Assembly: GCF_002087085.1 (NCBI RefSeq)
Contig: NZ_MWQY01000010.1
Coordinates: 1-64,000, forward strand
Direction: 5' to 3'
Length of the DNA: 64,000 nt
Source: Marispirochaeta aestuarii
GTDB lineage: Bacteria > Spirochaetota > Spirochaetia > JC444 > Marispirochaetaceae
Part shown: piece after piece, positions 1-64,000 of the stretch
Layout: every line of letters begins with the position of its first letter
How positions within the stretch are numbered: position 1 is the first letter of the stretch
The notes under the pieces: model-generated
Database searches by the model: none
The model's input: the letters and a program-made list of their open reading frames with translations, nothing else
Told to the model about the DNA's origin: nothing
Translations under genes and position numbers: made by a program

Positions 1-1
1 C

Positions 2-115
2 TTTTTCTCACGGACTGCCCGGCTCTCTGTCAGTGACAGGCTGATCTGGCTTAAGGGGATCAGTACTCCGTTAAAACAGGCGGCGGACTACCTTCCGGCC
101 TATGCCTGGGCCTGA
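2..115 (+). CDS. C-terminal tail of an unidentified protein (partial at window edge)
   Basis: A frame reads without a stop from base 2 to the TGA at 113-115 and would give a 37-residue C-terminal tail ending ADYLPAYAWA. It lies convergent to the DJ-1/PfpI gene at 142-696, leaving a 26-base gap. The tail carries no motif I recognise. It could be a chance open frame, because only 38 codons are visible. Confidence 0.3.
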   Translation, partial: FFSRTARLSVSDRLIWLKGISTPLKQAADYLPAYAWA

Positions 116-141
116 GGTATCCCCAGGGTTCGGGACACTGG

Positions 142-696
142 CTAATTTTTCTGCAGAGTCCTGGAGTGGATGTCAGCAGCGGCTGCATCTCCTGCCAGGC
201 GGGCAATAATCGCTTCAGAGAACTCCGCCGCCGTACCCGCTCCTCGGCTGGTAATTACGTTGCCGTCGATCACGACCCTCTCGGGACTGAAGTTCGCCCT
301 GGTCCACTCCTTCTCAAATCCTGGGAAGCAGGTAGCCTTTCTCGTATCCAGGATACCCAGGGGATAGAGCACCACAGCGGGGGCAGCGCAGATAGCGGCA
401 ATGAGACCGTCTTTCCTGTAAACATCTTCTATCAGCTTTACAGCCTTATCAGAAGCAGCTATGTTGGCGGCTCCCGGCATTCCACCCGGGATGATCAGGG
501 CATCTACTTCCTGACTGAAATCTTCCAGCTTTTTATCGGCGTGGACAATAATATTATGGCCGCCGGTAACCTGTAGACCGGTAACGCCAAGGGTGACGAG
601 ATCCAGGCCCGCGCGACGCAGAAAATCTATGGGGGTAACAGCCTCAACCTCTTCAAAACCGTCCGCCAGAAGAAGGGCAACTCTTTTATGTTCCAT
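142..696 (-). CDS. DJ-1/PfpI family protein (YajL/ThiJ type)
   Basis: This 184-residue cytoplasmic protein has the length and fold signature of the DJ-1 family, which includes chaperones and deglycase-type enzymes acting on glyoxal-damaged groups. The nucleophile-elbow cysteine is C103 in AICAAPAV, and the partner glutamate is E18 in GFEEVEAV, the same spacing as in human DJ-1. The motif IIPGGMPGA (about 68-76) supports the YajL/DJ-1 branch rather than PfpI proteases. The start is well set by GGAGG seven bases before the ATG. It stands alone, with the DAHP synthase gene next downstream on the same strand. The family assignment is secure but the exact substrate is not. Confidence 0.88.
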   Translation of the reverse strand: MEHKRVALLLADGFEEVEAVTPIDFLRRAGLDLVTLGVTGLQVTGGHNIIVHADKKLEDFSQEVDALIIPGGMPGAANIAASDKAVKLIEDVYRKDGLIAAICAAPAVVLYPLGILDTRKATCFPGFEKEWTRANFSPERVVIDGNVITSRGAGTAAEFSEAIIARLAGDAAAADIHSRTLQKN

Positions 697-761
697 GTCG
701 TATCCTCCATTTTTGTTGTTGTCTACTCTGGAAAATACAAATAAAACCGGTCAGGCTCAAA

Positions 762-1832
762 TCAAATGATCCCGGAAAGGGCCTCGTGGGTTTCCAGGAG
801 CATCCGTTCAGTGGCGTCCCAGCCGATACAGGCATCGGTTATGGAAACTCCGTAAATAAGCTCTGCGGGATTGCTGCCGATGGACTGGCTGCCCTCAAAG
901 AGATTGCTTTCCAGCATAAAGCCGACGACTTCGTTCAGACCCCTCCGGCGGTAGTCGGTCAGGGCCCGCAGAACCCTCTCCTGCTTGAAGGGATCTTTTC
1001 CGGAATTCATGTGGCTGCAATCGATCATAACAGCCGGATCTATCCCGCTGCCGGCGAGCATCTCCCGGGCCTCCTCCACATTCTCCTCGTAGTAATTGGG
1101 GGCGTCCCTGCCGCCCCGGAGAATTATGTGGTTATTGGGATTGCCCGTTGTGTGCAGAACACAGGTATTGCCTGCCTGGTCTATACCGATAAAACTCTGG
1201 GGATGCCGGGAAGCCTCCATGGCGTCCACTGCAAGCTTGAGATTACCGGAGGTACCGTTCTTGAAACCCACGGGCATTGAAAGACCGGAAGCCATCTGGC
1301 GGTGGGTCTGGCTCTCGGTAGTTCGCGCCCCGATTGCCGCCCAGGAAATCAGGTCGGCGATATACTGTGGGATGATCGGTTCGAGGATCTCAGACCCCAC
1401 TGGCATACCCATCTCCGTGATTTCCAGCAGGATCTGCCGGGCCTGCTTGAGTCCCTTTTCGATCTTGTAGCTTCCGTCCAGGTCGGGGTCCGTAATGAGT
1501 CCCCGCCACCCCAGCACCGTCCTGGGCTTTTCAAAATAGACCCGCATTAAAAGAAGCATACTGTCCTTTACCTTTTCCTGCAGGCCCTTCAGTCGCTCCG
1601 CGTAATCCAGGGCAACCTTTCGGCTGTGAATTGAGCAGGGACCGATGATACCGAGAAGCCGCCTGTCTTTTCCCTTCAGGATATCGACGACCTGTTTTCG
1701 GCCCGTGAAAACCGTTTCGTTGCTGGCGGGAGTAACCGGATACAACTCTTTAAGGGCTGCCGGTGAAAAGAGGGGATGGGCTTTACGTATGTGAATATCG
1801 GATAATGGATGCAGGGGACTGGCTCCAGCCAT
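762..1832 (-). CDS. aroG: 3-deoxy-7-phosphoheptulonate (DAHP) synthase, AroF/G/H class
   Basis: The enzyme condenses phosphoenolpyruvate and erythrose-4-phosphate, the first step of the shikimate pathway. At 356 residues it matches the class I (E. coli AroG-like) length. Visible family motifs are GPCSIHS with the metal-binding Cys at about 66, MRVYFEKPRT, the TDPDLDGS loop, GFKNGTSGN, IDCSHMNSGK, and a late SITDACIGW with the last metal ligand. Upstream of the ATG the sequence AAGGAAAGGA serves as ribosome site. The gene is divergent from the NagZ-type lipoprotein gene, with about 100 bases between them. Which aromatic amino acid inhibits it cannot be told. Confidence 0.93.
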   Translation of the reverse strand: MAGASPLHPLSDIHIRKAHPLFSPAALKELYPVTPASNETVFTGRKQVVDILKGKDRRLLGIIGPCSIHSRKVALDYAERLKGLQEKVKDSMLLLMRVYFEKPRTVLGWRGLITDPDLDGSYKIEKGLKQARQILLEITEMGMPVGSEILEPIIPQYIADLISWAAIGARTTESQTHRQMASGLSMPVGFKNGTSGNLKLAVDAMEASRHPQSFIGIDQAGNTCVLHTTGNPNNHIILRGGRDAPNYYEENVEEAREMLAGSGIDPAVMIDCSHMNSGKDPFKQERVLRALTDYRRRGLNEVVGFMLESNLFEGSQSIGSNPAELIYGVSITDACIGWDATERMLLETHEALSGII

Positions 1833-1857
1833 GGTTATTCCTTTCCTTGTGTTCTTA

Positions 1858-1885
1858 TTGACAGGTACGTGGCATGGAGTATACC
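1858..1885 (+). promoter_or_regulatory. Putative sigma-70 promoter for the NagZ-type gene, in a divergent intergenic region
   Basis: TTGACA (1858-1863) is followed after 16 bases by TATACC (1880-1885), pointing toward the lipoprotein gene at 1935. The inverted repeat CAGGTA/TACCTG lies across the spacer and -10. On the opposite strand TTGTAT-N18-TATACT could serve the DAHP synthase gene. These are consensus-matching reads only. Confidence 0.4.
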
Positions 1886-1934
1886 TGTTTTAGTATGGTA
1901 AATACAAGCATCCCGATTGCACAAGGCCGGGTCT

Positions 1935-3236
1935 ATGGTTTACAAAAGGTACATGAGCCGATTTCTGCTGCCCCTTGCAGCCGTCCTACTCCTGTTTAGC
2001 TCCTGCACAGGTCTGCAGGAATCCACCGCCTCAGCTTCATACCCGATACGGGAGAAGCAGGAAAAGCCTGCACCCTCAGGGGAAGCAGACAGCGCGGCGG
2101 ATCAGAAAGGGGTTGCAGTAAAGCCGGAACTACCGGCAACCGCTGAAGATGAAAAGAAGCCCGAATCAGCGCCGGACCCGTTGGCTGCATACCTTGACCG
2201 GATGGACATAAAGCGACAGATCGGCCAGCTTTTTCTGGTGGAAGTACGGCACCCGGAAACCGGACAGCTCATCACAAGGATGAACGAAGCCTTCCGGGAA
2301 TGGGCCGCGGATCTTCAGCCCGGGGGATACATCCTTTTCGCCGATAATCTGAGAAATCCCCAGCAGACCAGAGAGCTGATTGCAGATCTCCAAAGCCTGA
2401 CGACTATTCCTCCCTTCATCGCCCTGGATGAGGAGGGAGGTGTGGTCAGTCGGCTCACCGCAGTTCCCGCCATGGGCGGGATCCCGGTACCATCTGCCCG
2501 GGTCATCGGTGCCTCAGGATACACAGCAAAAGCCCGGGAAGCTGCCAGAACCATTGCGAAACAACTCAAGGACCTGGGCTTCTCCGTAAACTTTGCGCCG
2601 GTGGCGGATATTCACATTCCCGGAACCGGCGGTACCATGGGTGAAAGGAGTTACGGGACCGAAGCGCAGCTGGTTTCACGGATGGCGTGCGCCTTTTCCA
2701 AAACTCTGGAAGACGAGGGAATACTCTCGGTGGCCAAACACTTTCCCGGTCACGGTGCAGCCTACGGTGATTCCCATACAGAGAAAACCGTGCTGGACGC
2801 CTCCCGGGAGATTCTGACCCGGCGGGAGATGCTTCCCTTTTCAGCACTAATAAAGCAGGGAATCGGCGGTATCATGACCGGGCACATTATCGTGCCTTCC
2901 CTCGATAATTCCGGAAAGCCTGCCAGTCTTTCCGGAATTATCAGCAGGAATCTTCTCAGGGATGAGATGGATTATAATGGACTCGTTTTTACAGACAGTC
3001 TGAGGATGGGCGGAGTTACCGCTTTTTATAATGCTGTCGAACTGCCGCTCCTGGCTTTTGAAGCCGGAGCGGATATCCTGCTGATGCCTGTAGCGGCGCT
3101 GGAATCCCGGCAAAGACTCCTGGAAGCCCTGGAGACAGGAAGAATCCCGCAGCAGAGGCTCAGGGAATCCCTCAATCGAATAGCCCTGGCCAAAAGAAAA
3201 TTCCTGTCTCCCGACGATATTACTCCATCCCCCTAA
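1935..3236 (+). CDS. NagZ-type beta-N-acetylhexosaminidase (GH3), lipoprotein
   Basis: This family 3 glycoside hydrolase removes N-acetylglucosamine from muropeptides or chitin-type sugars. The NagZ hallmark KHFPGHG sits in VAKHFPGHGAAYGDSH (the His loop that supplies the acid/base), and the nucleophile Asp is in GLVFTDSLRMGGV. The N-terminus is a lipoprotein signal with a hydrophobic run ending LLLFSSC, followed by a low-complexity Lys/Glu/Pro linker of about 70 residues before the catalytic domain. E. coli NagZ is cytosolic, so membrane anchoring here suggests a periplasmic or surface role. The start is uncertain: ATG 1935 and ATG 1953 both keep the signal peptide, and an in-frame TTG lies at 1917. 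Its stop overlaps the acyl-CoA synthetase stop by four bases. Confidence 0.85.
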   Translation: MVYKRYMSRFLLPLAAVLLLFSSCTGLQESTASASYPIREKQEKPAPSGEADSAADQKGVAVKPELPATAEDEKKPESAPDPLAAYLDRMDIKRQIGQLFLVEVRHPETGQLITRMNEAFREWAADLQPGGYILFADNLRNPQQTRELIADLQSLTTIPPFIALDEEGGVVSRLTAVPAMGGIPVPSARVIGASGYTAKAREAARTIAKQLKDLGFSVNFAPVADIHIPGTGGTMGERSYGTEAQLVSRMACAFSKTLEDEGILSVAKHFPGHGAAYGDSHTEKTVLDASREILTRREMLPFSALIKQGIGGIMTGHIIVPSLDNSGKPASLSGIISRNLLRDEMDYNGLVFTDSLRMGGVTAFYNAVELPLLAFEAGADILLMPVAALESRQRLLEALETGRIPQQRLRESLNRIALAKRKFLSPDDITPSP

Positions 3237-4954
3237 GTACCGCCCTGGTCTTTTCCCTGGTCGGAATCATCATTTCCATGCCGGTGGAGGGCATCGTAGA
3301 GAAAGCGTTTTATTTTCTGAGTCGGCGTCTTCTCGAAAGGATCCTTCTGCTCGATAAACTTCCCGATCCTGGAGAAGCTGCTCAGGCGCGCATTCACCGA
3401 CTTTCGCAGTTCGTTCAGATACTCCCCTATCTCCCGGGGAACATCAGCGGCGGATTCGGCCATGTTGTGGAGATGCTCCTTGAAGGCGTCGTAATTAATA
3501 TGTATCCGTGCGCTCAGCTCGCCCTGGTCCTGAAACACCAGGGAGTCCTCTACGAAATCAAAGCTGTTGATAATGGACTCTATGGCCTCGGGATAGATGT
3601 TCTCGCCGCTGGGTCCCAGGATCATGTTCTTCATGCGTCCCTTTATGTACAGACGACCCTCTGCATCGAAGACCCCTAAATCCCCGGTGTGAAACCAGCC
3701 ATCCCCGTCGATTACCTCAGCGGTTCGTTTCGGATCCTTGTAATAGCCCTGCATTACGATGGGGCCCCGTACAAGGATCTCCCCCTCCCCGTTTTCCGCA
3801 TTTGGTTCTGAGATTTTAACCTCGATACCCTCGATGGGTTTACCCGTTGAGCGGGCCTTCATGTTCGGATTGTCAGCCCCGGCAATAAGGGGTGAAGTTT
3901 CCGTCAGGCCGTAGCCGATGGCATAGGGGAATCTGGCTTCGATCAGAAAATCCTCTACCTCCGGAGCAAGAGCTGCACCGCCGATACCGAAGAAATAGAG
4001 GCGTCCTCCAAAGGCCTTCCTGAGTTTCTTGCCCGCCAGCCGGTTCAGGATTATACGTCCCGGAGTTGTCCCGTGGAGACGCCGCAGCAGTGGACTCTTC
4101 CTGAAGGAGGGCAGTACACTTTGACGGTAAAGCTTCTCAATGAGCAGGGGAACCGAGAGAATCAGGTGGGGACGTACTTTTTTAAGGGCCGGCATCAGAA
4201 CCGTAGCCGACGGCGGCCGCCGCAGATAGTAAACCGCACAGCCCATAAAAAGAGGGATAATAAAACCGATGGTGCACTCATAGGTATGCGCAAGAGGAAG
4301 GATGGAGAGCATCGACTCCCCTGCCTGTATGCCGGGTATTACGCTTGTCTTTTCAGCATCAAAAATGATGTTGCGGTTTGTGAGCACCACCCCCTTGGAG
4401 TGGCCCGTCGTTCCGGAGGTATAGATAATGACTGCCGGATCATCGGGATTTCCGGTGTAGCTGAAACCCGCTTCCGGCAGAAAATCTTCTCGAGAAAGAG
4501 CCTCTGCCGCGGCGATGGATTCGCCTTCCAGGGAGCCAAGGGGCGCAAAAGAGTCTATCAGATAGAGACCCGTGTCCGGGCCACAGACGTCCGCAGCTTC
4601 CAGTTTGGGAACCATACGCTTTGAAATAAAACAGGCTTTGATCTCTGCATGTGTAAAAATGGCAGACACATCCTGAGGCGGAAAATCCGGCAGAACCGGG
4701 ACAACGATCCCTCCAGCGCGGTTTATGGCCATATAGGCAATTCCCCAGTTCGGCATATTTTCGCTCAGAAGTCCTATCCGGTCTCCGGGAGCTATTCCGT
4801 CCGAGACCAGCCGGGCGGCAAGCCGGTCCACCAGATCCGTACATTCCGAATAGCTGAGGGGCTCTTCCCCGGCAAAGCCGAGGGCGGGATAATCCGGGTA
4901 GGCCGCAGCCGTGTTGAAGAGCACATGGTTGAGCATATTCGCGTGTGTGTTCAT
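3233..4954 (-). CDS. Long-chain acyl-CoA synthetase / AMP-dependent ligase
   Basis: This adenylate-forming enzyme activates a fatty acid with ATP and joins it to CoA. It contains the AMP-binding P-loop YTSGTTGHSKGVVLTNRN, the GYGLTETSP motif, and the hinge region GWFHTGDLG...GRLYIKGRMKNMI, ending in the GENIYPEAIE stretch typical of long-chain ligases. AGGAGAAGGT just before ATG 4954 fixes the start at MNTHANML and gives 573 residues. The upstream in-frame extension is inside the neighbouring hydrolase gene and is rejected. It follows the WalJ-type gene by eight bases and is probably co-transcribed with it. Acid chain length is unknown. Confidence 0.9.
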   Translation of the reverse strand: MNTHANMLNHVLFNTAAAYPDYPALGFAGEEPLSYSECTDLVDRLAARLVSDGIAPGDRIGLLSENMPNWGIAYMAINRAGGIVVPVLPDFPPQDVSAIFTHAEIKACFISKRMVPKLEAADVCGPDTGLYLIDSFAPLGSLEGESIAAAEALSREDFLPEAGFSYTGNPDDPAVIIYTSGTTGHSKGVVLTNRNIIFDAEKTSVIPGIQAGESMLSILPLAHTYECTIGFIIPLFMGCAVYYLRRPPSATVLMPALKKVRPHLILSVPLLIEKLYRQSVLPSFRKSPLLRRLHGTTPGRIILNRLAGKKLRKAFGGRLYFFGIGGAALAPEVEDFLIEARFPYAIGYGLTETSPLIAGADNPNMKARSTGKPIEGIEVKISEPNAENGEGEILVRGPIVMQGYYKDPKRTAEVIDGDGWFHTGDLGVFDAEGRLYIKGRMKNMILGPSGENIYPEAIESIINSFDFVEDSLVFQDQGELSARIHINYDAFKEHLHNMAESAADVPREIGEYLNELRKSVNARLSSFSRIGKFIEQKDPFEKTPTQKIKRFLYDALHRHGNDDSDQGKDQGGT

Positions 4955-4962
4955 ACCTTCTC

Positions 4963-5769
4963 CTAGAGGCTTATCGTCATTTTCAGCCCGGGGACAAAGT
5001 CCCCGGTACAAAGCTCTCCCCGGTCCAGAACGCGGCAGTCCATATCCGCAGCCCGCGAAGAGGCTATACTCTCCCGGACTTTTTCCGGAGTATTGTTGTT
5101 GTGGGACAGGTGACACATAAAGACCCTGTCCGGCTTCCTTCTATTCTCGCTGATCTCGGATAGAAAATCCACTGCCTGCTGATTGGACAGGTGACCCCAT
5201 TTTGACGCGATGCGCCGTTTCAGGCTCGCCGGATAGGGTCCGCTTGACAGCATCTCGGGATCGTAATTGGCTTCAAGAAAGAGGACCCGGCTGGTGGATA
5301 CCAGGTGGAACATTTCGTCGGAGAGCTCCCCGGTATCCGTAAGAACAGTAAAGCGCTCTCCCTGAATGGAAAAACTGTAGGCCACAGGACGATCTACGTC
5401 ATGAAAGGTGGAGAAAGGAAGGCAGCTGCACCAGGAAAAACTGTGCTCCTTTCCCGGTTGCATTGTGTATAGGCCCGGCAGTTTTCCAACGGAATCAGGC
5501 AGGGTCAGACCGGAGGCGGTAAACATTGGTATCTTGAGTCTTCTGCACAGGGCCCCCGCCCCTTTCATATGGTCGCCATGGGTGTGGGTCAGGAAGAGTC
5601 CATCCACGGAATCAGGAGAAATCCCGGCCCGGTCCATCCGCGCCAGGGCCTCCCTGACGCTGAAGCCGTTGTCCACAATTACGGACCGTCCCCGGCAGGA
5701 AAAAACGTAGGCATTAGCAGAAGAGCCGCTGCCGAGAACGGCATAGCGGACCGCGTTTTTTTCCGTCAA
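4963..5769 (-). CDS. WalJ/YycJ-type metallo-beta-lactamase-fold hydrolase
   Basis: This 268-residue protein has the two-metal site THTHGDH at about residues 61-67 and the later ligands in FHDVDRP, VLTDTG and the C-terminal LSHNNN. The stretch FLEANYDPEML..GPYP..LKRRI and the GHLSN motif mark the YycJ/WalJ subgroup, 5'-exonuclease-like proteins implicated in DNA repair and cell-wall control in Firmicutes. It overlaps the preceding ArsC/Spx gene by four bases (ATGA), so these two and the acyl-CoA synthetase probably form one operon. The fold is certain; the substrate is inferred from subgroup features only. Confidence 0.87.
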   Translation of the reverse strand: MTEKNAVRYAVLGSGSSANAYVFSCRGRSVIVDNGFSVREALARMDRAGISPDSVDGLFLTHTHGDHMKGAGALCRRLKIPMFTASGLTLPDSVGKLPGLYTMQPGKEHSFSWCSCLPFSTFHDVDRPVAYSFSIQGERFTVLTDTGELSDEMFHLVSTSRVLFLEANYDPEMLSSGPYPASLKRRIASKWGHLSNQQAVDFLSEISENRRKPDRVFMCHLSHNNNTPEKVRESIASSRAADMDCRVLDRGELCTGDFVPGLKMTISL

Positions 5770-6110
5770 CGTTCTTGCTCGATCCAGGCCTGCCAGGTTT
5801 CCAGGGCAAGGCCGATGGTTGCGTCTTTTCCGTTCCGGACAACCGGCGTTTTTAAAAGCAGTGGGTTCTCAAGAACTTCTTCTTCGGGATCAAATTCCAT
5901 ATAAGCCATTCCCTTGTCCTTGTAAGCCCTGCTCTCGGGATCGACAAGATTATCCCGCCCAACAGCCCGGGCAATATTCGATAGCTCCCCGGGGGAGATG
6001 CCCTTCTCCCTGAGGTCTACCTGATGGGGAGTAATACCCCGTTCCTTGAAAAACCTGACCGCCTTCTGGGTGTTCTTGCACTTCTTTGTGCCGAATATCT
6101 GAATTGTCAT
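5766..6110 (-). CDS. ArsC/Spx-family thioredoxin-fold protein
   Basis: This 114-residue protein begins IQIFGTKKCKNTQKAVRFFKERG, giving the CKNT active-site start (Cys at about 11) of the arsenate-reductase-like family. LLKTPVVRNGK follows, with the conserved cis-proline (TPVV). Length and motif fit YffB/Spx/ArsC relatives; the arsenate-binding arginine pattern is not clear enough to call an arsenate reductase, so the substrate is open. GAGG lies about ten bases before the ATG. It heads the operon with the WalJ-type hydrolase and the acyl-CoA synthetase. Confidence 0.8.
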   Translation of the reverse strand: MTIQIFGTKKCKNTQKAVRFFKERGITPHQVDLREKGISPGELSNIARAVGRDNLVDPESRAYKDKGMAYMEFDPEEEVLENPLLLKTPVVRNGKDATIGLALETWQAWIEQER

Positions 6111-6148
6111 ACAGCTGTATCCTCTATATAAGGATTAGGGAGAGAATA

Positions 6149-6409
6149 TCAGTCTGTGAAGGGGATTACAAGGCGCCAAAGGAAGACTAGTCCTTCTTCC
6201 AGGACCGTTCCGGCAGCTTCATGACCTAGAATCATTGGCTCCCGGACAACAAAGGGTCCGATTTTACCGTGCTGGTAGTAGTGAATATCGCTTCCGCAGA
6301 TACCCACCGCCCCGACGGCGATTCGGACATCCCGTGGACCCAGTTCTTCCTGTATGTCCACGTCCTGAAGGGAAATTTCACCCTTCTTTTGTAAAACCAG
6401 CGCCTTCAT
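6149..6409 (-). pseudogene. Truncated zinc-dependent alcohol/polyol dehydrogenase (N-terminal 70 residues only)
   Basis: The product is 86 residues against about 350 for the family. Residues 1-70 match the start of sorbitol/xylitol-type dehydrogenases: the catalytic zinc Cys in [13 protein letters not shown] and the [10 protein letters not shown] motif. After VLEEG the sequence turns into an unrelated 15-residue tail and stops, so half the zinc site, the structural zinc loop and the whole NAD domain are missing. The GGGAGGAG ribosome site and ATG are intact, so a non-functional peptide may still be made. It lies 13 bases downstream of the HMG-CoA reductase gene on the same strand. Confidence 0.8.
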
Positions 6410-6422
6410 GGTCTCCTCCCTC

Positions 6423-7724
6423 TTATTTTTCTCCCCTGGCCAGGGCTACATGGCTGTCCGCCATCTCATATCCCGCCGCCTGGGCACAGGCAGTGTTCAG
6501 GTCCAGGGCGGCAACGGCGGTGCAGCAGATCTCCGCCAGGCGCTTTACATTTTCGTTATCATCAGGACTGGTGCCGATTTCTCCACAGCCGAGAAGCTTG
6601 AGGGCCTCCCGGGCAGTACCGAAGTTTGTCCCTCCGCCGATGGTCGCGATCTCCAGGGAGGGCATGGAAACCATGAAGTGGAGTCCCCCCTCCACGGCGT
6701 CGGCCTGGACAAAGGCGGCGGAGCTCGAGACGACATGGGCCATGTCCTGGCCGGTGGCGGCGAAAAACGCAGCCAGCGCATTGGCGGCGTTTACATTGAA
6801 ACCGCTTATGGTTCCGCTCAAGGTGGAGCCCAGATAACACTTATGAAAAACCACCCGCTCAACACTCCTGCTGGTCACCCCTTTCTTGAAAACCTTCTGG
6901 AGGACCTCTTCGGGAACAAAGACCTCGGCATGAACGCTTTTTCCCCGGCCCTGCAGTATGTTGATATGGGAAGCCTTTTTATCGGTACACAGGTTGCTGG
7001 ATATGGTTATGAGCTTCCAGCCCTCCAGATCCTTCAGAATCCTCCGGGCGATATCGGCGGAGGCCTTGGTAACGCCGTTCATTCCCATGGCATCGCCGGT
7101 CTTGCAGACCATCCTGAGGAAGACTTTTGTTCCCAGCTGATAGGGTTCGATATATTCCAGGCGGACGAAGGGGTCTTTAATCTCCTTGTTCAGCTCCTGT
7201 ATCAGATCCCTGTCCTCCTGGACACGGATACAGAATTTTTTGGCGGCGTCGATATCGGGGGCCTCCAGGAGGGGCGCCCTGCTCATTCCGTCAAAGGTCA
7301 CCTGGGTACGGATTCCCCCCGACATGTTTATGGCCTTGACACCCCGCTGCACTCCGGCGACAAGAGCAGCTTCGTTGGTTGCCAGGGGAAGGTAGTATTC
7401 GCCTTTTGCATACTCCCCGCTGATTTTAACCGGTCCGGCCAGTCCCATGGGTATCAGGGCGGCCCCGACCTTCATTTCAATTCCCGTAAGAAGGTGCCCC
7501 TCCGAGAGTCCGGAGTTATCCAGCCTCGAGTTTTTAATCAGATCGAGGCTGACGCCGGTGCTTTCTTCCGCGACGGAGCAGCGAATCCGGGCTGCATCAT
7601 GACAGGCATCCTGAAGACGGGATGCATCGGAATCATATACCTCGTTAAATATCATTGTCTCCAGATGCTGCTGCTTTATTTCACCTTCAGCAAACCTGTC
7701 CTTTATTTCTTTGAGCTTGTCCAC
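6423..7724 (-). CDS. mvaA: Hydroxymethylglutaryl-CoA reductase, class I-like
   Basis: The enzyme interconverts HMG-CoA and mevalonate using NAD(P)H. The 433-residue protein carries all four catalytic residues in class I-like contexts: E118 in [11 protein letters not shown]249 in [11 protein letters not shown]327 in GQDMAHV and H425 in ADSHVALAR. The cofactor motif DAMGMN and the GGGTNFGTA loop also fit class I. No N-terminal membrane domain is present, as expected for a prokaryotic enzyme. The HMG-CoA lyase gene lies 13 bases upstream on the same strand. That pairing resembles the mvaA-mvaB mevalonate-degradation operon of Pseudomonas mevalonii, although that reductase is class II. Biosynthetic use remains possible; no other mevalonate-pathway gene is in the window. 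Confidence 0.93.
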
Positions 7725-7737
7725 CCTTTACCTCCTT

Positions 7738-8628
7738 TTAAGCCGTGTGTTCGTAGGCACTCAATCCTTTTGCAAAGTCTCCGGCCTTCGTAATTTTCTC
7801 AAGATCTATACCGGTTTCAAGCCCCAGACGGTGCAGCATGTCCACCAGGGTTTCGGTAGCTATGTTTCCCGTAGCCCCCGGCGCATAGGGGCAGCCCCCG
7901 AGTCCCCCGGCGGCGGAGTCGATTACATCGATACCTGCCTGGAGGGAGACGAGCACATTGGCAAACTCGATCCCCGAAGCCCGATGAAAATGGGCCGCAA
8001 GGCTCGCTTTTTTAAGCTGTTCCCGGACCCTGCTGCCCACCTCGTAGGCAGAAACCGGCCCGGCCATCCCGGTGGTGTCCCCCAGGGATATCTCGTAGGA
8101 GCCGTACTCCTCCAGCTTCTTCGCGATATCAACAACCTTTTCTACCGGTATTGCCCCCTCCATGGGGCATCCGTAGGCGGTCCCGATGTATGATCTGACA
8201 CGTACCCCGTGGGAGGCGGCGTATTCATTTATCCTCTTCATCTCTTCCAGGGATTCTGCGACACTCATGTTCAGGTTCTTGGTATTGTGACTCTCGCTGG
8301 AACTCATGATGGTAACGACTTCCTTCAAACCGGCGTCAACAGCGCGTTCCAGTCCCTTGAAATTGGGGATCAGGGCGTTGTAGGTGATTCCCTCCCGCCG
8401 ACTTATTCCATTCAGTACATCCACGGCATCCGCCATCTGGGGGACCCACCGGGGATGTACAAAACTTGTTACCTCGATGCGGCGGCACCCCGCGTCCTGC
8501 AGCATCTCCACAAGCCTGATCTTGTCGCCGGTGGCAATAAAATCCGGTTCATTCTGCAGACCGTCCCTGGGACCCACCTCAAAGATGCTTACCTTTTTAA
8601 AATCAATATGGAGATCCGACAATCCCAT
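7738..8628 (-). CDS. mvaB: Hydroxymethylglutaryl-CoA lyase
   Basis: The enzyme splits HMG-CoA into acetyl-CoA and acetoacetate. The 296-residue TIM barrel starts with the substrate motif VGPRDGLQNEP (catalytic Arg and Asp) and has the metal pair HFH in AAHFHRASGIEFAN. It ends with the diagnostic DSAAGGLGGCPYAPGATGN loop, whose Cys is the catalytic thiol. In typical lyases the metal motif is followed by Asp-Thr-Tyr-Gly; here it reads Arg-Ala-Ser-Gly, an unusual change next to the active site, so a shifted acyl-CoA specificity is possible. It is co-directional with the reductase gene and sits between it and a GntR regulator, suggesting regulated catabolic use. Confidence 0.87.
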   Translation of the reverse strand: MGLSDLHIDFKKVSIFEVGPRDGLQNEPDFIATGDKIRLVEMLQDAGCRRIEVTSFVHPRWVPQMADAVDVLNGISRREGITYNALIPNFKGLERAVDAGLKEVVTIMSSSESHNTKNLNMSVAESLEEMKRINEYAASHGVRVRSYIGTAYGCPMEGAIPVEKVVDIAKKLEEYGSYEISLGDTTGMAGPVSAYEVGSRVREQLKKASLAAHFHRASGIEFANVLVSLQAGIDVIDSAAGGLGGCPYAPGATGNIATETLVDMLHRLGLETGIDLEKITKAGDFAKGLSAYEHTA

Positions 8629-8706
8629 CTAAATCCTCCCTGTTGTAAGGCATTCTAAAACTGCCCTTCTTCAGAATGCTACTATCATTATCCTGCTGAC
8701 GCAATT

Positions 8707-8820
8707 CTATAATGTAAAACCGCCGTCGATTGTCAGAGTCTGGCCGGTTACAAATCCTGCAGAACACAGAAGATCGATAATCACTTCGGCCACATCCCGA
8801 CGGGCTTTAAACCAATCAGA
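8707..8820 (-). pseudogene. Remnant: C-terminus of a short-chain dehydrogenase/reductase
   Basis: A 36-residue open stretch ending at TAG (8709-8707) reads ARRDVAEVIIDLLCSAGFVT and then GQTLTIDGGFTL. This is the classic C-terminal end of an SDR enzyme (P-x-D-V-A-x-x-x-x-F-L at the start, then V-T-G-Q-x-x-x-x-D-G-G). The frame is closed by a stop just upstream, at the end of the gntR gene, so the Rossmann fold and catalytic Ser-Tyr-Lys are gone. It fills most of the 187-base gap between gntR and the HMG-CoA lyase gene; no promoter for the lyase is obvious there. It is best read as a deletion scar. Confidence 0.7.
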
Positions 8821-9463
8821 TCATACTATCGCTATGATAGATGTGTTCCCGCATAACCTCTTCCGCAATAAGAGGATCTCTGGTTCGCAGTGCATCGATC
8901 AGGCAGTGGTGATTGTCCTTGGGAATCTGATTCTTATGTTCCGTCGCACTGTACTGGGCGCGCTGCAGCAGCCTGAACAGGTTTATTCGGTGGAGTGAAT
9001 CGATAAGAGACTGATGCCCGGTTTTTCTGGCCATGATCATGTGCATCTCGAAGTGGAGTTCCCAGAACTCCTCTCCCTCGGTATCCCCTGCCTGCTCCAT
9101 GGCGTCCAGCTTATTCGCCAGCTTTTCCAGGTCGGCGATTTCATCTTCCGTGAGGGTGCGTGTAATGATACGCATAACCTGACATTCGATGGCCTCCCTG
9201 AGGGCATACCAGTCCCTGACTTTCTCCTTGGTGATCGGAACAACCCTGGAACCGCGGTAGGGAATGGACTCTACGATGCCGAGGGCCTCGAGGCGCAGCA
9301 GGGCTTCCATTACCGGAATCGTGCTGACCCCTGTCTTTTCAGCGAGCTTGCGACGTATAAGTTTTTCTCCGGGTTTCAGCTGTCCGGTAAGAATCATGTC
9401 AAAAATCTTTTCATAGGCCTTGTCAGAAGAACTCCGAAAATCGTCCTCAACTTCTATAAGCAT
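8816..9463 (-). CDS. GntR-family transcriptional regulator with FCD domain
   Basis: This 215-residue regulator has an N-terminal winged helix (about 12-78, with GQLKPGEKLIRRKLAEKTGVS then the recognition helix ..PVMEALLRLEALGIV). A C-terminal all-helical FCD domain follows, with candidate metal ligands in ELHFEMH, NHHCLIDAL and MREHI. FCD regulators usually sense organic acids or their CoA/keto derivatives. It lies upstream of and co-directional with the HMG-CoA lyase/reductase genes, with only a broken SDR between, so it probably controls them as well as itself. The DNA ahead of it carries a palindrome described separately. Confidence 0.87.
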   Translation of the reverse strand: MLIEVEDDFRSSSDKAYEKIFDMILTGQLKPGEKLIRRKLAEKTGVSTIPVMEALLRLEALGIVESIPYRGSRVVPITKEKVRDWYALREAIECQVMRIITRTLTEDEIADLEKLANKLDAMEQAGDTEGEEFWELHFEMHMIMARKTGHQSLIDSLHRINLFRLLQRAQYSATEHKNQIPKDNHHCLIDALRTRDPLIAEEVMREHIYHSDSMI

Positions 9464-9517
9464 CGCATTGCTCCATCGGAAATCTGGTAAATCCGTATCC
9501 GTAAATCTACGATAAAT

Positions 9518-9547
9518 AATATATCAGATATACCATAGATTTTACAA
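9518..9547 (-). promoter_or_regulatory. Putative gntR promoter with an overlapping palindromic operator
   Basis: On the minus strand TTGTAA (9547-9542), an 18-base spacer and TATATT (9523-9518) form a plausible promoter. A perfect odd palindrome, TATATCAGATATA (9520-9532), overlaps the -10, which is where an autoregulating GntR protein would sit. No gene lies in 9464-9670 otherwise. Confidence 0.4.
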
Positions 9548-9576
9548 GTTTTTTTTATCCGGAAGAACAAACAATG

Positions 9577-9618
9577 AAAAAAGGGGATTTTATGCCTCAA
9601 ATTCGAGACACAATCCCC
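9577..9618 (-). terminator. Rho-independent terminator, possibly bidirectional
   Basis: GGGGATT (9583-9589) pairs with AATCCCC (9612-9618) around a 22-base loop. Reading the minus strand, the stem is followed by a run of six T; reading plus, by GTTTTT. It lies just downstream of the GH43 remnant on the minus strand and is presumably that gene's original terminator. Confidence 0.6.
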
Positions 9619-9670
9619 GTTTTTCCATTTCAGGTTCCCATAAGAAGTATAAAAACTGTTTTTGAAGTAA

Positions 9671-9937
9671 TCAATCCTGTTTTACATCTCTATACTCAAA
9701 ATAATCAAAGTCGGCATACAGACGTTCCCCTGACAGGTCCTGACAACACAGCCCGGAAAAGGCCCCGGTAAAACTGTTTCGCTGCATATATTCATCCGAA
9801 AGCACCTTTGAATCCAGGTCAGGACCGATCTGCTGCCAGTCCCCGGCTGAACCATAAGAGTAAAAGAAGCGAAGTATATCGCCATCGATCTCTGCCCTTA
9901 GCCCTGCGACATGCTCTCCTTTACCGGCCTCGACCAT
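9671..9937 (-). pseudogene. Remnant: C-terminal domain of a GH43 beta-xylosidase
   Basis: The 88-residue reading has the pattern of the C-terminal beta-sandwich of family 43 beta-xylosidases: LRAEIDGDILRFFYS (strand pair), WQQIGPDLDSKVLSDEY, FTGAFSGLCCQDLSGERLYA and the final DFDYFEYRD. The five-bladed catalytic propeller (about 300 residues with its three acidic residues) is absent. The frame runs into a head-to-head junction with a GH3 fragment on the other strand. The terminator at 9577-9618 lies just downstream. It is a broken relic and not a functional enzyme. Confidence 0.75.
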
Positions 9938-10090
9938 CGCCGGATCGTGGAGCCCGGGGATTTTGAGCTCATGCTCGGTACATCCTGCAGGGATATTGCG
10001 TATCGTTCCAGGATATCACTGTACGGCGAGACACGTTATCCGGGAAAGTACTGGTCCATGGAGAGCGCTGTGGAAATCCTGAGGGAGTAA
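9911..10090 (+). pseudogene. Remnant: C-terminal fibronectin-like domain of a GH3 glycosidase
   Basis: A 59-residue open stretch ending at TAA (10088-10090) reads LSFTGLDHRRIVEPGDFELM followed by LGTSCRDI. This is the V-E-P-G-x-F-x-L-x-x-G-x-S-x-x-D-I signature of the last domain of family 3 beta-glucosidases and beta-xylosidases. No catalytic (alpha/beta)8 or six-stranded domain precedes it; instead the sequence runs, within about 30 bases, into the oppositely oriented GH43 relic. The alignment is from pattern memory, so the family call is good but not certain. Confidence 0.62.
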
Positions 10091-10107
10091 AGGAATTATA
10101 AGTATGT

Positions 10108-10137
10108 GCGGGTATTATGCCATGCTATAATACCCGC
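10108..10137 (+). repeat. Perfect 11-bp inverted repeat directly ahead of the sensor operon
   Basis: GCGGGTATTAT (10108-10118) and ATAATACCCGC (10127-10137) are exact complements around an eight-base loop. The repeat ends two bases before the ATG at 10140. It has no T run, so it is not a standard terminator; it could be an operator or an mRNA hairpin that hides the first codons. Confidence 0.6.
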
Positions 10138-10139
10138 AA

Positions 10140-11126
10140 ATGAAAGCTCCCATGGAAAAATCCCTGCTCTTTATCTTCAGCTCCCTGTTTATAATCTCTT
10201 TTATCCTTTCCATTAATGCTATAGTCGATCTTTCGAGCCTGACATCCGGCAGCGAGGAAACGGAAACAGCGGATTACCATTTTGCTTTCTTTCTGCCCAG
10301 GGAGTTTTACAGCTTTTTCCGTTCCGTGGCCAGCGGGGCGCAGGAAGCAGCGGAGGAAATGGACTGCGCCTTATCCTTTCATACCATTGGAAACGATTCC
10401 CTGGATCTTGAAATGGCCCGCTTCTCCGGAATCGACGGAGTAGTCCTTTACCCGAGCATCAACGAGGAAGAGGCCCGAAGGATTCTTGACGAGTTTGATG
10501 ATTCCGGCATATCCGTAGTGCTCATAGAGCATACCCTGTCGGACAGCTCCCCATGGCCTTTTGTGGGAACCAATAATTTCGATATCGGAAAAAAAATCGG
10601 AAACCTCATCAAGTCCCGCTCAGGCTCCCCCCTTCAGATCGCTGTGGTCTACTCGATGAAGTCCCCGGGAATCTACGCGGAAAAGGACCTGGTCGGACTG
10701 GGAATAACCTCGACCCTGGGGCCCCTGCTGGAAACACCCCTGGAAAGCCGGATTACAAATCTGAATCCCCTGGACGCGGAAGAGCTGACCTACGAGATGC
10801 TGCTGAACGAACCCTGGATATCCACCATTGTATTTACTGACACCAGCGATACCCTGGCGGCGACCCAGGTGCTTATCGACATGAATATGGTGGGCACCGT
10901 ACGGCTGATCGGATTCGGAACGGAGGATGCAATCCTGGATTACGTGGAAAAAGGTATTCTCGAGGCTACCATCGCTACAAATCCCTGGGATATCGGCTAC
11001 AACGCCGTAAAGGTCCTGGTCAAGCAGCAGAGCGAGGGACACATGCCCGGCTATGTGGATACGGGAGTCGAAATTGTAACGGAACGGAACGTCGACCGTT
11101 TCAGGAAAAACGGGAGCAGACGGTGA
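10140..11126 (+). CDS. Membrane-anchored periplasmic sugar-binding protein, sensor type (XylFII-like)
   Basis: The 328-residue protein has an N-terminal hydrophobic segment (about 8-30) with no lipobox or clear cleavage site, then a periplasmic-binding fold of the LacI/ribose type (HFAFFLPREFYSFFRS, ..IDGVVLYPS, ..FVGTNNFDIGKKIG, ..IVFTDTSDTLAATQ, ..ATIATNPWDIGYNAV). It overlaps the kinase gene by four bases (GTGA). In Clostridium beijerinckii an anchored XylFII binds xylose and partners LytS; this gene has the same position and build, so I infer that it presents a sugar signal to the kinase. There is no clear ribosome site; ATG 10152 (M5) is an equally good start. Confidence 0.82.
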   Translation: MKAPMEKSLLFIFSSLFIISFILSINAIVDLSSLTSGSEETETADYHFAFFLPREFYSFFRSVASGAQEAAEEMDCALSFHTIGNDSLDLEMARFSGIDGVVLYPSINEEEARRILDEFDDSGISVVLIEHTLSDSSPWPFVGTNNFDIGKKIGNLIKSRSGSPLQIAVVYSMKSPGIYAEKDLVGLGITSTLGPLLETPLESRITNLNPLDAEELTYEMLLNEPWISTIVFTDTSDTLAATQVLIDMNMVGTVRLIGFGTEDAILDYVEKGILEATIATNPWDIGYNAVKVLVKQQSEGHMPGYVDTGVEIVTERNVDRFRKNGSRR

Positions 11127-12604
11127 GAGAATCCCTGCGGCTGCAGCTTTTCCTGAATATCTTTCTGGGACTGGGAATTATCGTCATATCCATGTCCTAC
11201 ACCTTTTACAGTTCCATGAAAATCCAGACCATTGTGAACAGCCAGTTCCGCAAAGAGCAGTTTTATCAGAAACTGCAGTATGAGATCTCCGAAGTCAGGG
11301 GACCTCTTCTGGATTATCTTTCCAGCAGATCATCCAAAGCCCTGGCCGCCCTCCTGATCCAGGAACAGACCCTCAGGAACATGGTACCCGAACAGACGCC
11401 GGTATATAAAAGTTCGTACCGTCTGGCGGAGCGGGAAATCTTCTTCATGCTCACAAACTACCTCGATATGGTGGAACAGGCCATCAACATGAAACGAGGC
11501 CGGGCCATAAACGAATACACCCAGATTTATGAAGATATGGAAAAGATGAACGCCCACATCGCCCGAAGAATCGACAGCATCAGCCTCTCGGGAATTCGGG
11601 AACAGCTCACCGCCTATGAATCTGTAATAGAAGCTTCCCGGGTTCTCCAGTTCCATAATCTGCTGACAATTATCTTCGCCTTTCTGTTTTCCATAACCTG
11701 GATGCTCTTTTCCATCAGCAAGGTTACGAACCCCATGCACCGCCTGGCCCAGATGGCAGAAGAACTCTCCACCGGCAACTTCGACATACCGGATATCCAT
11801 ATTTCCTCCGTCACCGAGGTCAGCGCCGTTGTCGAGGCCTTTAACAACATGAAAAACGATATCCGCCGCTACATAACTGAGATACAGCGGCAAAAAAGCA
11901 TCGAACAGGGATACATGAACGAGAAACTGCGGAACATGAAAATGGAGCAGCTCCTGAAACGCATGGAGCTGTATACCATGCAGGCTCAGATGAATCCCCA
12001 CTTTCTGTTCAATACGATAAATACGGGTGTACAGCTTGCAATCATCGAGAATGCCGACAAGACCGCGGCCTTTATGGAAAACCTGGCCACCTTTTTTCGT
12101 CACAATATACGGGAGCGCAAGCTTATCGTTCCCCTTCGCCACGAGATTGAAGGCCTGAGGTCCTATTTTTATATTCTGGAAATCCGTTTCCCCCACACCT
12201 ACTCCTTCAGCCTGGATGTTCAGGAGGACATCCTCGATACCTGTTCCATTCCCGCCCTGATTCTGCAGCCCCTGGTGGAGAATTCCATCATCCATGCCTT
12301 CAAGGGAGCCCACACCGGTGGAGAGATAGGTGTCAGGGTAAGGAAAGAAGAGAATATGCTTCTGCTGTCGGTCAGGGATAACGGGTCAGGCATACCCCGG
12401 GAAGTCAGCGACTCTCTTTTAAAGCGCTATACCCGGGACCAGGAACATACATCCAAGGTAATGGGTCTCGAGAATGTTATCCAGCGGCTCTACTTCTTTT
12501 ATCCCCGAAACAGAGAGGTTATTTCCATTGAGAGCGAAACCCATACAGGCACGGAGATTATCATCCGGATTAACCTGGAGGAAGAACCATGTATAAAGTT
12601 ATGA
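11123..12604 (+). CDS. LytS/YesM-type sensor histidine kinase
   Basis: This 493-residue membrane kinase has TM1 at about 10-30, a helical periplasmic region (31-177), TM2 at about 178-198, HAMP (199-250) and the His_kinase domain. The phosphoacceptor is H293 in QAQMNPHFLFNTIN, the YesM signature. The ATP-binding region shows LQPLVENSIIHAF (N box) and VRDNGSGIP (G1). The short helical sensor fits reception of a signal through a partner protein. It starts at GTG, overlapping the binding-protein stop, and overlaps the response regulator by 16 bases, so the three are translationally coupled. Confidence 0.92.
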   Translation: MRESLRLQLFLNIFLGLGIIVISMSYTFYSSMKIQTIVNSQFRKEQFYQKLQYEISEVRGPLLDYLSSRSSKALAALLIQEQTLRNMVPEQTPVYKSSYRLAEREIFFMLTNYLDMVEQAINMKRGRAINEYTQIYEDMEKMNAHIARRIDSISLSGIREQLTAYESVIEASRVLQFHNLLTIIFAFLFSITWMLFSISKVTNPMHRLAQMAEELSTGNFDIPDIHISSVTEVSAVVEAFNNMKNDIRRYITEIQRQKSIEQGYMNEKLRNMKMEQLLKRMELYTMQAQMNPHFLFNTINTGVQLAIIENADKTAAFMENLATFFRHNIRERKLIVPLRHEIEGLRSYFYILEIRFPHTYSFSLDVQEDILDTCSIPALILQPLVENSIIHAFKGAHTGGEIGVRVRKEENMLLLSVRDNGSGIPREVSDSLLKRYTRDQEHTSKVMGLENVIQRLYFFYPRNREVISIESETHTGTEIIIRINLEEEPCIKL

Positions 12605-14100
12605 TCGTTGATGATGAAGAGCCGGTTCTGGAAAGTTTTTCCTACATGGTGGAAACATCCTCCGATTCTTTCTCCGTCTGCGGCAAGGCACGCACGGGTT
12701 TCGAGGCCATATCCATGGCCTACAACTGCAGTCCGGATATCGTTTTCATGGATATCGGAATGCCGGGAATCGACGGCCTGGACACCATCAAGGAGCTGCA
12801 GCGCAACCATCCGGCAACCCTATTTATCCTCTCCACAGCCTACGAACGTTTTGATATTGCAAAAAGAGCAATTCCCCTCAAGGTATTCGACTATCTGGTA
12901 AAACCTATTTCCCGCAGCAGGTTTCTTGAAACCCTCATGAAGGCAAAACAGCATCTGGATGAACAGACCGAGATTGCCGCCGCCAGACTGGACAAGGCGC
13001 GGATATCAGCCGATTCAATGAGCTGGGAGGAGCGGAATTTCCTGCTTCTGATCAGCTGGAAAAGCCTGACAAAAAGGGAATGGGAAAAATACAAACTGCT
13101 CTTTTCTCTTGAATCCGATCAGGCGAGGGTCTTTGTGTTCCGTATCGAGGGACCCGAGGCGGAAGCACTGTCGGGAATCCACAGGGAGATTCACCGCAAG
13201 ATAAGCCACAAGTATCAGATACTCTCCACCGAATATCTGGGAAGTACGCTGATCTTCCTGCCCGGAGACGAGGAAACCCGGCGGCTGCAAGACTTTCTCG
13301 ATCTTGTTTTTACCCAGGTTCTCCCCTCCAATGCACAGGTACAAAAAGGACTCGGCGGGCAGCATTCCTATGAAGAATTCTTTCGCTCCTGCGAGGAGGC
13401 CCTGCGGGCCCTCAGAGAGAACGATGAGCGGGATACCGGCAGGCACGAGGACTGGGAGGAACTGGGAGAACTTCGAAGTGCCATCGCCAGAGCCGCCTCC
13501 TTTGAGGATATCCAGGAGCCTTTTACATCGTACTACGAAAAGGTATTTTCCTCTTCTCCTTTTCCCGTGGCAAAATCGAGAATAATCGCCTTCTTTACCC
13601 TGCTCCTTGACGATTTCTACCGCTCCCTGGGTAAAAAGGCTGCCCGCTATATTCTCTTTGATCCTGCCGCCGAGATTACCCCCATCAACGCCAGGAAGGA
13701 TCTTGATGCCTGGATCTGGAGGTCCCTGCGAACCCTGATGGAGGCCGAACATCAGCACATGGAAAAAAACCTTCCCGCGGTACTGACCCGGGCTCTGTAC
13801 TACATCCAGGGGAATTACGACCGGCCCCTTCAGCTCACGGATGTGGCTGACTTTTGCGGGGTATCTTCAAGCTATATGAGCAGACTCTTTACAGAGCAGC
13901 TCAGTATCTCTTTTATTGATTACCTGACCTCCGTTCGGCTGAAGGTGGCGGAGGAATTACTGCTGGAAAACCGCCTTCCCATAAAGGAAATAGCCTGCAG
14001 TGTCGGATACCAGGACCCCAATTACTTCAGCAGGATTTTTCGGAAACAAAAGGGCTTTTCTCCAAGCACCTATCTTCAGGAGCATAGCGATGAAAAATAG
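12589..14100 (+). CDS. Response regulator, CheY-like receiver plus AraC-type DNA-binding domain (YesN family)
   Basis: This 503-residue regulator has a receiver at 1-120 with the acid pocket D8/D9, phospho-acceptor D55 in IVFMDIGMPG and the lysine in YLVKPIS. A central region of about 270 residues is typical of YesN proteins. The C-terminal AraC pair of helix-turn-helix motifs (about 400-500) includes LTDVADFCGVSSSYMSRLF and IKEIACSVGYQDPNYFSRIF. It is the cognate partner of the upstream kinase. Its likely target is the following ABC transporter, by analogy with YesN of the XylFII-LytS-YesN system. Confidence 0.92.
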   Translation: MYKVMIVDDEEPVLESFSYMVETSSDSFSVCGKARTGFEAISMAYNCSPDIVFMDIGMPGIDGLDTIKELQRNHPATLFILSTAYERFDIAKRAIPLKVFDYLVKPISRSRFLETLMKAKQHLDEQTEIAAARLDKARISADSMSWEERNFLLLISWKSLTKREWEKYKLLFSLESDQARVFVFRIEGPEAEALSGIHREIHRKISHKYQILSTEYLGSTLIFLPGDEETRRLQDFLDLVFTQVLPSNAQVQKGLGGQHSYEEFFRSCEEALRALRENDERDTGRHEDWEELGELRSAIARAASFEDIQEPFTSYYEKVFSSSPFPVAKSRIIAFFTLLLDDFYRSLGKKAARYILFDPAAEITPINARKDLDAWIWRSLRTLMEAEHQHMEKNLPAVLTRALYYIQGNYDRPLQLTDVADFCGVSSSYMSRLFTEQLSISFIDYLTSVRLKVAEELLLENRLPIKEIACSVGYQDPNYFSRIFRKQKGFSPSTYLQEHSDEK

Positions 14101-15142
14101 GATACCCGGAATATTTTCCCTTCTGATTCTCCTGATGCTTCTATTCTCCTGCAGCAGGGCACAGAAAGAGGATGCCGGAATGGCTGACCGGAGAATCATC
14201 ATTGGTTTCTCCATTGCCACGGATACATTCATTCTTGAACGATGGAACAAGGACATCAAGATCTTTACCGGAGCGGCAAAGGAGCTGGGTGCGGAGGTTC
14301 TTTTCCAGCTCTCCGCAGGGGGAACCAGGGCGCAGATCGACCAGATTCGCTACCTTCTGAAACAGGACATCGATATTCTGGTTGTGCTGCCCCATGATAC
14401 ATCCATGCTGGCCGGTGTCATCAAGGAGGTCAACGATCAGAAAATTCCGGTTATCGCCTACGACCGACTGATTCAGGGAGTACCGATATCCGCCTACGTA
14501 TCCTTCGATAATGTGGAAGTCGGCAGGCTCTTCGGAAGGGCCCTCACCCGGAAGGTACCCCGGGGAAAATATCTGATCGTAAACGGATCGGTGAGGGACA
14601 ATAACAGTTACCTGGTAAACCAGGGTTTGCACGAGATTCTGGATCCCTACATAGAATCCGGCGCGGTTTCCATTGTGGACGAGATCTGGCTCGAGCAGTG
14701 GAGCGGAGACGAAGCCACCGCTCGGATAAGTGAAATACTGGAAAGGACCACCGATATAGACGCCATATCCGCCGGGAACGACCAGCTTGCAAACTCTGCG
14801 ATTCAACTCCTCGCAGAACGGCGTCTGGCAGGAAAGGTCGCTGTAGTCGGACAGGATGCCGATCTGCTTTCATGTCAGCGGGTTGTTGAGGGCTTGCAGC
14901 TCATGACGGTATATAAGCCCATCAGCAGGCTTGCCACCCGTGCAGCCCAGATATCCGTCGCCATTGCCCGGGGAGAAGCTCCCGAGCCTGACAGACTGGT
15001 GGAGAATGGAAGCAATACCACAATCCCCTACTTTGTCGAGATGCCGCGGGCAGTTTTCAAGGATAATATGGAAGAAACCATAATCAAAGACGGATTTCAT
15101 TCAGCGGAAGATATTTATAGAAACAGATCAAGAGAAAATTGA
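14090..15142 (+). CDS. Lipoprotein sugar-binding protein, ChvE/XylF-related
   Basis: The start is ATG 14090, eleven bases inside the response regulator gene, with AGGAG seven bases before it. The signal MKNRIPGIFSLLILLMLLFSC carries a lipobox cysteine. The 350-residue product has a type I periplasmic-binding fold close to the downstream ChvE homologue ([71 protein letters not shown]). Two homologous binding proteins in one unit suggests that one feeds the transporter and the other serves sensing or a second sugar. Which does which cannot be decided from sequence. Confidence 0.85.
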   Translation: MKNRIPGIFSLLILLMLLFSCSRAQKEDAGMADRRIIIGFSIATDTFILERWNKDIKIFTGAAKELGAEVLFQLSAGGTRAQIDQIRYLLKQDIDILVVLPHDTSMLAGVIKEVNDQKIPVIAYDRLIQGVPISAYVSFDNVEVGRLFGRALTRKVPRGKYLIVNGSVRDNNSYLVNQGLHEILDPYIESGAVSIVDEIWLEQWSGDEATARISEILERTTDIDAISAGNDQLANSAIQLLAERRLAGKVAVVGQDADLLSCQRVVEGLQLMTVYKPISRLATRAAQISVAIARGEAPEPDRLVENGSNTTIPYFVEMPRAVFKDNMEETIIKDGFHSAEDIYRNRSREN

Positions 15143-15278
15143 CATCAATATTCTGCTATCCGGTTCAGCGAAATTAGTCCCCATAAAAAAAATAGACAGA
15201 CATTGTAATAAGAATCCTGTATCGAAGCATTGGAAGCGATCATACAATTAAGAAAACATATTCTATAAGGAGAGTTGT
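15143..15278 (+). other. A/T-rich intergenic leader ahead of the ABC transporter genes
   Basis: These 136 bases have no open frame of note. AAGGAGAG at 15267-15274 is a strong ribosome site for the transporter's binding protein. ATTGTA and TACAAT lie as distant inverted elements around the middle. The TTGACA overlapping the previous stop has no fitting -10. The region is a natural place for the AraC-type regulator to act. Confidence 0.35.
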
Positions 15279-16358
15279 ATGAAAAATGCTCTACGAATCG
15301 GAGTTCTCTGTGTACTGCTGGTTCTGCTTGCTTTTCCGATCTTCGCCGCCGGCGGACAGGAAGAGGGGACGGCCAAAAAGGTCGGAATCCTCATGCCGAC
15401 CAAATCTCTGCAGAGATGGAACCAGGATGGTCAGTACCTGAAATCTAAACTTGAAGCCAAAGGCTACAAGGTCGATCTTCAGTATGCCAACAACCAGGTT
15501 GCCACTCAGGTTTCTCAGCTGGAAAACCTCGTCACCGCCGGGAACAAAATCCTGGTAATCGCTTCCATCGACAGTACCGCCCTTAAAGGCGCTCTGGCAC
15601 AGGCGAAAAGTGAGGGCTGCCTGGTAATCGCCTACGACCGTCTGATTATGGATACAGAAAACGTAGACTATTACGCTACCTTCGACAACTATAAAGTAGG
15701 CACGCTTCAGGGCAATTTTATTGTTGAGGAGCTGGGACTCAAGAGCGGAAAAGGTCCGTACAACCTTGAGGTATTCGGCGGCTCCCCGGATGATAACAAC
15801 GCCTACCTTTTCAATCAGGGTGCCATGGACCAGCTGCAGCCCTACATCGACAAGGGCCAGCTCGTGATAAATTCCGGCCAGACTGAAATGAGTGTCATAG
15901 CAATATCTGCCTGGAAAGCCGAAGGCGCTCAGGCCCGTATGGATAACCTTCTTACCGCTTACTATGCCGACAAGAAAGTTGACGTTGTTCTTTCCCCCAA
16001 CGACAGTCTTGCCCAGGGAATCGTGGCATCCCTTAAATCAGCAGGCTACGGCACTGCATCAAAACCGTATCCGGTCCTTACCGGCCAGGACTGCGACAAA
16101 ATCAACGTAAAAATGATGATCAACGGCGAACAGTCAATGTCCGTGTTCAAGGATACCAGAACCCTTGCAGAACGGGTGGTTACCATGGTGTCGGAAATAG
16201 GCGAAGGCAAAAAGGTTACCGTCAACGATACTGAATCCTACGACAACAATGTAAAGGTTGTTCCATCATTCCTGTGTGATCCGGTTTTTGCCGACAAGAA
16301 CAATTACAAGGAACTTCTGATTGATTCCGGATATTACACCATTGATGAAATAATGTAG
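15279..16358 (+). CDS. chvE: Multiple-monosaccharide ABC transporter, periplasmic binding protein (ChvE-like)
   Basis: The 359-residue protein has a cleavable signal peptide ending [10 protein letters not shown], then [21 protein letters not shown], the family opening. [45 protein letters not shown] and [15 protein letters not shown] follow. These are ChvE/GguA-system features; ChvE binds arabinose, galactose, xylose and related sugars. The ATPase and permease genes follow directly. A 13-bp perfect hairpin just after the stop probably stabilises this message, which is needed in excess over the membrane parts. Confidence 0.92.
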
Positions 16359-16378
16359 ACCTGACTCTATTTTTCTCA

Positions 16379-16417
16379 ATAACCGGTACAGCTGCCAGGA
16401 GCGTCTGTACCGGTTAT
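16379..16417 (+). promoter_or_regulatory. Intercistronic stem-loop between binding-protein and ATPase genes
   Basis: ATAACCGGTACAG (16379-16391) and CTGTACCGGTTAT (16405-16417) are exact complements around a 13-base loop. No T run follows, only ATAAAGGA leading into the ATPase ribosome site. Such hairpins behind binding-protein genes usually protect the upstream transcript or thin out read-through. Confidence 0.7.
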
Positions 16418-16434
16418 ATAAAGGATTCAAGCAC

Positions 16435-17973
16435 ATGTCAGAAAACATACTTGAGATGCGGAACATAACCAAAATTTTCCCCGGCGTTAAAGCCCTGGAC
16501 AATGTAAGTTTCGAAGTCGGCAATGGAAACATTCATGCCCTGGTTGGCGAAAATGGTGCCGGGAAGTCCACCCTGATGAATGTATTGAGCGGCATCCACC
16601 CCCACGGAACCTATGAGGGCGAGATTTATTTTGAGGGCAGGGAATGCAGGTTCAAAAACATCAAGGACAGTGAAGAACTTGGAATTGCCTTTATCCATCA
16701 GGAACTCGCCCTGAATCCTTTTATGACCGTTGCGGAGAATATTTTCCTGGGAAACGAACGACAGAAAAACGGAATCATAGACTGGGAAACTACGGCTGAA
16801 GAAGCAAAAAAATTGATGAAAATGGTCGGATTGAACATCCACCATGATGCATTGATCAAAGATATTATGGTCGGACAGCAGCAGCTGGTGGAAATTGCCA
16901 AAGCCCTGGGAAAGAACTGCAAACTGCTCATTCTGGATGAACCGACTGCGGCGCTGAATGACAGGGATTCCCAGAACCTTCTGAATCTGCTGGTCGAGTT
17001 GAACAGGACCCGGGGACTGTCCTGCATAATCATTTCTCATAAATTGCACGAGCTGACTCAAATCTGCAATCGCCTTACGGTTCTGCGGGACGGTCAGACA
17101 ATCACAACCATGGAAAAGGGTGATGCGGAGATCAGCGAGGACAATATCATCCGGCACATGGTGGGGCGAAAACTGACCAATCGTTTCCCTGAAAGAACGC
17201 CCAATATCGGCGAGGTAGCCTTCGAGGTTCAGGACTGGAAGGTCTATGACCCCCTGGATGACACAAAAGTCGTCATCGATAATGTCAGCTTCAAACTCCG
17301 CAAAGGAGAGATAGTCGGATTTTCCGGACTGATGGGCGCCGGACGGACGGAACTTGCAATGAGCATTTTCGGCAAAATGTACGGAAGAAACATCGAAGGC
17401 AAGGTCATAAAGAACGGAAAGGAAATTGTCCTCAACCGGGTCAGGGATGCAATAGAAAGCGGAGTAGCCTATCTTTCAGAGAACAGAAAAGAGGACGGTC
17501 TGATACTCATCAGCGACATCAAGGAGAACATTACTCTTTCAAACCTGAACAAATTAAAAAAGAACGGTGTAATTGATCTGAATATAGAAATTAAAGTAGC
17601 TAATGAATACAAAGAGGCGTTGAATATCAAAGCCTCAAGTATTTTTCAGAAGGCCGAAAGCCTTTCCGGCGGGAACCAGCAGAAAGTCTGTGTGTCCAAA
17701 TGTCTTTTCACCGATCCGGATGTGCTCATTCTCGATGAGCCCACCAGGGGAATAGATGTGGGAGCCAAGTATGAAATATACAAAATCATCAATCAGCTTG
17801 CCGACGAAGGAAAGTGCGTCATGTTCATTTCTTCCGAGTTACCGGAAATACTCGGAATTTCGGATCGTATATATGTGATGAATGAAGGCAGAATCGTGGA
17901 CGAAATGCCGGCAAAGGAAGCGAGTCAAGAGAAGATCATGACAAGCATTGTCCAGAGCTCAAGCGGCCGGTAA
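16435..17973 (+). CDS. mmsA: Multiple-monosaccharide ABC transporter, tandem ATPase (MmsA/GguA)
   Basis: This 512-residue protein has two ABC domains in one chain, as in sugar transporters of the ribose/xylose type. Domain 1 has Walker [11 protein letters not shown] (about 41-50), the Q-loop in FIHQELAL, and [12 protein letters not shown]. Domain 2 (from about 270) has the degenerate Walker [13 protein letters not shown], then the signature LSGGNQQKV and [13 protein letters not shown]. The degenerate second Walker A and intact second signature are normal for this family. It powers uptake with the permease gene 44 bases downstream. Confidence 0.93.
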
Positions 17974-18017
17974 GGCCTGCGGAGAAAACAGAAGAAAACC
18001 AGGAGAGGTATCCTACG

Positions 18018-19274
18018 ATGAATGAAGGGACGGCTGAGATCACCAGAAGCAGCAGCATCTTTGAACAACTTAAGATCGTATTCAGACGTAATCTGCGCCA
18101 GTATGCAATCCTGATGGCGCTGATTGCCATTATAATAATCTTTCAGATTGCAACAAACGGTATTCTTTTAAAACCGATCAATGTATATCGTCTGATCGGA
18201 CAGAACAGCTACATACTCATTATGGCCATTGGAATGACTCTCTGCATACTGACGGGAGGAAATATCGACCTGTCTGTAGGTTCGATTGTCGCCTTTGTAA
18301 GTGCCTGCTCTGCCCTGTTCAGCGTAACCTGGGGATTGACACCGGGTCTGTCGATCATTCTGGGTCTGCTCATGGGTCTGCTCGCCGGGGTCTGGCAGGG
18401 GTTCTGGATCGCCCATGTGAAGATACCCTCTTTCATAGCAACCCTTGCAGGCATGCTCCTGTTCAGAGGTCTGAACAACCTGATTCTTAACGGTCTGACC
18501 ATTCCCCTGCCCGATTTATATATTACCGTCGCTTCCGGTTCGATCCCCGATTTTCTTGGCGCAGCCGGACTTCAGATTCCGAATTTTGTTACCGGTTCCG
18601 GGGTCCTGCACGTAACCACAATCGTCATTGTATTGATTGCATCCCTTGTTCTCGTACTCTTCATGTCCCTTGACCGAAAGAGCAAAGCCGCACACGGTTT
18701 TGTTCTGGGGTCTTTTACCGCATTTATCCTGAAAATCGCCAGTCTTTTCCTTATAATCAATCTGTTCGGTCTCTGGCTCGCCGCAGCCAACGGATTCCCC
18801 TATGTCCTGTTTCTGCTGGTTACCCTGATAATAGTATATTCCTTTATCGCGACCAAGACTGTTGCAGGACGACATGTCTATGCGGTGGGGGGTAACGAAA
18901 AAGCCGCCGCCCTGTCGGGTGTAAACATCAAGCAGGTCATGTTCTGGGTATATGCCAATATGGGACTCCTTGCCGGTCTTGCGGGAATCGTCTTTGCCGG
19001 AAGATTGAACGCCGCATCCCCCCTTGCGGGAAAAGATTTTGAACTCGATGTTATTGCGGCCTGCTTTATCGGCGGAGCCTCCATGAAGGGAGGCGAAGGA
19101 ACCATAATCGGCGGAATTATCGGCGGACTGATCATGGGTATTCTCAATAACGGTATGTCAATCCTAGGATTCAATATCTTCATTCAATCCGTTATCAAGG
19201 GGCTGGTATTGCTTGCGGCTGTTTCTTTTGATGTGTATTCAAAATCAAAAACGACTACAAGAACTGCCAAGTAA
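18018..19274 (+). CDS. mmsB: Multiple-monosaccharide ABC transporter, permease (MmsB/GguB)
   Basis: This 418-residue integral membrane protein belongs to the ribose/xylose permease family, with about ten hydrophobic segments. Family motifs are IAIGMTLCILTGGNIDLSVGS (split over about 72-92), GFWIAHVKIPSFIATLAGML, GGNEKAAALSGVN, and near the end FIGGASMKGGEGTIIGGIIGG. AGGAGAGGT stands ahead of the ATG. As the last gene of the transporter it is followed by a terminator at 19360-19396. It forms the channel for the sugar delivered by the ChvE-like protein. Confidence 0.93.
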   Translation: MNEGTAEITRSSSIFEQLKIVFRRNLRQYAILMALIAIIIIFQIATNGILLKPINVYRLIGQNSYILIMAIGMTLCILTGGNIDLSVGSIVAFVSACSALFSVTWGLTPGLSIILGLLMGLLAGVWQGFWIAHVKIPSFIATLAGMLLFRGLNNLILNGLTIPLPDLYITVASGSIPDFLGAAGLQIPNFVTGSGVLHVTTIVIVLIASLVLVLFMSLDRKSKAAHGFVLGSFTAFILKIASLFLIINLFGLWLAAANGFPYVLFLLVTLIIVYSFIATKTVAGRHVYAVGGNEKAAALSGVNIKQVMFWVYANMGLLAGLAGIVFAGRLNAASPLAGKDFELDVIAACFIGGASMKGGEGTIIGGIIGGLIMGILNNGMSILGFNIFIQSVIKGLVLLAAVSFDVYSKSKTTTRTAK

Positions 19275-19359
19275 GCCTCTTGACCGGCACCGGTGTATTG
19301 TCCCGGGTGGACTGAGGCTGCAGTCTGCCCGAGGTTAACATACAGAACCTCCTTTAATT

Positions 19360-19396
19360 GAACGGGCCACAGCGTTGCTGCGGTCCGTTCTCTTTT
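19360..19396 (+). terminator. Rho-independent terminator after the sugar transporter operon
   Basis: GAACGGGCCACAGC (19360-19373) pairs with GCTGCGGTCCGTTC (19377-19390) around GTT, with two mismatches, and is followed by TCTTTTTT. It separates the transporter from asnS. Confidence 0.8.
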
Positions 19397-19404
19397 TTCT
19401 CTTC

Positions 19405-19433
19405 TTGACCCGCCTCTGCTCCTGTGGTATCTC
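19405..19433 (+). promoter_or_regulatory. Putative asnS promoter
   Basis: TTGACC (19405-19410), a 17-base spacer and TATCTC (19428-19433) sit between the upstream terminator and asnS. The ribosome site AAGGAGG follows shortly before ATG 19464. The -10 is a weak match. Confidence 0.4.
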
Positions 19434-19463
19434 TTAAACCGATTCTTTCCAAGGAGGAACCTG

Positions 19464-20885
19464 ATGCCCGAAGCGAACCAGACTCCCACACCATCTGTAA
19501 AAGATCTCCTTTCCACCCCGGCAAGCAATCAGCCGACAGTCCTCAACGCATGGGTCAGAACCAGGCGGGATTCAAAGAACCTCGTCTTTCTGGCCCTGAG
19601 CGACGGCTCCTGCCTCAGCACAATTCAGGCGGTGATCGACAAGGAGCAGGGAAGCTGGGACGAGAAGCTCCTTGCAAAGGTGAACACCGGTGCCGGAATT
19701 CAGGTTCAGGGAAGCCTGACGGCATCTCCGGGATCCGGACAGGCCGTTGAAATCCAGGCCACCGGGATCAGTCTTTACGGAGAAGCCCCCCAGGAAAGTT
19801 ACCCGCTCCAGAAGAAGCGCCACTCCTTCGAATTCTTGCGGGAGATAGCCCATCTTCGCCCAAGGACCAACACCTTCGGGGCTGTGGCCAGGGTACGCAA
19901 TGCCATGAGTTTCGCGATTCATCGTTTCTTTCAGGAACGGGGCTTTTTTTACGTTCACACCCCGATAATCACCGGGGTCGATGCGGAAGGTGCGGGACAG
20001 ATGTTCCGGGTCACCACCCTGCCGCCGGAGAATCCGCCCCGGAAAGAAGGAAGCACCGACTTCAGCCGTGACTTCTTCGGGCGGCCGACCTATCTGGCCG
20101 TAACCGGGCAGCTGGAAGCCGAAGCCTATGCCCTCTCCATGGGCAGGGTCTATACCTTCGGCCCCACCTTCCGGGCCGAGAACTCCAACACCACCCGGCA
20201 TCTGGCGGAGTTCTGGATGATCGAACCGGAAGTCGCCTTCTGCGATATCAACTGCAACATGGACCTGGCAGAGGATTTCCTCAAGTTCATTATTTCCACC
20301 GTACTCGAGGAATGCCGGGAGGATATGGCCTTTTTTAACCAGTGGATACAGAAGGGAATAATCGACGTCCTTAAAGAGGTGGTCACGAAAAAGTTCGCCC
20401 GGGTCAGCTATACCGAAGCCATGAAAGAGCTTGAAAAGGCCCAGGACTCCGGAAGCGCCTCTTTTGATTTTCCTGTTCAGTGGGGTGCTGACCTTCAGTC
20501 GGAGCATGAAAAGTTCCTGACCGAGACGGTATACAAGGGGCCTGTTATCGTTACCGACTATCCCAAAGAGATCAAGGCCTTTTACATGAAGCAGAACGGG
20601 GACGGTAAAACCGTCCGGGCAATGGATGTCCTTGTTCCCCGGCTGGGAGAGATAATCGGCGGTTCCGAGCGCGAGGCGGACCTGTCGAAACTCGAAGCGC
20701 GCATGGATGAGCTGGGGATGCACAAGGAGGACTACAGCTGGTACCTGGAGCTGCGCAAATACGGTTCCGTGCCCCACTCCGGCTTTGGTCTCGGCTTCGA
20801 ACGGCTTATCCAGTACATTACCGGAATGCAGAATATCCGCGACGTGATTCCCTTTCCCCGGACCGTGAAGTCCGCAGAATTCTAA
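19464..20885 (+). CDS. asnS: Asparaginyl-tRNA synthetase
   Basis: This class II synthetase charges tRNA-Asn. The 473-residue protein has an N-terminal OB-fold anticodon domain (about 20-115, [23 protein letters not shown]). The catalytic core follows with motif 1 ([16 protein letters not shown]), motif 2 ([26 protein letters not shown]) and motif 3 ([21 protein letters not shown]). The ENSNT..HLAEFWM motif separates asparaginyl from aspartyl enzymes. It has its own promoter-like signal and is unconnected with its neighbours in function. Confidence 0.95.
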
Positions 20886-20914
20886 ACCGGCCCGGGCCGA
20901 ATACGGAGGCGCCT

Positions 20915-23203
20915 ATGGGTTTACGGGAACGAGGGGTTGAGCTTCTTCAGCACATAAAGGGCTGGTCTAGGAAGCTCGATAAAAACAGGAGACCCCTGGA
21001 CGGCAGTACTGTAATCACCGCCGAGTTCGATCCGCATGCTACCGGGCAGTCGGAGGAGGCCCGGCTCCGGACCCTTGGTACCTTCGGGGGAGTCTTTACC
21101 CCCAGTTTTCTGACTATAATCGGTGTAATCATGTATCTGCGTTTCGGCTGGATCGTCGGAAACGCAGGTTTATATGGAACCCTGGCAATCGTATTTCTGG
21201 CAAATACCATAACCTTCATAACCGCCCTGTCCGTATCCAGCATCGGCTCCAACGAGCGCATGGAAACCGGGGGGGCCTATTTCATGATCAACAGGGTCCT
21301 CGGATTTCTGCCCGGTGGAGCTGTGGGGATTCCCCTCTATCTGAGCCAGGCACTCTCCATTGCCCTGTACATCATAGGTTTCTCGGAATCCCTGGCAAAC
21401 GTCGTCCCTGCCTGGGATATCCGAATCATCGCTCTTGCAACCCTGGGATTCCTCAGCCTGCTGGCTCTGATCGGTGCCGCCTTTATGGTAAGGATTCAAT
21501 ACATTATCCTGAGCCTCATTATCCTGAGCTTCGTCTCCATCGCCGCCGGGTTCCGGCCGGTCTTCTCCAATCTTGAACCCTCCTATCTGGAGGGTGTGAG
21601 CTTCTGGGGTGTGTTTGCCGTATTCTTTCCGGCGGTAACCGGAATTCTTTCCGGTGTATCCATGTCCGGAGACCTCAAGAACCCCGGAAAAAGTATTCCC
21701 AGGGGGACCCTTGCAGCGGTAGCTGTGGGCTTTATCGTCTACCTTCTGGTTCCCGTCATGCTTGCCTTCTCGGTGGCCAGGGATGATCTTTTTGCATCCT
21801 CTTCTCTGGTTGCCGCATCCCGCTGGCCTCTTCTTGTTACCCTGGGGGTATTCGGCGCCACCCTGAGTTCCGCCATAGGAGTCCTCCTCGCAGCCCCGAG
21901 GACCATGCAGGCCCTGGGCTCGGACGGCGCCCTGCCGCGGATCTTCGGTTCGGGGGTCGGAAAAACCCGGGAACCTATACTCGGACTTTCCGTTTCGGTA
22001 TTGATTGCCCTGGGGGCAATCGTCATGGGTAACCTGAATGCGGTGGCGGAAGTACTGACCATGTTCTTTCTTACCACCTACGGTGTCCTGAACCTGGCGG
22101 CGGGAATGGAAAAACTTGTAGGGAACCCCTCCTTCCGGCCCTCCATCAGCATTCCCTGGTGGATCAGTTTCATGGGGGCCGCGGGATGTTTCGGTGTCAT
22201 GTTCCTGATAAACACCCCCGCCACCCTGGTCGCCCTTGCCCTGGTGGTGCTGGTCTTTTTTCTGCTGAGTATCCGTGCACGGAATCTGGATCCCGGAAGC
22301 CCGGGTATATGGGAAGGGTTCTGGACAGGGCTCTTCTTTACCGTCTCCCGCAAGCTCGCGAAGACCCGCAGCCGTTCCGGAAAAAACTGGCGGCCCCTGA
22401 TTCAGATTTTTGCCGCGGAGATTGCCAGTCATGCAGAGATAATAAGCCTGGCGGCCCTCTTTACCCGCCACAGCGGGGCCCTGGCGATCTATGCCGTACG
22501 GGACCCGGCTTCTCCCCAGTCAAGGGACGAGATGCAGCATGAATTGGATTCCTTCAATGAAACCCTGCATCACAGAAACATCTTTACCACCATGGTGGAG
22601 ACGAGGAACCTCTTCGACGGAATCCTTATCTCCTCCCAGTCTGCCGCCTTTGCGGGAGGAGCCTACAACACGGTCATGCTCGGTTTTCCCTCCGGCACAA
22701 AGCAGGACCGGGATTATGCCGGGCTGCTTATGGGTTTAAGCTCCCTGGATAAGAACATCCTCCTGTTCAAACGCGGAACGATTTCCTGGCACTTCAGCTC
22801 CGACCCGGTGATTGTCTGGTGGGGAGGACAGGAGCAGAACGTCCGGCTCATGCTCTTTCTGGCCCATCTTGTTCAGCGGAACTCAGCTCAGCACAAGCGC
22901 ATCCGACTGGGAACCATAGTCTCCAGCGAGGAGGACATGCCCGCAGCAGAGGCCAGACTGGCTTCCACCCTGCAGGAGCTGAGGATGCAGGGCGAGATTT
23001 TCATCGTTCCGAACCCGGAAAAACGTCAGTTGTGCGATGTCATTGAAGAAAACTCCAGGGAGAGTTCCCTGGTACTGCTGGGAATGGCCAAACCCCGGGA
23101 AGAGACCCTGGGCAGCTATCTGCCGGGTCTGCGTACAATCGCCGGGGACCTTCAGAACCTTCTGTTCGTCCTGAGCAATATTCCCGAACAGGAATACGAA
23201 TAA
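20915..23203 (+). CDS. Amino acid/polyamine/organocation-superfamily permease resembling SLC12 cation-chloride cotransporters
   Basis: This 762-residue membrane protein has about twelve hydrophobic segments between residues 55 and 470. The first, GGVFTPSFLTIIGVIMYLRFGWIVGNAGLY, follows the SLC12 (Na-K-Cl cotransporter) opening pattern. A cytoplasmic tail of about 290 residues follows, with a terminal fold ending SLVLLGMAKPREETLGSYLPGL, as in other members of this group. GGAGG lies before ATG 20915. The transported ions are not known; prokaryotic relatives move K+, Na+, Cl- or amino acids. It may be co-transcribed with asnS, since only 29 bases separate them. Confidence 0.82.
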   Translation: MGLRERGVELLQHIKGWSRKLDKNRRPLDGSTVITAEFDPHATGQSEEARLRTLGTFGGVFTPSFLTIIGVIMYLRFGWIVGNAGLYGTLAIVFLANTITFITALSVSSIGSNERMETGGAYFMINRVLGFLPGGAVGIPLYLSQALSIALYIIGFSESLANVVPAWDIRIIALATLGFLSLLALIGAAFMVRIQYIILSLIILSFVSIAAGFRPVFSNLEPSYLEGVSFWGVFAVFFPAVTGILSGVSMSGDLKNPGKSIPRGTLAAVAVGFIVYLLVPVMLAFSVARDDLFASSSLVAASRWPLLVTLGVFGATLSSAIGVLLAAPRTMQALGSDGALPRIFGSGVGKTREPILGLSVSVLIALGAIVMGNLNAVAEVLTMFFLTTYGVLNLAAGMEKLVGNPSFRPSISIPWWISFMGAAGCFGVMFLINTPATLVALALVVLVFFLLSIRARNLDPGSPGIWEGFWTGLFFTVSRKLAKTRSRSGKNWRPLIQIFAAEIASHAEIISLAALFTRHSGALAIYAVRDPASPQSRDEMQHELDSFNETLHHRNIFTTMVETRNLFDGILISSQSAAFAGGAYNTVMLGFPSGTKQDRDYAGLLMGLSSLDKNILLFKRGTISWHFSSDPVIVWWGGQEQNVRLMLFLAHLVQRNSAQHKRIRLGTIVSSEEDMPAAEARLASTLQELRMQGEIFIVPNPEKRQLCDVIEENSRESSLVLLGMAKPREETLGSYLPGLRTIAGDLQNLLFVLSNIPEQEYE

Positions 23204-23221
23204 GCCGTATCCCGAAGGGCT

Positions 23222-24493
23222 TCAGTCCGTCACAGACTCCGGGGAATACCTTTTTCCGGAGATTGCCAGGAGGGCGATGAAAACCAGGACCAGTGCTGCG
23301 TAAACAAGGGCGGTGACGGAAAAGGCGCTTTGAAAGCCGTAGCGGTCGATTCCCATGCCTATCAGGGGAGTCAGGGTCGCACCACCGACCATTCCGGCGG
23401 CATAATAGATTCCCAGCACGCTGGAGCGCTTCCGGGGTGATACGTTTTCGATGATAAAGGCTTCGGAAACCGGCATCCGGGCAAAAAGGACTACCCCGAA
23501 ACCCATCATTATTACGTAGGTCAGCGGGCCGTATGGAACAAGGGTGACAAGACCGATGACGGGAATCAGCAGCAGACTCATGGCTACCAGTACCGAGACA
23601 CGGCCGATTCTGTCGGAAAAATATCCGCTCAAAGGAGCTGCCCAGAAGCCGACGGAATAGATAATCGACAGGGTCATGGCCGCAGCCTTTTCATCCACAT
23701 GAAAAAAATCGAGCATGACCATGGGAGTGAAGGTAATACAGGCCTGCCCGAAGGAGGTGGCAGCGCTGGTCAGAGCGATAAAAGCGACCAGGCGAAGGGA
23801 TTTCGTCCAGTCCCCGGGCGGAACGATCCGGGTGTGAATATGGGTCGGAGACGGAGCATCCGGCAGTTCCGATGCAGCCCCGGCTGTTTCTGCGGCTGAA
23901 GGTCTGGGAGCCGCTCCGATGCCGATTCGACCAAGAAAAAGAAAAAAGAACACCCCGAAAACAAAGACCGGCAGAGCGGTTCCCAGAAAGGCACCGCGCC
24001 AGCCCCAGAGCATCGCCAGACTGATGCCGATAACCGGAGAAATAAAATGGCTCATGGAACCGCCGATAACATGGAAGCCCAGGGCCTTTCCCCTGTGGGA
24101 CTCTCCCACGGCGCCTATGATCAGGGGAGGCGCGGCGGGGTGGTATCCTCCCCCGGCAAGTCCCATGAGGACAAGAAAAAGAATCAGCAGCGGAAGTCCG
24201 GTGGAGAGCCCCACCATAGCACCGGCCAGAGCGACGCCGGCAAGCCCGATGGTCATGACAATCCGGGCACCGACCTTGTCGGCCAGCCAGCCGGCGGGAA
24301 GCTGCCCCAGCCCGTTGGAAAAGTTGAACGCCGCAGCGACCAGGCCCGCTGCGGTGTAGGAGAGGCTAAAGGTATCCCGGATAAAAGGGAGCATGGGAAT
24401 GACCAGGGCCGTCAGCAGATGATGGGAAAAGTGGGACAGAATGAACAGGGTTACAAACCCTGCAAGACGAAGGGTGAGTCCTTTTTGCGCCAC
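23222..24493 (-). CDS. Major facilitator superfamily transporter
   Basis: This 423-residue protein has twelve predicted membrane segments. The first half has the MFS loop 2-3 signature region GQLPAGWLADKVGARIVM; the second half has the matching PLSGYFSDRIGRVSVLVAM. A polar cytoplasmic loop of about 50 residues joins the halves (PRPSAAETAGAASELPD..). The start is GTG 24493, preceded by AAGGAG nine bases away; the longer open frame upstream overlaps the divergent binding-protein gene and is rejected. The substrate is unknown. The architecture resembles oxalate/formate or fosmidomycin-type exporters, but that is not strong evidence. Confidence 0.85.
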   Translation of the reverse strand: MAQKGLTLRLAGFVTLFILSHFSHHLLTALVIPMLPFIRDTFSLSYTAAGLVAAAFNFSNGLGQLPAGWLADKVGARIVMTIGLAGVALAGAMVGLSTGLPLLILFLVLMGLAGGGYHPAAPPLIIGAVGESHRGKALGFHVIGGSMSHFISPVIGISLAMLWGWRGAFLGTALPVFVFGVFFFLFLGRIGIGAAPRPSAAETAGAASELPDAPSPTHIHTRIVPPGDWTKSLRLVAFIALTSAATSFGQACITFTPMVMLDFFHVDEKAAAMTLSIIYSVGFWAAPLSGYFSDRIGRVSVLVAMSLLLIPVIGLVTLVPYGPLTYVIMMGFGVVLFARMPVSEAFIIENVSPRKRSSVLGIYYAAGMVGGATLTPLIGMGIDRYGFQSAFSVTALVYAALVLVFIALLAISGKRYSPESVTD

Positions 24494-24583
24494 GCTGCCA
24501 GGCTCCTTGTCGGTGGTATGCAGCAAGTATACAATCGAAGGTTCAGGAATGCAAGTGGGAGAACAAAAAGAGACTGCAATCGT

Positions 24584-24612
24584 TTGACAGGGAAAGATTC
24601 TGTTTCTAAAAT
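24584..24612 (+). promoter_or_regulatory. Strong sigma-70 promoter ahead of the binding-protein/kinase pair
   Basis: TTGACA (24584-24589), a 17-base spacer and TAAAAT (24607-24612) are close to consensus. The expected transcript start, about 24619, falls right at the GTG start codon (24620) of the next gene, so the message may be leaderless. Confidence 0.6.
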
Positions 24613-24619
24613 TTCTAGG

Positions 24620-25360
24620 GTGAAAAGGCAAATATTCGGACTTATTGTCATCAGCATGATATTTACCTATGTTCTTCATGGAGAGAACAGGATATATACC
24701 GTAAGTACTTCCTACAACAATCTCCTCTCCAATGAAAAGCACGATGGAATGCTGGATAGGATCATACAGGAAACCTTCAGACGGGCCGGTCTCGAATGTA
24801 TGATTGTGTACCGACAAACGGATCAGTCCCTGTTCGATGTCAACGCCGGGCTCCTGGATGCGGAGATCAATCGTATTGCCGGCATGGAGACCTCCTTCCC
24901 GAATCTGTTGCACCTTACCGAGCCCAATATGACCATGCATTTCGTCGCCTTCGCAAAACATGAGTTCCCCATTGACGGATGGAAAAGCATCAGGAACCTG
25001 AATGTCGGTGTAGTGCGGGGCTGGAAGATACTGGAATGGCATACCGATGGCTTTCCGAAGGTGGTGTACGTGCCGACGGAGAAGGAACTGTTCAGAATGC
25101 TTGACCTTGGACGCCTCGATATCGCTCTCTACTCAAAACTCACAGGTTACGCCGCGTTGAGGGAGTACAAGTATCAGAATATCCGGCACCTGGAGCCTCC
25201 CCTGGAAAGCCAGGAGATGTTCCTGTACCTTCATTCAAAAAACAGTCACCTTATTCCGGGACTGGATGCTGCCCTGAAGAGCATGAAAAACGACGGGAGC
25301 TATGATCGGATCGTGCGGGAGACCCTGGACCGTTATCTGGGTCACGAGCGGTTTGATTGA
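24620..25360 (+). CDS. Periplasmic substrate-binding protein, amino-acid (SBP_bac_3) type, paired with a kinase
   Basis: Starting at GTG 24620 the 246-residue product has a signal peptide (KRQIFGLIVISMIFTYVLHG) and then a family 3 binding-protein body: GMLDRIIQETFRRAGLECMIVYR, ..INRIAGMETSFPNLLHLTEP, ..IRNLNVGVVRGWKILEWH, ..ELFRMLDLGRLDIALYS and a terminal ..DGSYDRIVRETLDRYLGH. These features match free-standing sensory binding proteins as well as transporter subunits. No transporter gene is nearby, while a histidine kinase gene overlaps its stop, so a sensing role is inferred. No ribosome site precedes the GTG; ATG 24656 is possible but would remove the signal peptide. Confidence 0.78.
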   Translation: MKRQIFGLIVISMIFTYVLHGENRIYTVSTSYNNLLSNEKHDGMLDRIIQETFRRAGLECMIVYRQTDQSLFDVNAGLLDAEINRIAGMETSFPNLLHLTEPNMTMHFVAFAKHEFPIDGWKSIRNLNVGVVRGWKILEWHTDGFPKVVYVPTEKELFRMLDLGRLDIALYSKLTGYAALREYKYQNIRHLEPPLESQEMFLYLHSKNSHLIPGLDAALKSMKNDGSYDRIVRETLDRYLGHERFD

Positions 25361-26784
25361 TGAAAGCACTCCAGTCGAAATTCACCTCCCTGGGGTATCG
25401 ATTTGCCCTGTACATTTTCCTTGTTTTCCTGCTCATCGGAATCCTGTTTTCCGTGGTCAGTATGTTAGCATCCCTGGACAGACAGATAACACGGATCGAG
25501 GGATACCTGAACGATATACTGGCTGAAAGCATTCCACACATTACCCGAGACCTGTGGATAACCGACTACTCTCAGGTGTATCACCAACTGCGGTTGATTC
25601 AGGTATTTCCCTATGTTGAGCGTGTGGAAGTGCATTACATCGGAAGTCAGATAATAACAGTGGGAGACATACAACGCGAGCATTACCGCCTCAGGAAATA
25701 TCCCCTTATCTATGAATATGATGAACAGAATAAAGAGCTCGGCGTTCTGACAGTGTTCATTGACTATAAACAAATGCAGGAAGAGATCCTCTCCGCCAGG
25801 ATACTGGAATTCACCCTGCATCTGCTCCTTGTAATCGTATTGGCCGCCGCCGTGGCGGTCCTTTTTAGATTCATGCTTGGAAGGCACCTGGTTTATATGA
25901 CATCCTTTATTCAGCAAAACACCGATGCAGAACAGTGGAGCCCCCTGTGTCTTGAACGCAGAACGATATTTAATGATGAATTAAGCCTGCTCACGGAGGC
26001 CTTCAATTCTTTTCAGAAGGAAAAATCTTCCATACTTGAACAGAAAACAGACCTGTCGCTAAGAATGGAAGAACTGGCCAGAGACAAGGAGACCTTTCTT
26101 TCCATAATTTCTCATGATCTGCGTTCACCTGTCTCGGGTTTTAAAAATCTTACATCCCTGCTGGTACAGGACTTCGAGAGACTGGATACGAAAGAGCTGC
26201 GGACCATGCTTATTGAACTGGAAAAAGCAGGATCCCGGGTCTACGATCTCCTGGAAAACCTGCTCGAGTGGTCCGCCCTTGAACGGGGTAAACTCGTTCC
26301 AAGAAAGGACAGGCTCCCCGCATGCCTCCTCCTGCAGAACGCCTTTGAGAACATGGAACATCATGCCCGAACAAAGAACATCACTTTGAATATCTCCTGC
26401 CCGGAGGATTGTTTCATTGCAGGAGACGAGCGGATGACCATGGTCGTACTGCGCAACCTGATCTCCAATGCGATCAAATATACCCCCGTCGGGGGATCGG
26501 TCCATGGGGAAATATCCAAAGTCGACTCCATGGTGCGTTTCGTTGTTTCCGATACGGGAACAGGCATGGAGCCGGAAACAGCTGCGAAACTCTTCGACCG
26601 GAGGCAGAAGATCTCCTCTGTCGGAACGGAAGGAGAAAAGGGGGCCGGTATCGGTACAGTGCTGGCGGCAGATTTCATTGCACTGCAGCAGGGAAAAATA
26701 TGGGCCCGGAGCGAACCGGGGAACGGGACCCGTGTATGCTTTACCCTGAGGGAATGGAAAAATGGTGAACCGGCTTCGCCATAA
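25360..26784 (+). CDS. Membrane sensor histidine kinase
   Basis: This 474-residue protein has TM1 at about 16-36, a periplasmic domain (37-148), TM2 at about 149-171, a linker with a coiled-coil stretch (210-245), HisKA with H252 in LSIISHDLRSPVSG, and HATPase_c with NAIKYTPVGG (N box), SDTGTGM (G1) and GAGIGTVLAADFI (G2). Its ATG shares a base with the stop of the binding-protein gene (TGATG), so the two are coupled. No response regulator gene lies nearby; it is an orphan kinase in this window. The periplasmic domain is short and may dock the binding protein. Confidence 0.9.
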   Translation: MKALQSKFTSLGYRFALYIFLVFLLIGILFSVVSMLASLDRQITRIEGYLNDILAESIPHITRDLWITDYSQVYHQLRLIQVFPYVERVEVHYIGSQIITVGDIQREHYRLRKYPLIYEYDEQNKELGVLTVFIDYKQMQEEILSARILEFTLHLLLVIVLAAAVAVLFRFMLGRHLVYMTSFIQQNTDAEQWSPLCLERRTIFNDELSLLTEAFNSFQKEKSSILEQKTDLSLRMEELARDKETFLSIISHDLRSPVSGFKNLTSLLVQDFERLDTKELRTMLIELEKAGSRVYDLLENLLEWSALERGKLVPRKDRLPACLLLQNAFENMEHHARTKNITLNISCPEDCFIAGDERMTMVVLRNLISNAIKYTPVGGSVHGEISKVDSMVRFVVSDTGTGMEPETAAKLFDRRQKISSVGTEGEKGAGIGTVLAADFIALQQGKIWARSEPGNGTRVCFTLREWKNGEPASP

Positions 26785-26794
26785 AGAGAGGCCT

Positions 26795-26822
26795 ATACAT
26801 TACTATTACGATAATGTATAAT
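26795..26822 (+). promoter_or_regulatory. Inverted repeat with embedded TATAAT ahead of nifS
   Basis: ATACATTA (26795-26802) mirrors TAATGTAT (26812-26819), and TATAAT (26817-26822) overlaps its right arm with a weak -35 (TATACA, 26794-26799). It may be the nifS promoter with a repressor site. The remaining gap (26823-26913) shows nothing further except AAGGAAG near the start codon. Confidence 0.4.
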
Positions 26823-26913
26823 TGAATCGATCTGAACGGCCCGGGGCTTTCCATAGCGGAGATTGTTCAGTATCTTCTACCAGTCAATCATTACAGCTCA
26901 AGGAAGTTAACAG

Positions 26914-28080
26914 ATGGAACGGGTTTATCTCGACAACAACGCAACCACAATGGTGGACCCAAAGGTCAAACAGGCCATGGATCCCTATTATATGCAGCAG
27001 TACGGCAACCCCAATTCACTGCACAGCTTCGGAACGGAGGTCCATCCGGAGATGAGCATCGCCCTCGACCGTCTCTATGAGGGTATCGGTGCAGCGGATG
27101 AGGACGATATAATAATCAACGCCTGCGCAACCGAAGGAAACAATACGGTTTTACAAGGCATCTGGTCCGGAAAACTGAAGGAGAACCGGCCCTTCCATCT
27201 GGTGATAAGTCAGATCGAACACCCCAGCATAGCCCACACCGCAGACTGGCTGGAATCTATGGGCGTCCGGGTAACCCGTCTGCCGGTGGACGAACAGGGA
27301 CTGGTTACGCCGGAAATTCTGAAGGAGCATGTCTCCCGGGGTAGCGCGGACCTTGTCAGTATTATGTGGGCCAATAACGAAACAGGACTGATCAATCCGG
27401 TTCAGGACCTCTGCAGAACCGCCCACGACATGGGGGCACTTTTTCATACCGACGCAGTACAGGCGGTGGGGAAGATCCCGGTCAATGTGGGAGAACTGGG
27501 ATGTGATTACCTGACCTTCAGTGCCCACAAGTTTCACGGTCCCAAAGGCGTTGGAGGACTCTTCGTAAAGCGGGGGGCCCCGCCGGTCAGCCTGCTGTAC
27601 GGAGGCGAACAGATGGGAGGCAAACGGGCGGGTACCGTTAATGTTGCCTACATGATCGGAATGGGACTGGCCATGAAGCTTGCAACGGATGCTCTGGACT
27701 ATGAAAATACGAAGGTCAGGGAACTCAGGGACCGACTGGAAGACGCCCTTAAAAGGATTCCTGACACCGTTATCCTCGGCCGTCGGGAAAACCGGACGCC
27801 CAATACCATCCTGGTGAGTTTCAAGGGCATCGAGGGCGAGGCTTTTCTGTGGGACCTGAACACCAACGGCATTGCCGCCAGTACCGGGAGCGCCTGCTCT
27901 TCGGAAGACCTGGAGGCCGATGCAACCCTCAGGGCAATGAAACTGGGGGCCGACCTGGCCCACACGGCGGTCCGTTTTTCTTTGAGCCGGTTTACCACTG
28001 ACGAAGAAATTGATTATACAATAGAAACAATCCGGAAAGTCGTCCAGCGGCTGCGGAGCATTTCCAGCACCTATAGTTAA
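26914..28080 (+). CDS. nifS: Cysteine desulfurase, NifS type
   Basis: The enzyme takes sulfur from cysteine for Fe-S cluster assembly. The 388-residue PLP protein begins VYLDNNATTMVDP, has the substrate motif ATEGNN, the PLP-binding K206 in SAHKFHGPKGVGG, and the catalytic C328 in STGSACSSEDLEA, which has the loop layout of NifS/IscS. The nifU scaffold gene follows after 41 bases. This pair, with no other nitrogenase genes, is the NIF-type housekeeping Fe-S system also used by Helicobacter. Confidence 0.94.
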   Translation: MERVYLDNNATTMVDPKVKQAMDPYYMQQYGNPNSLHSFGTEVHPEMSIALDRLYEGIGAADEDDIIINACATEGNNTVLQGIWSGKLKENRPFHLVISQIEHPSIAHTADWLESMGVRVTRLPVDEQGLVTPEILKEHVSRGSADLVSIMWANNETGLINPVQDLCRTAHDMGALFHTDAVQAVGKIPVNVGELGCDYLTFSAHKFHGPKGVGGLFVKRGAPPVSLLYGGEQMGGKRAGTVNVAYMIGMGLAMKLATDALDYENTKVRELRDRLEDALKRIPDTVILGRRENRTPNTILVSFKGIEGEAFLWDLNTNGIAASTGSACSSEDLEADATLRAMKLGADLAHTAVRFSLSRFTTDEEIDYTIETIRKVVQRLRSISSTYS

Positions 28081-28121
28081 ACGAACGCGGCGGCTTTACC
28101 GACCGTGAAAGAGGAGATACC

Positions 28122-29081
28122 ATGGCAAAAGGAGATCTTATCGGCGGCACCCTCTGGGACCAGTATTCCGGCAAGGTAGCCGACCGTATGAATAATCCCC
28201 GTCATCTGGGAGCAATAAGCGAAGAAGAGGCCGCAGCCTTGAACGCGGAACTCGTTGTTGCGGACTACGGGGCAGAAAGCTGCGGCGATGCGGTTCGCCT
28301 GTATTGGGCAGTGAACAGGGATTCGGGAAAAATAGTCAAAGCCAGCTTCAAAAGCTTCGGCTGCGGAACCGCCATAGCCTCCAGCGATATGATGGCGGAG
28401 CTGTGCCTCGGCAAAACCGTGGACGAGGCGGTCAGGATAACCAACATAGACGTGGAACACGCCCTCCGGGACAACCCGGATATACCGGCGGTTCCGCCCC
28501 AGAAGATGCACTGCTCGGTAATGGCCTACGACGTAATAAAAGCGGCGGCCGCCAAATTCAAGGGGGTTGACCTGAGTTCCCTTGAAGAGGAAGAAATCGT
28601 CTGCGAATGCGCCAGGGTCAGCCTGGGTACCATCCAGGAGGTTATCCGCCTGAACGATCTCAAGACCGTGGAAGAGATCACCGCCTACACCAAAGCCGGG
28701 GCCTTCTGCAAATCCTGTATTCGTCCCGGGGGACACGAAAGCCGTAAATACTACCTTGTGGACATTCTCAAGGAGACCCGGGCGAAGATGGAGGAAGAAA
28801 CCCTGGCAAGAGAGGATCTCCCCTTTGCCGCCCTGAGCCCCTTCAAGCAGGCAAAGGCGGTGGAAACCCTCTTTGACGCGGAGATACGTCCCGCCCTCAA
28901 GCAGGACGGCGGAAACGTGCAGATCGTCGATCTCTACATTTCCGAAGAGTGCCCGGTAGCAGAAATCAGTTACGAAGGCGCCTGTATAAGCTGCCCGGCC
29001 TCCGGTGTCGGGACCCTCGGTTTTATCGAGAAGATCCTGCAGGACAAACTGGATAAGCGTTTTCAGGTAAAAATAGTCTGA
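28122..29081 (+). CDS. nifU: Fe-S cluster assembly scaffold NifU, three-domain form
   Basis: This 319-residue protein combines an IscU-like scaffold (1-135, with cysteines in AESCGD, FGCGTAIASS and MHCSVMAYD), a central [2Fe-2S] BFD-like domain (about 155-205, CECARVSLGTIQE and AFCKSCIRPGGHE) and a C-terminal Nfu domain (about 240-319, with CISCPAS). It is full length for NifU and keeps all expected Cys residues that I can place. It receives sulfur from NifS and passes clusters to apoproteins. Confidence 0.94.
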   Translation: MAKGDLIGGTLWDQYSGKVADRMNNPRHLGAISEEEAAALNAELVVADYGAESCGDAVRLYWAVNRDSGKIVKASFKSFGCGTAIASSDMMAELCLGKTVDEAVRITNIDVEHALRDNPDIPAVPPQKMHCSVMAYDVIKAAAAKFKGVDLSSLEEEEIVCECARVSLGTIQEVIRLNDLKTVEEITAYTKAGAFCKSCIRPGGHESRKYYLVDILKETRAKMEEETLAREDLPFAALSPFKQAKAVETLFDAEIRPALKQDGGNVQIVDLYISEECPVAEISYEGACISCPASGVGTLGFIEKILQDKLDKRFQVKIV

Positions 29082-29097
29082 GGGCAGCTCAAAAAAT

Positions 29098-29547
29098 CTA
29101 GCGGATACCCAGGCGGCGGAGTTCCCGGTCAAAACGGTCGGCAAAACGCTTGACCTCCGCCGCACTGTAGCTCCTGGTGCCGGAAGAGGACAGTCCCGCT
29201 TCCTTGAGCGCCAGGTTCCAGTTGCGCTGGGAGAGCCTTTCTTTGATTGTATCCCGGTCAAAGCGGTCTCCCCGGTCGTTGATTACCACTGCCTCCTTTT
29301 CTATAAGGCGGGCGGCCAGGGGGATGTCCCTGGTTATGGCCATATCACAGGGGGCAATGGACTCGAGGATATAATCGTCGGCGCTCTGCCCTTCATCCAC
29401 AACAAACATGCGGCAGAGCCGGCAGGGTTCAAATTCCACCACGCGGTTGGCCACGAAAACCGCTTCCAGTCCCTCTCTGCAGGCCGCCCGGGAGACTATG
29501 TCCCGAACCTTTCTCGGCAGGGAGTCCGCGTCAAGCCAGATGATCAT
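29098..29547 (-). CDS. YaiI/YqxD family protein (DUF188)
   Basis: Starting at ATG 29547 the 149-residue product begins MIIWLDADSLPRKVRDIV and contains NRVVEFEPC, VVDEGQSADDYI and ITRDIPLAARLIEK, then INDRGDRFDRDTIKERLS. This is the YaiI pattern, a PIN-like fold of unknown function. The start codon lies one base after the manA stop (TGA-A-ATG), so the two are translationally coupled. A longer frame upstream lies inside manA and is rejected. Confidence 0.88.
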   Translation of the reverse strand: MIIWLDADSLPRKVRDIVSRAACREGLEAVFVANRVVEFEPCRLCRMFVVDEGQSADDYILESIAPCDMAITRDIPLAARLIEKEAVVINDRGDRFDRDTIKERLSQRNWNLALKEAGLSSSGTRSYSAAEVKRFADRFDRELRRLGIR

Positions 29548-29548
29548 T

Positions 29549-30703
29549 TCAGGGCACCGCCGCCCGGAAAAGAGTTCCCTCCCCTTCCAGAGTACAGGAT
29601 CCATGGTCCGCGGTAACAAAGAGGGAATCCCCGGGAGCAAGATCAAAGACTCCTTCCGCCCTGAGTCTGCCCCCGGTGCAGAGCAGGATTTCACAGGAAT
29701 CCGGGTGTTCAAGGTCAAGGTTTGCGCCTCCTGGCAAGTCAAAACGGGAGAGCATGAACTCGTCAACCGGAGGACGGTATATTCTTTCGCCATTCCCTCC
29801 CGGGAGGGGAGAAAAGAGCCCCGGCTTGGAGGCCGAAAAATCCAGAACTGCGCAGAGTTCCTCCAGATCAATGTGCTTCGAGGTAAGACCGCCCCGCAGG
29901 ACGTTATCGCTGTTGGCCATCAGTTCGATTCCGAGTCCTCCCAGATAGGCGTGGATCTTTCCGGCATCCAGGTAGATGGCCTCCCCTTCCCTCAGTTCCA
30001 GGATATTCATGTACAGGGGAGCGGCTACACCGATATCCCCGGGGTATGCTTCCTCGAGACGCAGGATCCATTCGAAAGTCCCCTCCTCCTGTCCCCTGGC
30101 GGCGGAGCAGATATCGGCGATCAGCTTTCCGGGTTCAGGGAAACTCATCAGGGCACGAAAGAAGGTCTTGAGGTCACCCCGGGCATCTGCAACAATACGC
30201 CCATAGACGGAGACTCCCAGAACATCCGCATAGTGCCGGATCTCATCCATGGAGCGGAAGCCCAGGAGGGCAGAAAAATCCCCCAGGGCAAGCAGAATCT
30301 CCGGCTTGTGCATCTTATCCCTGTAGTTACGCTCAAAGGCACCCAGGGGTATACCTGCCGCGTTTTCCCGGGCAAAACCGGTCCGGGCGGCCTCTTTACC
30401 GGGGTGGGCCTGGATTGAAAGGGGTCTGCCGGCGGCCAGGATCTTGAACAGAAAGGGCAGAGCACCGAAGCGTTCCGCCGGACCTTTTCCAAGACGCCCC
30501 ACAGGATCCCTGGCGATAAAATCGTTCAAGGGGACCGGGCCCGACTCAGTCTCCACCATTGAGGGATTCCTGGGGTGCGCACCCATCCAGAGCTCAGCCC
30601 AGGGTTCAGCCTCCGGGTTCCTGATCCCCAGGAGTTCGGGCAGTAAAGAAGGGGATCCCCAGGAATAGTGCTGTACACTGTTTTTCATACGGTAAAGAGC
30701 CAT
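29549..30703 (-). CDS. manA: Mannose-6-phosphate isomerase, class I
   Basis: The enzyme interconverts mannose-6-phosphate and fructose-6-phosphate. The 384-residue cupin protein starts MKNSVQHYSWGS (at residue 6) and has the zinc ligands in LSIQAHPGKE, HKPEILLAL and AGKIHAYLGG, with NSDNVLRGGLTSKHID near the substrate site. It lies nine bases after the LacI-type regulator stop. No good ribosome site is visible for ATG 30703 or ATG 30688, so translation may depend on coupling. It links hexose entry with the PPi-dependent glycolysis encoded nearby. Confidence 0.92.
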   Translation of the reverse strand: MALYRMKNSVQHYSWGSPSLLPELLGIRNPEAEPWAELWMGAHPRNPSMVETESGPVPLNDFIARDPVGRLGKGPAERFGALPFLFKILAAGRPLSIQAHPGKEAARTGFARENAAGIPLGAFERNYRDKMHKPEILLALGDFSALLGFRSMDEIRHYADVLGVSVYGRIVADARGDLKTFFRALMSFPEPGKLIADICSAARGQEEGTFEWILRLEEAYPGDIGVAAPLYMNILELREGEAIYLDAGKIHAYLGGLGIELMANSDNVLRGGLTSKHIDLEELCAVLDFSASKPGLFSPLPGGNGERIYRPPVDEFMLSRFDLPGGANLDLEHPDSCEILLCTGGRLRAEGVFDLAPGDSLFVTADHGSCTLEGEGTLFRAAVP

Positions 30704-30712
30704 GTATGCATT

Positions 30713-31720
30713 TTATGAAGAGGATTCCGGCGGGTCAAGCAGAGGTCCCGGAACAAGCAGAGGCGCCAGGGTAAAATCCAGGGACTGACCTCGAAGTATA
30801 AAGTCCACAAGTCCCTGAACGGCCCGTCGATACAGGGCTCCGAGGCGGAGGTCGACACTGGGAATCCTGCGGGAAAGTCCCAGGTCCACCGGCAGATTGT
30901 CGTATCCGGCTACAAGACACTCCTCCGGCACCCGGATATTACACTCCCCCAGCCCCCGCAGGATACCCAGAGCCGTAAGATCGTTTACCCCGCAGACGGC
31001 ATCGATTCTGCCGGCCCTGACTTCCGGGGCAATGACAGCGGCTGCAGCCATGCCGCCGTCGATACCCACCGGGGTTTCGATAAGGGGAACCTCCCCGCCG
31101 AATCCTTCTCTGAAGCCCTTGAGCCGCTGCCTGTGGGCTTCCACCTCTTTGAGATGTCCGCTTACATAGACGGCATTGCGGTAGCCGGCGGCATAAAAAG
31201 CCTCTCCCAGGAGCCGTCCTCCGGCGAAGTTGTCCGTGGAGCAGCGGGAGAAGCCTGTGAGGGTCTCCGTATGATGAGCGCAGACGTAGGGAATACCTGT
31301 CCCGGCGACAGCCGAGGCATACTCCCGCTCTTCGGTATTGAAGGCCAGGATACCGTCACACTCCCCGGCGAGAGTCCGCAGATGCTTCAGGGACCCGATG
31401 CTGCGCATTTCGAGTCGAAAGGAGCTTTCCGAAACAGCCTGCACAACAGCCCGTAAAATGTCTGCATAGAGCCAGTTAAAAAAGCGCATATCCGGCCAGG
31501 AATAGGTGCCCCCTTTCCGGTATTCCAGGAAAATCAGAACCCCCGTCCCCCGGCGGCGCAGCGCGCCGGCATTCTTGTCCGGCCTGTATCCCAATTCCGA
31601 AGCCACCCGGCGTACGAGCTCTGCAGTCCCCGTCTCCACCCTGTCCGGATGGTTGAACACCCGTGAAACTGTAGCGCCGCTGACTCCGGCGCGGCGGGCG
31701 ACATCATCCCTGTTGGCCAT
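30713..31720 (-). CDS. LacI-family transcriptional regulator
   Basis: This 335-residue repressor has an N-terminal LacI helix-turn-helix ([20 protein letters not shown] at residues 2-21) and hinge ([11 protein letters not shown]), then a periplasmic-binding-like sugar domain (..[11 protein letters not shown], ..[20 protein letters not shown], ..[18 protein letters not shown], ..[11 protein letters not shown]). It is divergent from galT-galK over a 109-base region with a 16-bp palindrome, and it leads manA and yaiI in its own operon. It probably represses both arms until a galactose- or hexose-derived inducer binds. Confidence 0.9.
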
Positions 31721-31730
31721 TCAATTATCC

Positions 31731-31778
31731 TTGACCGAGAAAAATATTCGGTGTACCATCGCATGTACACGTGTACAT
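31731..31778 (+). promoter_or_regulatory. galT promoter with LacI-type palindromic operator
   Basis: TTGACC (31731-31736), a 17-base spacer and TACCAT (31754-31759) face galT. The perfect palindrome ATGTACACGTGTACAT (31763-31778), with the central CG that is typical of LacI-family sites, covers the expected start of transcription. A repressor bound there would block galT and, being between the divergent genes, could also control lacI. Confidence 0.7.
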
Positions 31779-31829
31779 AAGTATACGGAAGGTATCACGC
31801 AGAAGTCAATATACCTGGAGGAGTTTCTC

Positions 31830-32876
31830 ATGAGTTCCATACACAGGAGCCCCCACCGACGTTTTAACCCCCTTTCCGGGGAGTGGCTGCTGGTCTCTCC
31901 CCAGCGGACCCAGCGCCCCTGGCAGGGCCAGAAGGAGGCAGAAAAGTCCGGAATTCAGGCCTCCTATGACCCTGACTGCTACCTCTGCCCGGGAAATACC
32001 CGCGCCGGAGGCATCCGGAACCCCAGGTATACCGAGACCTATAGTTTTATCAACGATTTTTCGGCCCTCCTGCCGGAGACGGGTGAAGAAAAGGCCGTCG
32101 AACAGGAACTCTTCCAGGCAGTCCCGGAGAGAGGCATCTGCAGGGTGATCTGTTTTTCTCCCCGTCACGATCTGACGGTGGCCCGTATGGACCATGGGGA
32201 AATACGCAACATAGTAGACCTCTGGGTCAGGGAGTACCGCGACCTGAGCCGGGTGGATTATATCTCCTATGTACAGATTTTTGAGAATCGCGGCGAGATA
32301 ATGGGCTGTTCAAATCCTCATCCCCATGGCCAGATATGGAGCAGTGAGCACATCCCCGAACTTCCGTCAAAAGAGACGGAACGCCAGGAGGAATACTTCA
32401 GGATGCATCGGAGTCCCATGCTGCTGGACTACCTGGAAACGGAACTTAAGGAGCAGGAGAGAATCGTCTGCACCAACAGGGATTTTGCGGTCCTTGTTCC
32501 CTACTGGGCGACATGGCCCTATGAGACCATGATCCTGCCCCGCCGTCAGGTCACCAGCATCGATGAGCTCAGCGGCCCTGAGCGGGACAATCTGGCCGAT
32601 GCCGTCGGCAGGCTGACGGTAAAGTACGACAACCTTTTCAAAACCAGCTTCCCCTATTCCATGGGCATCCACGGCGCCCCTTGCGATACGGGGAGCTATC
32701 CCGGATGGCAGATGCACCTTCACTACTTTCCGCCCCTCCTCCGTTCGGCGACAATCCGTAAGTTCATGGTCGGGTACGAGCTCCTTGCGACTCCCCAGCG
32801 GGACATCACCCCGGAACAGGCGGCAGCCATTCTCAGGGAACTTCCGGAAACACACTACCTGGAGGAAAGATCGTGA
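31830..32876 (+). CDS. galT: Galactose-1-phosphate uridylyltransferase
   Basis: This Leloir-pathway enzyme exchanges UMP between UDP-glucose and galactose-1-phosphate. GGAGGAG seven bases ahead fixes ATG 31830, giving 348 residues. The catalytic nucleophile lies in [10 protein letters not shown] (H164-P-H166), and the zinc site starts at C50-x-x-C53 (CYLCPGN). [10 protein letters not shown] near the C-terminus is also conserved. The galK start overlaps the galT stop by four bases (GTGA). No galE is in the window. Confidence 0.95.
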
Positions 32877-34114
32877 ACAGGCGACAATGGAGGGCCGCCG
32901 GAATTTCGCAGAAATACGCTACAGTCACGAAGGAGAGAATGGACTATCTTCTGGAGGGTTTCGACGACTCCGGAGAACTGCGGATCTTTTCGGCCCCCGG
33001 AAGAACGGAACTAGCCGGAAACCACACTGACCACAACCGTGGCTGGGTTCTGGCGGGAGCGGTCCACCTGGACGCCCTTGCCGCGGTAGCTCCCAGATCC
33101 GACAGCAGGGTAATCCTGCAATCAGCCGGCTACAGGGGAAGCTTTCGGGTGAACCTCTCGGACCTCGAACCCCGGCCGGGGGAAGCGGGAAAACTGGAGG
33201 GCCTTGTCCGGGGGGTCGCCGCGGAATTCTCCCGCCGCGGACTGGGCTACGGGGGATTCGAAGGCAGAATCCACAGCCTTATACCTGCGGGGTCCGGTTT
33301 AAGCTCTTCCGCCGCCCTGGAGGTCCTGTTGGGTACTGTCCTGTCGGGACTCTACAACGGGGGATCTGTTCCCGGAATTGAGCTTGCGAAGATCGGCCAG
33401 GCCGCGGAAAACAAGTACTTTTACAAACCCTGCGGACTTATGGACCAGACGGCCTGCGCTTCGGGGGGTATTACCGCCATAGATTTTTCAGATCCCGAAG
33501 ACCCCAGGGTGAACAGAATGGATTTCTCCTTCAGTGATCACGGCTATATCCTCTGCGTAGTAAACACCGGGGGCAGTCACGCCGACCTCACGGAGGATTA
33601 CGCCGCATGCCCCGGAGAAATGTTTGCAGTGGCCAGGGCCCTCTCACGAAGAAGTGCGTCGGAGATCAGGGAAGAGGAGCTGCTTTCGGCCATACCGGAC
33701 CTCAGGTCTTCCTGCGGCGACCGGGCTATTTTACGGACCCTCCATTTTATCAATGAAAACCGCCGCGTCCTGGACATGACCAGAGCTGTCGGGGAAGGGA
33801 ACATCGCCGACTATATCTCCGGCATGAAAGCCTCGGGAGATTCCTCCTGGAGGCTGCTGCAGAACTGCTACTCCCCGGGAAACCCTTCACAGCAGGGTAT
33901 TCCCCTGGCCCTGGAACTCGCGAAGCTGGCGGTTGAAGATGATTCAGCCTTCAGGGTCCACGGAGGCGGTTTTGCCGGCACCATCCAGGGCCTGGTAAAA
34001 AACGACGCCTTCGGGCCTTTTACAGAGAGCATGGAGCAGGTCTTCGGAAAAGGAGCGGTGATCCCTCTGCAGATCCGCCCCCGGGGATGTATTGAACTGA
34101 CTCCTGAAGAATAA
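32873..34114 (+). CDS. galK: Galactokinase
   Basis: The enzyme phosphorylates galactose at C1 with ATP. The 413-residue GHMP kinase has [15 protein letters not shown] (galactokinase signature, about 44-58), the ATP loop [28 protein letters not shown] with the catalytic Asp, and [10 protein letters not shown] near the end. It starts at GTG, overlapping galT. The length is normal for bacteria. Its stop abuts the stop of a convergent small gene. Confidence 0.95.
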
Positions 34115-34396
34115 CTACTGCTTCAGTTTCTGCTTGAGGGCCATAAAAACCCTGGCGTTCTGCTCCTGAAAAAAATCCCGCGACTCAAGGTACTCCCGGG
34201 CGATCTCGCAGAACTCGTCGGAAAGGTTGAAGGTGCCGAAATGCTTATAGGCTTTGCGCGGGGTGGATTCCCGGAATATCCCGTGCTGCTCATTGATGCA
34301 GATACCGAGGTTCTCCACCCAGATTTCGATAATCATGTTATCAGGACTGAACAGATCGGATTTATTACCTTTTGTGGCATACACTACTGCTTTCAT
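34115..34396 (-). CDS. Small protein of unknown function
   Basis: This 93-residue polar protein is rich in Glu, Lys and Phe (MKAVVYATKGNKSDLFSPDN, then ..EIWVENLGICINEQH, ..KAYKHFGTFNLSDEFCEIAREYLESRDFF). There are no membrane segments, signal or recognised motifs. It stands alone, its stop touching the galK stop. The composition is protein-like and it fills an otherwise empty gap, but no homologue comes to mind. Confidence 0.6.
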   Translation of the reverse strand: MKAVVYATKGNKSDLFSPDNMIIEIWVENLGICINEQHGIFRESTPRKAYKHFGTFNLSDEFCEIAREYLESRDFFQEQNARVFMALKQKLKQ

Positions 34397-34484
34397 TTTC
34401 GCCTCGACTTTAGACAGCTAAGCTATACTCTACAGTAGGAGTTCCTCAAAATCAATCTTTCTGAAGGGCAATATGAACATTGCG

Positions 34485-34523
34485 GAAAAAATTGGGCCCA
34501 CCGGAGATTAGTTCCGGCGGGCC
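34485..34523 (-). terminator. Rho-independent terminator of the lipoprotein flavoenzyme gene
   Basis: On the minus strand GGCCCGCCGGA (34523-34513) pairs with TCCGGTGGGCC (34505-34495) with one mismatch, then AATTTTTTCC follows. It lies just after the stop at 34550. Confidence 0.82.
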
Positions 34524-34549
34524 GATATTCTTACGATTGAACCAGAGGA

Positions 34550-35977
34550 TTATTCAGCCGCGTATCTTCCCGCTACCTTGCCGGTAACCGCTGCATGGGT
34601 CAGGGAGTCACCTCCGCGGTATCCATAGGCGCGATAACCGCCGGTGGTTTCACCAGTAGCGTAGAGTCCGGGAATAACCGATCCATCCTCCTTGACCACC
34701 TGGCATTTCTCATCGATCTTAAGCCCTCCCGGCGTCATAATGGTGCCAGGTTTTACCTCGATAAAGTAGAACGGTGCCTTGGCGAGTTCCTTAACATAGA
34801 TATCCCTTCCAAACTCGTCCTCCTTTTCGCCTCGAATAACCTGATTAAAACGGTCAATCGTCCCGGTCAGGTTTTCCACCGGTACTCCCATCTTATCCGC
34901 CAGCTCTTCGATACTTGCCGCTTCTATTACCATCCCCATATCGATATACTCCGGGACCTTGTACACACTCTCCTTGACCTGACTGTCAAAAACCTCGTAG
35001 TAGGAAGGCTCACCCTTTTCAATCAGGACCATCGATACCTCGGTGTAGGGCTTTGTTTCATTGGTGAAGCGTTCCCCCTGAGAATCGACAATGATCGCGC
35101 CCTTGGAAAGTACCAGGGACGTAATAAGGAGCTTTTTGTTCACCTCGACGGTGGGGGTTAACCAGGGAACATCCAGATCGATAGTCGCAGCACCCAGTTT
35201 AAGGGCTTCGGCGTGCATTTCTCCCGTGGTTCCGGGACTCCCGGCGTAGATTACACCTTCAGCTTCGGGGGTGTATTCAGCAAGACGATCCGGATCAGCG
35301 CCGAATCCGCCGGCAGCCAATACCACGCTCTTTGCAGAAAAGTTGTGTTCCCTGCCGTCCGCATCAAGGGCCCTCACACCCTTTACCTGTCCGCTCTCGT
35401 CTGAAAGCAGTTCTGCAGCGGGAGTTTCAAACATTATCTCCACCCCCAGTTCCCTGGCGGATTCAACCAGAGCCGTAATCATGGCGGAGCTGCTGGGTGT
35501 AACCTGGTGTGCCCGGGCAAAGGCACTTCCCATAACAGGGGTTACCTTGTCGTCAAATACAACGCCGTGGTTTACCAGCCAGTCAAAAACCTCTCCACCC
35601 TTATCCGCCATCATGCGGGTCTGCATGGGGTCCCTTTTATCTCCGCTGACCCTCATGGCTTCTTCGTAAAATGCATCCGGGGTATCTTCGATGCCCAGCT
35701 CCTTCTGAAGAGAGGTGGCTCCCAAGTAAAATATACCCGTGGAAAGTACTGTATTCCCCCCGGGAAATGCCAGTTTTTCCAGCAGCAGCACCTCTGCCCC
35801 GTTTTCTGCAGCCGAGATGGAACTTGTTAAGCCCGCGAGGCCGGCGCCTACCACAATTACATCGTACTCGCTGCCGCCGGAGACCTCAGCTTCTGTACCC
35901 TTCTGACAACTCATCAGGGCAAAGGGGATAATAACCATTACAAATAGAAGAATTCGCTTGAACAACATGTTTTGCAT
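34550..35977 (-). CDS. Lipoprotein FAD-dependent reductase, fumarate reductase/flavocytochrome c type
   Basis: AGAGGAG ahead of ATG 35977 sets a 475-residue product. The N-terminus MQNMLFKRILLFVMVIIPFA is followed by LMSC, a Sec-type lipobox, so the enzyme should sit outside the cytoplasmic membrane. The FAD-binding start is DVIVVGAGLAGLTSSISAAE; the C-terminal motifs PGTIMTPGGLKID and GLYATGETTGGYRAYGYRGG are typical of periplasmic fumarate/urocanate-type reductases. No heme (CxxCH) or FMN-binding domain is present, so an electron donor must be separate. The substrate is unknown. Confidence 0.85.
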   Translation of the reverse strand: MQNMLFKRILLFVMVIIPFALMSCQKGTEAEVSGGSEYDVIVVGAGLAGLTSSISAAENGAEVLLLEKLAFPGGNTVLSTGIFYLGATSLQKELGIEDTPDAFYEEAMRVSGDKRDPMQTRMMADKGGEVFDWLVNHGVVFDDKVTPVMGSAFARAHQVTPSSSAMITALVESARELGVEIMFETPAAELLSDESGQVKGVRALDADGREHNFSAKSVVLAAGGFGADPDRLAEYTPEAEGVIYAGSPGTTGEMHAEALKLGAATIDLDVPWLTPTVEVNKKLLITSLVLSKGAIIVDSQGERFTNETKPYTEVSMVLIEKGEPSYYEVFDSQVKESVYKVPEYIDMGMVIEAASIEELADKMGVPVENLTGTIDRFNQVIRGEKEDEFGRDIYVKELAKAPFYFIEVKPGTIMTPGGLKIDEKCQVVKEDGSVIPGLYATGETTGGYRAYGYRGGDSLTHAAVTGKVAGRYAAE

Positions 35978-36044
35978 ATGAGGCTCCTCTGTCGAGTCAA
36001 AGAAAATATCAAATAGATAATTTCTTTTCGTTATATTCGTATCC

Positions 36045-36073
36045 AATGTAATTGACCTAATAACTATAGTCAA
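36045..36073 (-). promoter_or_regulatory. Putative promoter for the lipoprotein flavoenzyme
   Basis: TTGACT (36073-36068), a 17-base spacer and TACATT (36050-36045) on the minus strand lead to ATG 35977. A TTGAC/GTCAA inverted pair spans the -35 and spacer and could bind a regulator. Confidence 0.45.
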
Positions 36074-36128
36074 GTAATTGGATCAATTTACAGGACAATC
36101 TTCCACGTATCCTCCGGGCATCACGCGG

Positions 36129-36156
36129 TTGACGAGGACATGCGCCAGCGTATATA
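36129..36156 (+). promoter_or_regulatory. Putative promoter for the PPi-phosphofructokinase gene
   Basis: TTGACG (36129-36134), a 16-base spacer and TATATA (36151-36156) precede an untranslated leader of about 100 bases. The leader contains a small hairpin (TGTCAG at 36200-36205 with CTGACA at 36216-36221) before AAGGAG and ATG 36261. Confidence 0.5.
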
Positions 36157-36260
36157 AAAATACAATACCGGGGACCTCCAGAGCCGAGAAAAGGACCGTT
36201 GTCAGAGGATCCCTGCTGACAGTGCATTAAATCCATATTTATGCGAAACAAGGAGCTTAT

Positions 36261-37916
36261 ATGAACATTTCACCCCTGCAGGAAGCCCGTTACAAGTACG
36301 AGCCCAAATTGCCGGAAATTCTGAAAAACGCGGTTGATGCGATCAAGGTCAGCCTCGGTGACCCGACTCAGTCAGTAGCAGATCAGGAGGAACTCAAACA
36401 GCTCTTCCCCAATACCTACGGCATGCCGGTGGCAGGCTTCACGAAGGGGGAGAATCCCGGAGCCGGAAAAGCGATCAATGTGGGAGTCATTCTATCCGGA
36501 GGACAGGCTCCGGGGGGACACAATGTCATCGCCGGCCTGTATGACGGTCTCAAGAAGGGCAATAAAAACAGCAAGCTTATCGGTTTTCTCGGCGGTCCTT
36601 CGGGGCTCACCAGCGACGAGGCCCTTGAGTTCAGCGATGAATATATGGACCGGTACCGGAATACCGGAGGTTTTGATATTATCGGTTCCGGTCGGACCAA
36701 GCTCGAAACCGAGGAACAGTTCGATACCTGTATAGAGGTGTGCAAAAAACGGAATATCAGCGCCCTTGTCATTATAGGCGGAGACGATTCCAACACCAAC
36801 GCGGCGGTCCTGGCGGAGTATTTTCAGCAGAAGAAAGCCTCCATTCAGGTAATCGGGGTTCCCAAGACCATCGACGGCGACCTGAAGAACGAACATATCG
36901 AGACCTCCTTCGGCTTCGACACCGCAACCAAGACCTACTCAGAACTGATCGGAAACATCGAGCGGGACGCCAACTCCGCAAAAAAATACTGGCATTTCAT
37001 CAAACTGATGGGAAGAAGCGCCTCCCACATCGCCCTGGAGTGCGCCCTTCAGACCCGTCCCAATGTGGCGATCATCTCCGAAGAGGTGGAAGAGAAAAAA
37101 CAGACCCTGGATCAGGTGGTGGGAAACATTATCGACACCATTGTAACGAGGGCGGAAAAGGGAGAGAACTTCGGGGTCGTCCTGGTTCCTGAAGGGCTTA
37201 TCGAGTTTATCCCGGAAATGAAGACCCTTATCGGAGAGCTGAACGATCTTCTCGCGGAACACCAGGCCTATTACGCTACCCTGAACACCTTTGAAGACCA
37301 GTCGGAATGGATCAACAAGAACCTCTCCAGGGAGTCCTCCTACGTGTTCTCTTCCCTGCCGAACAATATTCAGCGACAGCTCCTGATGGACCGGGATCCC
37401 CACGGAAACGTCCAGGTCTCCCGGATTGAAACCGAGAAACTGCTGATCGAAATAATCGAGGACAGGCTCCGGGAGATGAAGACCGAGGGCAGGTACTCCG
37501 GGAAGTTCTCCCATCAGCACCACTTCTTCGGCTACGAAGGACGCTGTGCCTTTCCCTCGAACTTTGACGCCGACTACTGCTACTCCCTGGGCTTCAACGC
37601 CTTTGTTCTTATTGCCAACGGACTGACCGGGTATATGTCGTCGGTGAAAAACCTGTCGAAGCCCGCCAGCGAGTGGATCGCCGGGGGAATTCCGGTGACC
37701 ATGATGATGAACCTGGAGCAGCGTCACGGCAAAAAGAAACCCGTTATCCGCAAGGCCCTGGTGGAGCTCGACGGAAAACCCTTCAAGGCCTTCGCTGCAG
37801 AGAGGGAAACCTGGGCGGTGGAGACAAGCTTTGCATATCCCGGGGCAATCCAGTACTACGGTCCCGACGAGGTATGCAATCAGCCCACCATGACCTTGAA
37901 GATCGAACACAAATAG
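36261..37916 (+). CDS. pfp: Diphosphate--fructose-6-phosphate 1-phosphotransferase (PPi-PFK), long form
   Basis: The enzyme phosphorylates fructose-6-phosphate with pyrophosphate, reversibly, at the control point of glycolysis. The 551-residue length fits the long plant-beta/spirochaete clade. GGDDSNTN (173-180) has the second Asp that excludes ATP, and PKTIDGDL (201-208) with its Lys is the other PPi marker; [11 protein letters not shown] supplies the sugar-binding Arg. It has a promoter-like signal and a clean terminator, so it is monocistronic. It saves ATP in a fermentative organism. Confidence 0.95.
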
Positions 37917-37939
37917 CAGATATTTTTCTGAACAAACCT

Positions 37940-37971
37940 GCCGGCCTCCGTGGAAGGGGCCGGCTTTTTTT
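37940..37971 (+). terminator. Rho-independent terminator of pfp
   Basis: GCCGGCC (37940-37946) pairs exactly with GGCCGGC (37958-37964) around an 11-base loop and is followed by seven T. Confidence 0.9.
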
Positions 37972-38012
37972 CAGCTTTTCAAGGGCGGCTCTAAAACCCT
38001 TTTAGAACTGCC

Positions 38013-38933
38013 TTAAGCAATTACCCCTGGCTTTATGAATCCGGCGTTGGCGGCTGCACAGTCCCTTGCCGTCTCCAGGGCCCGGGCAAAGCCCTCATCC
38101 TTCGCCAGGCTGTGGGACAATCCGGCGGTAAAAGCGTCGCCGCAGCCTATGGTGTTCACCGGCGTAATCTGACGGGCCGGCTGTCGGATCAGTTCCTTTC
38201 CGTCCCAGCCCAGGGCTCCGCGGGCACCAAGGGTCAGCACCGTGAGGGATCCGTATTCGCGGTGGATCCGTTTCATCTCTTCTACGGCATACTCAAGGAC
38301 CTTGTCATCCTCTTCGTGCTCCTCCACCGCGAGCTCCGGGAGGAAGGTCGCACAGAACTCGCTGAGGTTCGGCTTTATCAGGCCAGGACCGAAGGGCAGA
38401 CAGGCACGAAGGTCGGCGCCTTTTATATCCAGCACACTGTACACTCCGAGGGCGGAAGCCTTTTTCACCATCCAGGGATAGAGATCACCGCTGTAGCCGG
38501 GTGCTTTGGTTCCCGAGATAATCAGGAAATCGCAGTCCATAATACGCTTCGCAAACTCCTCCCGCACCATACTGTCCGTATCCGGGCCCACGGGCCCTGC
38601 ATCTGCTATAAGCTCGGTGGTACTGCCCTTTTCCCTGCTTAAAAGGGTTACGCAGGTGCGAATCTGGGAAGCGGATTCCACGGCCGCCAGAATAAGACCG
38701 TCCTCACGGCACATGGCCAGGAACCTCTCCCGGTCCTCTCCTCCGGCGTGGGTAAGATGGACAACCTCGTCCTCCAGCTGGGTCAGGACCCGGGCGACAT
38801 TGACGCCTTTTCCGGAGGCATGAAGAAAATGAGTATGCGTCCGGTTGACCCGGTTTTCCTTCCAGGACTCGAAGAGCAGGGTCCGCTGCATTACAGGATT
38901 CAGACTTACCGCAAGAAAGCGTTTATGCGGCAT
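38013..38933 (-). CDS. PfkB-family sugar-phosphate kinase (1-phosphofructokinase/tagatose-6-phosphate kinase group)
   Basis: This 306-residue ribokinase-fold enzyme begins AVSLNPVMQRTLLF and has the LacC/FruK motif ASGKGVNVARVL (about 39-50). It has the C-terminal anion-hole/catalytic motif NTIGCGDAFTAGL, in which GCGD replaces the usual GAGD. These place it with FruK/LacC rather than ribokinase. It follows the iron-type alcohol dehydrogenase gene with no gap (stop 38934, start 38933), so the pair is one operon. The substrate cannot be fixed; no PTS gene is nearby. Confidence 0.85.
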   Translation of the reverse strand: MPHKRFLAVSLNPVMQRTLLFESWKENRVNRTHTHFLHASGKGVNVARVLTQLEDEVVHLTHAGGEDRERFLAMCREDGLILAAVESASQIRTCVTLLSREKGSTTELIADAGPVGPDTDSMVREEFAKRIMDCDFLIISGTKAPGYSGDLYPWMVKKASALGVYSVLDIKGADLRACLPFGPGLIKPNLSEFCATFLPELAVEEHEEDDKVLEYAVEEMKRIHREYGSLTVLTLGARGALGWDGKELIRQPARQITPVNTIGCGDAFTAGLSHSLAKDEGFARALETARDCAAANAGFIKPGVIA

Positions 38934-40082
38934 CTAAAGACGCTCCAGAAATATTTCCGCCACCTCTTTTTCACTGAACAGGACGGGGCTCTCCTTCATG
39001 CCGGTCGCCCCTGCCAGTTCGACAAGTTCATCCGCCGTAAACCCGTACTCTCCGAAGCCCGGCAGCCCGGAATCCTCCAGCCAGCCGTCCAGGAGCTCTG
39101 CCAGATCATCAACCTCGCTGTTCAGAGCCTCGGCGGCTTTTTCAAGCTTCCGTATCAGCAGGCGCTGCTCCTGCGCCCTTGCCCGCATCAGGATACGCCT
39201 GACGGTGCCGGGAAGCAGCAGCCCGCAGACCAGACCGTGGGGAATCTCCCGGGCCGCACCAATCGGGCTCGCGGCGCCGTGAATCATTCCAAGCCCGGCA
39301 TTGGCCAGCACCACTCCGGAAAGATAGGCCGCATAGCCCATCTTTCCCCGGGCACTGACATTTCCCGGATTCTGCAGCAGGGCAGGAAACGCCCGCCCGG
39401 CAGCCACCAGCCCCGAGACCGCCAGGGCATCGGTAAAAGAGCTTGACCCGGTGGACATAAGGGCTTCCATGAGCTGGGTAATCGCATCCAGTCCTGCCGC
39501 GGCGCTGACTCCCAGGGGAGCATCGACTGCCAGAAGAGGATCTATAAGCGCCAGCTTCGGTACAAAGTTGTCGTGCCGCAGGGACTTTTTGAAACCGCCG
39601 ATTTCGCTCAGGACGGCGTTCTTTGTGGCTTCCGAGCCGGTTCCGGCGGTTGTCGGGACAGCATATACAGGGAGACTGGCTCCGGAGGGGACCGTACTGC
39701 CTACGCCTTCCAGAAAATCCTTGACGCTCCGCTTTCCGGCGGCACCGGGTTCCGCCAGCATTGCGGCCACAGCCTTTGCGGCATCGATAACACTGCCGCC
39801 TCCCAGTGCGATAATCAGGCCGGGTTTGTTTTCAGACCAGGTGTTGACTATATCATCAACAATACGCGGAGAAGGCTCTCCGGAGACAGGCACTTCAACG
39901 AACTCGATGTCCCGGGAACTCAGCTCGCGGCACAGCCTGTCGCCCCAACGGGACCAGACCGCCCGGCCATGCACAATTCCGATCCGTCTGACGGATGATT
40001 CGGCTACCAGATCGGGAAGTTTTTCAAAAGCCCCCTCTTCTATCAGCAGCCGGGGCAGGGCCGCAACTTTTAGCGTTTTCAT
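38934..40082 (-). CDS. Iron-containing (group III) alcohol dehydrogenase with an altered metal site
   Basis: The 382-residue protein has GGGSVIDAAKAVA (NAD pyrophosphate loop, about 94-106) and PTTAGTGSEATKNAVLS, then the metal region. The usual ligands are Asp, His, His, His; here D199, H268 (MIHGAASP) and H282 (PHGLVCG) are present, but the second ligand is Q203 in GLDAITQLMEA. That change occurs in part of the family and may mean a different metal or weaker binding. It is co-transcribed with the PfkB kinase, suggesting joint action on a sugar or polyol phosphate, which is inference. Confidence 0.88.
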   Translation of the reverse strand: MKTLKVAALPRLLIEEGAFEKLPDLVAESSVRRIGIVHGRAVWSRWGDRLCRELSSRDIEFVEVPVSGEPSPRIVDDIVNTWSENKPGLIIALGGGSVIDAAKAVAAMLAEPGAAGKRSVKDFLEGVGSTVPSGASLPVYAVPTTAGTGSEATKNAVLSEIGGFKKSLRHDNFVPKLALIDPLLAVDAPLGVSAAAGLDAITQLMEALMSTGSSSFTDALAVSGLVAAGRAFPALLQNPGNVSARGKMGYAAYLSGVVLANAGLGMIHGAASPIGAAREIPHGLVCGLLLPGTVRRILMRARAQEQRLLIRKLEKAAEALNSEVDDLAELLDGWLEDSGLPGFGEYGFTADELVELAGATGMKESPVLFSEKEVAEIFLERL

Positions 40083-40193
40083 AGGTACCAGTATAGGGTA
40101 AGCCGGCGGAGAGTGTCAAAAGAGGAAGCGAAGGGAAAAACCCTGGCCGTGTATCCCCTCTTTAGGCCAAGACATGCTACAATACCTTCGGTT

Positions 40194-40691
40194 ATGGAAA
40201 AACAGGAAAACTATAGGCGTCCAAGCTGGGACGAGTATTTCATGGAAGTGTGTGATGCCATTGCCAAGCGGGCAACCTGCGACCGGGGACGCTCCGGCTG
40301 TGTTATCGCCAGGGACCGCCAGCTCCTGGTAACAGGCTACGTGGGATCACCGGTTGGGTTTCCCCACTGCGACGAGGTGGGACACCAGATAAAGAAACTG
40401 GTACACGAGGACGGCAGCGTAAGCCAGCACTGCATGAGGACCGTCCACGCGGAGCAGAACGCCATCTGTCAGGCTGCCCGACGGGGTGTGGCCCTCGACG
40501 GAGCTACCCTCTACTGCACCATGACCCCCTGCCGCACCTGCGCCATGCTGATTATCAACTGCGGGATCAGGCGGGTGGTCTGCAAGCGGAAATATCATGC
40601 GGGGGCAGAGTCGGAAGAATTTTTTCGCCGTGCCGGAATTCAGCTGGATTATTTCAGCGAGGATACCGAGAGCTACGACAGGCAGAGCTGA
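40194..40691 (+). CDS. Deoxycytidylate (dCMP) deaminase family protein
   Basis: The enzyme makes dUMP from dCMP for thymidylate synthesis. From ATG 40194 the product has 165 residues: PSWDEYFMEVCDAIAKRATC at the start, the zinc/proton relay TVHAEQN (H85, E87) and PCRTC (C113, C116), all standard. The TGYVGSPVGFPHCDEVG segment is typical of dCMP deaminases and ComEB. The start is chosen by family alignment because no ribosome site is visible; TACAAT at 40178-40183 may be a -10, which would leave a very short leader. Confidence 0.9.
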   Translation: MEKQENYRRPSWDEYFMEVCDAIAKRATCDRGRSGCVIARDRQLLVTGYVGSPVGFPHCDEVGHQIKKLVHEDGSVSQHCMRTVHAEQNAICQAARRGVALDGATLYCTMTPCRTCAMLIINCGIRRVVCKRKYHAGAESEEFFRRAGIQLDYFSEDTESYDRQS

Positions 40692-40707
40692 TCGCCAGCT
40701 TTCCTCT

Positions 40708-41025
40708 CTATTCCGGCAGGGTGTAGCGCCTCTTTTCAGGCTCCTCATGGGGCCTGTAATAGACTGCCACGTTTCCGATGATACGGACAAGCCGGGCATC
40801 GACGCCCCGGGCCAGTTCCGCGGCAATCGTTTTACGGTCCTCCTTGTAGTCAACAAAACGCAGCTTTACAAGCTCATGAGCCCGTAAAGCCTCCTCCAGG
40901 GCCTTTATCAGCTGAGGGGTTGCCCCCTCTTTTCCCAGCATCACCACCGGTTTAATAAGACTTGCCTTGGCGCTCAAGAATTTACGCGCCCCACTGTTCA
41001 GTTCCTCAGCCATTGTATTATTCAT
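40708..41025 (-). CDS. YhbY-type (CRS1-YhbY/CRM) RNA-binding protein
   Basis: This small basic protein of about 105 residues carries one CRM domain: FLSAKASLIKPVVMLGKEGA then LIKALEEALRAHELVKLRF and ARLVRIIGNVAVYYRP. The GxxG loop of the family is here a GKEG turn. YhbY proteins bind pre-50S ribosomes. The start may be ATG 41025 or ATG 41013; the former overlaps the end of the transglutaminase-like gene by eight bases, so coupling is likely. Confidence 0.88.
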   Translation of the reverse strand: MNNTMAEELNSGARKFLSAKASLIKPVVMLGKEGATPQLIKALEEALRAHELVKLRFVDYKEDRKTIAAELARGVDARLVRIIGNVAVYYRPHEEPEKRRYTLPE

Positions 41026-42187
41026 TCCTGTCTGTCAGATTATTCGGAAACACGATGGGCGTCCATCCCGCCGGGTCTGCCATATCTGCGGCAATGAGTC
41101 CCAGGTCGACCTGGTCCGTAAGCTCCGCAACAACATAAGCTTTGCCTGCATGGGTGTAGCGCGCACCCCCTCCGCTTACATCCACCGCCCCCAGGGCGTG
41201 GGCGTACTTCTCGGAGACCAGGAGAATAGCGTCTATATCGAAGGAATGCAAGAGGATTACGTACAAGAGTCCCAGGGAGTCACAGTCTCCGGAAGAGCTC
41301 ACCACGGCCTGGACGGGATCGACAAAATCGCTGAAGGTACCTGAGCGTCGATAGGTAAAGCTCTGCAGCCAGACAAGGAGTTCCTCCGCTATTTCCCGGG
41401 CTTCCCTGGCCGAGGGATTCCGGGGAAAAATCTCATGCAGCGCGAGGGTCAGGGGCTCAAGGCCGGCGACGGAATCCCGGTAGAGGACACGAAAAAAACG
41501 TTCCCAGGCGGCTACACTTCCCGCGGCCCCCAGAATACGGGCCTCCCTTTCGGTCACGTAGGAAGCGGTCTCTACCTCTCCCTGATCGAGGCGGACAGTT
41601 TTTCTTGTTCCTGCGACAGCTATTTCCACAGAGCTTCTGCGGCCGCCGGAAAAGAGCCGGTCAAAGGAGGCGACGGGTCCCGGAAGTCTGTCAGTCAGCG
41701 CAAGGGGAGAATAGGAATCCATGGCGGAGAGGATCAGATCGTTATACGCGCCAAGCTGCTCACTGTCGCTGAAGCCGAGAAGAACGACCGGGTCCAGTCC
41801 GGAGGATGGATCTGTAAATGCGAAAAGATAGCCGGAAAAGGAAAAGCCCCCGGTGCGGAAATCGACGGTTCCAAAATAGGCCTCCCCTGAGGCGTAGGAG
41901 AAACGAGTTCCTTCACCCTCCGCTCCCAGTCTGCCTTCCGTCTCCGAAACCAGGGCATCCAGTCCGGAAAATCCGGGAAAGCGTTTGATCTGCAGGTAGG
42001 CGCCCTCACCGCTGAAGGCGAAAGTCAGTTTCTCAGACTCCTGTCCGAGGATCCCCCAGCCTTCGGGGGGATCGATGAAACTCCCGAAGGGTCCCAGGGC
42101 AATCTGTTCAGCCGGCAGGACAGCCGGCAGCAGTACGAGAATCAGTACGACCAGAAAAGAACGCCGCATTACAGTAGATCCAGCCAC
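41018..42187 (-). CDS. Exported protein with a transglutaminase-like C-terminal domain
   Basis: This protein of about 389 residues begins at GTG 42187 (GAGGGG eight bases before) and has a signal peptide (MRRSFLVVLILVLLPAVLPA). Residues 30-270 show no family I know. The C-terminal part looks like a papain/transglutaminase fold: C302 in SSSGDCDSLGLLYVILL, H330 in EKYAHALGAVDV, and an acidic residue in YVVAELTD. This Cys-His-Asp order suggests a cysteine peptidase or amidase acting outside the cytoplasm. It lies four bases after the sugar-symporter gene. Function is unknown. Confidence 0.72.
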   Translation of the reverse strand: MAGSTVMRRSFLVVLILVLLPAVLPAEQIALGPFGSFIDPPEGWGILGQESEKLTFAFSGEGAYLQIKRFPGFSGLDALVSETEGRLGAEGEGTRFSYASGEAYFGTVDFRTGGFSFSGYLFAFTDPSSGLDPVVLLGFSDSEQLGAYNDLILSAMDSYSPLALTDRLPGPVASFDRLFSGGRRSSVEIAVAGTRKTVRLDQGEVETASYVTEREARILGAAGSVAAWERFFRVLYRDSVAGLEPLTLALHEIFPRNPSAREAREIAEELLVWLQSFTYRRSGTFSDFVDPVQAVVSSSGDCDSLGLLYVILLHSFDIDAILLVSEKYAHALGAVDVSGGGARYTHAGKAYVVAELTDQVDLGLIAADMADPAGWTPIVFPNNLTDRNE

Positions 42188-42190
42188 AGT

Positions 42191-43555
42191 TCAAGCCCCT
42201 CCTCTTCCGGCTTCCCGGGCCTCAATGGCGGAACGTATGGCGTTATACCGCTCCTCATTGATCGGGTAAAAGATCAGCACCAGGATGGAGAGCAGAAAAA
42301 CCACCGCCGGCAGCGGACCAAGAAGGAGCTTGATGGCCCCCAGGGAGGCGGCGTTCTGTACAATGTCCGCCTGAAAGCCCGCGATGCCCAGCATCCAGCC
42401 GATAATACCGTTCGCAAGGCCCTGTCCCGTCTTTGTCAGCAGGGTCCAGGTACCGTAAAAAGCCCCCTCCTTGCGGATCCCCGTATCAAGATAATCCTGG
42501 TCGATGGCGTCGGGCACCATGGCATAGGGGGTGGGAAAAACAAAGCCGTTGCCGATCCCCGCGACGGCAAAGATGAGCAGAGCTCCTCCGGTACCCACCC
42601 CTTCTCCGACAAAATAGAAGACAAAGAGGGCGACGGCGAAAATTCCCAGCCCTATGGCGTAGGTCGCTTTTTTGCCGATCCTTCTGGATATCAGTACGCT
42701 TACCGGAATCGAGGGAATTGAGACAATCAGAAGCAGTCCCAGGGCCAGGGTGGTAGCCCCTTCGTTATTGTACACATACTTGAAGTAATAGACCATGATT
42801 CCTGAGACGATGGTGATCGCCAGGATATGGAGTACGTAGGCAAAGGTTATAAGCAGATATGGTTTGCAGGCAAAAACCTTCAGATACGAGGCGACAATCC
42901 CCTCCCCTTTGGGAATCTCCCTGGTTCCGTGCTCAGGCTCCCGGACTGCAAGAAAGGTCACCAGGGCGCTCAAGGCCATTATGATTCCGAAGATGATTCC
43001 CACCGCGCTGAAGCCCTTCTCCACTGTATCGAAAGCGTCCCGCAAAGGAAGAACCGCCACTGCTCCGATCAGGGTCCCGAAGAGGGCGAAGACAAAACGG
43101 TAGCCGTTCAGGGAGCTCCTCTCCCGGTAATCCGTGGTCAGCTCCGGTGTGAGGGCCGCGTAAGGAACGATGACAACCGTGTAGGCGGTACCCAGAAGAC
43201 AATAGGCCAGCAGGGCCCACCAGAAGAGTGACATCTGACTCTCAAGAAAGGATGGTACGCTGAACATGAAGATCATCGCCAGGGCGAGAGGAACTGATCC
43301 GAATAGCAGATAGGGTCTGCGTCGTCCCCAGCGGCTGCGGGTTCGATCGCTCAGGACCCCCACCGCGGGATCGGTGACGGCGTCCCATATTCTCCCGATC
43401 ATGACCACCGTTCCCGCCAGGGCGGCGGAAAGGTGTACCGTATCGGTAAGGTAGTTCATAAGCCAGAAGGCAATAACGGTAAAGTAGAGGTTTCCCCCCA
43501 GATCGCAAACACCGAAACCAAGCTTGGTTCTCAAAGACAGCTTCTGTTCTTTCAT
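42191..43555 (-). CDS. GPH-family glycoside/pentoside/hexuronide:cation symporter (MFS)
   Basis: This 454-residue protein has twelve membrane segments. The opening LRTKLGFGVCDLGGNLYFTV, with DAVTDPAVGVLSDRTRSRWGRRRPYLL in two adjacent stretches, is the GPH signature (MelB-like; the first Asp pair binds the cation). PYAALTPELTTDYRERSSLN and the C-terminal FPTPYAMVPDAIDQDYLDTGIRKEG also fit. It takes up a sugar or glycoside with Na+ or H+. The specificity is unknown, and no glycosidase is adjacent. Confidence 0.9.
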   Translation of the reverse strand: MKEQKLSLRTKLGFGVCDLGGNLYFTVIAFWLMNYLTDTVHLSAALAGTVVMIGRIWDAVTDPAVGVLSDRTRSRWGRRRPYLLFGSVPLALAMIFMFSVPSFLESQMSLFWWALLAYCLLGTAYTVVIVPYAALTPELTTDYRERSSLNGYRFVFALFGTLIGAVAVLPLRDAFDTVEKGFSAVGIIFGIIMALSALVTFLAVREPEHGTREIPKGEGIVASYLKVFACKPYLLITFAYVLHILAITIVSGIMVYYFKYVYNNEGATTLALGLLLIVSIPSIPVSVLISRRIGKKATYAIGLGIFAVALFVFYFVGEGVGTGGALLIFAVAGIGNGFVFPTPYAMVPDAIDQDYLDTGIRKEGAFYGTWTLLTKTGQGLANGIIGWMLGIAGFQADIVQNAASLGAIKLLLGPLPAVVFLLSILVLIFYPINEERYNAIRSAIEAREAGRGGA

Positions 43556-43610
43556 ATACCTGTATCATATACCCCGCCGCTGGGGCTAACAAGCATGGAC
43601 GTCAGGAAAA

Positions 43611-44498
43611 TCAGGTATAGCGTCGGAGAATCGCCTGTACCGAACCCAGATAGGAAGCGCCGAAAAGGTTCAGGTGATTAAGCATATGATACAGATTGTA
43701 GGCATCCCGGCGCCGGCGGTAACCGGACTTAAGAGGATACGCCTCGTTATACGCGGAATAGAAGGAGGGTTTGAAACCGCCAAAGAGTTCGGTCATGGCA
43801 AGGTCAGCCTCCCTGTGGCCGTAGTAGACTGCTGGATCTATCAGGACCGGTTCCCCCCTGTCTCCAATCATGTAGTTTCCTCCCCAGAGGTCACCGTGGA
43901 GCAGGGAGGGCATCTCGGGTTCGATGAGAATCTCGGGGATCCTGGACATAAACTTTTCGCACTCCCCGGCGGTACCGGTGTCCATGCGTCCCCGGCTGAT
44001 GGCAAGTTCGAGCTGAAAACCGATCCTTCTTCGGGCGAAAAACTCGAGCCAGTCGGGCATCCAGCCGTTCCTCTGCTCCGTGGCCCCGATATGGTTATCC
44101 CCGTCAAAACCGAAGCCTTTATCGGTACCTGCCCGGTGCAGGATCGCCATCTGTCGCCCGAAGAGCTCCCAGAAATCCCTGCCCTTTACCCCGGGGGAGA
44201 TAAACTCGAGGATCAGTATCTGATCAGTGCCGTCATCATGAAAACCCAGTACCCCGGGAACTCTTGGGCCTCCGGAAACCGCCAAAGCCTCCAGACCCGC
44301 GGCTTCAGCGGCAAAGAGTCCGGAATGACTGCTCCTGTTCCGTTTTACGAAGAGCTTTTCACCTCCGGAAAGCGCATACTCCTCTGCATTATTTATACAG
44401 CCCCCTCCGAGACCGCGGCGGGAACTCACCCGGGAATCGTTTCCGAAGAGCTCCCGTATCCGGGCTGAAAGATATTCGTCACAGCTGACTTTTGTCAC
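43611..44498 (-). CDS. Fructosamine kinase / FN3K-like phosphotransferase
   Basis: This 295-residue protein of the aminoglycoside-phosphotransferase fold has LGGGCINNAEEYALSGGEKL (nucleotide loop), FVKRN (ATP Lys), the catalytic LLHGDLWGGNYM and the metal Asp in VLIDPAVYYGHREADLAMTELFGGF, which is the FN3K/YniA signature. It would phosphorylate glycated amines so that they break down. Its ATG overlaps the stop of the phosphatase gene by four bases. FN3K and low-molecular-weight phosphatase genes also sit together in other bacteria, so a shared protein-deglycation role is plausible. Confidence 0.88.
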   Translation of the reverse strand: MTKVSCDEYLSARIRELFGNDSRVSSRRGLGGGCINNAEEYALSGGEKLFVKRNRSSHSGLFAAEAAGLEALAVSGGPRVPGVLGFHDDGTDQILILEFISPGVKGRDFWELFGRQMAILHRAGTDKGFGFDGDNHIGATEQRNGWMPDWLEFFARRRIGFQLELAISRGRMDTGTAGECEKFMSRIPEILIEPEMPSLLHGDLWGGNYMIGDRGEPVLIDPAVYYGHREADLAMTELFGGFKPSFYSAYNEAYPLKSGYRRRRDAYNLYHMLNHLNLFGASYLGSVQAILRRYT

Positions 44499-44989
44499 TG
44501 GACCAGGGCTCCGGAGATAATATGGTCAAGAAGACTGTCAGTGGTACGATCAACCATTCTGAAGACCTCGGAAAAACCGCTTCTTCCGCCATAATAGGGA
44601 TCCGGAACATCCCCGGGACCCTCGGGATCAAATTCCCGGAAGAGCCGAATCCGGGAAAGATACCGGCTGTTGCCGTTGACAGCCATTTCCTTCAGGGACT
44701 CATAGTTCGTTCGGTCCATGGCGAGGATTATATCGTAGCGGGAAAAATCCTCAGGGATGAACTGCTCCGCCCTGCTGATGGATTTGATTCCGTGACTGGC
44801 CAGTTCCTGCCGCATCCGCGAATCCGCAGGTTCCCCGACGTGATACGCAATGGTTCCGGAAGAGGCAACCCTGACCCTCTGATCCAGGCCTCTCTCCCGG
44901 AGTTTATGAACCAGAACCGCATGGGCCGCCGGAGACCGGCAGACATTGCCCATGCAGACAAACATGACATTGAAGCTTCGATTACTCAT
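44495..44989 (-). CDS. Low-molecular-weight protein-tyrosine-phosphatase-like protein
   Basis: This 164-residue protein has the phosphate loop C12-MGNVC-R18 followed by SPAA, and the general acid Asp in DVPDPYYGG. These are complete for the family. ATG 44989 is chosen by family alignment; no ribosome site is visible. It is co-transcribed with the fructosamine-kinase-like gene (ATGA overlap). Members of this group linked to FN3K-like kinases may dephosphorylate protein-bound sugar phosphates rather than tyrosine. Confidence 0.9.
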   Translation of the reverse strand: MSNRSFNVMFVCMGNVCRSPAAHAVLVHKLRERGLDQRVRVASSGTIAYHVGEPADSRMRQELASHGIKSISRAEQFIPEDFSRYDIILAMDRTNYESLKEMAVNGNSRYLSRIRLFREFDPEGPGDVPDPYYGGRSGFSEVFRMVDRTTDSLLDHIISGALVQ

Positions 44990-45051
44990 ACTCGTTATAA
45001 GGTAGCAAATCAGAGGCGGGCTGTTAAGCTGAAACTGAAAAATTATACCCT

Positions 45052-45789
45052 TCAGCGCAGCAGGGGCTCTCCGGGAATAAAGGAAATCTCCCCCAGGGCA
45101 TCCCGTGGCCGGGACCACACTCCTCCCCGGGGACTGTATTCGAAGGGAGTAAAGCCGGCCTTGTAGCACATGAAGGGATTGTCATGAACATAGTATCCGA
45201 GGTAAAGGTATTTTCTTCCCGTTGCAGCGGCCAGCTGGATAAGATGGATGATGGAGAGCTTCCCCGGACTTACCCGGGCATAATCCCTGTCGTCGTAGTA
45301 GGTATATACTGCAGAAAGGCTGCTCGGCACCTGGTCAAAATGGGCGACTGCGACAAGACGCTTACCGTCCCGAAGGGTCAGGATACGGGAAACAGGGTGT
45401 TCGGTGAAAAAGCTCTCCCGGAAGATTCGGATATCCGACTGCTCCCCGTCCCCGAAACGTCTCTTGTGCAAATTATAGAGATCAAAAGCCTCCTGAATCG
45501 AAGGAGGATCATTGATACGGAGTTCAAGGAACACTGATTTGTTCAGGAGCCTCCGCCATGAACGGTGGAGGGAGATGCCCGTGACCCCGACACGCAGGGG
45601 TATGCAGCGTGAACAGACACCGCAGTCGGGGCGAAAATAATAGTTCCCGAAATGCCGGTAGCCATGGGCCAGAAGGGTTTCGTGCTCTTCGGGACCTATG
45701 CTGTAGGTAATGAACTGCTCCATACGGGCGGTTTTTCCTTCGAGATAGGGACAGGGGTAAACCGCTGTATCAAGCAAGGCTGCACGCAT
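45052..45789 (-). CDS. bpt: Aspartate/glutamate leucyltransferase (arginyltransferase family)
   Basis: The enzyme adds leucine from tRNA to N-terminal Asp/Glu for N-end-rule degradation. The 245-residue protein has CPYLEGKTARMEQF at the start and YFRPDCGVCSRCIPLRV with its cysteine cluster. The core has KRRFGDGEQSDIRIF and YLYLGYYVHDNPFMCYKAGF. The length is right for bacterial Bpt. It stands apart from the phosphatase gene by 62 bases. Its partner adaptor ClpS is not in this window. Confidence 0.9.
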   Translation of the reverse strand: MRAALLDTAVYPCPYLEGKTARMEQFITYSIGPEEHETLLAHGYRHFGNYYFRPDCGVCSRCIPLRVGVTGISLHRSWRRLLNKSVFLELRINDPPSIQEAFDLYNLHKRRFGDGEQSDIRIFRESFFTEHPVSRILTLRDGKRLVAVAHFDQVPSSLSAVYTYYDDRDYARVSPGKLSIIHLIQLAAATGRKYLYLGYYVHDNPFMCYKAGFTPFEYSPRGGVWSRPRDALGEISFIPGEPLLR

Positions 45790-45933
45790 GCCGGGATCTC
45801 CTGCTTAAATGGAACACTCTGAGAGTATAAAAGATTTTCCTGATCAGTGGGAATGCCCTCTCGTCAAAAGGGAAAAAAACAGCTACATTAAAGATTATTA
45901 TTTGTGTAATCTATATTCAAAAGGAGACGGCCC

Positions 45934-46851
45934 ATGCCTCTTAACATACCCGACAAACTGCCTGCATACGATGTTCTCACCGGGGAAAACATCTTTGTCA
46001 TGACCCATTCCCGGGCAGTACATCAGGATATCCGCCCCCTGCGTATAGGCCTGCTGAACCTGATGCCCCTGAAAATAGAGACAGAGGTTCATCTGCTCAG
46101 ACTCCTTTCCAATACGCCCCTGCAGGTGGAGATAGATCTGGTTCATACCGCCACCTACCGTTCGACCCATACCCCGGAATCTCATCTGGAAACCTTCTAC
46201 ACAACCTTCGAAGAGATAAAGGATAAAAAATACGACGGTTTCATTATAACCGGAGCTCCGGTGGAGCAGATGGAATTTGAGGACGTGGCCTACTGGAAAG
46301 AACTTACAGAGATAATGGACTGGGCAAAAAAGCACGTTACCAGCACCCTCTATATCTGCTGGGCAGCCCAGGCAGGACTCTACTATAACTATTCGGTACC
46401 CAAGTATCCTCTGGACAAAAAGATGTTCGGGATTTTTTCCCACACCGTTACAGCTCCCCAGGTCCCGCTGGTCAGAGGTTTTGATGACACCTTTCTTGCT
46501 CCCCATTCCCGGCATACGGAAATCAGAAAGGAGGATATACAGGCAAACCCTGAGCTGGTGCTTGTGTCCGAGTCAGAGGAGGCGGGGGTCTTCATTGTAA
46601 GCACCAGGTCCGGGAGGGATATCTACGTTACCGGACATGTGGAGTACGATCCCCTTACCCTGAAGAAGGAATACCTGCGGGACAAGAATAAAGGCCTGGA
46701 GATCGAACCGCCGGAAAACTATTTTCCCTCCGGGGATGAAACACAGCACCCGGTGGTCCGCTGGAGGAGCCATGCCAACCTGCTATTCTCAAACTGGCTC
46801 AATTACTACGTATACCAGATCACTCCCTTCCATATCGAGGAGATCAGCTGA
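45934..46851 (+). CDS. metA: Homoserine O-acyltransferase MetA, acetyl-CoA type by residue 111
   Basis: The enzyme acylates homoserine in methionine synthesis. The 305-residue protein has the catalytic C142 ([10 protein letters not shown]), H235 and E237 (TGHVEYD) at exactly the family positions. The acyl-donor position in [11 protein letters not shown] is E111; glutamate here goes with acetyl-CoA, glycine with succinyl-CoA, so homoserine O-acetyltransferase activity is expected despite the MetA fold. AAAAGGAGA precedes the ATG. I found no SAM riboswitch in the leader. Its end overlaps the convergent kinase gene by eight bases. Confidence 0.93.
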
Positions 46852-49800
46852 ACTGGATCTGCTGCAGAAAACGTTCGGCTTCGGCGATAAACTCAGGCAG
46901 CGCCGCATCAATTTCCGGCAGGTCTTCCCGTTTGGCGGCCTGCTCCAGACGCAAGGCGGCCTGCCTCAGAGCTTCGGCGTAGAGAGCAGCGGAGCCCCCT
47001 TTCACCGAATGTGCTTCCCTGTGCAGGGTTTTCCAGTCTCCGGATTCTCTGGCTTCCCCGACAGTCTTTATCTGATGGCCCAGGGCCTCAATAAAGCCCT
47101 GAATAAGCTCATCCGCAACTTCCTCATCCCGGACCTCCCGCAGCAGAGCCTCCCGGTCCATGATTTTCCCTGCGCTTAACCCGCGATTCTGCCGGAGCTC
47201 CCGGTCCTCTTCTTCATACTCTGCGGGCAGGTCAAAAAAGAAGGCGAGGGTCCTGAAGAGTTTTTCCCGGCGCAGGGGTTTAACCAGAACCCGGTCCATA
47301 CCTGAATCAAAGCATCGCTGAATGTCCCGGCGAAAGGCATCGGCGGTTACCCCTATGATCGGCGTTCTGCCCTGCCTATAAGCTTTTTCCATCTCCCGTA
47401 TTTTCATGGCCGCTTCGTACCCATCCATGGAAGGCATGTGGATATCCATGAGAACAAGATCAACAGCCTCTTCTCGAAAAAGGTCGACCGCCTCTCTGCC
47501 GTTCCGGGCAAGGAGTATTTCCGCCCCGGTATGCTTCAGAAACTGTATCAGGACCTCTGCATTCGGCCGGTAATCCTCGGCGATCAGAATCCGTCGTCCC
47601 TTCAAGTCGATCCTGAAACCCTGGGGTTCTATCCTTTCCTTAACTGCGACCACAGGGTCCTCCGCCGCCTCGAGGCTTAGATCGAACCAGAAACGGCTTC
47701 CTTTACCGGGGGTACTGGTAAACATCAGACGGCCGCCCATCTGCTCCACAAGCTGCCGCGCAATGGTCGTACCAAGACCGGTACCGCCGTATTTTCGCGT
47801 CTCGCCCCCGTCGACCTGGTAAAAACTGTCGAATATATGGGGCTGGGCATTCGGAGGGATACCGATTCCCGTGTCGCTGACTTCAAAGTGCAGGTTGCAC
47901 CTGCCTTCGTTTATGCTGCTGTTGACCGCCAGGACGACCTCCCCCACCTCGGTGAACTTGACGGCATTGCCCAGGAGATTATTCAATACCTGCCGAATCC
48001 TCAGGGAATCGCCGAAAAGAAAGCGAGGGAGCATATCAGTCCTGTAGAGACTGAAGGCAATACCCTTTTTTGCGGCCAGGGCCGCGTGGGTGTGGGCCAG
48101 GGAATCCAGCAGGCCGTTCAGTTCGAAGGGTTTCGGTTGAATAACCAGCTTTCCCGCTTCTATCTTGGATAGATCCAGCACCTGATTTACCAGAGTCAGC
48201 AGTGTCTCTGACTCTTCCCGGATCATCCGGGCGTAGCTTCTTCCCTGGTCGGGATCCACAGTTTCCGATGCAACCTCGCTGAACCCGATAATACAGTTCA
48301 GGGGGGTTCTCATTTCGTGGCTCATGCGGGCGATAAAAGCCGAACGGGCATTCTCCGCATTCTTGAGTTCGGTAACATCGTGTCCGAAGGAGATAATCTC
48401 CCTGACCTTTCCGTTTTCATCCCTCACCGGGAGCAGAATATTATCGATATAACAGACATCCCCGCAGCCGTGGCAGGTGATAATCCCGCTTAAGGCTGCC
48501 ATACGTTCAAGGGGGTCCTCTGAAAGGGGGAGTCCTCTTTCTCTGACAACGGGATCCATCAACTCCATCAGGTCCCGGCCGGCAGCCTTGGTATAGTTCA
48601 GCCCGAAACGGTCTCGAAAGTGACGGTTCATATAGATGATCCGTCCCATGCTGTCGGTTTTGGCAACCAGGGATCCGGCATCCATGGCCCGCCTGTAGGC
48701 CTCGAGAAATTGACCTGTTGTATAGAGTTTTCGCTGCTGCTCCCGCTCCTCGGTCTTGTTCCGCAGAATCAGAAGCACATCCGCTTCCCCGGCGGCCACA
48801 AAGCGAAACTCGAAGTAGAACCCCCGTTCTCCCTCAAAACGGTACTCGAACAGGGTTTCCCGATGCTGTTCCAGGGCGAGATCGGCATAATATCCGATCT
48901 TGTAGGCCAGCTCCCCGGGGAAAATCTCATCAGCCCGGCCGGGGAACTCCTGTCTGGTAAAAATCCGGGCCGCATCGGGATACACCTGGACTGAAGTGAC
49001 AATACCGTCCCTGTCGACCTGCAGAATGGAATCGGGCAGAGCCTTCAGGATTGCAGACTGAATACGTATACTTTCCAGCAGCCGTTCCTCAGCCTCCTCC
49101 TTGCGCACTTTATACGCCGCAATGAGTATGGAGAAGGGAATCAGCACCAGGGAGATACCACCGAACCATGCAATATGCGCATAGAGCTGATAATCGAAAA
49201 GAGCTTTCTGGTCAGAAACCGGCAGCATGGTAACAAGGGTAAAGATATCGGAGTAGATCTTTATTCCTCCGCTGCTCCTGAATCCGGAAAACATGAAACG
49301 CCTGGCGACCAGAAGATCGCCGTCAATCCAGTAGGCCCGGGGTTCGGCATTGATCAGTTTCCGCAGGGCGTAGGGTTTCGGCAGGGAGGTCCCGTTGCCT
49401 TCCAGATCCAGGAGTGTCCCCAGGGAGGTGAAGATATACCGGCTGAAGGAGTCGCTTCCGTTCTGCAAGTAAAAAAGGTTCCGAAGGGAATTGAAATCCA
49501 CAACCAGCTGCAGGAAGTACCGCGAAGCTCCTTCGGAACGGTCAGAAACCGGCATCCAGAAATAGACCAGGGGGTTCTGGAGAGGTTCTTTCCAGAGGGC
49601 CGCCGAGCCGGATCCTTCAACATTGATCAGGAGTTCCTTGTCGGCGAGCATACGAATCCGCGCCAGCAGATCGGTCGTCAGCGGCTGATCTGTCCTGGAA
49701 AAACCGGGAGATACCGCAGATCCGACGAGCTCGCCCTGGTTATCAAAATAGCTGATACTGCGATAACGGGATTTGCCGGTCAGAAGCAGGCTGAGGGCAT

Positions 49801-50098
49801 GCTCGTCAACGGCAGGAGCTTTGCTGTCCGGCGACCCGAAAATAATGTCCGAGGCGGACAGAAAAAGGCAGTCTCCCATTACTTCTGAAAAAAAGGCACC
49901 CAGCATATTCGTGTAGAATTCGCTGCGGCCTTCCGCCTCCGCTTCCATCATGTGGCGGTAGTTCATATAGTTGTTCATGTAGAAGATGGCGACCAGAATC
50001 AGAACTAGGCTTGCGAAACCGAGGAACAGGGAAGTCGCCAGTGCCCCCAGGGACATTCTGTGATGGAATGCTTCATAGGAGGATGAGCTGTTTTTCAT
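46844..50098 (-). CDS. Hybrid sensor histidine kinase with two PAS, receiver and HPt domains
   Basis: This 1084-residue protein has TM1 at about 20-42, a large periplasmic sensor (43-305), TM2 at about 308-329, PAS (about 345-450) and PAS (about 465-580). HisKA has H594 in [12 protein letters not shown], and the HATPase has NAVKFTEVG and SDTGIGIPP. The receiver has [13 protein letters not shown], and the C-terminal HPt has [15 protein letters not shown]. The full phosphorelay short of an output regulator is in one chain. Its ATG overlaps the stop of a binding-protein gene (ATGA), pointing to joint sensing of that protein's ligand. No output regulator is adjacent. Confidence 0.93.
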
Positions 50099-51324
50099 TG
50101 GGAGGTTTTCAGCTTATCGAGCTCCGTCTGGGCCCATTTCAGCGAATCGACTGAAATATTTCTGCCGGATAATACCGTGGAGAAAAAAACACTTTCATAT
50201 ACATGCTTGACGTTCCCCCACTCGCCGTACTCGAGGGGAATCTCCCGGGTTCTTCCGGAATCCAGTACATGCAGGCCGTAACGTATAACCCGGGCCAGGG
50301 GTTCTTCTCCAAGGTAGTCGGAAGCTTCCAGGACCGTGGGAATGAATCCCCCGACCCCCTTGGAAATGCGGGCCTGGACCTCGGGCCGGGTCAGATACTC
50401 GACAAGGGCCAGGGCGGCTTTTGCATTTTTTGTTCCCCCGGGAATTCCCACCGCACTGAATCCCGATACGGAACCCATCCCCGCCGGCCCGGAAGGAGCG
50501 GGGTAAACATCAAAATTGCCCGGGGACTCCTGGAGAATACTTCCCGCATGGGCGCAATGGGCAAAGGCAAACCAGGCACTCCCATCTACAAGGGGATCGA
50601 TTACCGTATCAAAGTTCTCTATCAGCGGATGAAACACCCAGCGCATTCCCTGCAGCAGACGCAGCGCCTCGAGGGCAGCTTCGGAGGTCAGATCAGGGAA
50701 ACCTCCGCCATAGGAGAGAATCGGACCTGCCATAAAATAAACAAGGCTCTTGTTCGGTACCCCGGTTACCGCCAGCAGTCCCCTGCCCTGCTGTCGGGAT
50801 GCTCTCTGGATCCACTCCGCCACCTGGGGCCAGGTAATGTTTTCGCCATCCGCCCCGACAGGTCTGGCGGAAGCCGCCTCTCTGGAAGCAATCAGCAGAT
50901 ATACATCCGCACCCAGGGGAAGAAAGTACTCCCAGGTATCCTTCCTTTCGGTTCCCAGATGCTTGAACAGAAAGGTGCGATCCTCGAATAACTTTGACTG
51001 CTCCCGTAAATCGACAAAATCGATGGCATCTGCAAGGGAAGCGAGTCTGTTGCCGTAGAAAATAATGAGGTCGGCCTCGGATAATTCTCCGCTCTCCGCC
51101 ATCCTGTCCATATCCGTATCCGTATACAGCAGAAGCTCAGTTTCGATTCCGGTCTCGGAATAGAAACGCTTCAGTTCTTCCCGAATGAAGGTCTGTTCCC
51201 TCAGGGGAGTCCAGAGCCTGGAATAGATCTGCAGGGGAGTTTCCGAGCCTGTCCGGTCCCGGGAACATCCTGCCAGGGCAGAAAATATGAGAAGAATGAT
51301 TAAGTACCGGCCGTATCTGGACAA
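50095..51324 (-). CDS. Lipoprotein extracellular solute-binding protein (family 1 type), coupled to a hybrid kinase
   Basis: The best start is TTG 51324, six bases after AGGAG, giving SRYGRYLIILLIFSALAGC with a lipobox. An ATG at 51345 lacks a ribosome site. The product of about 409 residues has the large two-lobed binding fold (LTSEAALEALRLLQGMRWVF, then ..GSAWFAFAHCAHAGSILQES, ..GFSAVGIPGGTKNAKAALALVEYLTRPE), as in sugar-binding lipoproteins. No ABC permease or ATPase is nearby; the only partner is the hybrid kinase gene overlapping its stop. A dedicated sensory role is inferred. Confidence 0.82.
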   Translation of the reverse strand: MSRYGRYLIILLIFSALAGCSRDRTGSETPLQIYSRLWTPLREQTFIREELKRFYSETGIETELLLYTDTDMDRMAESGELSEADLIIFYGNRLASLADAIDFVDLREQSKLFEDRTFLFKHLGTERKDTWEYFLPLGADVYLLIASREAASARPVGADGENITWPQVAEWIQRASRQQGRGLLAVTGVPNKSLVYFMAGPILSYGGGFPDLTSEAALEALRLLQGMRWVFHPLIENFDTVIDPLVDGSAWFAFAHCAHAGSILQESPGNFDVYPAPSGPAGMGSVSGFSAVGIPGGTKNAKAALALVEYLTRPEVQARISKGVGGFIPTVLEASDYLGEEPLARVIRYGLHVLDSGRTREIPLEYGEWGNVKHVYESVFFSTVLSGRNISVDSLKWAQTELDKLKTSQ

Positions 51325-51363
51325 AATCGGCTCCTGAAAGACCATGTTTTTTACGATAATGAT

Positions 51364-51382
51364 ATCAGGTATGATACCAGAT
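51364..51382 (+). promoter_or_regulatory. Palindromic element in the divergent region between binding-protein and ParA-like genes
   Basis: ATCAGGTATGATACCAGAT (51364-51382) is an inverted repeat around a central G, broken only by matching A positions. TATGAT at 51370-51375 could be a -10 for the ParA-like gene. It may be an operator shared by both divergent genes. Confidence 0.35.
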
Positions 51383-51412
51383 AACAGGGATTTCAAGCAA
51401 TGGGAGGGACTT

Positions 51413-53032
51413 ATGCGCAAACGATCTGTGGCTGTCGGCTCGGGAAAAGGCGGAGTCGGAAAAACAACTACAGCTGTCAATCTGGCCATTTACTATGCGA
51501 AGCAGGGCTATGCCACGGCTCTGATAGACCTGGATCCCCTCTCCAATGCCGCTACACTGCTGGATGTGGAGGACGGATACAATGACGCGGGCCTTGATCC
51601 GGAGGCCTCCCTGGACGCCTTCATTCTTCCCATATTCGACAACCTGGACCTTCTCTTTCCCGGAAAAAAAACCGGCCCCCGGGATTCCCGTATTATCAGA
51701 GAACTCCTTTTTGAAACCTTCTCCGCAGCCCTGACTTCAGCCTATGACCTTCTGATCTTCGACCTGCCCGCAGGCCTCGATGAAGAGGAAAACCTCGCAT
51801 TTCTGCCCCACATCGACAACCTGATTGTGGTAACAAACCCGGAACCCACCGCCCACGTTGCGGCGGGGGCCTATATCAGGGCAGCCCTGGCCAAGGCGCC
51901 GGATATAAACCTGTATGTGTGGCACAACCGCTTTTCTCCACCCAGGGGGGGAGGCATAGTATCCCGGGACGTCATCGGAACCTACAACCGGAACATGCCC
52001 GCGGAAGAGCGGCTGGATGAAAAACTGAAAGAGTCGATTCAGGGGATAGCCTTTGTTCCCGAAGACCCGGCTCTTGACCTGCTGCAGGGGACCCCTTCGG
52101 CGATCATGAATATTCACAGGTCACTGCTCAGTGTTGTGGGGCAGCTTATCGAGGAACGGACGGAGCTGCTGGTTCGCCCCCTGCCCTTCAGCAAAGGCAT
52201 GCGCCGCCTGCTCAGCTTTTACCTTTCAGGCAGCCGTCAGGAAAAGGAAGAGGATTTTCTTGCAGGGTTCGGAGAGTATGTCTCCGGGCTTCTCAACTCC
52301 GCTTTCAACAGGGAAAGCGGCGGAACCGAAACCTTCACGGAACAGGAGCGCAGCGTCCTGGCCGAGACCTTTCGGATGGTGCGGAAGGACCCCTCCCTGG
52401 TCCACATGCGGCGGGTGCGGGTTCTGCTGGAAGCCAAGATCGAGGCCCTGGAGGATGAGACAAAACTCTTCTCCAAGGGAGTCCATATCGATCATGATAA
52501 AAACATCGACCGGGAAACCGGACTTCTTCTGCGCAGCATCCAGCAATCCGCCGCTGTAAAAGAGCTTCGTCTCAACGCGGGGATACTGCTCTTCTATTTC
52601 GCCCTCTACAAGCTTCTGCAGTCGCCCACAATCGTCCGCCTCCTCAACGATTTTATCCCCTTCAGGGAAGGGTCCAGGGGAGAACCGATACGGGACCGCA
52701 GGAGTCAGATTACCAACCTGATCCACAGCAGCGAAGAGTACAACCGCCGCTATTTCGGCCTTATCAAGACGATCTTCCCGGTTGTGGGAAAGCAGATAGA
52801 AGCGGTCACCCGGGCCTTCGGGCTTCACAGCCTCCTGTTGCGGGACCCGGAGAGCAGAAAGGTAAGAAGCGATCTCTACGCGAAGCTGCTGAGCAACTTT
52901 ATTCACGACACCCTCTACTCGGGTCTTTCCGTGGTGGTGGGATTCGAGTACCGCAGCGCGGCCATCTCGTTTCAGGAAGGGGCCGATTTTCTGGGGGAGG
53001 CCCTTCTTCCCTCGAAACAGAAGAGCGCCTAG
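51413..53032 (+). CDS. ParA/MinD-like ATPase with a long C-terminal domain of unknown function
   Basis: GGGAGGG before ATG 51413 gives a 539-residue product. Residues 1-240 are a MinD/ParA ATPase: deviant Walker A with both lysines (GSGKGGVGKTTTAVNLA, about 9-25), LIDLDPLSNAATLLD as switch I/A' region, and LLIFDLPAGLDEEENLAFLP. The remaining 300 residues are largely helical and charged with no motif that I know. MinD and ParA end at about 260 residues, so this is a fusion or a distinct spirochaete-type family. It sits alone, convergent with thiZ (four-base overlap). A role in positioning a cell-envelope or motility structure is only a guess. Confidence 0.85.
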   Translation: MRKRSVAVGSGKGGVGKTTTAVNLAIYYAKQGYATALIDLDPLSNAATLLDVEDGYNDAGLDPEASLDAFILPIFDNLDLLFPGKKTGPRDSRIIRELLFETFSAALTSAYDLLIFDLPAGLDEEENLAFLPHIDNLIVVTNPEPTAHVAAGAYIRAALAKAPDINLYVWHNRFSPPRGGGIVSRDVIGTYNRNMPAEERLDEKLKESIQGIAFVPEDPALDLLQGTPSAIMNIHRSLLSVVGQLIEERTELLVRPLPFSKGMRRLLSFYLSGSRQEKEEDFLAGFGEYVSGLLNSAFNRESGGTETFTEQERSVLAETFRMVRKDPSLVHMRRVRVLLEAKIEALEDETKLFSKGVHIDHDKNIDRETGLLLRSIQQSAAVKELRLNAGILLFYFALYKLLQSPTIVRLLNDFIPFREGSRGEPIRDRRSQITNLIHSSEEYNRRYFGLIKTIFPVVGKQIEAVTRAFGLHSLLLRDPESRKVRSDLYAKLLSNFIHDTLYSGLSVVVGFEYRSAAISFQEGADFLGEALLPSKQKSA

Positions 53033-53820
53033 GCACCTCCGGAACGCAGAATACTGTAAATCCGGCGCTTTACCCGCAGAAAATCATCCTCCATAACCAT
53101 CTCCCGGCTCCGCGGACGGGGAAGAGGGATTTCCTCCTCCTCGAGAATGCGGGAGGGTTTTTCGCTCATTACCATGACCCGGTCGGCGATCAGGATGGCC
53201 TCGTCTATATCGTGGGTGACCATAAGGACCGTGGTATTCAGGGCGGAAATAAGTCCGGAAAGCCAGTCCTGCAGGCGTTCCCTGGTAATGGCATCCAGGG
53301 CGCCGAAGGGCTCATCCAGAAGCATGATGTCCCGGCGGTACAGATAGGTCCGCATAAGAGCCGCCCGCTGACGCATCCCGCCTGAAAGCTGAGAAGGGTA
53401 ATACTCCTCGAAACCTTCCAGTCCGAAGGGGCCGAAGAGGGGCGCGGCGATCCTTTCCGCCTCCGCCTTCGACATACCCTTCAGCCGCAAGGGTATTGTC
53501 ACATTCGCCATGACACGCTTCCATGGAAGGAGCAGATCCTTCTGGTGCATGTAGCCTACCCGTCCGGTTTCGCCGTTCACCAGCTCCCCACCGATGACGA
53601 TCTCTCCGGAATCGGGATGATCCAGTCCGGCGACCAGATGCATCAGGGTGCTCTTCCCGCAGCCGGAGGGCCCGAGAAGGGCCAGGACCTCTCCCCGTTT
53701 CAGGGAGAGGGAAATCCCGTCGATTACATCAAGACCGGCAAAGCCTTTCACCACCTCCGAGAGACGGATTATGGATTCTGTGCCCAGAGAGGACTGGTGC
53801 TTAACGGGGGAGGAATTCAT
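53029..53820 (-). CDS. thiZ: ABC transporter ATPase for a thiamine precursor (ThiZ-like)
   Basis: The 263-residue ATPase has Walker A LLGPSGCGKST, a Q-loop MHQKDLLLPW, the signature LSGGMRQRAALMRTY, Walker B IMLLDEPFGALD and the H-loop VTHDIDEA. It looks like the nitrate/taurine/ThiZ group, and the ThiY-type partner plus the TPP riboswitch upstream decide for thiamine precursors. It starts at ATG 53820 inside the last 20 bases of thiY, with GGAGG about 12 bases ahead. It is the last gene of the operon. Confidence 0.88.
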   Translation of the reverse strand: MNSSPVKHQSSLGTESIIRLSEVVKGFAGLDVIDGISLSLKRGEVLALLGPSGCGKSTLMHLVAGLDHPDSGEIVIGGELVNGETGRVGYMHQKDLLLPWKRVMANVTIPLRLKGMSKAEAERIAAPLFGPFGLEGFEEYYPSQLSGGMRQRAALMRTYLYRRDIMLLDEPFGALDAITRERLQDWLSGLISALNTTVLMVTHDIDEAILIADRVMVMSEKPSRILEEEEIPLPRPRSREMVMEDDFLRVKRRIYSILRSGGA

Positions 53821-54778
53821 TGGTAAAGGCCGCCTCCGGAACAAATTCGCCTTCCAGAAGACCATTCTCCTTAAGCCATTCGGCATAACGCTCCCAGACT
53901 TCCAGCTTCATCTCTCCCCAGCAGGGCGCCCCGGCCGTGTACTCCCCGGCCAGGTAACGCTGGCTCGCCACAACCAGTTCGCGATCCAGTTCCGGTGCTG
54001 CTTCGAGGAGGATATCCGCAGCCTCTTCCGGGTTTTCGACGGCATAGCGGTACCCCCGGGCTGCTCCTGATATAAAGGCGCGAACCAGCTCGGGATTTTC
54101 CTGGAGCAGGCCGTCCCGGGCAATGAGGACGGGGGTGTAGTAATCCAGTACCGCCTCGGTGGCCAGGGGAATATAGTTGATATCGATCCCTTTAAGCTCC
54201 GCGGCAATGCCGTCCCAGCCACGGAAAATCCAGACAAAATCAATGTCCCCCGCAGTGGCGGCGAAAAAGTCCATCGATCCTATGGGAACGATCTTTACCT
54301 TTGAAAAATCCCCGCCGTCTCCTTCCACCAGGGCCCTGACCATGGCTTCCTCGATGGGTGATCCCCAGCCGCCGTAGGCCTTGCCCTCGAAATCCCTGGG
54401 ACGGCGGATATCCTCGGCGCTGCGGGAGGCGAATCCGGAGGTGTTGTGCTGGATAACCGCAGCCACAGCCTTAAGTGCGTTACCCGCGGCCCGGGCGTAG
54501 GTAACCTCCTCCTGGTAACTCACGGCGAACTCGGCCTTCCCCGACAGAACGAGTCCGGCGGCCCCGGTCTCGGGGGGGAACTCGATGGAGACATCCAGGC
54601 CCTCCTCCTCAAAGAAGCCCAGATCCCGGGCGACATACAGGCCGGTATGGTTTGTATTGATGGTCCAGTCCAGGACCACCGTTACCGCTTCGGGTTTTTC
54701 CGACGATTCTCCGCCTCCTCCGGCAAAGGCCGCCAGGGTCGATACAGCAACAAATAAAACAACAAGTGTTCGTTTCAT
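53801..54778 (-). CDS. thiY: Pyrimidine-precursor binding protein (ThiY/NMT1 family)
   Basis: The 325-residue protein has a signal peptide ending TLAAFAGGGG and opens VTVVLDWTINTNHTGLYVAR, the ThiY/THI5-like signature (LDW-x-x-N-x-N-H-T-G). The late motif GAPCWGEMK is also common in this group. ThiY captures formylaminopyrimidine or hydroxymethylpyrimidine, breakdown products of thiamine. Its ATG overlaps the permease stop by four bases. It supplies substrate to the ThiX/ThiZ pair. Confidence 0.9.
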   Translation of the reverse strand: MKRTLVVLFVAVSTLAAFAGGGGESSEKPEAVTVVLDWTINTNHTGLYVARDLGFFEEEGLDVSIEFPPETGAAGLVLSGKAEFAVSYQEEVTYARAAGNALKAVAAVIQHNTSGFASRSAEDIRRPRDFEGKAYGGWGSPIEEAMVRALVEGDGGDFSKVKIVPIGSMDFFAATAGDIDFVWIFRGWDGIAAELKGIDINYIPLATEAVLDYYTPVLIARDGLLQENPELVRAFISGAARGYRYAVENPEEAADILLEAAPELDRELVVASQRYLAGEYTAGAPCWGEMKLEVWERYAEWLKENGLLEGEFVPEAAFTNEFLPR

Positions 54779-55566
54779 GATTTACTCCTCAGGTTTGCAT
54801 ACTTCCAGGAAAGAAAAAAACGCTCTGCCAGCGACACGGCGGCAAACACCATGAGGCTGACTATGACGACGACGAGAATGGCGGCGAAGACCCGGGGGGT
54901 GTTGAAGGTTTTATATGAACGCATCATATAGACCCCCATGCCCGTCTGGGCGCCAAGCCATTCTCCGATAACAGCTCCCATCACGCTGTAGGTAGCTGCA
55001 ATCCGCAGCCCGGAAAAGAGGTTCGGCAGAGCTCCCGGGAGCCTCACCTGCAGAAATATCTGCAGGGGTTTTGCCCTCATTCCCCGGAACAGATCGATAA
55101 GGTCGGGATCGGTATTCTGCAGTCCGTCTATAAGACTTACGGCCACCGGAAAAAAACAGACAAGAACAACCACCACAACCTTGGCGGTGAGGCCAAAGCC
55201 GAACCAGATCAGAAAAAGAGGATAGATAAAAATGATCGGTACCGTCTGGGAAACCACAATATAGGGATACAGAGCCCTTCGCAGGACCGGGAAGAGGTCC
55301 ATGATAAGGGAAAAGAAGGCCGCCACCAGCAGAGAAAGGATAAATCCGCTCATGGCTGTAAAAAGGGTTACCCCGATGTGGGGCAGCATAAGATCAAACT
55401 GCCGGACCAGGGCTGCAGTAATCGCCGAGGGCGCAGGCAGAATGTATTCCGCCAGCCCCAGCAGTCTGCAGAAGGCTTCCCACAGCAGAATAAAAAGCAG
55501 GCCCGCTGCCATTGAGGGCAGCCGGTCCCTGATTCTATTGGTCACGATACTTGCCGATCTTCTCAT
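54775..55566 (-). CDS. thiX: ABC transporter permease for a thiamine precursor (ThiX-like)
   Basis: The 263-residue protein has six membrane segments and the EAA-type loop GMRAKPLQIFLQVRLPGALPNLFSGLRIAATYSVMGAVIGEW (in pieces, about 150-195) of the SsuC/ThiX family. The preceding thiamine-binding gene overlaps its start by about 30 bases; the alternative GTG 55545 would reduce this. It forms the membrane channel with ThiZ and ThiY. Confidence 0.88.
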   Translation of the reverse strand: MRRSASIVTNRIRDRLPSMAAGLLFILLWEAFCRLLGLAEYILPAPSAITAALVRQFDLMLPHIGVTLFTAMSGFILSLLVAAFFSLIMDLFPVLRRALYPYIVVSQTVPIIFIYPLFLIWFGFGLTAKVVVVVLVCFFPVAVSLIDGLQNTDPDLIDLFRGMRAKPLQIFLQVRLPGALPNLFSGLRIAATYSVMGAVIGEWLGAQTGMGVYMMRSYKTFNTPRVFAAILVVVIVSLMVFAAVSLAERFFLSWKYANLRSKS

Positions 55567-55828
55567 TGAAACTCAGCCCCCCGGGTTTCATGTCCGTCTT
55601 GATGACAGCGCCGACCCGGCTGGCCCCTTCGGCGAGGCAGATACGATGAGCCTCTTTGACCAGATCGAAAAGCTGGTCCATCTCCCCCTCGATGGTCGTC
55701 TCCATGGGACCTATAATATGGGGAAGGCCCGAGGCACGGATCATCTCTATTACTTTATCCACCGTTGGATAAAGCCGTTCGTCGGGGACTCGTGGCAGTA
55801 TTTGAAGACTCAGATGCATGGCGGGCAT
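55535..55828 (-). CDS. Thiamine-binding protein, MTH1187/YkoF-like
   Basis: From ATG 55828, with GGGAGGTG four bases before it, the product has 97 residues: MPAMHLSLQILPRVPDERLY, then VDKVIEMIRASGLPHIIGPM, ETTIEGEMDQLFDLVKEAHR and ..GASRVGAVIKTDMKPGG. This is the ferredoxin-like MTH1187 fold whose members bind thiamine or HMP. As the first gene behind the TPP riboswitch it fits a cytoplasmic carrier or sensor of the imported precursor. An ATG at 55855 lacks a ribosome site and is not used. Confidence 0.86.
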   Translation of the reverse strand: MPAMHLSLQILPRVPDERLYPTVDKVIEMIRASGLPHIIGPMETTIEGEMDQLFDLVKEAHRICLAEGASRVGAVIKTDMKPGGLSFNEKIGKYRDQ

Positions 55829-55865
55829 AGACACCTCCCGGATGTTCTTATTCAAAGGGAGGCGA

Positions 55866-55907
55866 TAAAAAAGACTTCCGTCAGCATTAATATGCCGATT
55901 GAAGTCT
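55866..55907 (-). terminator. Intrinsic terminator in the TPP-riboswitch leader
   Basis: On the minus strand AGACTTC (55907-55901) pairs with GAAGTCT (55878-55872), followed by a run of T. It stands between the riboswitch and the first gene, so ligand binding is expected to favour termination there. Confidence 0.8.
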
Positions 55908-55937
55908 GTGACAAACAGCGGTTAACAGTGACGAACC

Positions 55938-56027
55938 GTCAATCCCTTCGCCGGTATTATCCGGATCAGGTCAGAAGGTCGGAATCGAACCATTCCCTCT
56001 CAGCCGTAACTCACAGCTCCCTTTGAC
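55938..56027 (-). promoter_or_regulatory. Thiamine pyrophosphate (TPP) riboswitch (THI element)
   Basis: The minus strand carries the conserved core GCTGAGAGG (near 56004-55996), then ACCTGATCCGGATAATACC (near 55973-55955) and GCGAAGGGA. The outer stem P1 is closed by GTCAA (56027-56023) with TTGAC (55942-55938). The order and spacing are standard for TPP riboswitches. It lies between a promoter and a terminator and controls the thi transport operon. Confidence 0.95.
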
Positions 56028-56036
56028 TATAACTGA

Positions 56037-56064
56037 AGATTACACTAAAGCCCGGAAAAGTCAA
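56037..56064 (-). promoter_or_regulatory. Promoter of the thi operon
   Basis: TTGACT (56064-56059), 16 bases and TAATCT (56042-56037) on the minus strand put the transcript start about ten bases before the riboswitch P1 stem. A GCCCGG/CCGGGC stem crossing the radical SAM stop may act as that gene's terminator. Confidence 0.6.
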
Positions 56065-56066
56065 GC

Positions 56067-57044
56067 TCAGTGCGCCGGGCTGTAGAACTCTGCGGGACCC
56101 AGTTCCCCTGAAAACGTCATTTTTGACATCCAGGTACGTATTTCCTGACACAGGTCGCATTTGGAGATATACCCTTCCGGGTCCGGGATAAAACCCGAAT
56201 CCCGACGAGCCTGTTCATACAGCGCGGATATGCCTTCGCTGAGCATCATCAGAAACAGCGGATAGCGCTCCGGATCGAGCTCGCTTCCCAGATCTTCATG
56301 ATCAATGGTGAATCCAACGCATCCGGGAGGGATGTAATTCCCGTAGAGGTCCATATGGAAGTGGGAGGTCTCACCCGCTTCGGTGCATGCACCGGGATTT
56401 GCAGCGCAAATTTCTTCCGCCGAGGAGTGCCGAAAAAAGGGCTTGAAACTTTCCAGGGCCCTGCCGTTCATGGTCAATCCGAAACGCCCCGCCGCTCTCA
56501 GCAGGTAATCAGGTCCGAATGCAGCTTCCAGTTCCTCCCTGGTATGCGTCCTTCCATGGTCCAGGGAGGAAAGCTCCCGGTAATACTGTTCCTGCCAGAT
56601 GAAGAAGTTCATCCCCGCAGACTTACAGGCCTCAATCACACCTTCGGGCTTATACAGAGGGATGAACTCAATGTGAAAGGGACAAATCGATACCATGACG
56701 GTATCGCAGCCCGCCGCAGCCAGGCGGGAAAGCTTCTCGATCGCCGAAGCTTTATCGGTAAACCAGGAAGCGTTGGTTTCCAGATAATCAAGCCGCATAC
56801 CCGCATCCCGGAAAACCCCGACGGTATCCAGCAAATCCCTGAATCGAAGGAAGGGTTCTCCCCCGCCGATATGCATGCCCCTGCAGCCGAGAGACCGTGC
56901 TCTATGCAACAGACTGCGCGCGAATTCAGGGTCGATATAGGAGGCATCCCGGCGGGGGGATGATCTGTAGAGACAGTGCCTGCAGGCGGCGGAACAGTTG
57001 TAGTTGCTTATCAAACCGCCGGAAAAAAGGGATGAAATCCGCAT
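56067..57044 (-). CDS. Radical SAM protein of unknown function
   Basis: This 325-residue protein has the cluster motif C17-x3-C21-x2-C24 (NCSAACRHCLY) and the SAM-binding GGGEP at about 59-63. Further cysteines occur late (ANPGACTEAG, PPGCVGFTI, SKCDLCQEI), as in proteins with a second Fe-S site. This layout resembles heme/peptide-modifying or anaerobic sulfatase-maturase relatives, but the middle region is unfamiliar. It lies upstream of the thi promoter but has no link to thiamine synthesis by motif (no ThiC or ThiH pattern). Confidence 0.82.
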   Translation of the reverse strand: MRISSLFSGGLISNYNCSAACRHCLYRSSPRRDASYIDPEFARSLLHRARSLGCRGMHIGGGEPFLRFRDLLDTVGVFRDAGMRLDYLETNASWFTDKASAIEKLSRLAAAGCDTVMVSICPFHIEFIPLYKPEGVIEACKSAGMNFFIWQEQYYRELSSLDHGRTHTREELEAAFGPDYLLRAAGRFGLTMNGRALESFKPFFRHSSAEEICAANPGACTEAGETSHFHMDLYGNYIPPGCVGFTIDHEDLGSELDPERYPLFLMMLSEGISALYEQARRDSGFIPDPEGYISKCDLCQEIRTWMSKMTFSGELGPAEFYSPAH

Positions 57045-57168
57045 GGGTCGATTATAGCATGATCCTGCTGTTCAAGAACGAGGGGACTATCCCTGCACCC
57101 GTGAATACCCGGGAAGGAATGGGAAACCGGCTTGAATGCCGGCCCGGGAGGTGTTAAATTCATGAAAA

Positions 57169-58134
57169 ATGAATAATCTGAATAGTAAATCCCGTATAAA
57201 TAGGTACAGACCGCTGTATGTTTCCATTCTGATGCTGATGGTTATCTCCTGCCGGCATTTTCCGATAAGGGAAACAACTATTTCTCCTGATGCCCTGGAA
57301 GAGTACAGAACTAATCTGCTCCAGTGGAACAGCATAGCCTCTACCGATAAGGATCTGAATCCGGTTTCACCCCTGCCTGTTGAGCATTACGAGGTTCCCA
57401 TTGAAGCGCTGCATACGCTGAATGGGCTTTTTTTCATCGGGTTCAGTGTCGTATCTGATGCAGAGGCTGCTGAAACCGGCATAGAGGCCAATCATCATCA
57501 GCCCGGCACCGCCCCCCGTCTCAAGGGTGTGCGCAGGGTTTTCATTATCTTCGACGTTCCGGAAAAACCTGAACAGGAAGATCCCGGAATTGCCGGGGTG
57601 CTTCTGGACGGGAACGGCTGGGTACTCACCGTGGCTCATCCCTTCTCCAATCCCTCCCTGGCGAATCTTCCGTTGTACGCCCGAATCGGGGAGGATTCCT
57701 CCTGGTATAGCGCTGATCACCGCATGACAGCCCGGTCCAGCAATCTCGCCCTGGTCCACTTTGCCCTGAAGGGGAAGAATCTCATGGCCCCGGCCTTCGC
57801 CCAGGCGAAACAGGGGAGTCCGGCATTCATCGGGTATAAGGGAACAGAGGAGAAAATCCTGATTGAGAAAACAGAGGAGACCCTCCAACTGGGAGATTCC
57901 CTTGTATTCAGGGCGAACCTTGTTTCCAGATCCATCGAGCACAGGGATTCTCTGATCAGCGGACTTCCCCTTGTAAATCAGGAGGGGGAAATTCTGGGGC
58001 TCTACTATTACCAGTCCCTGGACGGCAGGTTCAGCGGCTACGCCGGCTGGAAGGAATTACCCGGCCTGATTGATTCCATGATTCATCTGCTGCACCGGGA
58101 ATTACTTTCAGAACTTCGCCGGACAAATTCCTGA
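57169..58134 (+). CDS. Lipoprotein with a degenerate trypsin-like (HtrA-type) protease fold
   Basis: This 321-residue protein has a lipobox at C28 (LMVISC). The body resembles trypsin-like serine proteases: GVLLDGNGWVLTVAHPF puts the catalytic His at 157, SGLPLVNQEGEILGLYYY puts the Ser at 264, but the Asp of the D-L-A-L motif is N192 (SSNLALVHF). Such a change normally removes activity, so it may be a binding or chaperone protein. GGAGG is followed by a four-codon frame (MKNE, stop) before the true ATG 57169. A small membrane protein gene follows 12 bases downstream. Confidence 0.68.
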   Translation: MNNLNSKSRINRYRPLYVSILMLMVISCRHFPIRETTISPDALEEYRTNLLQWNSIASTDKDLNPVSPLPVEHYEVPIEALHTLNGLFFIGFSVVSDAEAAETGIEANHHQPGTAPRLKGVRRVFIIFDVPEKPEQEDPGIAGVLLDGNGWVLTVAHPFSNPSLANLPLYARIGEDSSWYSADHRMTARSSNLALVHFALKGKNLMAPAFAQAKQGSPAFIGYKGTEEKILIEKTEETLQLGDSLVFRANLVSRSIEHRDSLISGLPLVNQEGEILGLYYYQSLDGRFSGYAGWKELPGLIDSMIHLLHRELLSELRRTNS

Positions 58135-58146
58135 TTTGGAGCTTGT

Positions 58147-58602
58147 ATGATTCTTACCCTGGTTCAGTTGTTAATTGCCCTTTCGCTACTTATTGTGGAG
58201 ACTGTTATAGCCATTGCAGTCCACTCCCATTTTTCCCGGCCACTGGAAACGATAAAATCCTGGTTTCTTGCCCATCGCCGTCTATCGCTGCGGGTAATTT
58301 TACCGGTTCTTCTGGTGCTGAATTTCGGCATGGCAGTGCTGTTCTCCTTTACCCTTGGAGCTCCCGAGGGAACTGACGAACAGGTTGAGCTCGAAGAGCC
58401 CTCCGGCATAGCCAGGGACTTCTTCGAGACCCTGCCTGAACTCAAACAGCCCCGGGTACCGGAGCCGAAACAGCAGCAGGCGGAGGAACCCCGGATCATG
58501 AAGGGCCTTCCGGCGGATTCGACCCTGAATATTCCCTCGCTGAACAGCGGAAGTCCGGAAAACGAAAGCCCCTCCGCCGGGAAGGCTCCCGAGGATCAGT
58601 AA
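58147..58602 (+). CDS. Small membrane protein, two transmembrane helices and a Pro/Glu-rich tail
   Basis: The 151-residue protein has hydrophobic helices at about 5-27 and 48-70, then a disordered tail rich in Pro, Glu and Gln (LPELKQPRVPEPKQQQAEEP). GGAG lies five bases before the ATG. It follows the protease-like lipoprotein gene and probably shares its transcript. No family is recognised. The tail could contact a partner outside the membrane. Confidence 0.65.
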   Translation: MILTLVQLLIALSLLIVETVIAIAVHSHFSRPLETIKSWFLAHRRLSLRVILPVLLVLNFGMAVLFSFTLGAPEGTDEQVELEEPSGIARDFFETLPELKQPRVPEPKQQQAEEPRIMKGLPADSTLNIPSLNSGSPENESPSAGKAPEDQ

Positions 58603-58610
58603 GATAAAGC

Positions 58611-59975
58611 TCAGCGGACAAGGGCCGGACGCTTGCTGTCGAACTTCCAGCCCGGAATAAGGTACTGCATGGCCTCCGCATCGTCGCGATCCCCGTGCTT
58701 CAGGGTTTTGTAGAGCCTGTGGGCCTCCTCTACCCGCTGCATATCGATTTCAAGGCCAAGGCCCGGTTTTTCCGGAATCTCAATATACCCTCCACTGATG
58801 CTGTAGGGCTCCTTTGTAAGACGTTGCCCATCCTGCCAGATCCAGTGGGTATCCATGGCGGTAATGTCGCCGGGTGCAGCGGCGGCCACCTGGGTGAAGA
58901 TTGCCAGAGAGATATCGAAGTGGTTGTTGGAGTGGGAACCCCAGGTAAGTCCCCAGTCATTGCAGACCTGGGCAGCCCGGACTGAACCGCTCATGGTCCA
59001 GAAATGGGGGTCCGCCAGGGGAATATCCACGGATTTCAGGACCACGGAGTGATGGAACTGCCGCCAGTTGGTGGCAATCATGTTCGTGGCAACGGGAATG
59101 TTTGTCGCAGTTTTGAACTCCGCCATGATCTCCCGGCCTGAGAATCCCTGTTCGGGACCGCAGGGGTCTTCCGCGTAGCTCAGATCCTCCTTCATTTCCA
59201 GGCAGAGCCGTACCGCCTCCTCCAGAGACCAGGCGCCGTTGGGATCTATATTGATACGGGCATCGGGAAACTCCTTCGCCAGGGCCCTGATTACCTCCGC
59301 CTCTTTTTCTCCCTCCAGAACTCCCCCCTTCAGCTTGAAATCCCTGAAGCCGTAATGCTCCCTTGCGGCCCCGGCCTGCTCAAGGATTGCATCGACGGTC
59401 AAAGCGGCCTGACGCCTGATCCTGAACCATGGCACCGGGCTGGACTTCTCATCCAGGTAGGGAAGATCTGTGCCGTTTTTATCCGCTACAAAAAAGAGGT
59501 ACCCCAGCATAAGGACCCTGTCCCGCTGCAGACCGTCCCCCAGAAGAGCTGCCGCAGGAACCTGCAGGTACTGTCCCAAAAGGTCCAGAAGAGCCGATTC
59601 AACGGCTATCTCGGCGTGGACAACAAAGCGGAGCTGACTCAGATCCAGTTCCTGCAGACCTTCTCCTCCGTCGGCACTGCGCCCCGGGTCCGCCCCGGAG
59701 AGGGACTTGAGAATACCCTTGTAATCCCCGATGGGTTTTCCCACCACATGGGGTATATAGCTTTTCAGAGCGGCAAGGATATGCTCGCCGCCGTGGACCT
59801 CCCCGAGGCCGGTTTTCCCGGAACTGTCGGTGAGGATTACGATATTTCTGGTAAAAACGGGACCGTGTGCTCCGCTTAAGGAGAGCAGCATACTGTCGTA
59901 GCCGGCCACTGGAATAACCTTCATCCCGGTAACTACAGGGGATCCCTGAATCTTCTGATCCTTGTATGAACTCAT
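58611..59975 (-). CDS. gudD: Glucarate dehydratase
   Basis: The enzyme converts glucarate to 5-keto-4-deoxyglucarate, an enolase-superfamily reaction. The 454-residue protein has all GudD residues: K214/K216 in FKLKGG, metal ligands D244 (IDPNGAW), E269 (YAEDPCG) and N298 (ATNMIATNW), and the general base H348 in [10 protein letters not shown]. It opens [16 protein letters not shown], as usual. It is divergent from a PrpR-type sigma-54 activator across 146 bases, and a candidate -24/-12 promoter precedes it. No glucarate transporter or aldolase gene is visible here. Confidence 0.95.
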
Positions 59976-60010
59976 TCTTGCATCCTTGAATAATTGATTT
60001 TTACCGATTC

Positions 60011-60035
60011 AAGCATAGCATGCACCCCATGGGGT
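60011..60035 (-). promoter_or_regulatory. Candidate sigma-54 promoter for gudD with an overlapping palindrome
   Basis: On the minus strand GG (60026-60025), ten bases and GC (60014-60013) give correct -24/-12 spacing in GGGGTGCATGCTATGCTT, a partial match to consensus. The perfect palindrome ACCCCATGGGGT (60024-60035) overlaps the -24 side. It lies 36 bases upstream of the gudD start. Confidence 0.45.
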
Positions 60036-60058
60036 ATCTTGCAAAAACCGGATGGGCT

Positions 60059-60088
60059 TTGTACTTTATGTCCAGGTACGAATATAGA
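60059..60088 (+). promoter_or_regulatory. Putative sigma-70 promoter of the PrpR-type regulator gene
   Basis: TTGTAC (60059-60064), an 18-base spacer and TATAGA (60083-60088) precede GGGAG and ATG 60122. The match is moderate. Confidence 0.4.
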
Positions 60089-60121
60089 AAGTATAAGTCT
60101 CGCCGCATAACGGGAGTATGA

Positions 60122-62035
60122 ATGATCAGGATAACGGTGGTAGCCCCGGACCGGGAACTGGGACGACTTTTCTCGGAAGCCTTTGAAGAGCACGACGAAC
60201 AGATTCATCCTGCGGACCCGAAACAGGAGATATATGAGCTGGAGGTACTGATTGAGCACAATCATGACCGCATACGCCAGCTGCAAATAGAGGGCGATGT
60301 CGTCGTAGCCAGGGGACACACCGCCCAGATTCTCCTGGAAAACGAGAACTCTGTTCCGGTGGTTAAGCTTCCGGTTACAGGGAACGATATTATCCGTTGT
60401 CTCAAGGAGTGCGGCGAACTCTTTCCCGAGCGCAGACCGATCATCATGGGAACCCGGAATATCGTGTTTCAGGTGGAAAACCTCTACGACCTTTTCGGCC
60501 GCGGACTGACACCGGTACTCCTCACCGAACAGACTCCCAGGGAAATAGCCGCCATGTTCGAACTGATGGCAGACCCCGAAACAAGCGTCATGATCGGCGG
60601 CAGAATGGTCTGCGAACATGCCCAGCAGCAGGGGATTCCCCATGTAATGCTCCGGTCCGGGCGCCTGGCTGTCTGGCAGACAATTACGGAAGCCAAGCGG
60701 GTCGCCTGGATCAGCAGGGTGGAACAGGAAAAAGCCACCCGCTACAAATCGGTTCTGGACTGTGCCACGGAAGGGATTCTCGTTGTGGACCGTAAAGGAC
60801 GTCTGAGCATAATGAACGCCACCTGCGAAGAGATGCTGGGAATACAGGCTGACAAGAGCATCGGAAAAGAGATAAGCGAGCTCTTTGGGGAAAGCGATCT
60901 GCACGGCTTTATTCTGCGTTCCGGCAGCCTGCGGGATGAAATTCTTCTGTTTAAAGGACAGAGTTTCGCGGCAAACAAGGACACGGTTGTCCACAAGGCG
61001 GAAAAGATCGGAACAGTAATCACCCTGAGGCGTGTCAGGGAGATTCAGGAAACCGAGGTCAACATCCGCGAAAAAATGCACAGGAAAGGTCATACAGCCA
61101 GACACACCTTCAAGGATATTATCGGGGTCGGAAAAACCATACAGGCGACCATGGAAAAGGCCCGCAGTTTCAGCAGCGTTGATTCCAACGTGCTTATTTA
61201 CGGTGGGACCGGTACGGGCAAGGAACTCTTTGCCCAGAGTATTCATAACAACAGCTCCCGTCGTAAGGGACCCTTTGTCGCCATAAACTGCGCCGCCATA
61301 TCCGAGAGCCTTCTGGAAAGCGAACTCTTCGGATACGTCCGGGGAGCCTTCACCGGAGCCAGCAGGGGAGGAAAACCCGGGCTCTTCGAACTCGCCCACA
61401 GGGGAACCGTCTTCCTGGACGAGGTATCCGAGATGTCCCTGCGCCTTCAGGGGAGACTTCTCAGAGTCCTGCAGGAGAAGGAGCTTATGCGCCTGGGGGA
61501 CGACAAGATCATTCCCGTGGACATCCGGATTATCTCCGCGGTCAACAGGGACCTCAAGACCCTGGTGGATGCCGGAAAGTTCCGGGAGGACCTCTTCTAC
61601 CGTCTGGATGTGCTCAACCTCGACCTGCCGTCCCTGGAATCCCGCAGGGAAGACATCCCCTTCTTAAGCCGCTATTTTATCCAGTCCCTGGGAGAAAAAA
61701 ACGGTCCCCGGAAAACCCTGGAAAAATCCGCCCTTGAGTATCTTCAGGGAAGGAGCTGGCGGGGCAACATCCGGGAACTTATGAACGCCTGCGAACGGCT
61801 GTACGTTCTGAGTGAAACAGACCGCATCGACGAAAACGAAGCCCGGCGTATTCTCGGGGCGGAAGAATCCCCGGGAGTAAGCTCCGTCCTGCCGGGCAGC
61901 AGTATCGATGACGAGACGCTCCGGACACTGCTGGAGGAAGAGGGATACCGTAAGGACCGGGTGGCCGAACGCCTGGGCATTCACCGCTCCACCCTGTGGA
62001 GGCGGATAAAAAAACTCAATCCACCCCGGAACTAA
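60122..62035 (+). CDS. Sigma-54-dependent activator, PrpR-type sensor, PAS, AAA+ and Fis-like HTH
   Basis: The 637-residue protein has a PrpR_N-like sensor (about 1-200, with AVWQTITEAKRVAWI), PAS (205-300) and an AAA+ domain. Walker A is GGTGTGKE (361-368), the sigma-54 contact motif is GAFTGA (408-413), and Walker B lies in GTVFLDEVSEM. The C-terminal Fis-type HTH is RVAERLGIHRSTLWRRI. PrpR-like sensors answer to organic acids or their CoA esters. It is divergent from gudD and convergent with a UROD-family gene, both of which have -24/-12 promoter candidates, so it probably drives both. Confidence 0.93.
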   Translation: MIRITVVAPDRELGRLFSEAFEEHDEQIHPADPKQEIYELEVLIEHNHDRIRQLQIEGDVVVARGHTAQILLENENSVPVVKLPVTGNDIIRCLKECGELFPERRPIIMGTRNIVFQVENLYDLFGRGLTPVLLTEQTPREIAAMFELMADPETSVMIGGRMVCEHAQQQGIPHVMLRSGRLAVWQTITEAKRVAWISRVEQEKATRYKSVLDCATEGILVVDRKGRLSIMNATCEEMLGIQADKSIGKEISELFGESDLHGFILRSGSLRDEILLFKGQSFAANKDTVVHKAEKIGTVITLRRVREIQETEVNIREKMHRKGHTARHTFKDIIGVGKTIQATMEKARSFSSVDSNVLIYGGTGTGKELFAQSIHNNSSRRKGPFVAINCAAISESLLESELFGYVRGAFTGASRGGKPGLFELAHRGTVFLDEVSEMSLRLQGRLLRVLQEKELMRLGDDKIIPVDIRIISAVNRDLKTLVDAGKFREDLFYRLDVLNLDLPSLESRREDIPFLSRYFIQSLGEKNGPRKTLEKSALEYLQGRSWRGNIRELMNACERLYVLSETDRIDENEARRILGAEESPGVSSVLPGSSIDDETLRTLLEEEGYRKDRVAERLGIHRSTLWRRIKKLNPPRN

Positions 62036-62074
62036 TCCCAGGGACCAGAGTCCCGGTCCCCGCTCTGCCCTCTT

Positions 62075-63205
62075 TTAAACCTGAATTGGATACCTGCCGT
62101 ATTTCTCCCGCGCCTCCATCATGGCTGCATAGTTTTCCAGGGTGGTTCCGTTCTCCAGGCCGTTTCCGCTGGCCAGGACCAGACCTCCTCCAGGGGCTGC
62201 ATTCTGGATGGCGTATTGTGCTTCCCGCTCCACATCCTCCGGACTTCCCTGGATGAGGGTCTCGCAGTTCACCCCTCCAAAAAAGCAGAGCCTGCCGCGG
62301 TACTTCTCCTTCAGGAGCTTGAAGTCCATCCCGATACTCGACTGGATACCGTGCCAGCCATCAACCCCCGCCTCCACCAGGTCATCCAGAATATCCCAGG
62401 TTCGTCCGTCGGTGTGTTTGATAAAATAGCCCCCCTTGGCGTGGGTGGCCTCAACCTGTTTTCTGATGCCCGGCAGAATAAACTCGGCGAACCGTTCATA
62501 ACCCATCATCAGGCCCCGGTTATCCGCATAGTCATCCGTGGGCATAACGGCGTCGGCTCCGGCATCGAGAAAGGCGTTTATATAGGCGATACTGCGGTTA
62601 ACATAAACCTCCGAGGCCTTCTTAACGAAATCCGGATCAAGGATCATCCGGACCATGTACTCCTCGATTCCCACGGTCTGCTTGTAGGCGAAGGTCCCGT
62701 CCAGGGGCAGGCGGGCAATAATGAAATGGGTTTTCTTCATTTCAGCTATTACCCCCCGGATTACCTCCAGTTCGCTCTCATCAACCTTAAAGTCTTCATC
62801 CGCATCCGGCAGCTCGTCAATGGTCATTTCGGTGTTGTAGACCTGGCTGACAAGCTGTCCGACCCCCGGATTGTAATGAAACTGCTGTCCGGAATCATCC
62901 TCCCAGGAGTACTCCCCCAGCATTTTGGGCTTTTTATACTCCCTGTCCGCTGGGGAGGCGGGAATACGTATGTAGTCATGACCGAGGAGCTTCGGCAGCC
63001 CGGTCAGGGTGCTGATGGAATCCTGTATATAGTCGTCCCTGCGGCCGTCCCAGCAGGCCTTAAGTTCGGCGAAGCCGTTTCCGTACATGACCTCCCGCTT
63101 GAGGTATTTCTCCACCAGACTGTGGTGAATATGGTTTTCCCCCATGGGGACAAGATCCGGCTCCCGGTGCTGGAGCTGAGCGATTACCCGTTCTCGTGGC
63201 AACAA
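62075..63205 (-). CDS. Uroporphyrinogen decarboxylase (URO-D) family protein, MtaA/CmuA-like
   Basis: Starting at TTG 63205 with AGGAGG seven bases ahead, the 376-residue product shows the family pattern: MLPRERVIAQLQHREPDLVP at the start, FIIARLPLDGTFAYKQTVG, then FIKHTDGRTWDILDDLVEAG, and FFGGVNCETLIQGSPEDV near the C-terminus. The group includes heme UroD and methyltransferases acting with corrinoid proteins. The GGVNCETLIQG stretch and the catabolic neighbours favour a non-heme enzyme, perhaps a demethylase. The substrate is unknown. It is preceded by a strong sigma-54 promoter. Confidence 0.85.
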   Translation of the reverse strand: MLPRERVIAQLQHREPDLVPMGENHIHHSLVEKYLKREVMYGNGFAELKACWDGRRDDYIQDSISTLTGLPKLLGHDYIRIPASPADREYKKPKMLGEYSWEDDSGQQFHYNPGVGQLVSQVYNTEMTIDELPDADEDFKVDESELEVIRGVIAEMKKTHFIIARLPLDGTFAYKQTVGIEEYMVRMILDPDFVKKASEVYVNRSIAYINAFLDAGADAVMPTDDYADNRGLMMGYERFAEFILPGIRKQVEATHAKGGYFIKHTDGRTWDILDDLVEAGVDGWHGIQSSIGMDFKLLKEKYRGRLCFFGGVNCETLIQGSPEDVEREAQYAIQNAAPGGGLVLASGNGLENGTTLENYAAMMEAREKYGRYPIQV

Positions 63206-63259
63206 AATACAACCTCCTGGTACTGATGATCAGACTGTCTGCACGTCTTCTGCTTATAA

Positions 63260-63276
63260 TGCAAAATACATGCCAA
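63260..63276 (-). promoter_or_regulatory. Sigma-54 (-24/-12) promoter of the UROD-family gene
   Basis: The minus strand reads TTGGCATGTATTTTGCA (63276-63260), close to the YTGGCACGrNNNTTGCW consensus with exact GG-N10-GC spacing. The expected transcript start is about 63249, leaving a leader of about 44 bases to the AGGAGG and TTG 63205. Confidence 0.82.
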
Positions 63277-63396
63277 AAAAATCAAATGAAACAACTTAAT
63301 AAATGCATATACCACATGCACTTAAAAACCACAATACTCTGTATGCACCGAACCGCGTCTCGTGTGTCGCCAGGATGCGAAACACGGCTGCATCAT

Positions 63397-63415
63397 ATGT
63401 TGCACGGTGCAACAT
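63397..63415 (-). promoter_or_regulatory. 19-bp palindrome, likely enhancer (UAS) for the sigma-54 activator
   Basis: ATGTTGCACGGTGCAACAT is a perfect inverted repeat around one central base. It lies about 148 bases upstream of the expected start of the UROD-family transcript, the usual distance for an enhancer-binding protein. A shorter pair, TGCAT/ATGCA, lies between it and the promoter (near 63304-63320). Confidence 0.65.
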
Positions 63416-63437
63416 TACTATCGATCTGACGCTGGTT

Positions 63438-64000
63438 CTACAGGTCTTCGCCCATCACCATGGCATGCTGCGCCGACACGGGACTTTCGCAGGCAACCAT
63501 CTCTGCCGCGCAGAGATAACGTGCCTTGTCCGGCAGTTTTTCCCCGTCTCTCTCAGCATAATCCCTGATATAATTGAGAACTCTTATTCTTTTTTCATCG
63601 CCGGTTACAGCGGTCTTCTGAATGATGAAATCCAGAAGCAGGGGCGGGTACTCCGGTCCGTGCAGGTAAGCGATCAGCCTGGACAAAGATTCAGAATTAC
63701 CGGATTCCGGGATTTCCCCTCTCAAGGCATTCAGGCCTTCCTTCGAATCCTGCAGATACAGGGAAAAATGGGAATAAAACCATAAGCCTGTTTGCAGCAG
63801 TCCGGCGGCACTGAGAATCAGGTCGTCGATAATGTGGGGATGAGGACAGCCGGATATTTTTTCGAAAATCAACGGAAGGGCCTCAATCCGTTCCATGATT
63901 TCCAGCGCTTTAACAAGGTAAATTATTTCCCTGGGATTCATATTTTCCCTCAGACTATTGATGACTTTTTCCTCCAGTCCGTCGGAGCAAAAATATGCAA
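63438..64000 (-). CDS. C-terminal part of a larger helical protein of unknown function (partial at window edge)
   Basis: An internal ATG at 63941 would give 167 residues, but the frame stays open upstream to the window edge (AYFCSDGLEEKVINSLREN directly before it), so this is probably the end of a longer gene. The visible part is helical and polar (MNPREIIYLVKALEIMERIE, ..IIDDLILSAAGLLQTGLWFYSH, ..LRGEIPESGNSESLSRLIAYL), possibly HEAT-like. It ends at 63438, upstream of the palindrome-bearing region. No function can be named. Confidence 0.6.
   Translation of the reverse strand, partial: AYFCSDGLEEKVINSLRENMNPREIIYLVKALEIMERIEALPLIFEKISGCPHPHIIDDLILSAAGLLQTGLWFYSHFSLYLQDSKEGLNALRGEIPESGNSESLSRLIAYLHGPEYPPLLLDFIIQKTAVTGDEKRIRVLNYIRDYAERDGEKLPDKARYLCAAEMVACESPVSAQHAMVMGEDL

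Follow-up and report, generated by a model that had tools for sequence, protein, structure and literature searches.

The gene analysed here raises two questions: why an ATPase of the ParA/MinD kind should carry a helical domain of about 275 residues, and what the protein does with it. The gene lies in a window of 64,000 nucleotides (the whole stretch of DNA that was analysed) from Marispirochaeta aestuarii, the host genome. An earlier reading of the letters alone, called the sequence-only reading below, had taken it for a solitary gene encoding a new positioning or assembly factor, a role that is the default for this ATPase family and is unproven here. The gene is a conserved variant of a known ATPase class with one unusual structural feature; its anatomy is well supported, and the function proposed for it is an inferred one.

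The open frame runs from an ATG at 51413 to a stop codon at 53030–53032. An alternative in-frame ATG lies upstream at 51344, without Shine-Dalgarno support comparable to that of the ATG at 51413. Relative to two congeners, dN/dS is about 0.05–0.15 in both halves of the gene, a qualitative figure given that the synonymous values are saturated at more than 1. Because the ratio is low in both halves, the frame is not a chance ORF, and the gene is under purifying selection. The homologue in a congener, Candidatus Marispirochaeta associata JC231, is 67% identical. The features are collected in Table 1.

Table 1. Features of the ATPase gene in the window, with the cyclase-domain protein found beside some of its relatives (positions are those of the window unless a locus is named)
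Feature	Position	Strand	Evidence
Shine-Dalgarno sequence GGGAGG, 5 bases 5' of the start codon	51402..51407	+	sequence reading
Whole gene: MinD/FlhG-class ATPase with predicted inserted helical domain, 539 aa + stop	51413..53032	+	ORF, alignment, model
First part of the ATPase fold, residues 1–229	51413..52099	+	Pfam CbiA/ParA/AAA_31; NCBIfam MinD; invariants 30/30
Predicted inserted helical domain, about residues 230–503, basic	52100..52921	+	AlphaFold2 models, charge count, VIA-align, splice test
Most basic, highly conserved part of the insert, residues 415–469: hairpin + two helices	52655..52819	+	alignment, conservation, charge
Predicted return to the ATPase fold, residues 504–539, opening GLSVVVGFEYRSAA...; last MinD-fold helix 515–531	52922..53029	+	VIA-align, splice test, pLDDT contrast
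Class III cyclase-domain protein	L094:7615-9300	+	relatives in L054, L061, L065, L093, L095, L121-L140

The class of the protein can be read from its first part. Pfam and NCBIfam assign about residues 1 to ~180 to ParA/MinD ATPases, and the motifs within residues 1–229 are a SGKGGVGKT Walker A sequence (with K12 and K17), DLDPLS, DLPAG, NPEPTAH and VPEDP. Both Walker lysines had been picked out by the sequence-only reading; the signature lysine K12 and the P-loop lysine K17 are indeed invariant in all 30 aligned sequences, as are S10–K17, D39, D41–S44, D117, A120–G121 and others. Among NCBIfam models those for MinD score highest, at 52.8 bits, far below the curated MinD cut-off of 212.9 bits, and CpaE_hom_Actino is also among the top matches. 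The Pfam ArsA_ATPase match is confined to residues 10–53. FlhG is both the best match among PDB sequences and the top Foldseek match. In VIA-align, the predicted model matched MinD and FlhG with Z scores of 24.6–24.1 and an rmsd of 2.4–2.8 over 226–235 residues (E. coli MinD-ATP dimer 3q9l, 24.6; FlhG 4rz3, 24.1), followed by FleN at 22.0–22.9 (5j1j, 22.9) and ParA/Soj at about 21–22. The sequence and fold marks of a deviant Walker A ATPase – KGGVGKT/S with both lysines, the aspartates that follow, and a MinD/ParA fold, here in a predicted model – are all present. Pfam, NCBIfam, predicted fold and invariant catalytic residues thus agree with the ParA/MinD-like ATPase first proposed, and by its sequence and modelled fold the protein can be assigned to the MinD/FlhG class of deviant Walker A ATPases.

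The sequence-only reading had some 300 extra residues following the ATPase, and in this it has to be corrected: in the predicted model ca. 275 residues (about 230–503, boundaries taken from the model, ± about 10 residues) lie inside the fold, and the last ATPase helix comes after them, at about 515–531. AlphaFold2 predicted the full protein with a mean pLDDT of 85.7 and a pTM of 0.81, and residues 241–539 alone with 82.3 and 0.77. The rival topology is a domain appended after a complete ATPase fold, in which helix 230–254 would be the last ATPase helix and residues 504–539 would be part of the new domain. Against this, residues 501–530 lose their confidence when the ATPase is left out of the prediction, with block-mean pLDDT of 84–92 with the ATPase present and 46–60 without it. 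Among the VIA-align rows listed, 50 of 50 span model residues 1–4 to 527–539 and only 210–240 residues align; since so few align across so long a span, it is the far C-terminal helix that completes the fold, with ca. 275 residues inside.

Removal of the insert in silico raised the score against the minD_arch profile in seven of eight members, left one unchanged and lowered none (differences of 5.3, 1.8, 8.8, 8.3, 3.5, 3.8, 0.0 and 0.2 bits), which also argues against an appended domain. Splicing lengthened the match in two of the eight, to profile position 224 or 232 of 251; in a control on the window protein (P0001), a wrong splice gave no such lengthening. Of 30 spliced sequences, 7 followed a diverse profile to its end, vs 51 of 990 wrong splices, which is weak support. 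Two results favour the appended domain: a profile of spirochaete FlhG showed no splice effect, the spliced sequence being better than the contiguous one in only 6 of 30, and a blind window scan for the last helix gave near-equal scores at the two candidate places (z of 3.54 at 506, residues 506–529, vs 3.49 at 228, residues 228–251). Taken together, the models and alignments make it very probable that the helical domain interrupts the ATPase fold ahead of its last helix, and improbable that it is appended at the C-terminus. Only 8 residues lie beyond the last helix in the window protein, and the tails of its relatives are variable; with so short a tail, a MinD-type membrane helix is not seen.

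The insert is all-helical in the AlphaFold2 model save for one small hairpin, a result that also holds when residues 241–539 are predicted by themselves and bears out the helical domain read from the sequence. It is basic, with a net charge of +1 to +28 (median +13) and a median pI of 9.7 in the 30 members; the ATPase part is mostly acidic (median net charge −8, pI 5.2). Per 100 residues, the median charge of the insert is +4.3, vs +4.7 for the 95th percentile of neighbour proteins. Five residues of the most basic part are invariant (P416, R427, D428, Q432 and Q461), and so are K400, Y489 and H498 elsewhere in the insert. Insert and ATPase are on one protein in all 30 aligned members.

The extra residues had been said to match nothing known, and this still stands after the searches. 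Pfam has no match from residue 241 onward. The best match to the extra region among PDB sequences (E 6.5e-4) is a designed repeat protein and was treated as chance; the best Foldseek match in the PDB has an E value of 0.48, the best VIA-align row has a Z of 4.8 and ties with unrelated rows, and viral structures gave no usable match. No profile search matched the region to a known ParA/MinD partner domain. As modelled, the insert would be a fold with no detectable relative in Pfam, among PDB sequences or in fold searches, an absence that is no proof of a new fold.

Of 394 genomes of the class, 97 have the insert according to a search with profile A2, built from 30 sequences of the extra region, as a rule with one match per genome. 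A search with a single sequence in place of the profile found it in 96. Two bearers, G097 and G298, were added from the profile search, and one genome, G355, was dropped – its match in the single-sequence search (E 8.7e-4, a 113-aa ORF) was not repeated by the profile. The 97 bearers fall in 26 family codes; apart from the dropped G355, the gene was not found in f19 and f24. The open frames of the matches are mostly 500–740 aa, a few short ones may be cut by contig ends, and two matching pieces in G151 were read as one broken gene. Within a sample of the phylum, 17 of 392 genomes matched: 16 of the same class and one at chance level, a 19.5-bit match outside the class with stops inside it, which was set aside. 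A single-sequence scan of genome contigs, the sole search that reached genomes outside the phylum, found only a congener, and no relative was found in plasmids, phages or viral contigs. In these searches the gene is limited to one class of spirochaetes.

Six further places in the host genome match the ATPase at E ≤ 0.001: FlhG with an FlhF-like neighbour, an Mrp-like protein, two MinD-like proteins (L004 and L005), Soj with a ParB-like neighbour, and a MinD-like Fe-S pair, the names FlhG, FlhF, ParB and Fe-S being given by eye from the sequences. FlhG, which carries the sequence DQAEQLR, is the best-scoring of these paralogues. The flhF-like gene and flhG lie on contig C14, away from the present ORF, and the soj-parB pair is elsewhere as well, its parB-like ORF adjoining L006. 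With separate flhF-flhG and soj-parB loci in the host, the protein is neither FlhG nor ParA. In a tree of the ATPase part, with an arbitrary root and several paralogues on long branches, all 30 members form one clade (support 96/98) apart from the host paralogues. The MinD-like ATPases at L004:1402–2427 (+) and L005:1492–2631 (+), open frames of 342 and 380 aa, are also distinct from FlhG.

The bearers of the gene are nearly all flagellates. FliF (PF01514) was found in 92 of the 97 bearers vs 188 of 297 non-bearers (Fisher p 7e-11, uncorrected for phylogeny), and the five bearers without it are genomes that are 91, 87, 77, 70 and 58% complete. This link does not show a flagellar function, because both traits follow phylogeny and the gene is missing from most genomes with FliF; the 188 without it include whole families.

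These data bear on the possibility that the protein is a second FlhG-type regulator of the periplasmic flagella, controlling their number, pole or length, with an insert that would bind a flagellar part specific to spirochaetes. The rank of FlhG in the PDB-sequence and Foldseek searches and among the host paralogues speaks for such a regulator, as does the frequency of FliF among bearers. But the host has a canonical flhF-flhG locus, a separate FlhG was found in 19 of 20 bearers searched (the exception is G041), MinD has a structural score as high as that of FlhG, and the gene is missing from many flagellated genomes. The neighbourhood is no more favourable: among the 25 commonest of the 118 Pfam families in 118 flanking proteins (one gene to either side), there was no flagellar, chemotaxis-specific or ParB family. 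A second FlhG is unlikely.

In the window the gene is solitary, as first described, with neither parB nor flhF near it; its neighbours are a divergent gene pair and a convergent ABC operon. The divergent pair (46844–51345, −) encodes an SBP_bac_8 solute-binding lipoprotein and a hybrid histidine kinase, and is kept in three genomes of the genus. The start codons of the lipoprotein and the ATPase are 67 bp apart if the lipoprotein starts at 51345. The operon (53029–55855, −) encodes an ATPase, a THI5-like binding protein, a permease and a small protein that is thiamine-binding-like by eye; with a TPP riboswitch upstream (55925–56033, −, 72.1 bits), it is an ordinary system for uptake of a thiamine precursor.

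Sixty-two loci from the 97 bearers were read, and no operon is conserved across them; nor was a cargo or partner found from neighbourhoods and co-occurrence. There is a suggestive excess of signalling genes upstream, confounded by phylogeny. A gene with a receiver, kinase, GGDEF, EAL, PilZ or cyclase domain is immediately upstream in 17 of 60 loci and 6 of 23 families. Counting both sides, 20 of 119 adjoining genes are of this kind vs 27 of 485 genes at least three places away (Fisher p 1.7e-4), in a test on non-independent loci with a domain set fixed only after a first look. The signalling neighbours differ in kind between families.

One such neighbour is a class III cyclase-domain protein, mostly of 480–580 aa, with a conserved C-terminal part that matches no NCBIfam model; five copies that were compared are 50–74% identical. 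The gene adjoins the ATPase gene upstream in six f22 loci and in L065, and is at +2 in L054. As an obligate partner the cyclase was rejected – it has no orthologue in the host genome, and the occurrence of the two genes is not nested. Residues 259–291 of the insert (window 52187–52285) align weakly with the start of the C-terminal part of the cyclase-domain protein. The hhalign score is 23.3 with a probability of 2.45%, a score equalled or exceeded in 1 of 200 column shuffles, and homology between the two, as judged from their sequences, is unproven.

A role in signalling would make the insert a sensor of a second messenger or regulator whose state is relayed by the ATPase switch, by analogy with FleN, which relays signalling for FleQ and c-di-GMP. 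It would fit neighbours that include REC-GGDEF proteins, PilZ proteins, receivers and kinases as well as the cyclase, which is kept beside the ATPase in f22, one f25 genome and one f31 genome (at +2), and FleQ-FleN structures are among the matches to the predicted model, where FleN aligns with Z scores of 22.0–22.9. Yet in counts uncorrected for phylogeny, 91 of 394 genomes of the class have the cyclase-domain protein at E ≤ 1e-40, and 60 have both genes, against 31 with only the cyclase and 37 with only the ATPase. With these counts, a host that lacks the cyclase and so weak a match between insert and cyclase, such an effector is unlikely.

ParA/MinD ATPases are a general cargo-positioning system of bacteria, in which specificity usually resides in separate partner proteins. 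The preferred reading, offered tentatively and as somewhat short of probable, is that the present protein switches as an ATP-dependent dimer and uses its insert to bind a surface or a partner, so as to place a cargo linked to motility or signalling. Judging by its class, it would form an ATP-bound dimer that is released by hydrolysis, as in MinD, FlhG and ParA. Through the insert the protein would touch either a partner or a surface, the latter being nucleoid DNA or acidic membrane, and this contact would replace the one that MinD makes by its C-terminal membrane helix; changes of ATP state would load and unload the protein there. In MinD, membrane binding is the work of the element that follows the last helix; in ParA, DNA is bound close to the C-terminal helices. 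A basic insert directly before the last helix would therefore be well placed for contact with a surface or partner. The cargo would be part of the apparatus by which free-living spirochaetes move or signal, apart from the jobs of FlhG and Soj, and this is the least supported step.

Get3/ArsA, of the same superclass, likewise has a helical domain inserted into an ATPase fold that forms dimers, and by analogy ATP might close the dimer so that a client, either a protein or a membrane protein, is held in a groove made by the two helical inserts. This is very improbable, as the ArsA_ATPase match covers only the P-loop region, the insert is basic and not methionine-rich, and Foldseek (PDB) and VIA-align reported no likeness to the client-binding subdomain of Get3, though that is no exclusion. 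A bolder form of the positioning idea would have the insert, as a new fold, let a MinD-type switch itself bind nucleoid or membrane and answer second messengers, for dedicated positioning of motility or sensory cargo; the protein would then be a positioning system of free-living spirochaetes, one that many flagellated relatives have lost or never had. That is a long shot.

The analysis marks out a conserved gene of free-living spirochaetes for which no published function was found in the literature, where openly available papers were mainly covered, passages of PMC12236494 among them. A conserved ATPase with a large built-in domain, from bacteria whose cell plan is unusual, would offer a compact model of the way this class gains a new surface or cargo. 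According to PMC10241942, a bacterium with many such ATPases has five that are each dedicated to one cargo, often revealed by the neighbouring genes. In contrast to the ATPases described there, the neighbours of the present gene reveal no cargo.

The protein resembles several known systems in part. Get3/ArsA is a dimeric ATPase with a helical insert, and the present protein would share both traits, its dimer being that of its class; but the sequence match is weak and confined to the P-loop, and fold searches saw no relation between the inserts. CpaE/TadZ and Ssd join a receiver-like domain to a MinD ATPase and are likewise in two parts, and CpaE_hom_Actino is among the top NCBIfam matches; in the present protein, the extra domain is helical and near the C-terminus, and the chain starts at the Walker A strand with no N-terminal receiver. 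ParA/Soj shares the deviant Walker A, with structural scores below those of MinD, and no parB adjoins the present gene. MinD matches best in fold and among NCBIfam models, but the score is about a quarter of the cut-off, and MinD has no such insert and does have a C-terminal amphipathic membrane helix. FlhG has an N-terminal activator segment with the motif DQAxxLR, which is absent here since only nine residues precede SGKGG. Unlike FlhG and FleN, the present protein has an insert of ca. 275 residues, does not adjoin flhF and coexists with a separate FlhG, yet it is of the same ATPase class as these two, with FlhG as its best PDB sequence match and predicted structural similarity at Z scores of 24.1 (4rz3) and 22.9 (5j1j).
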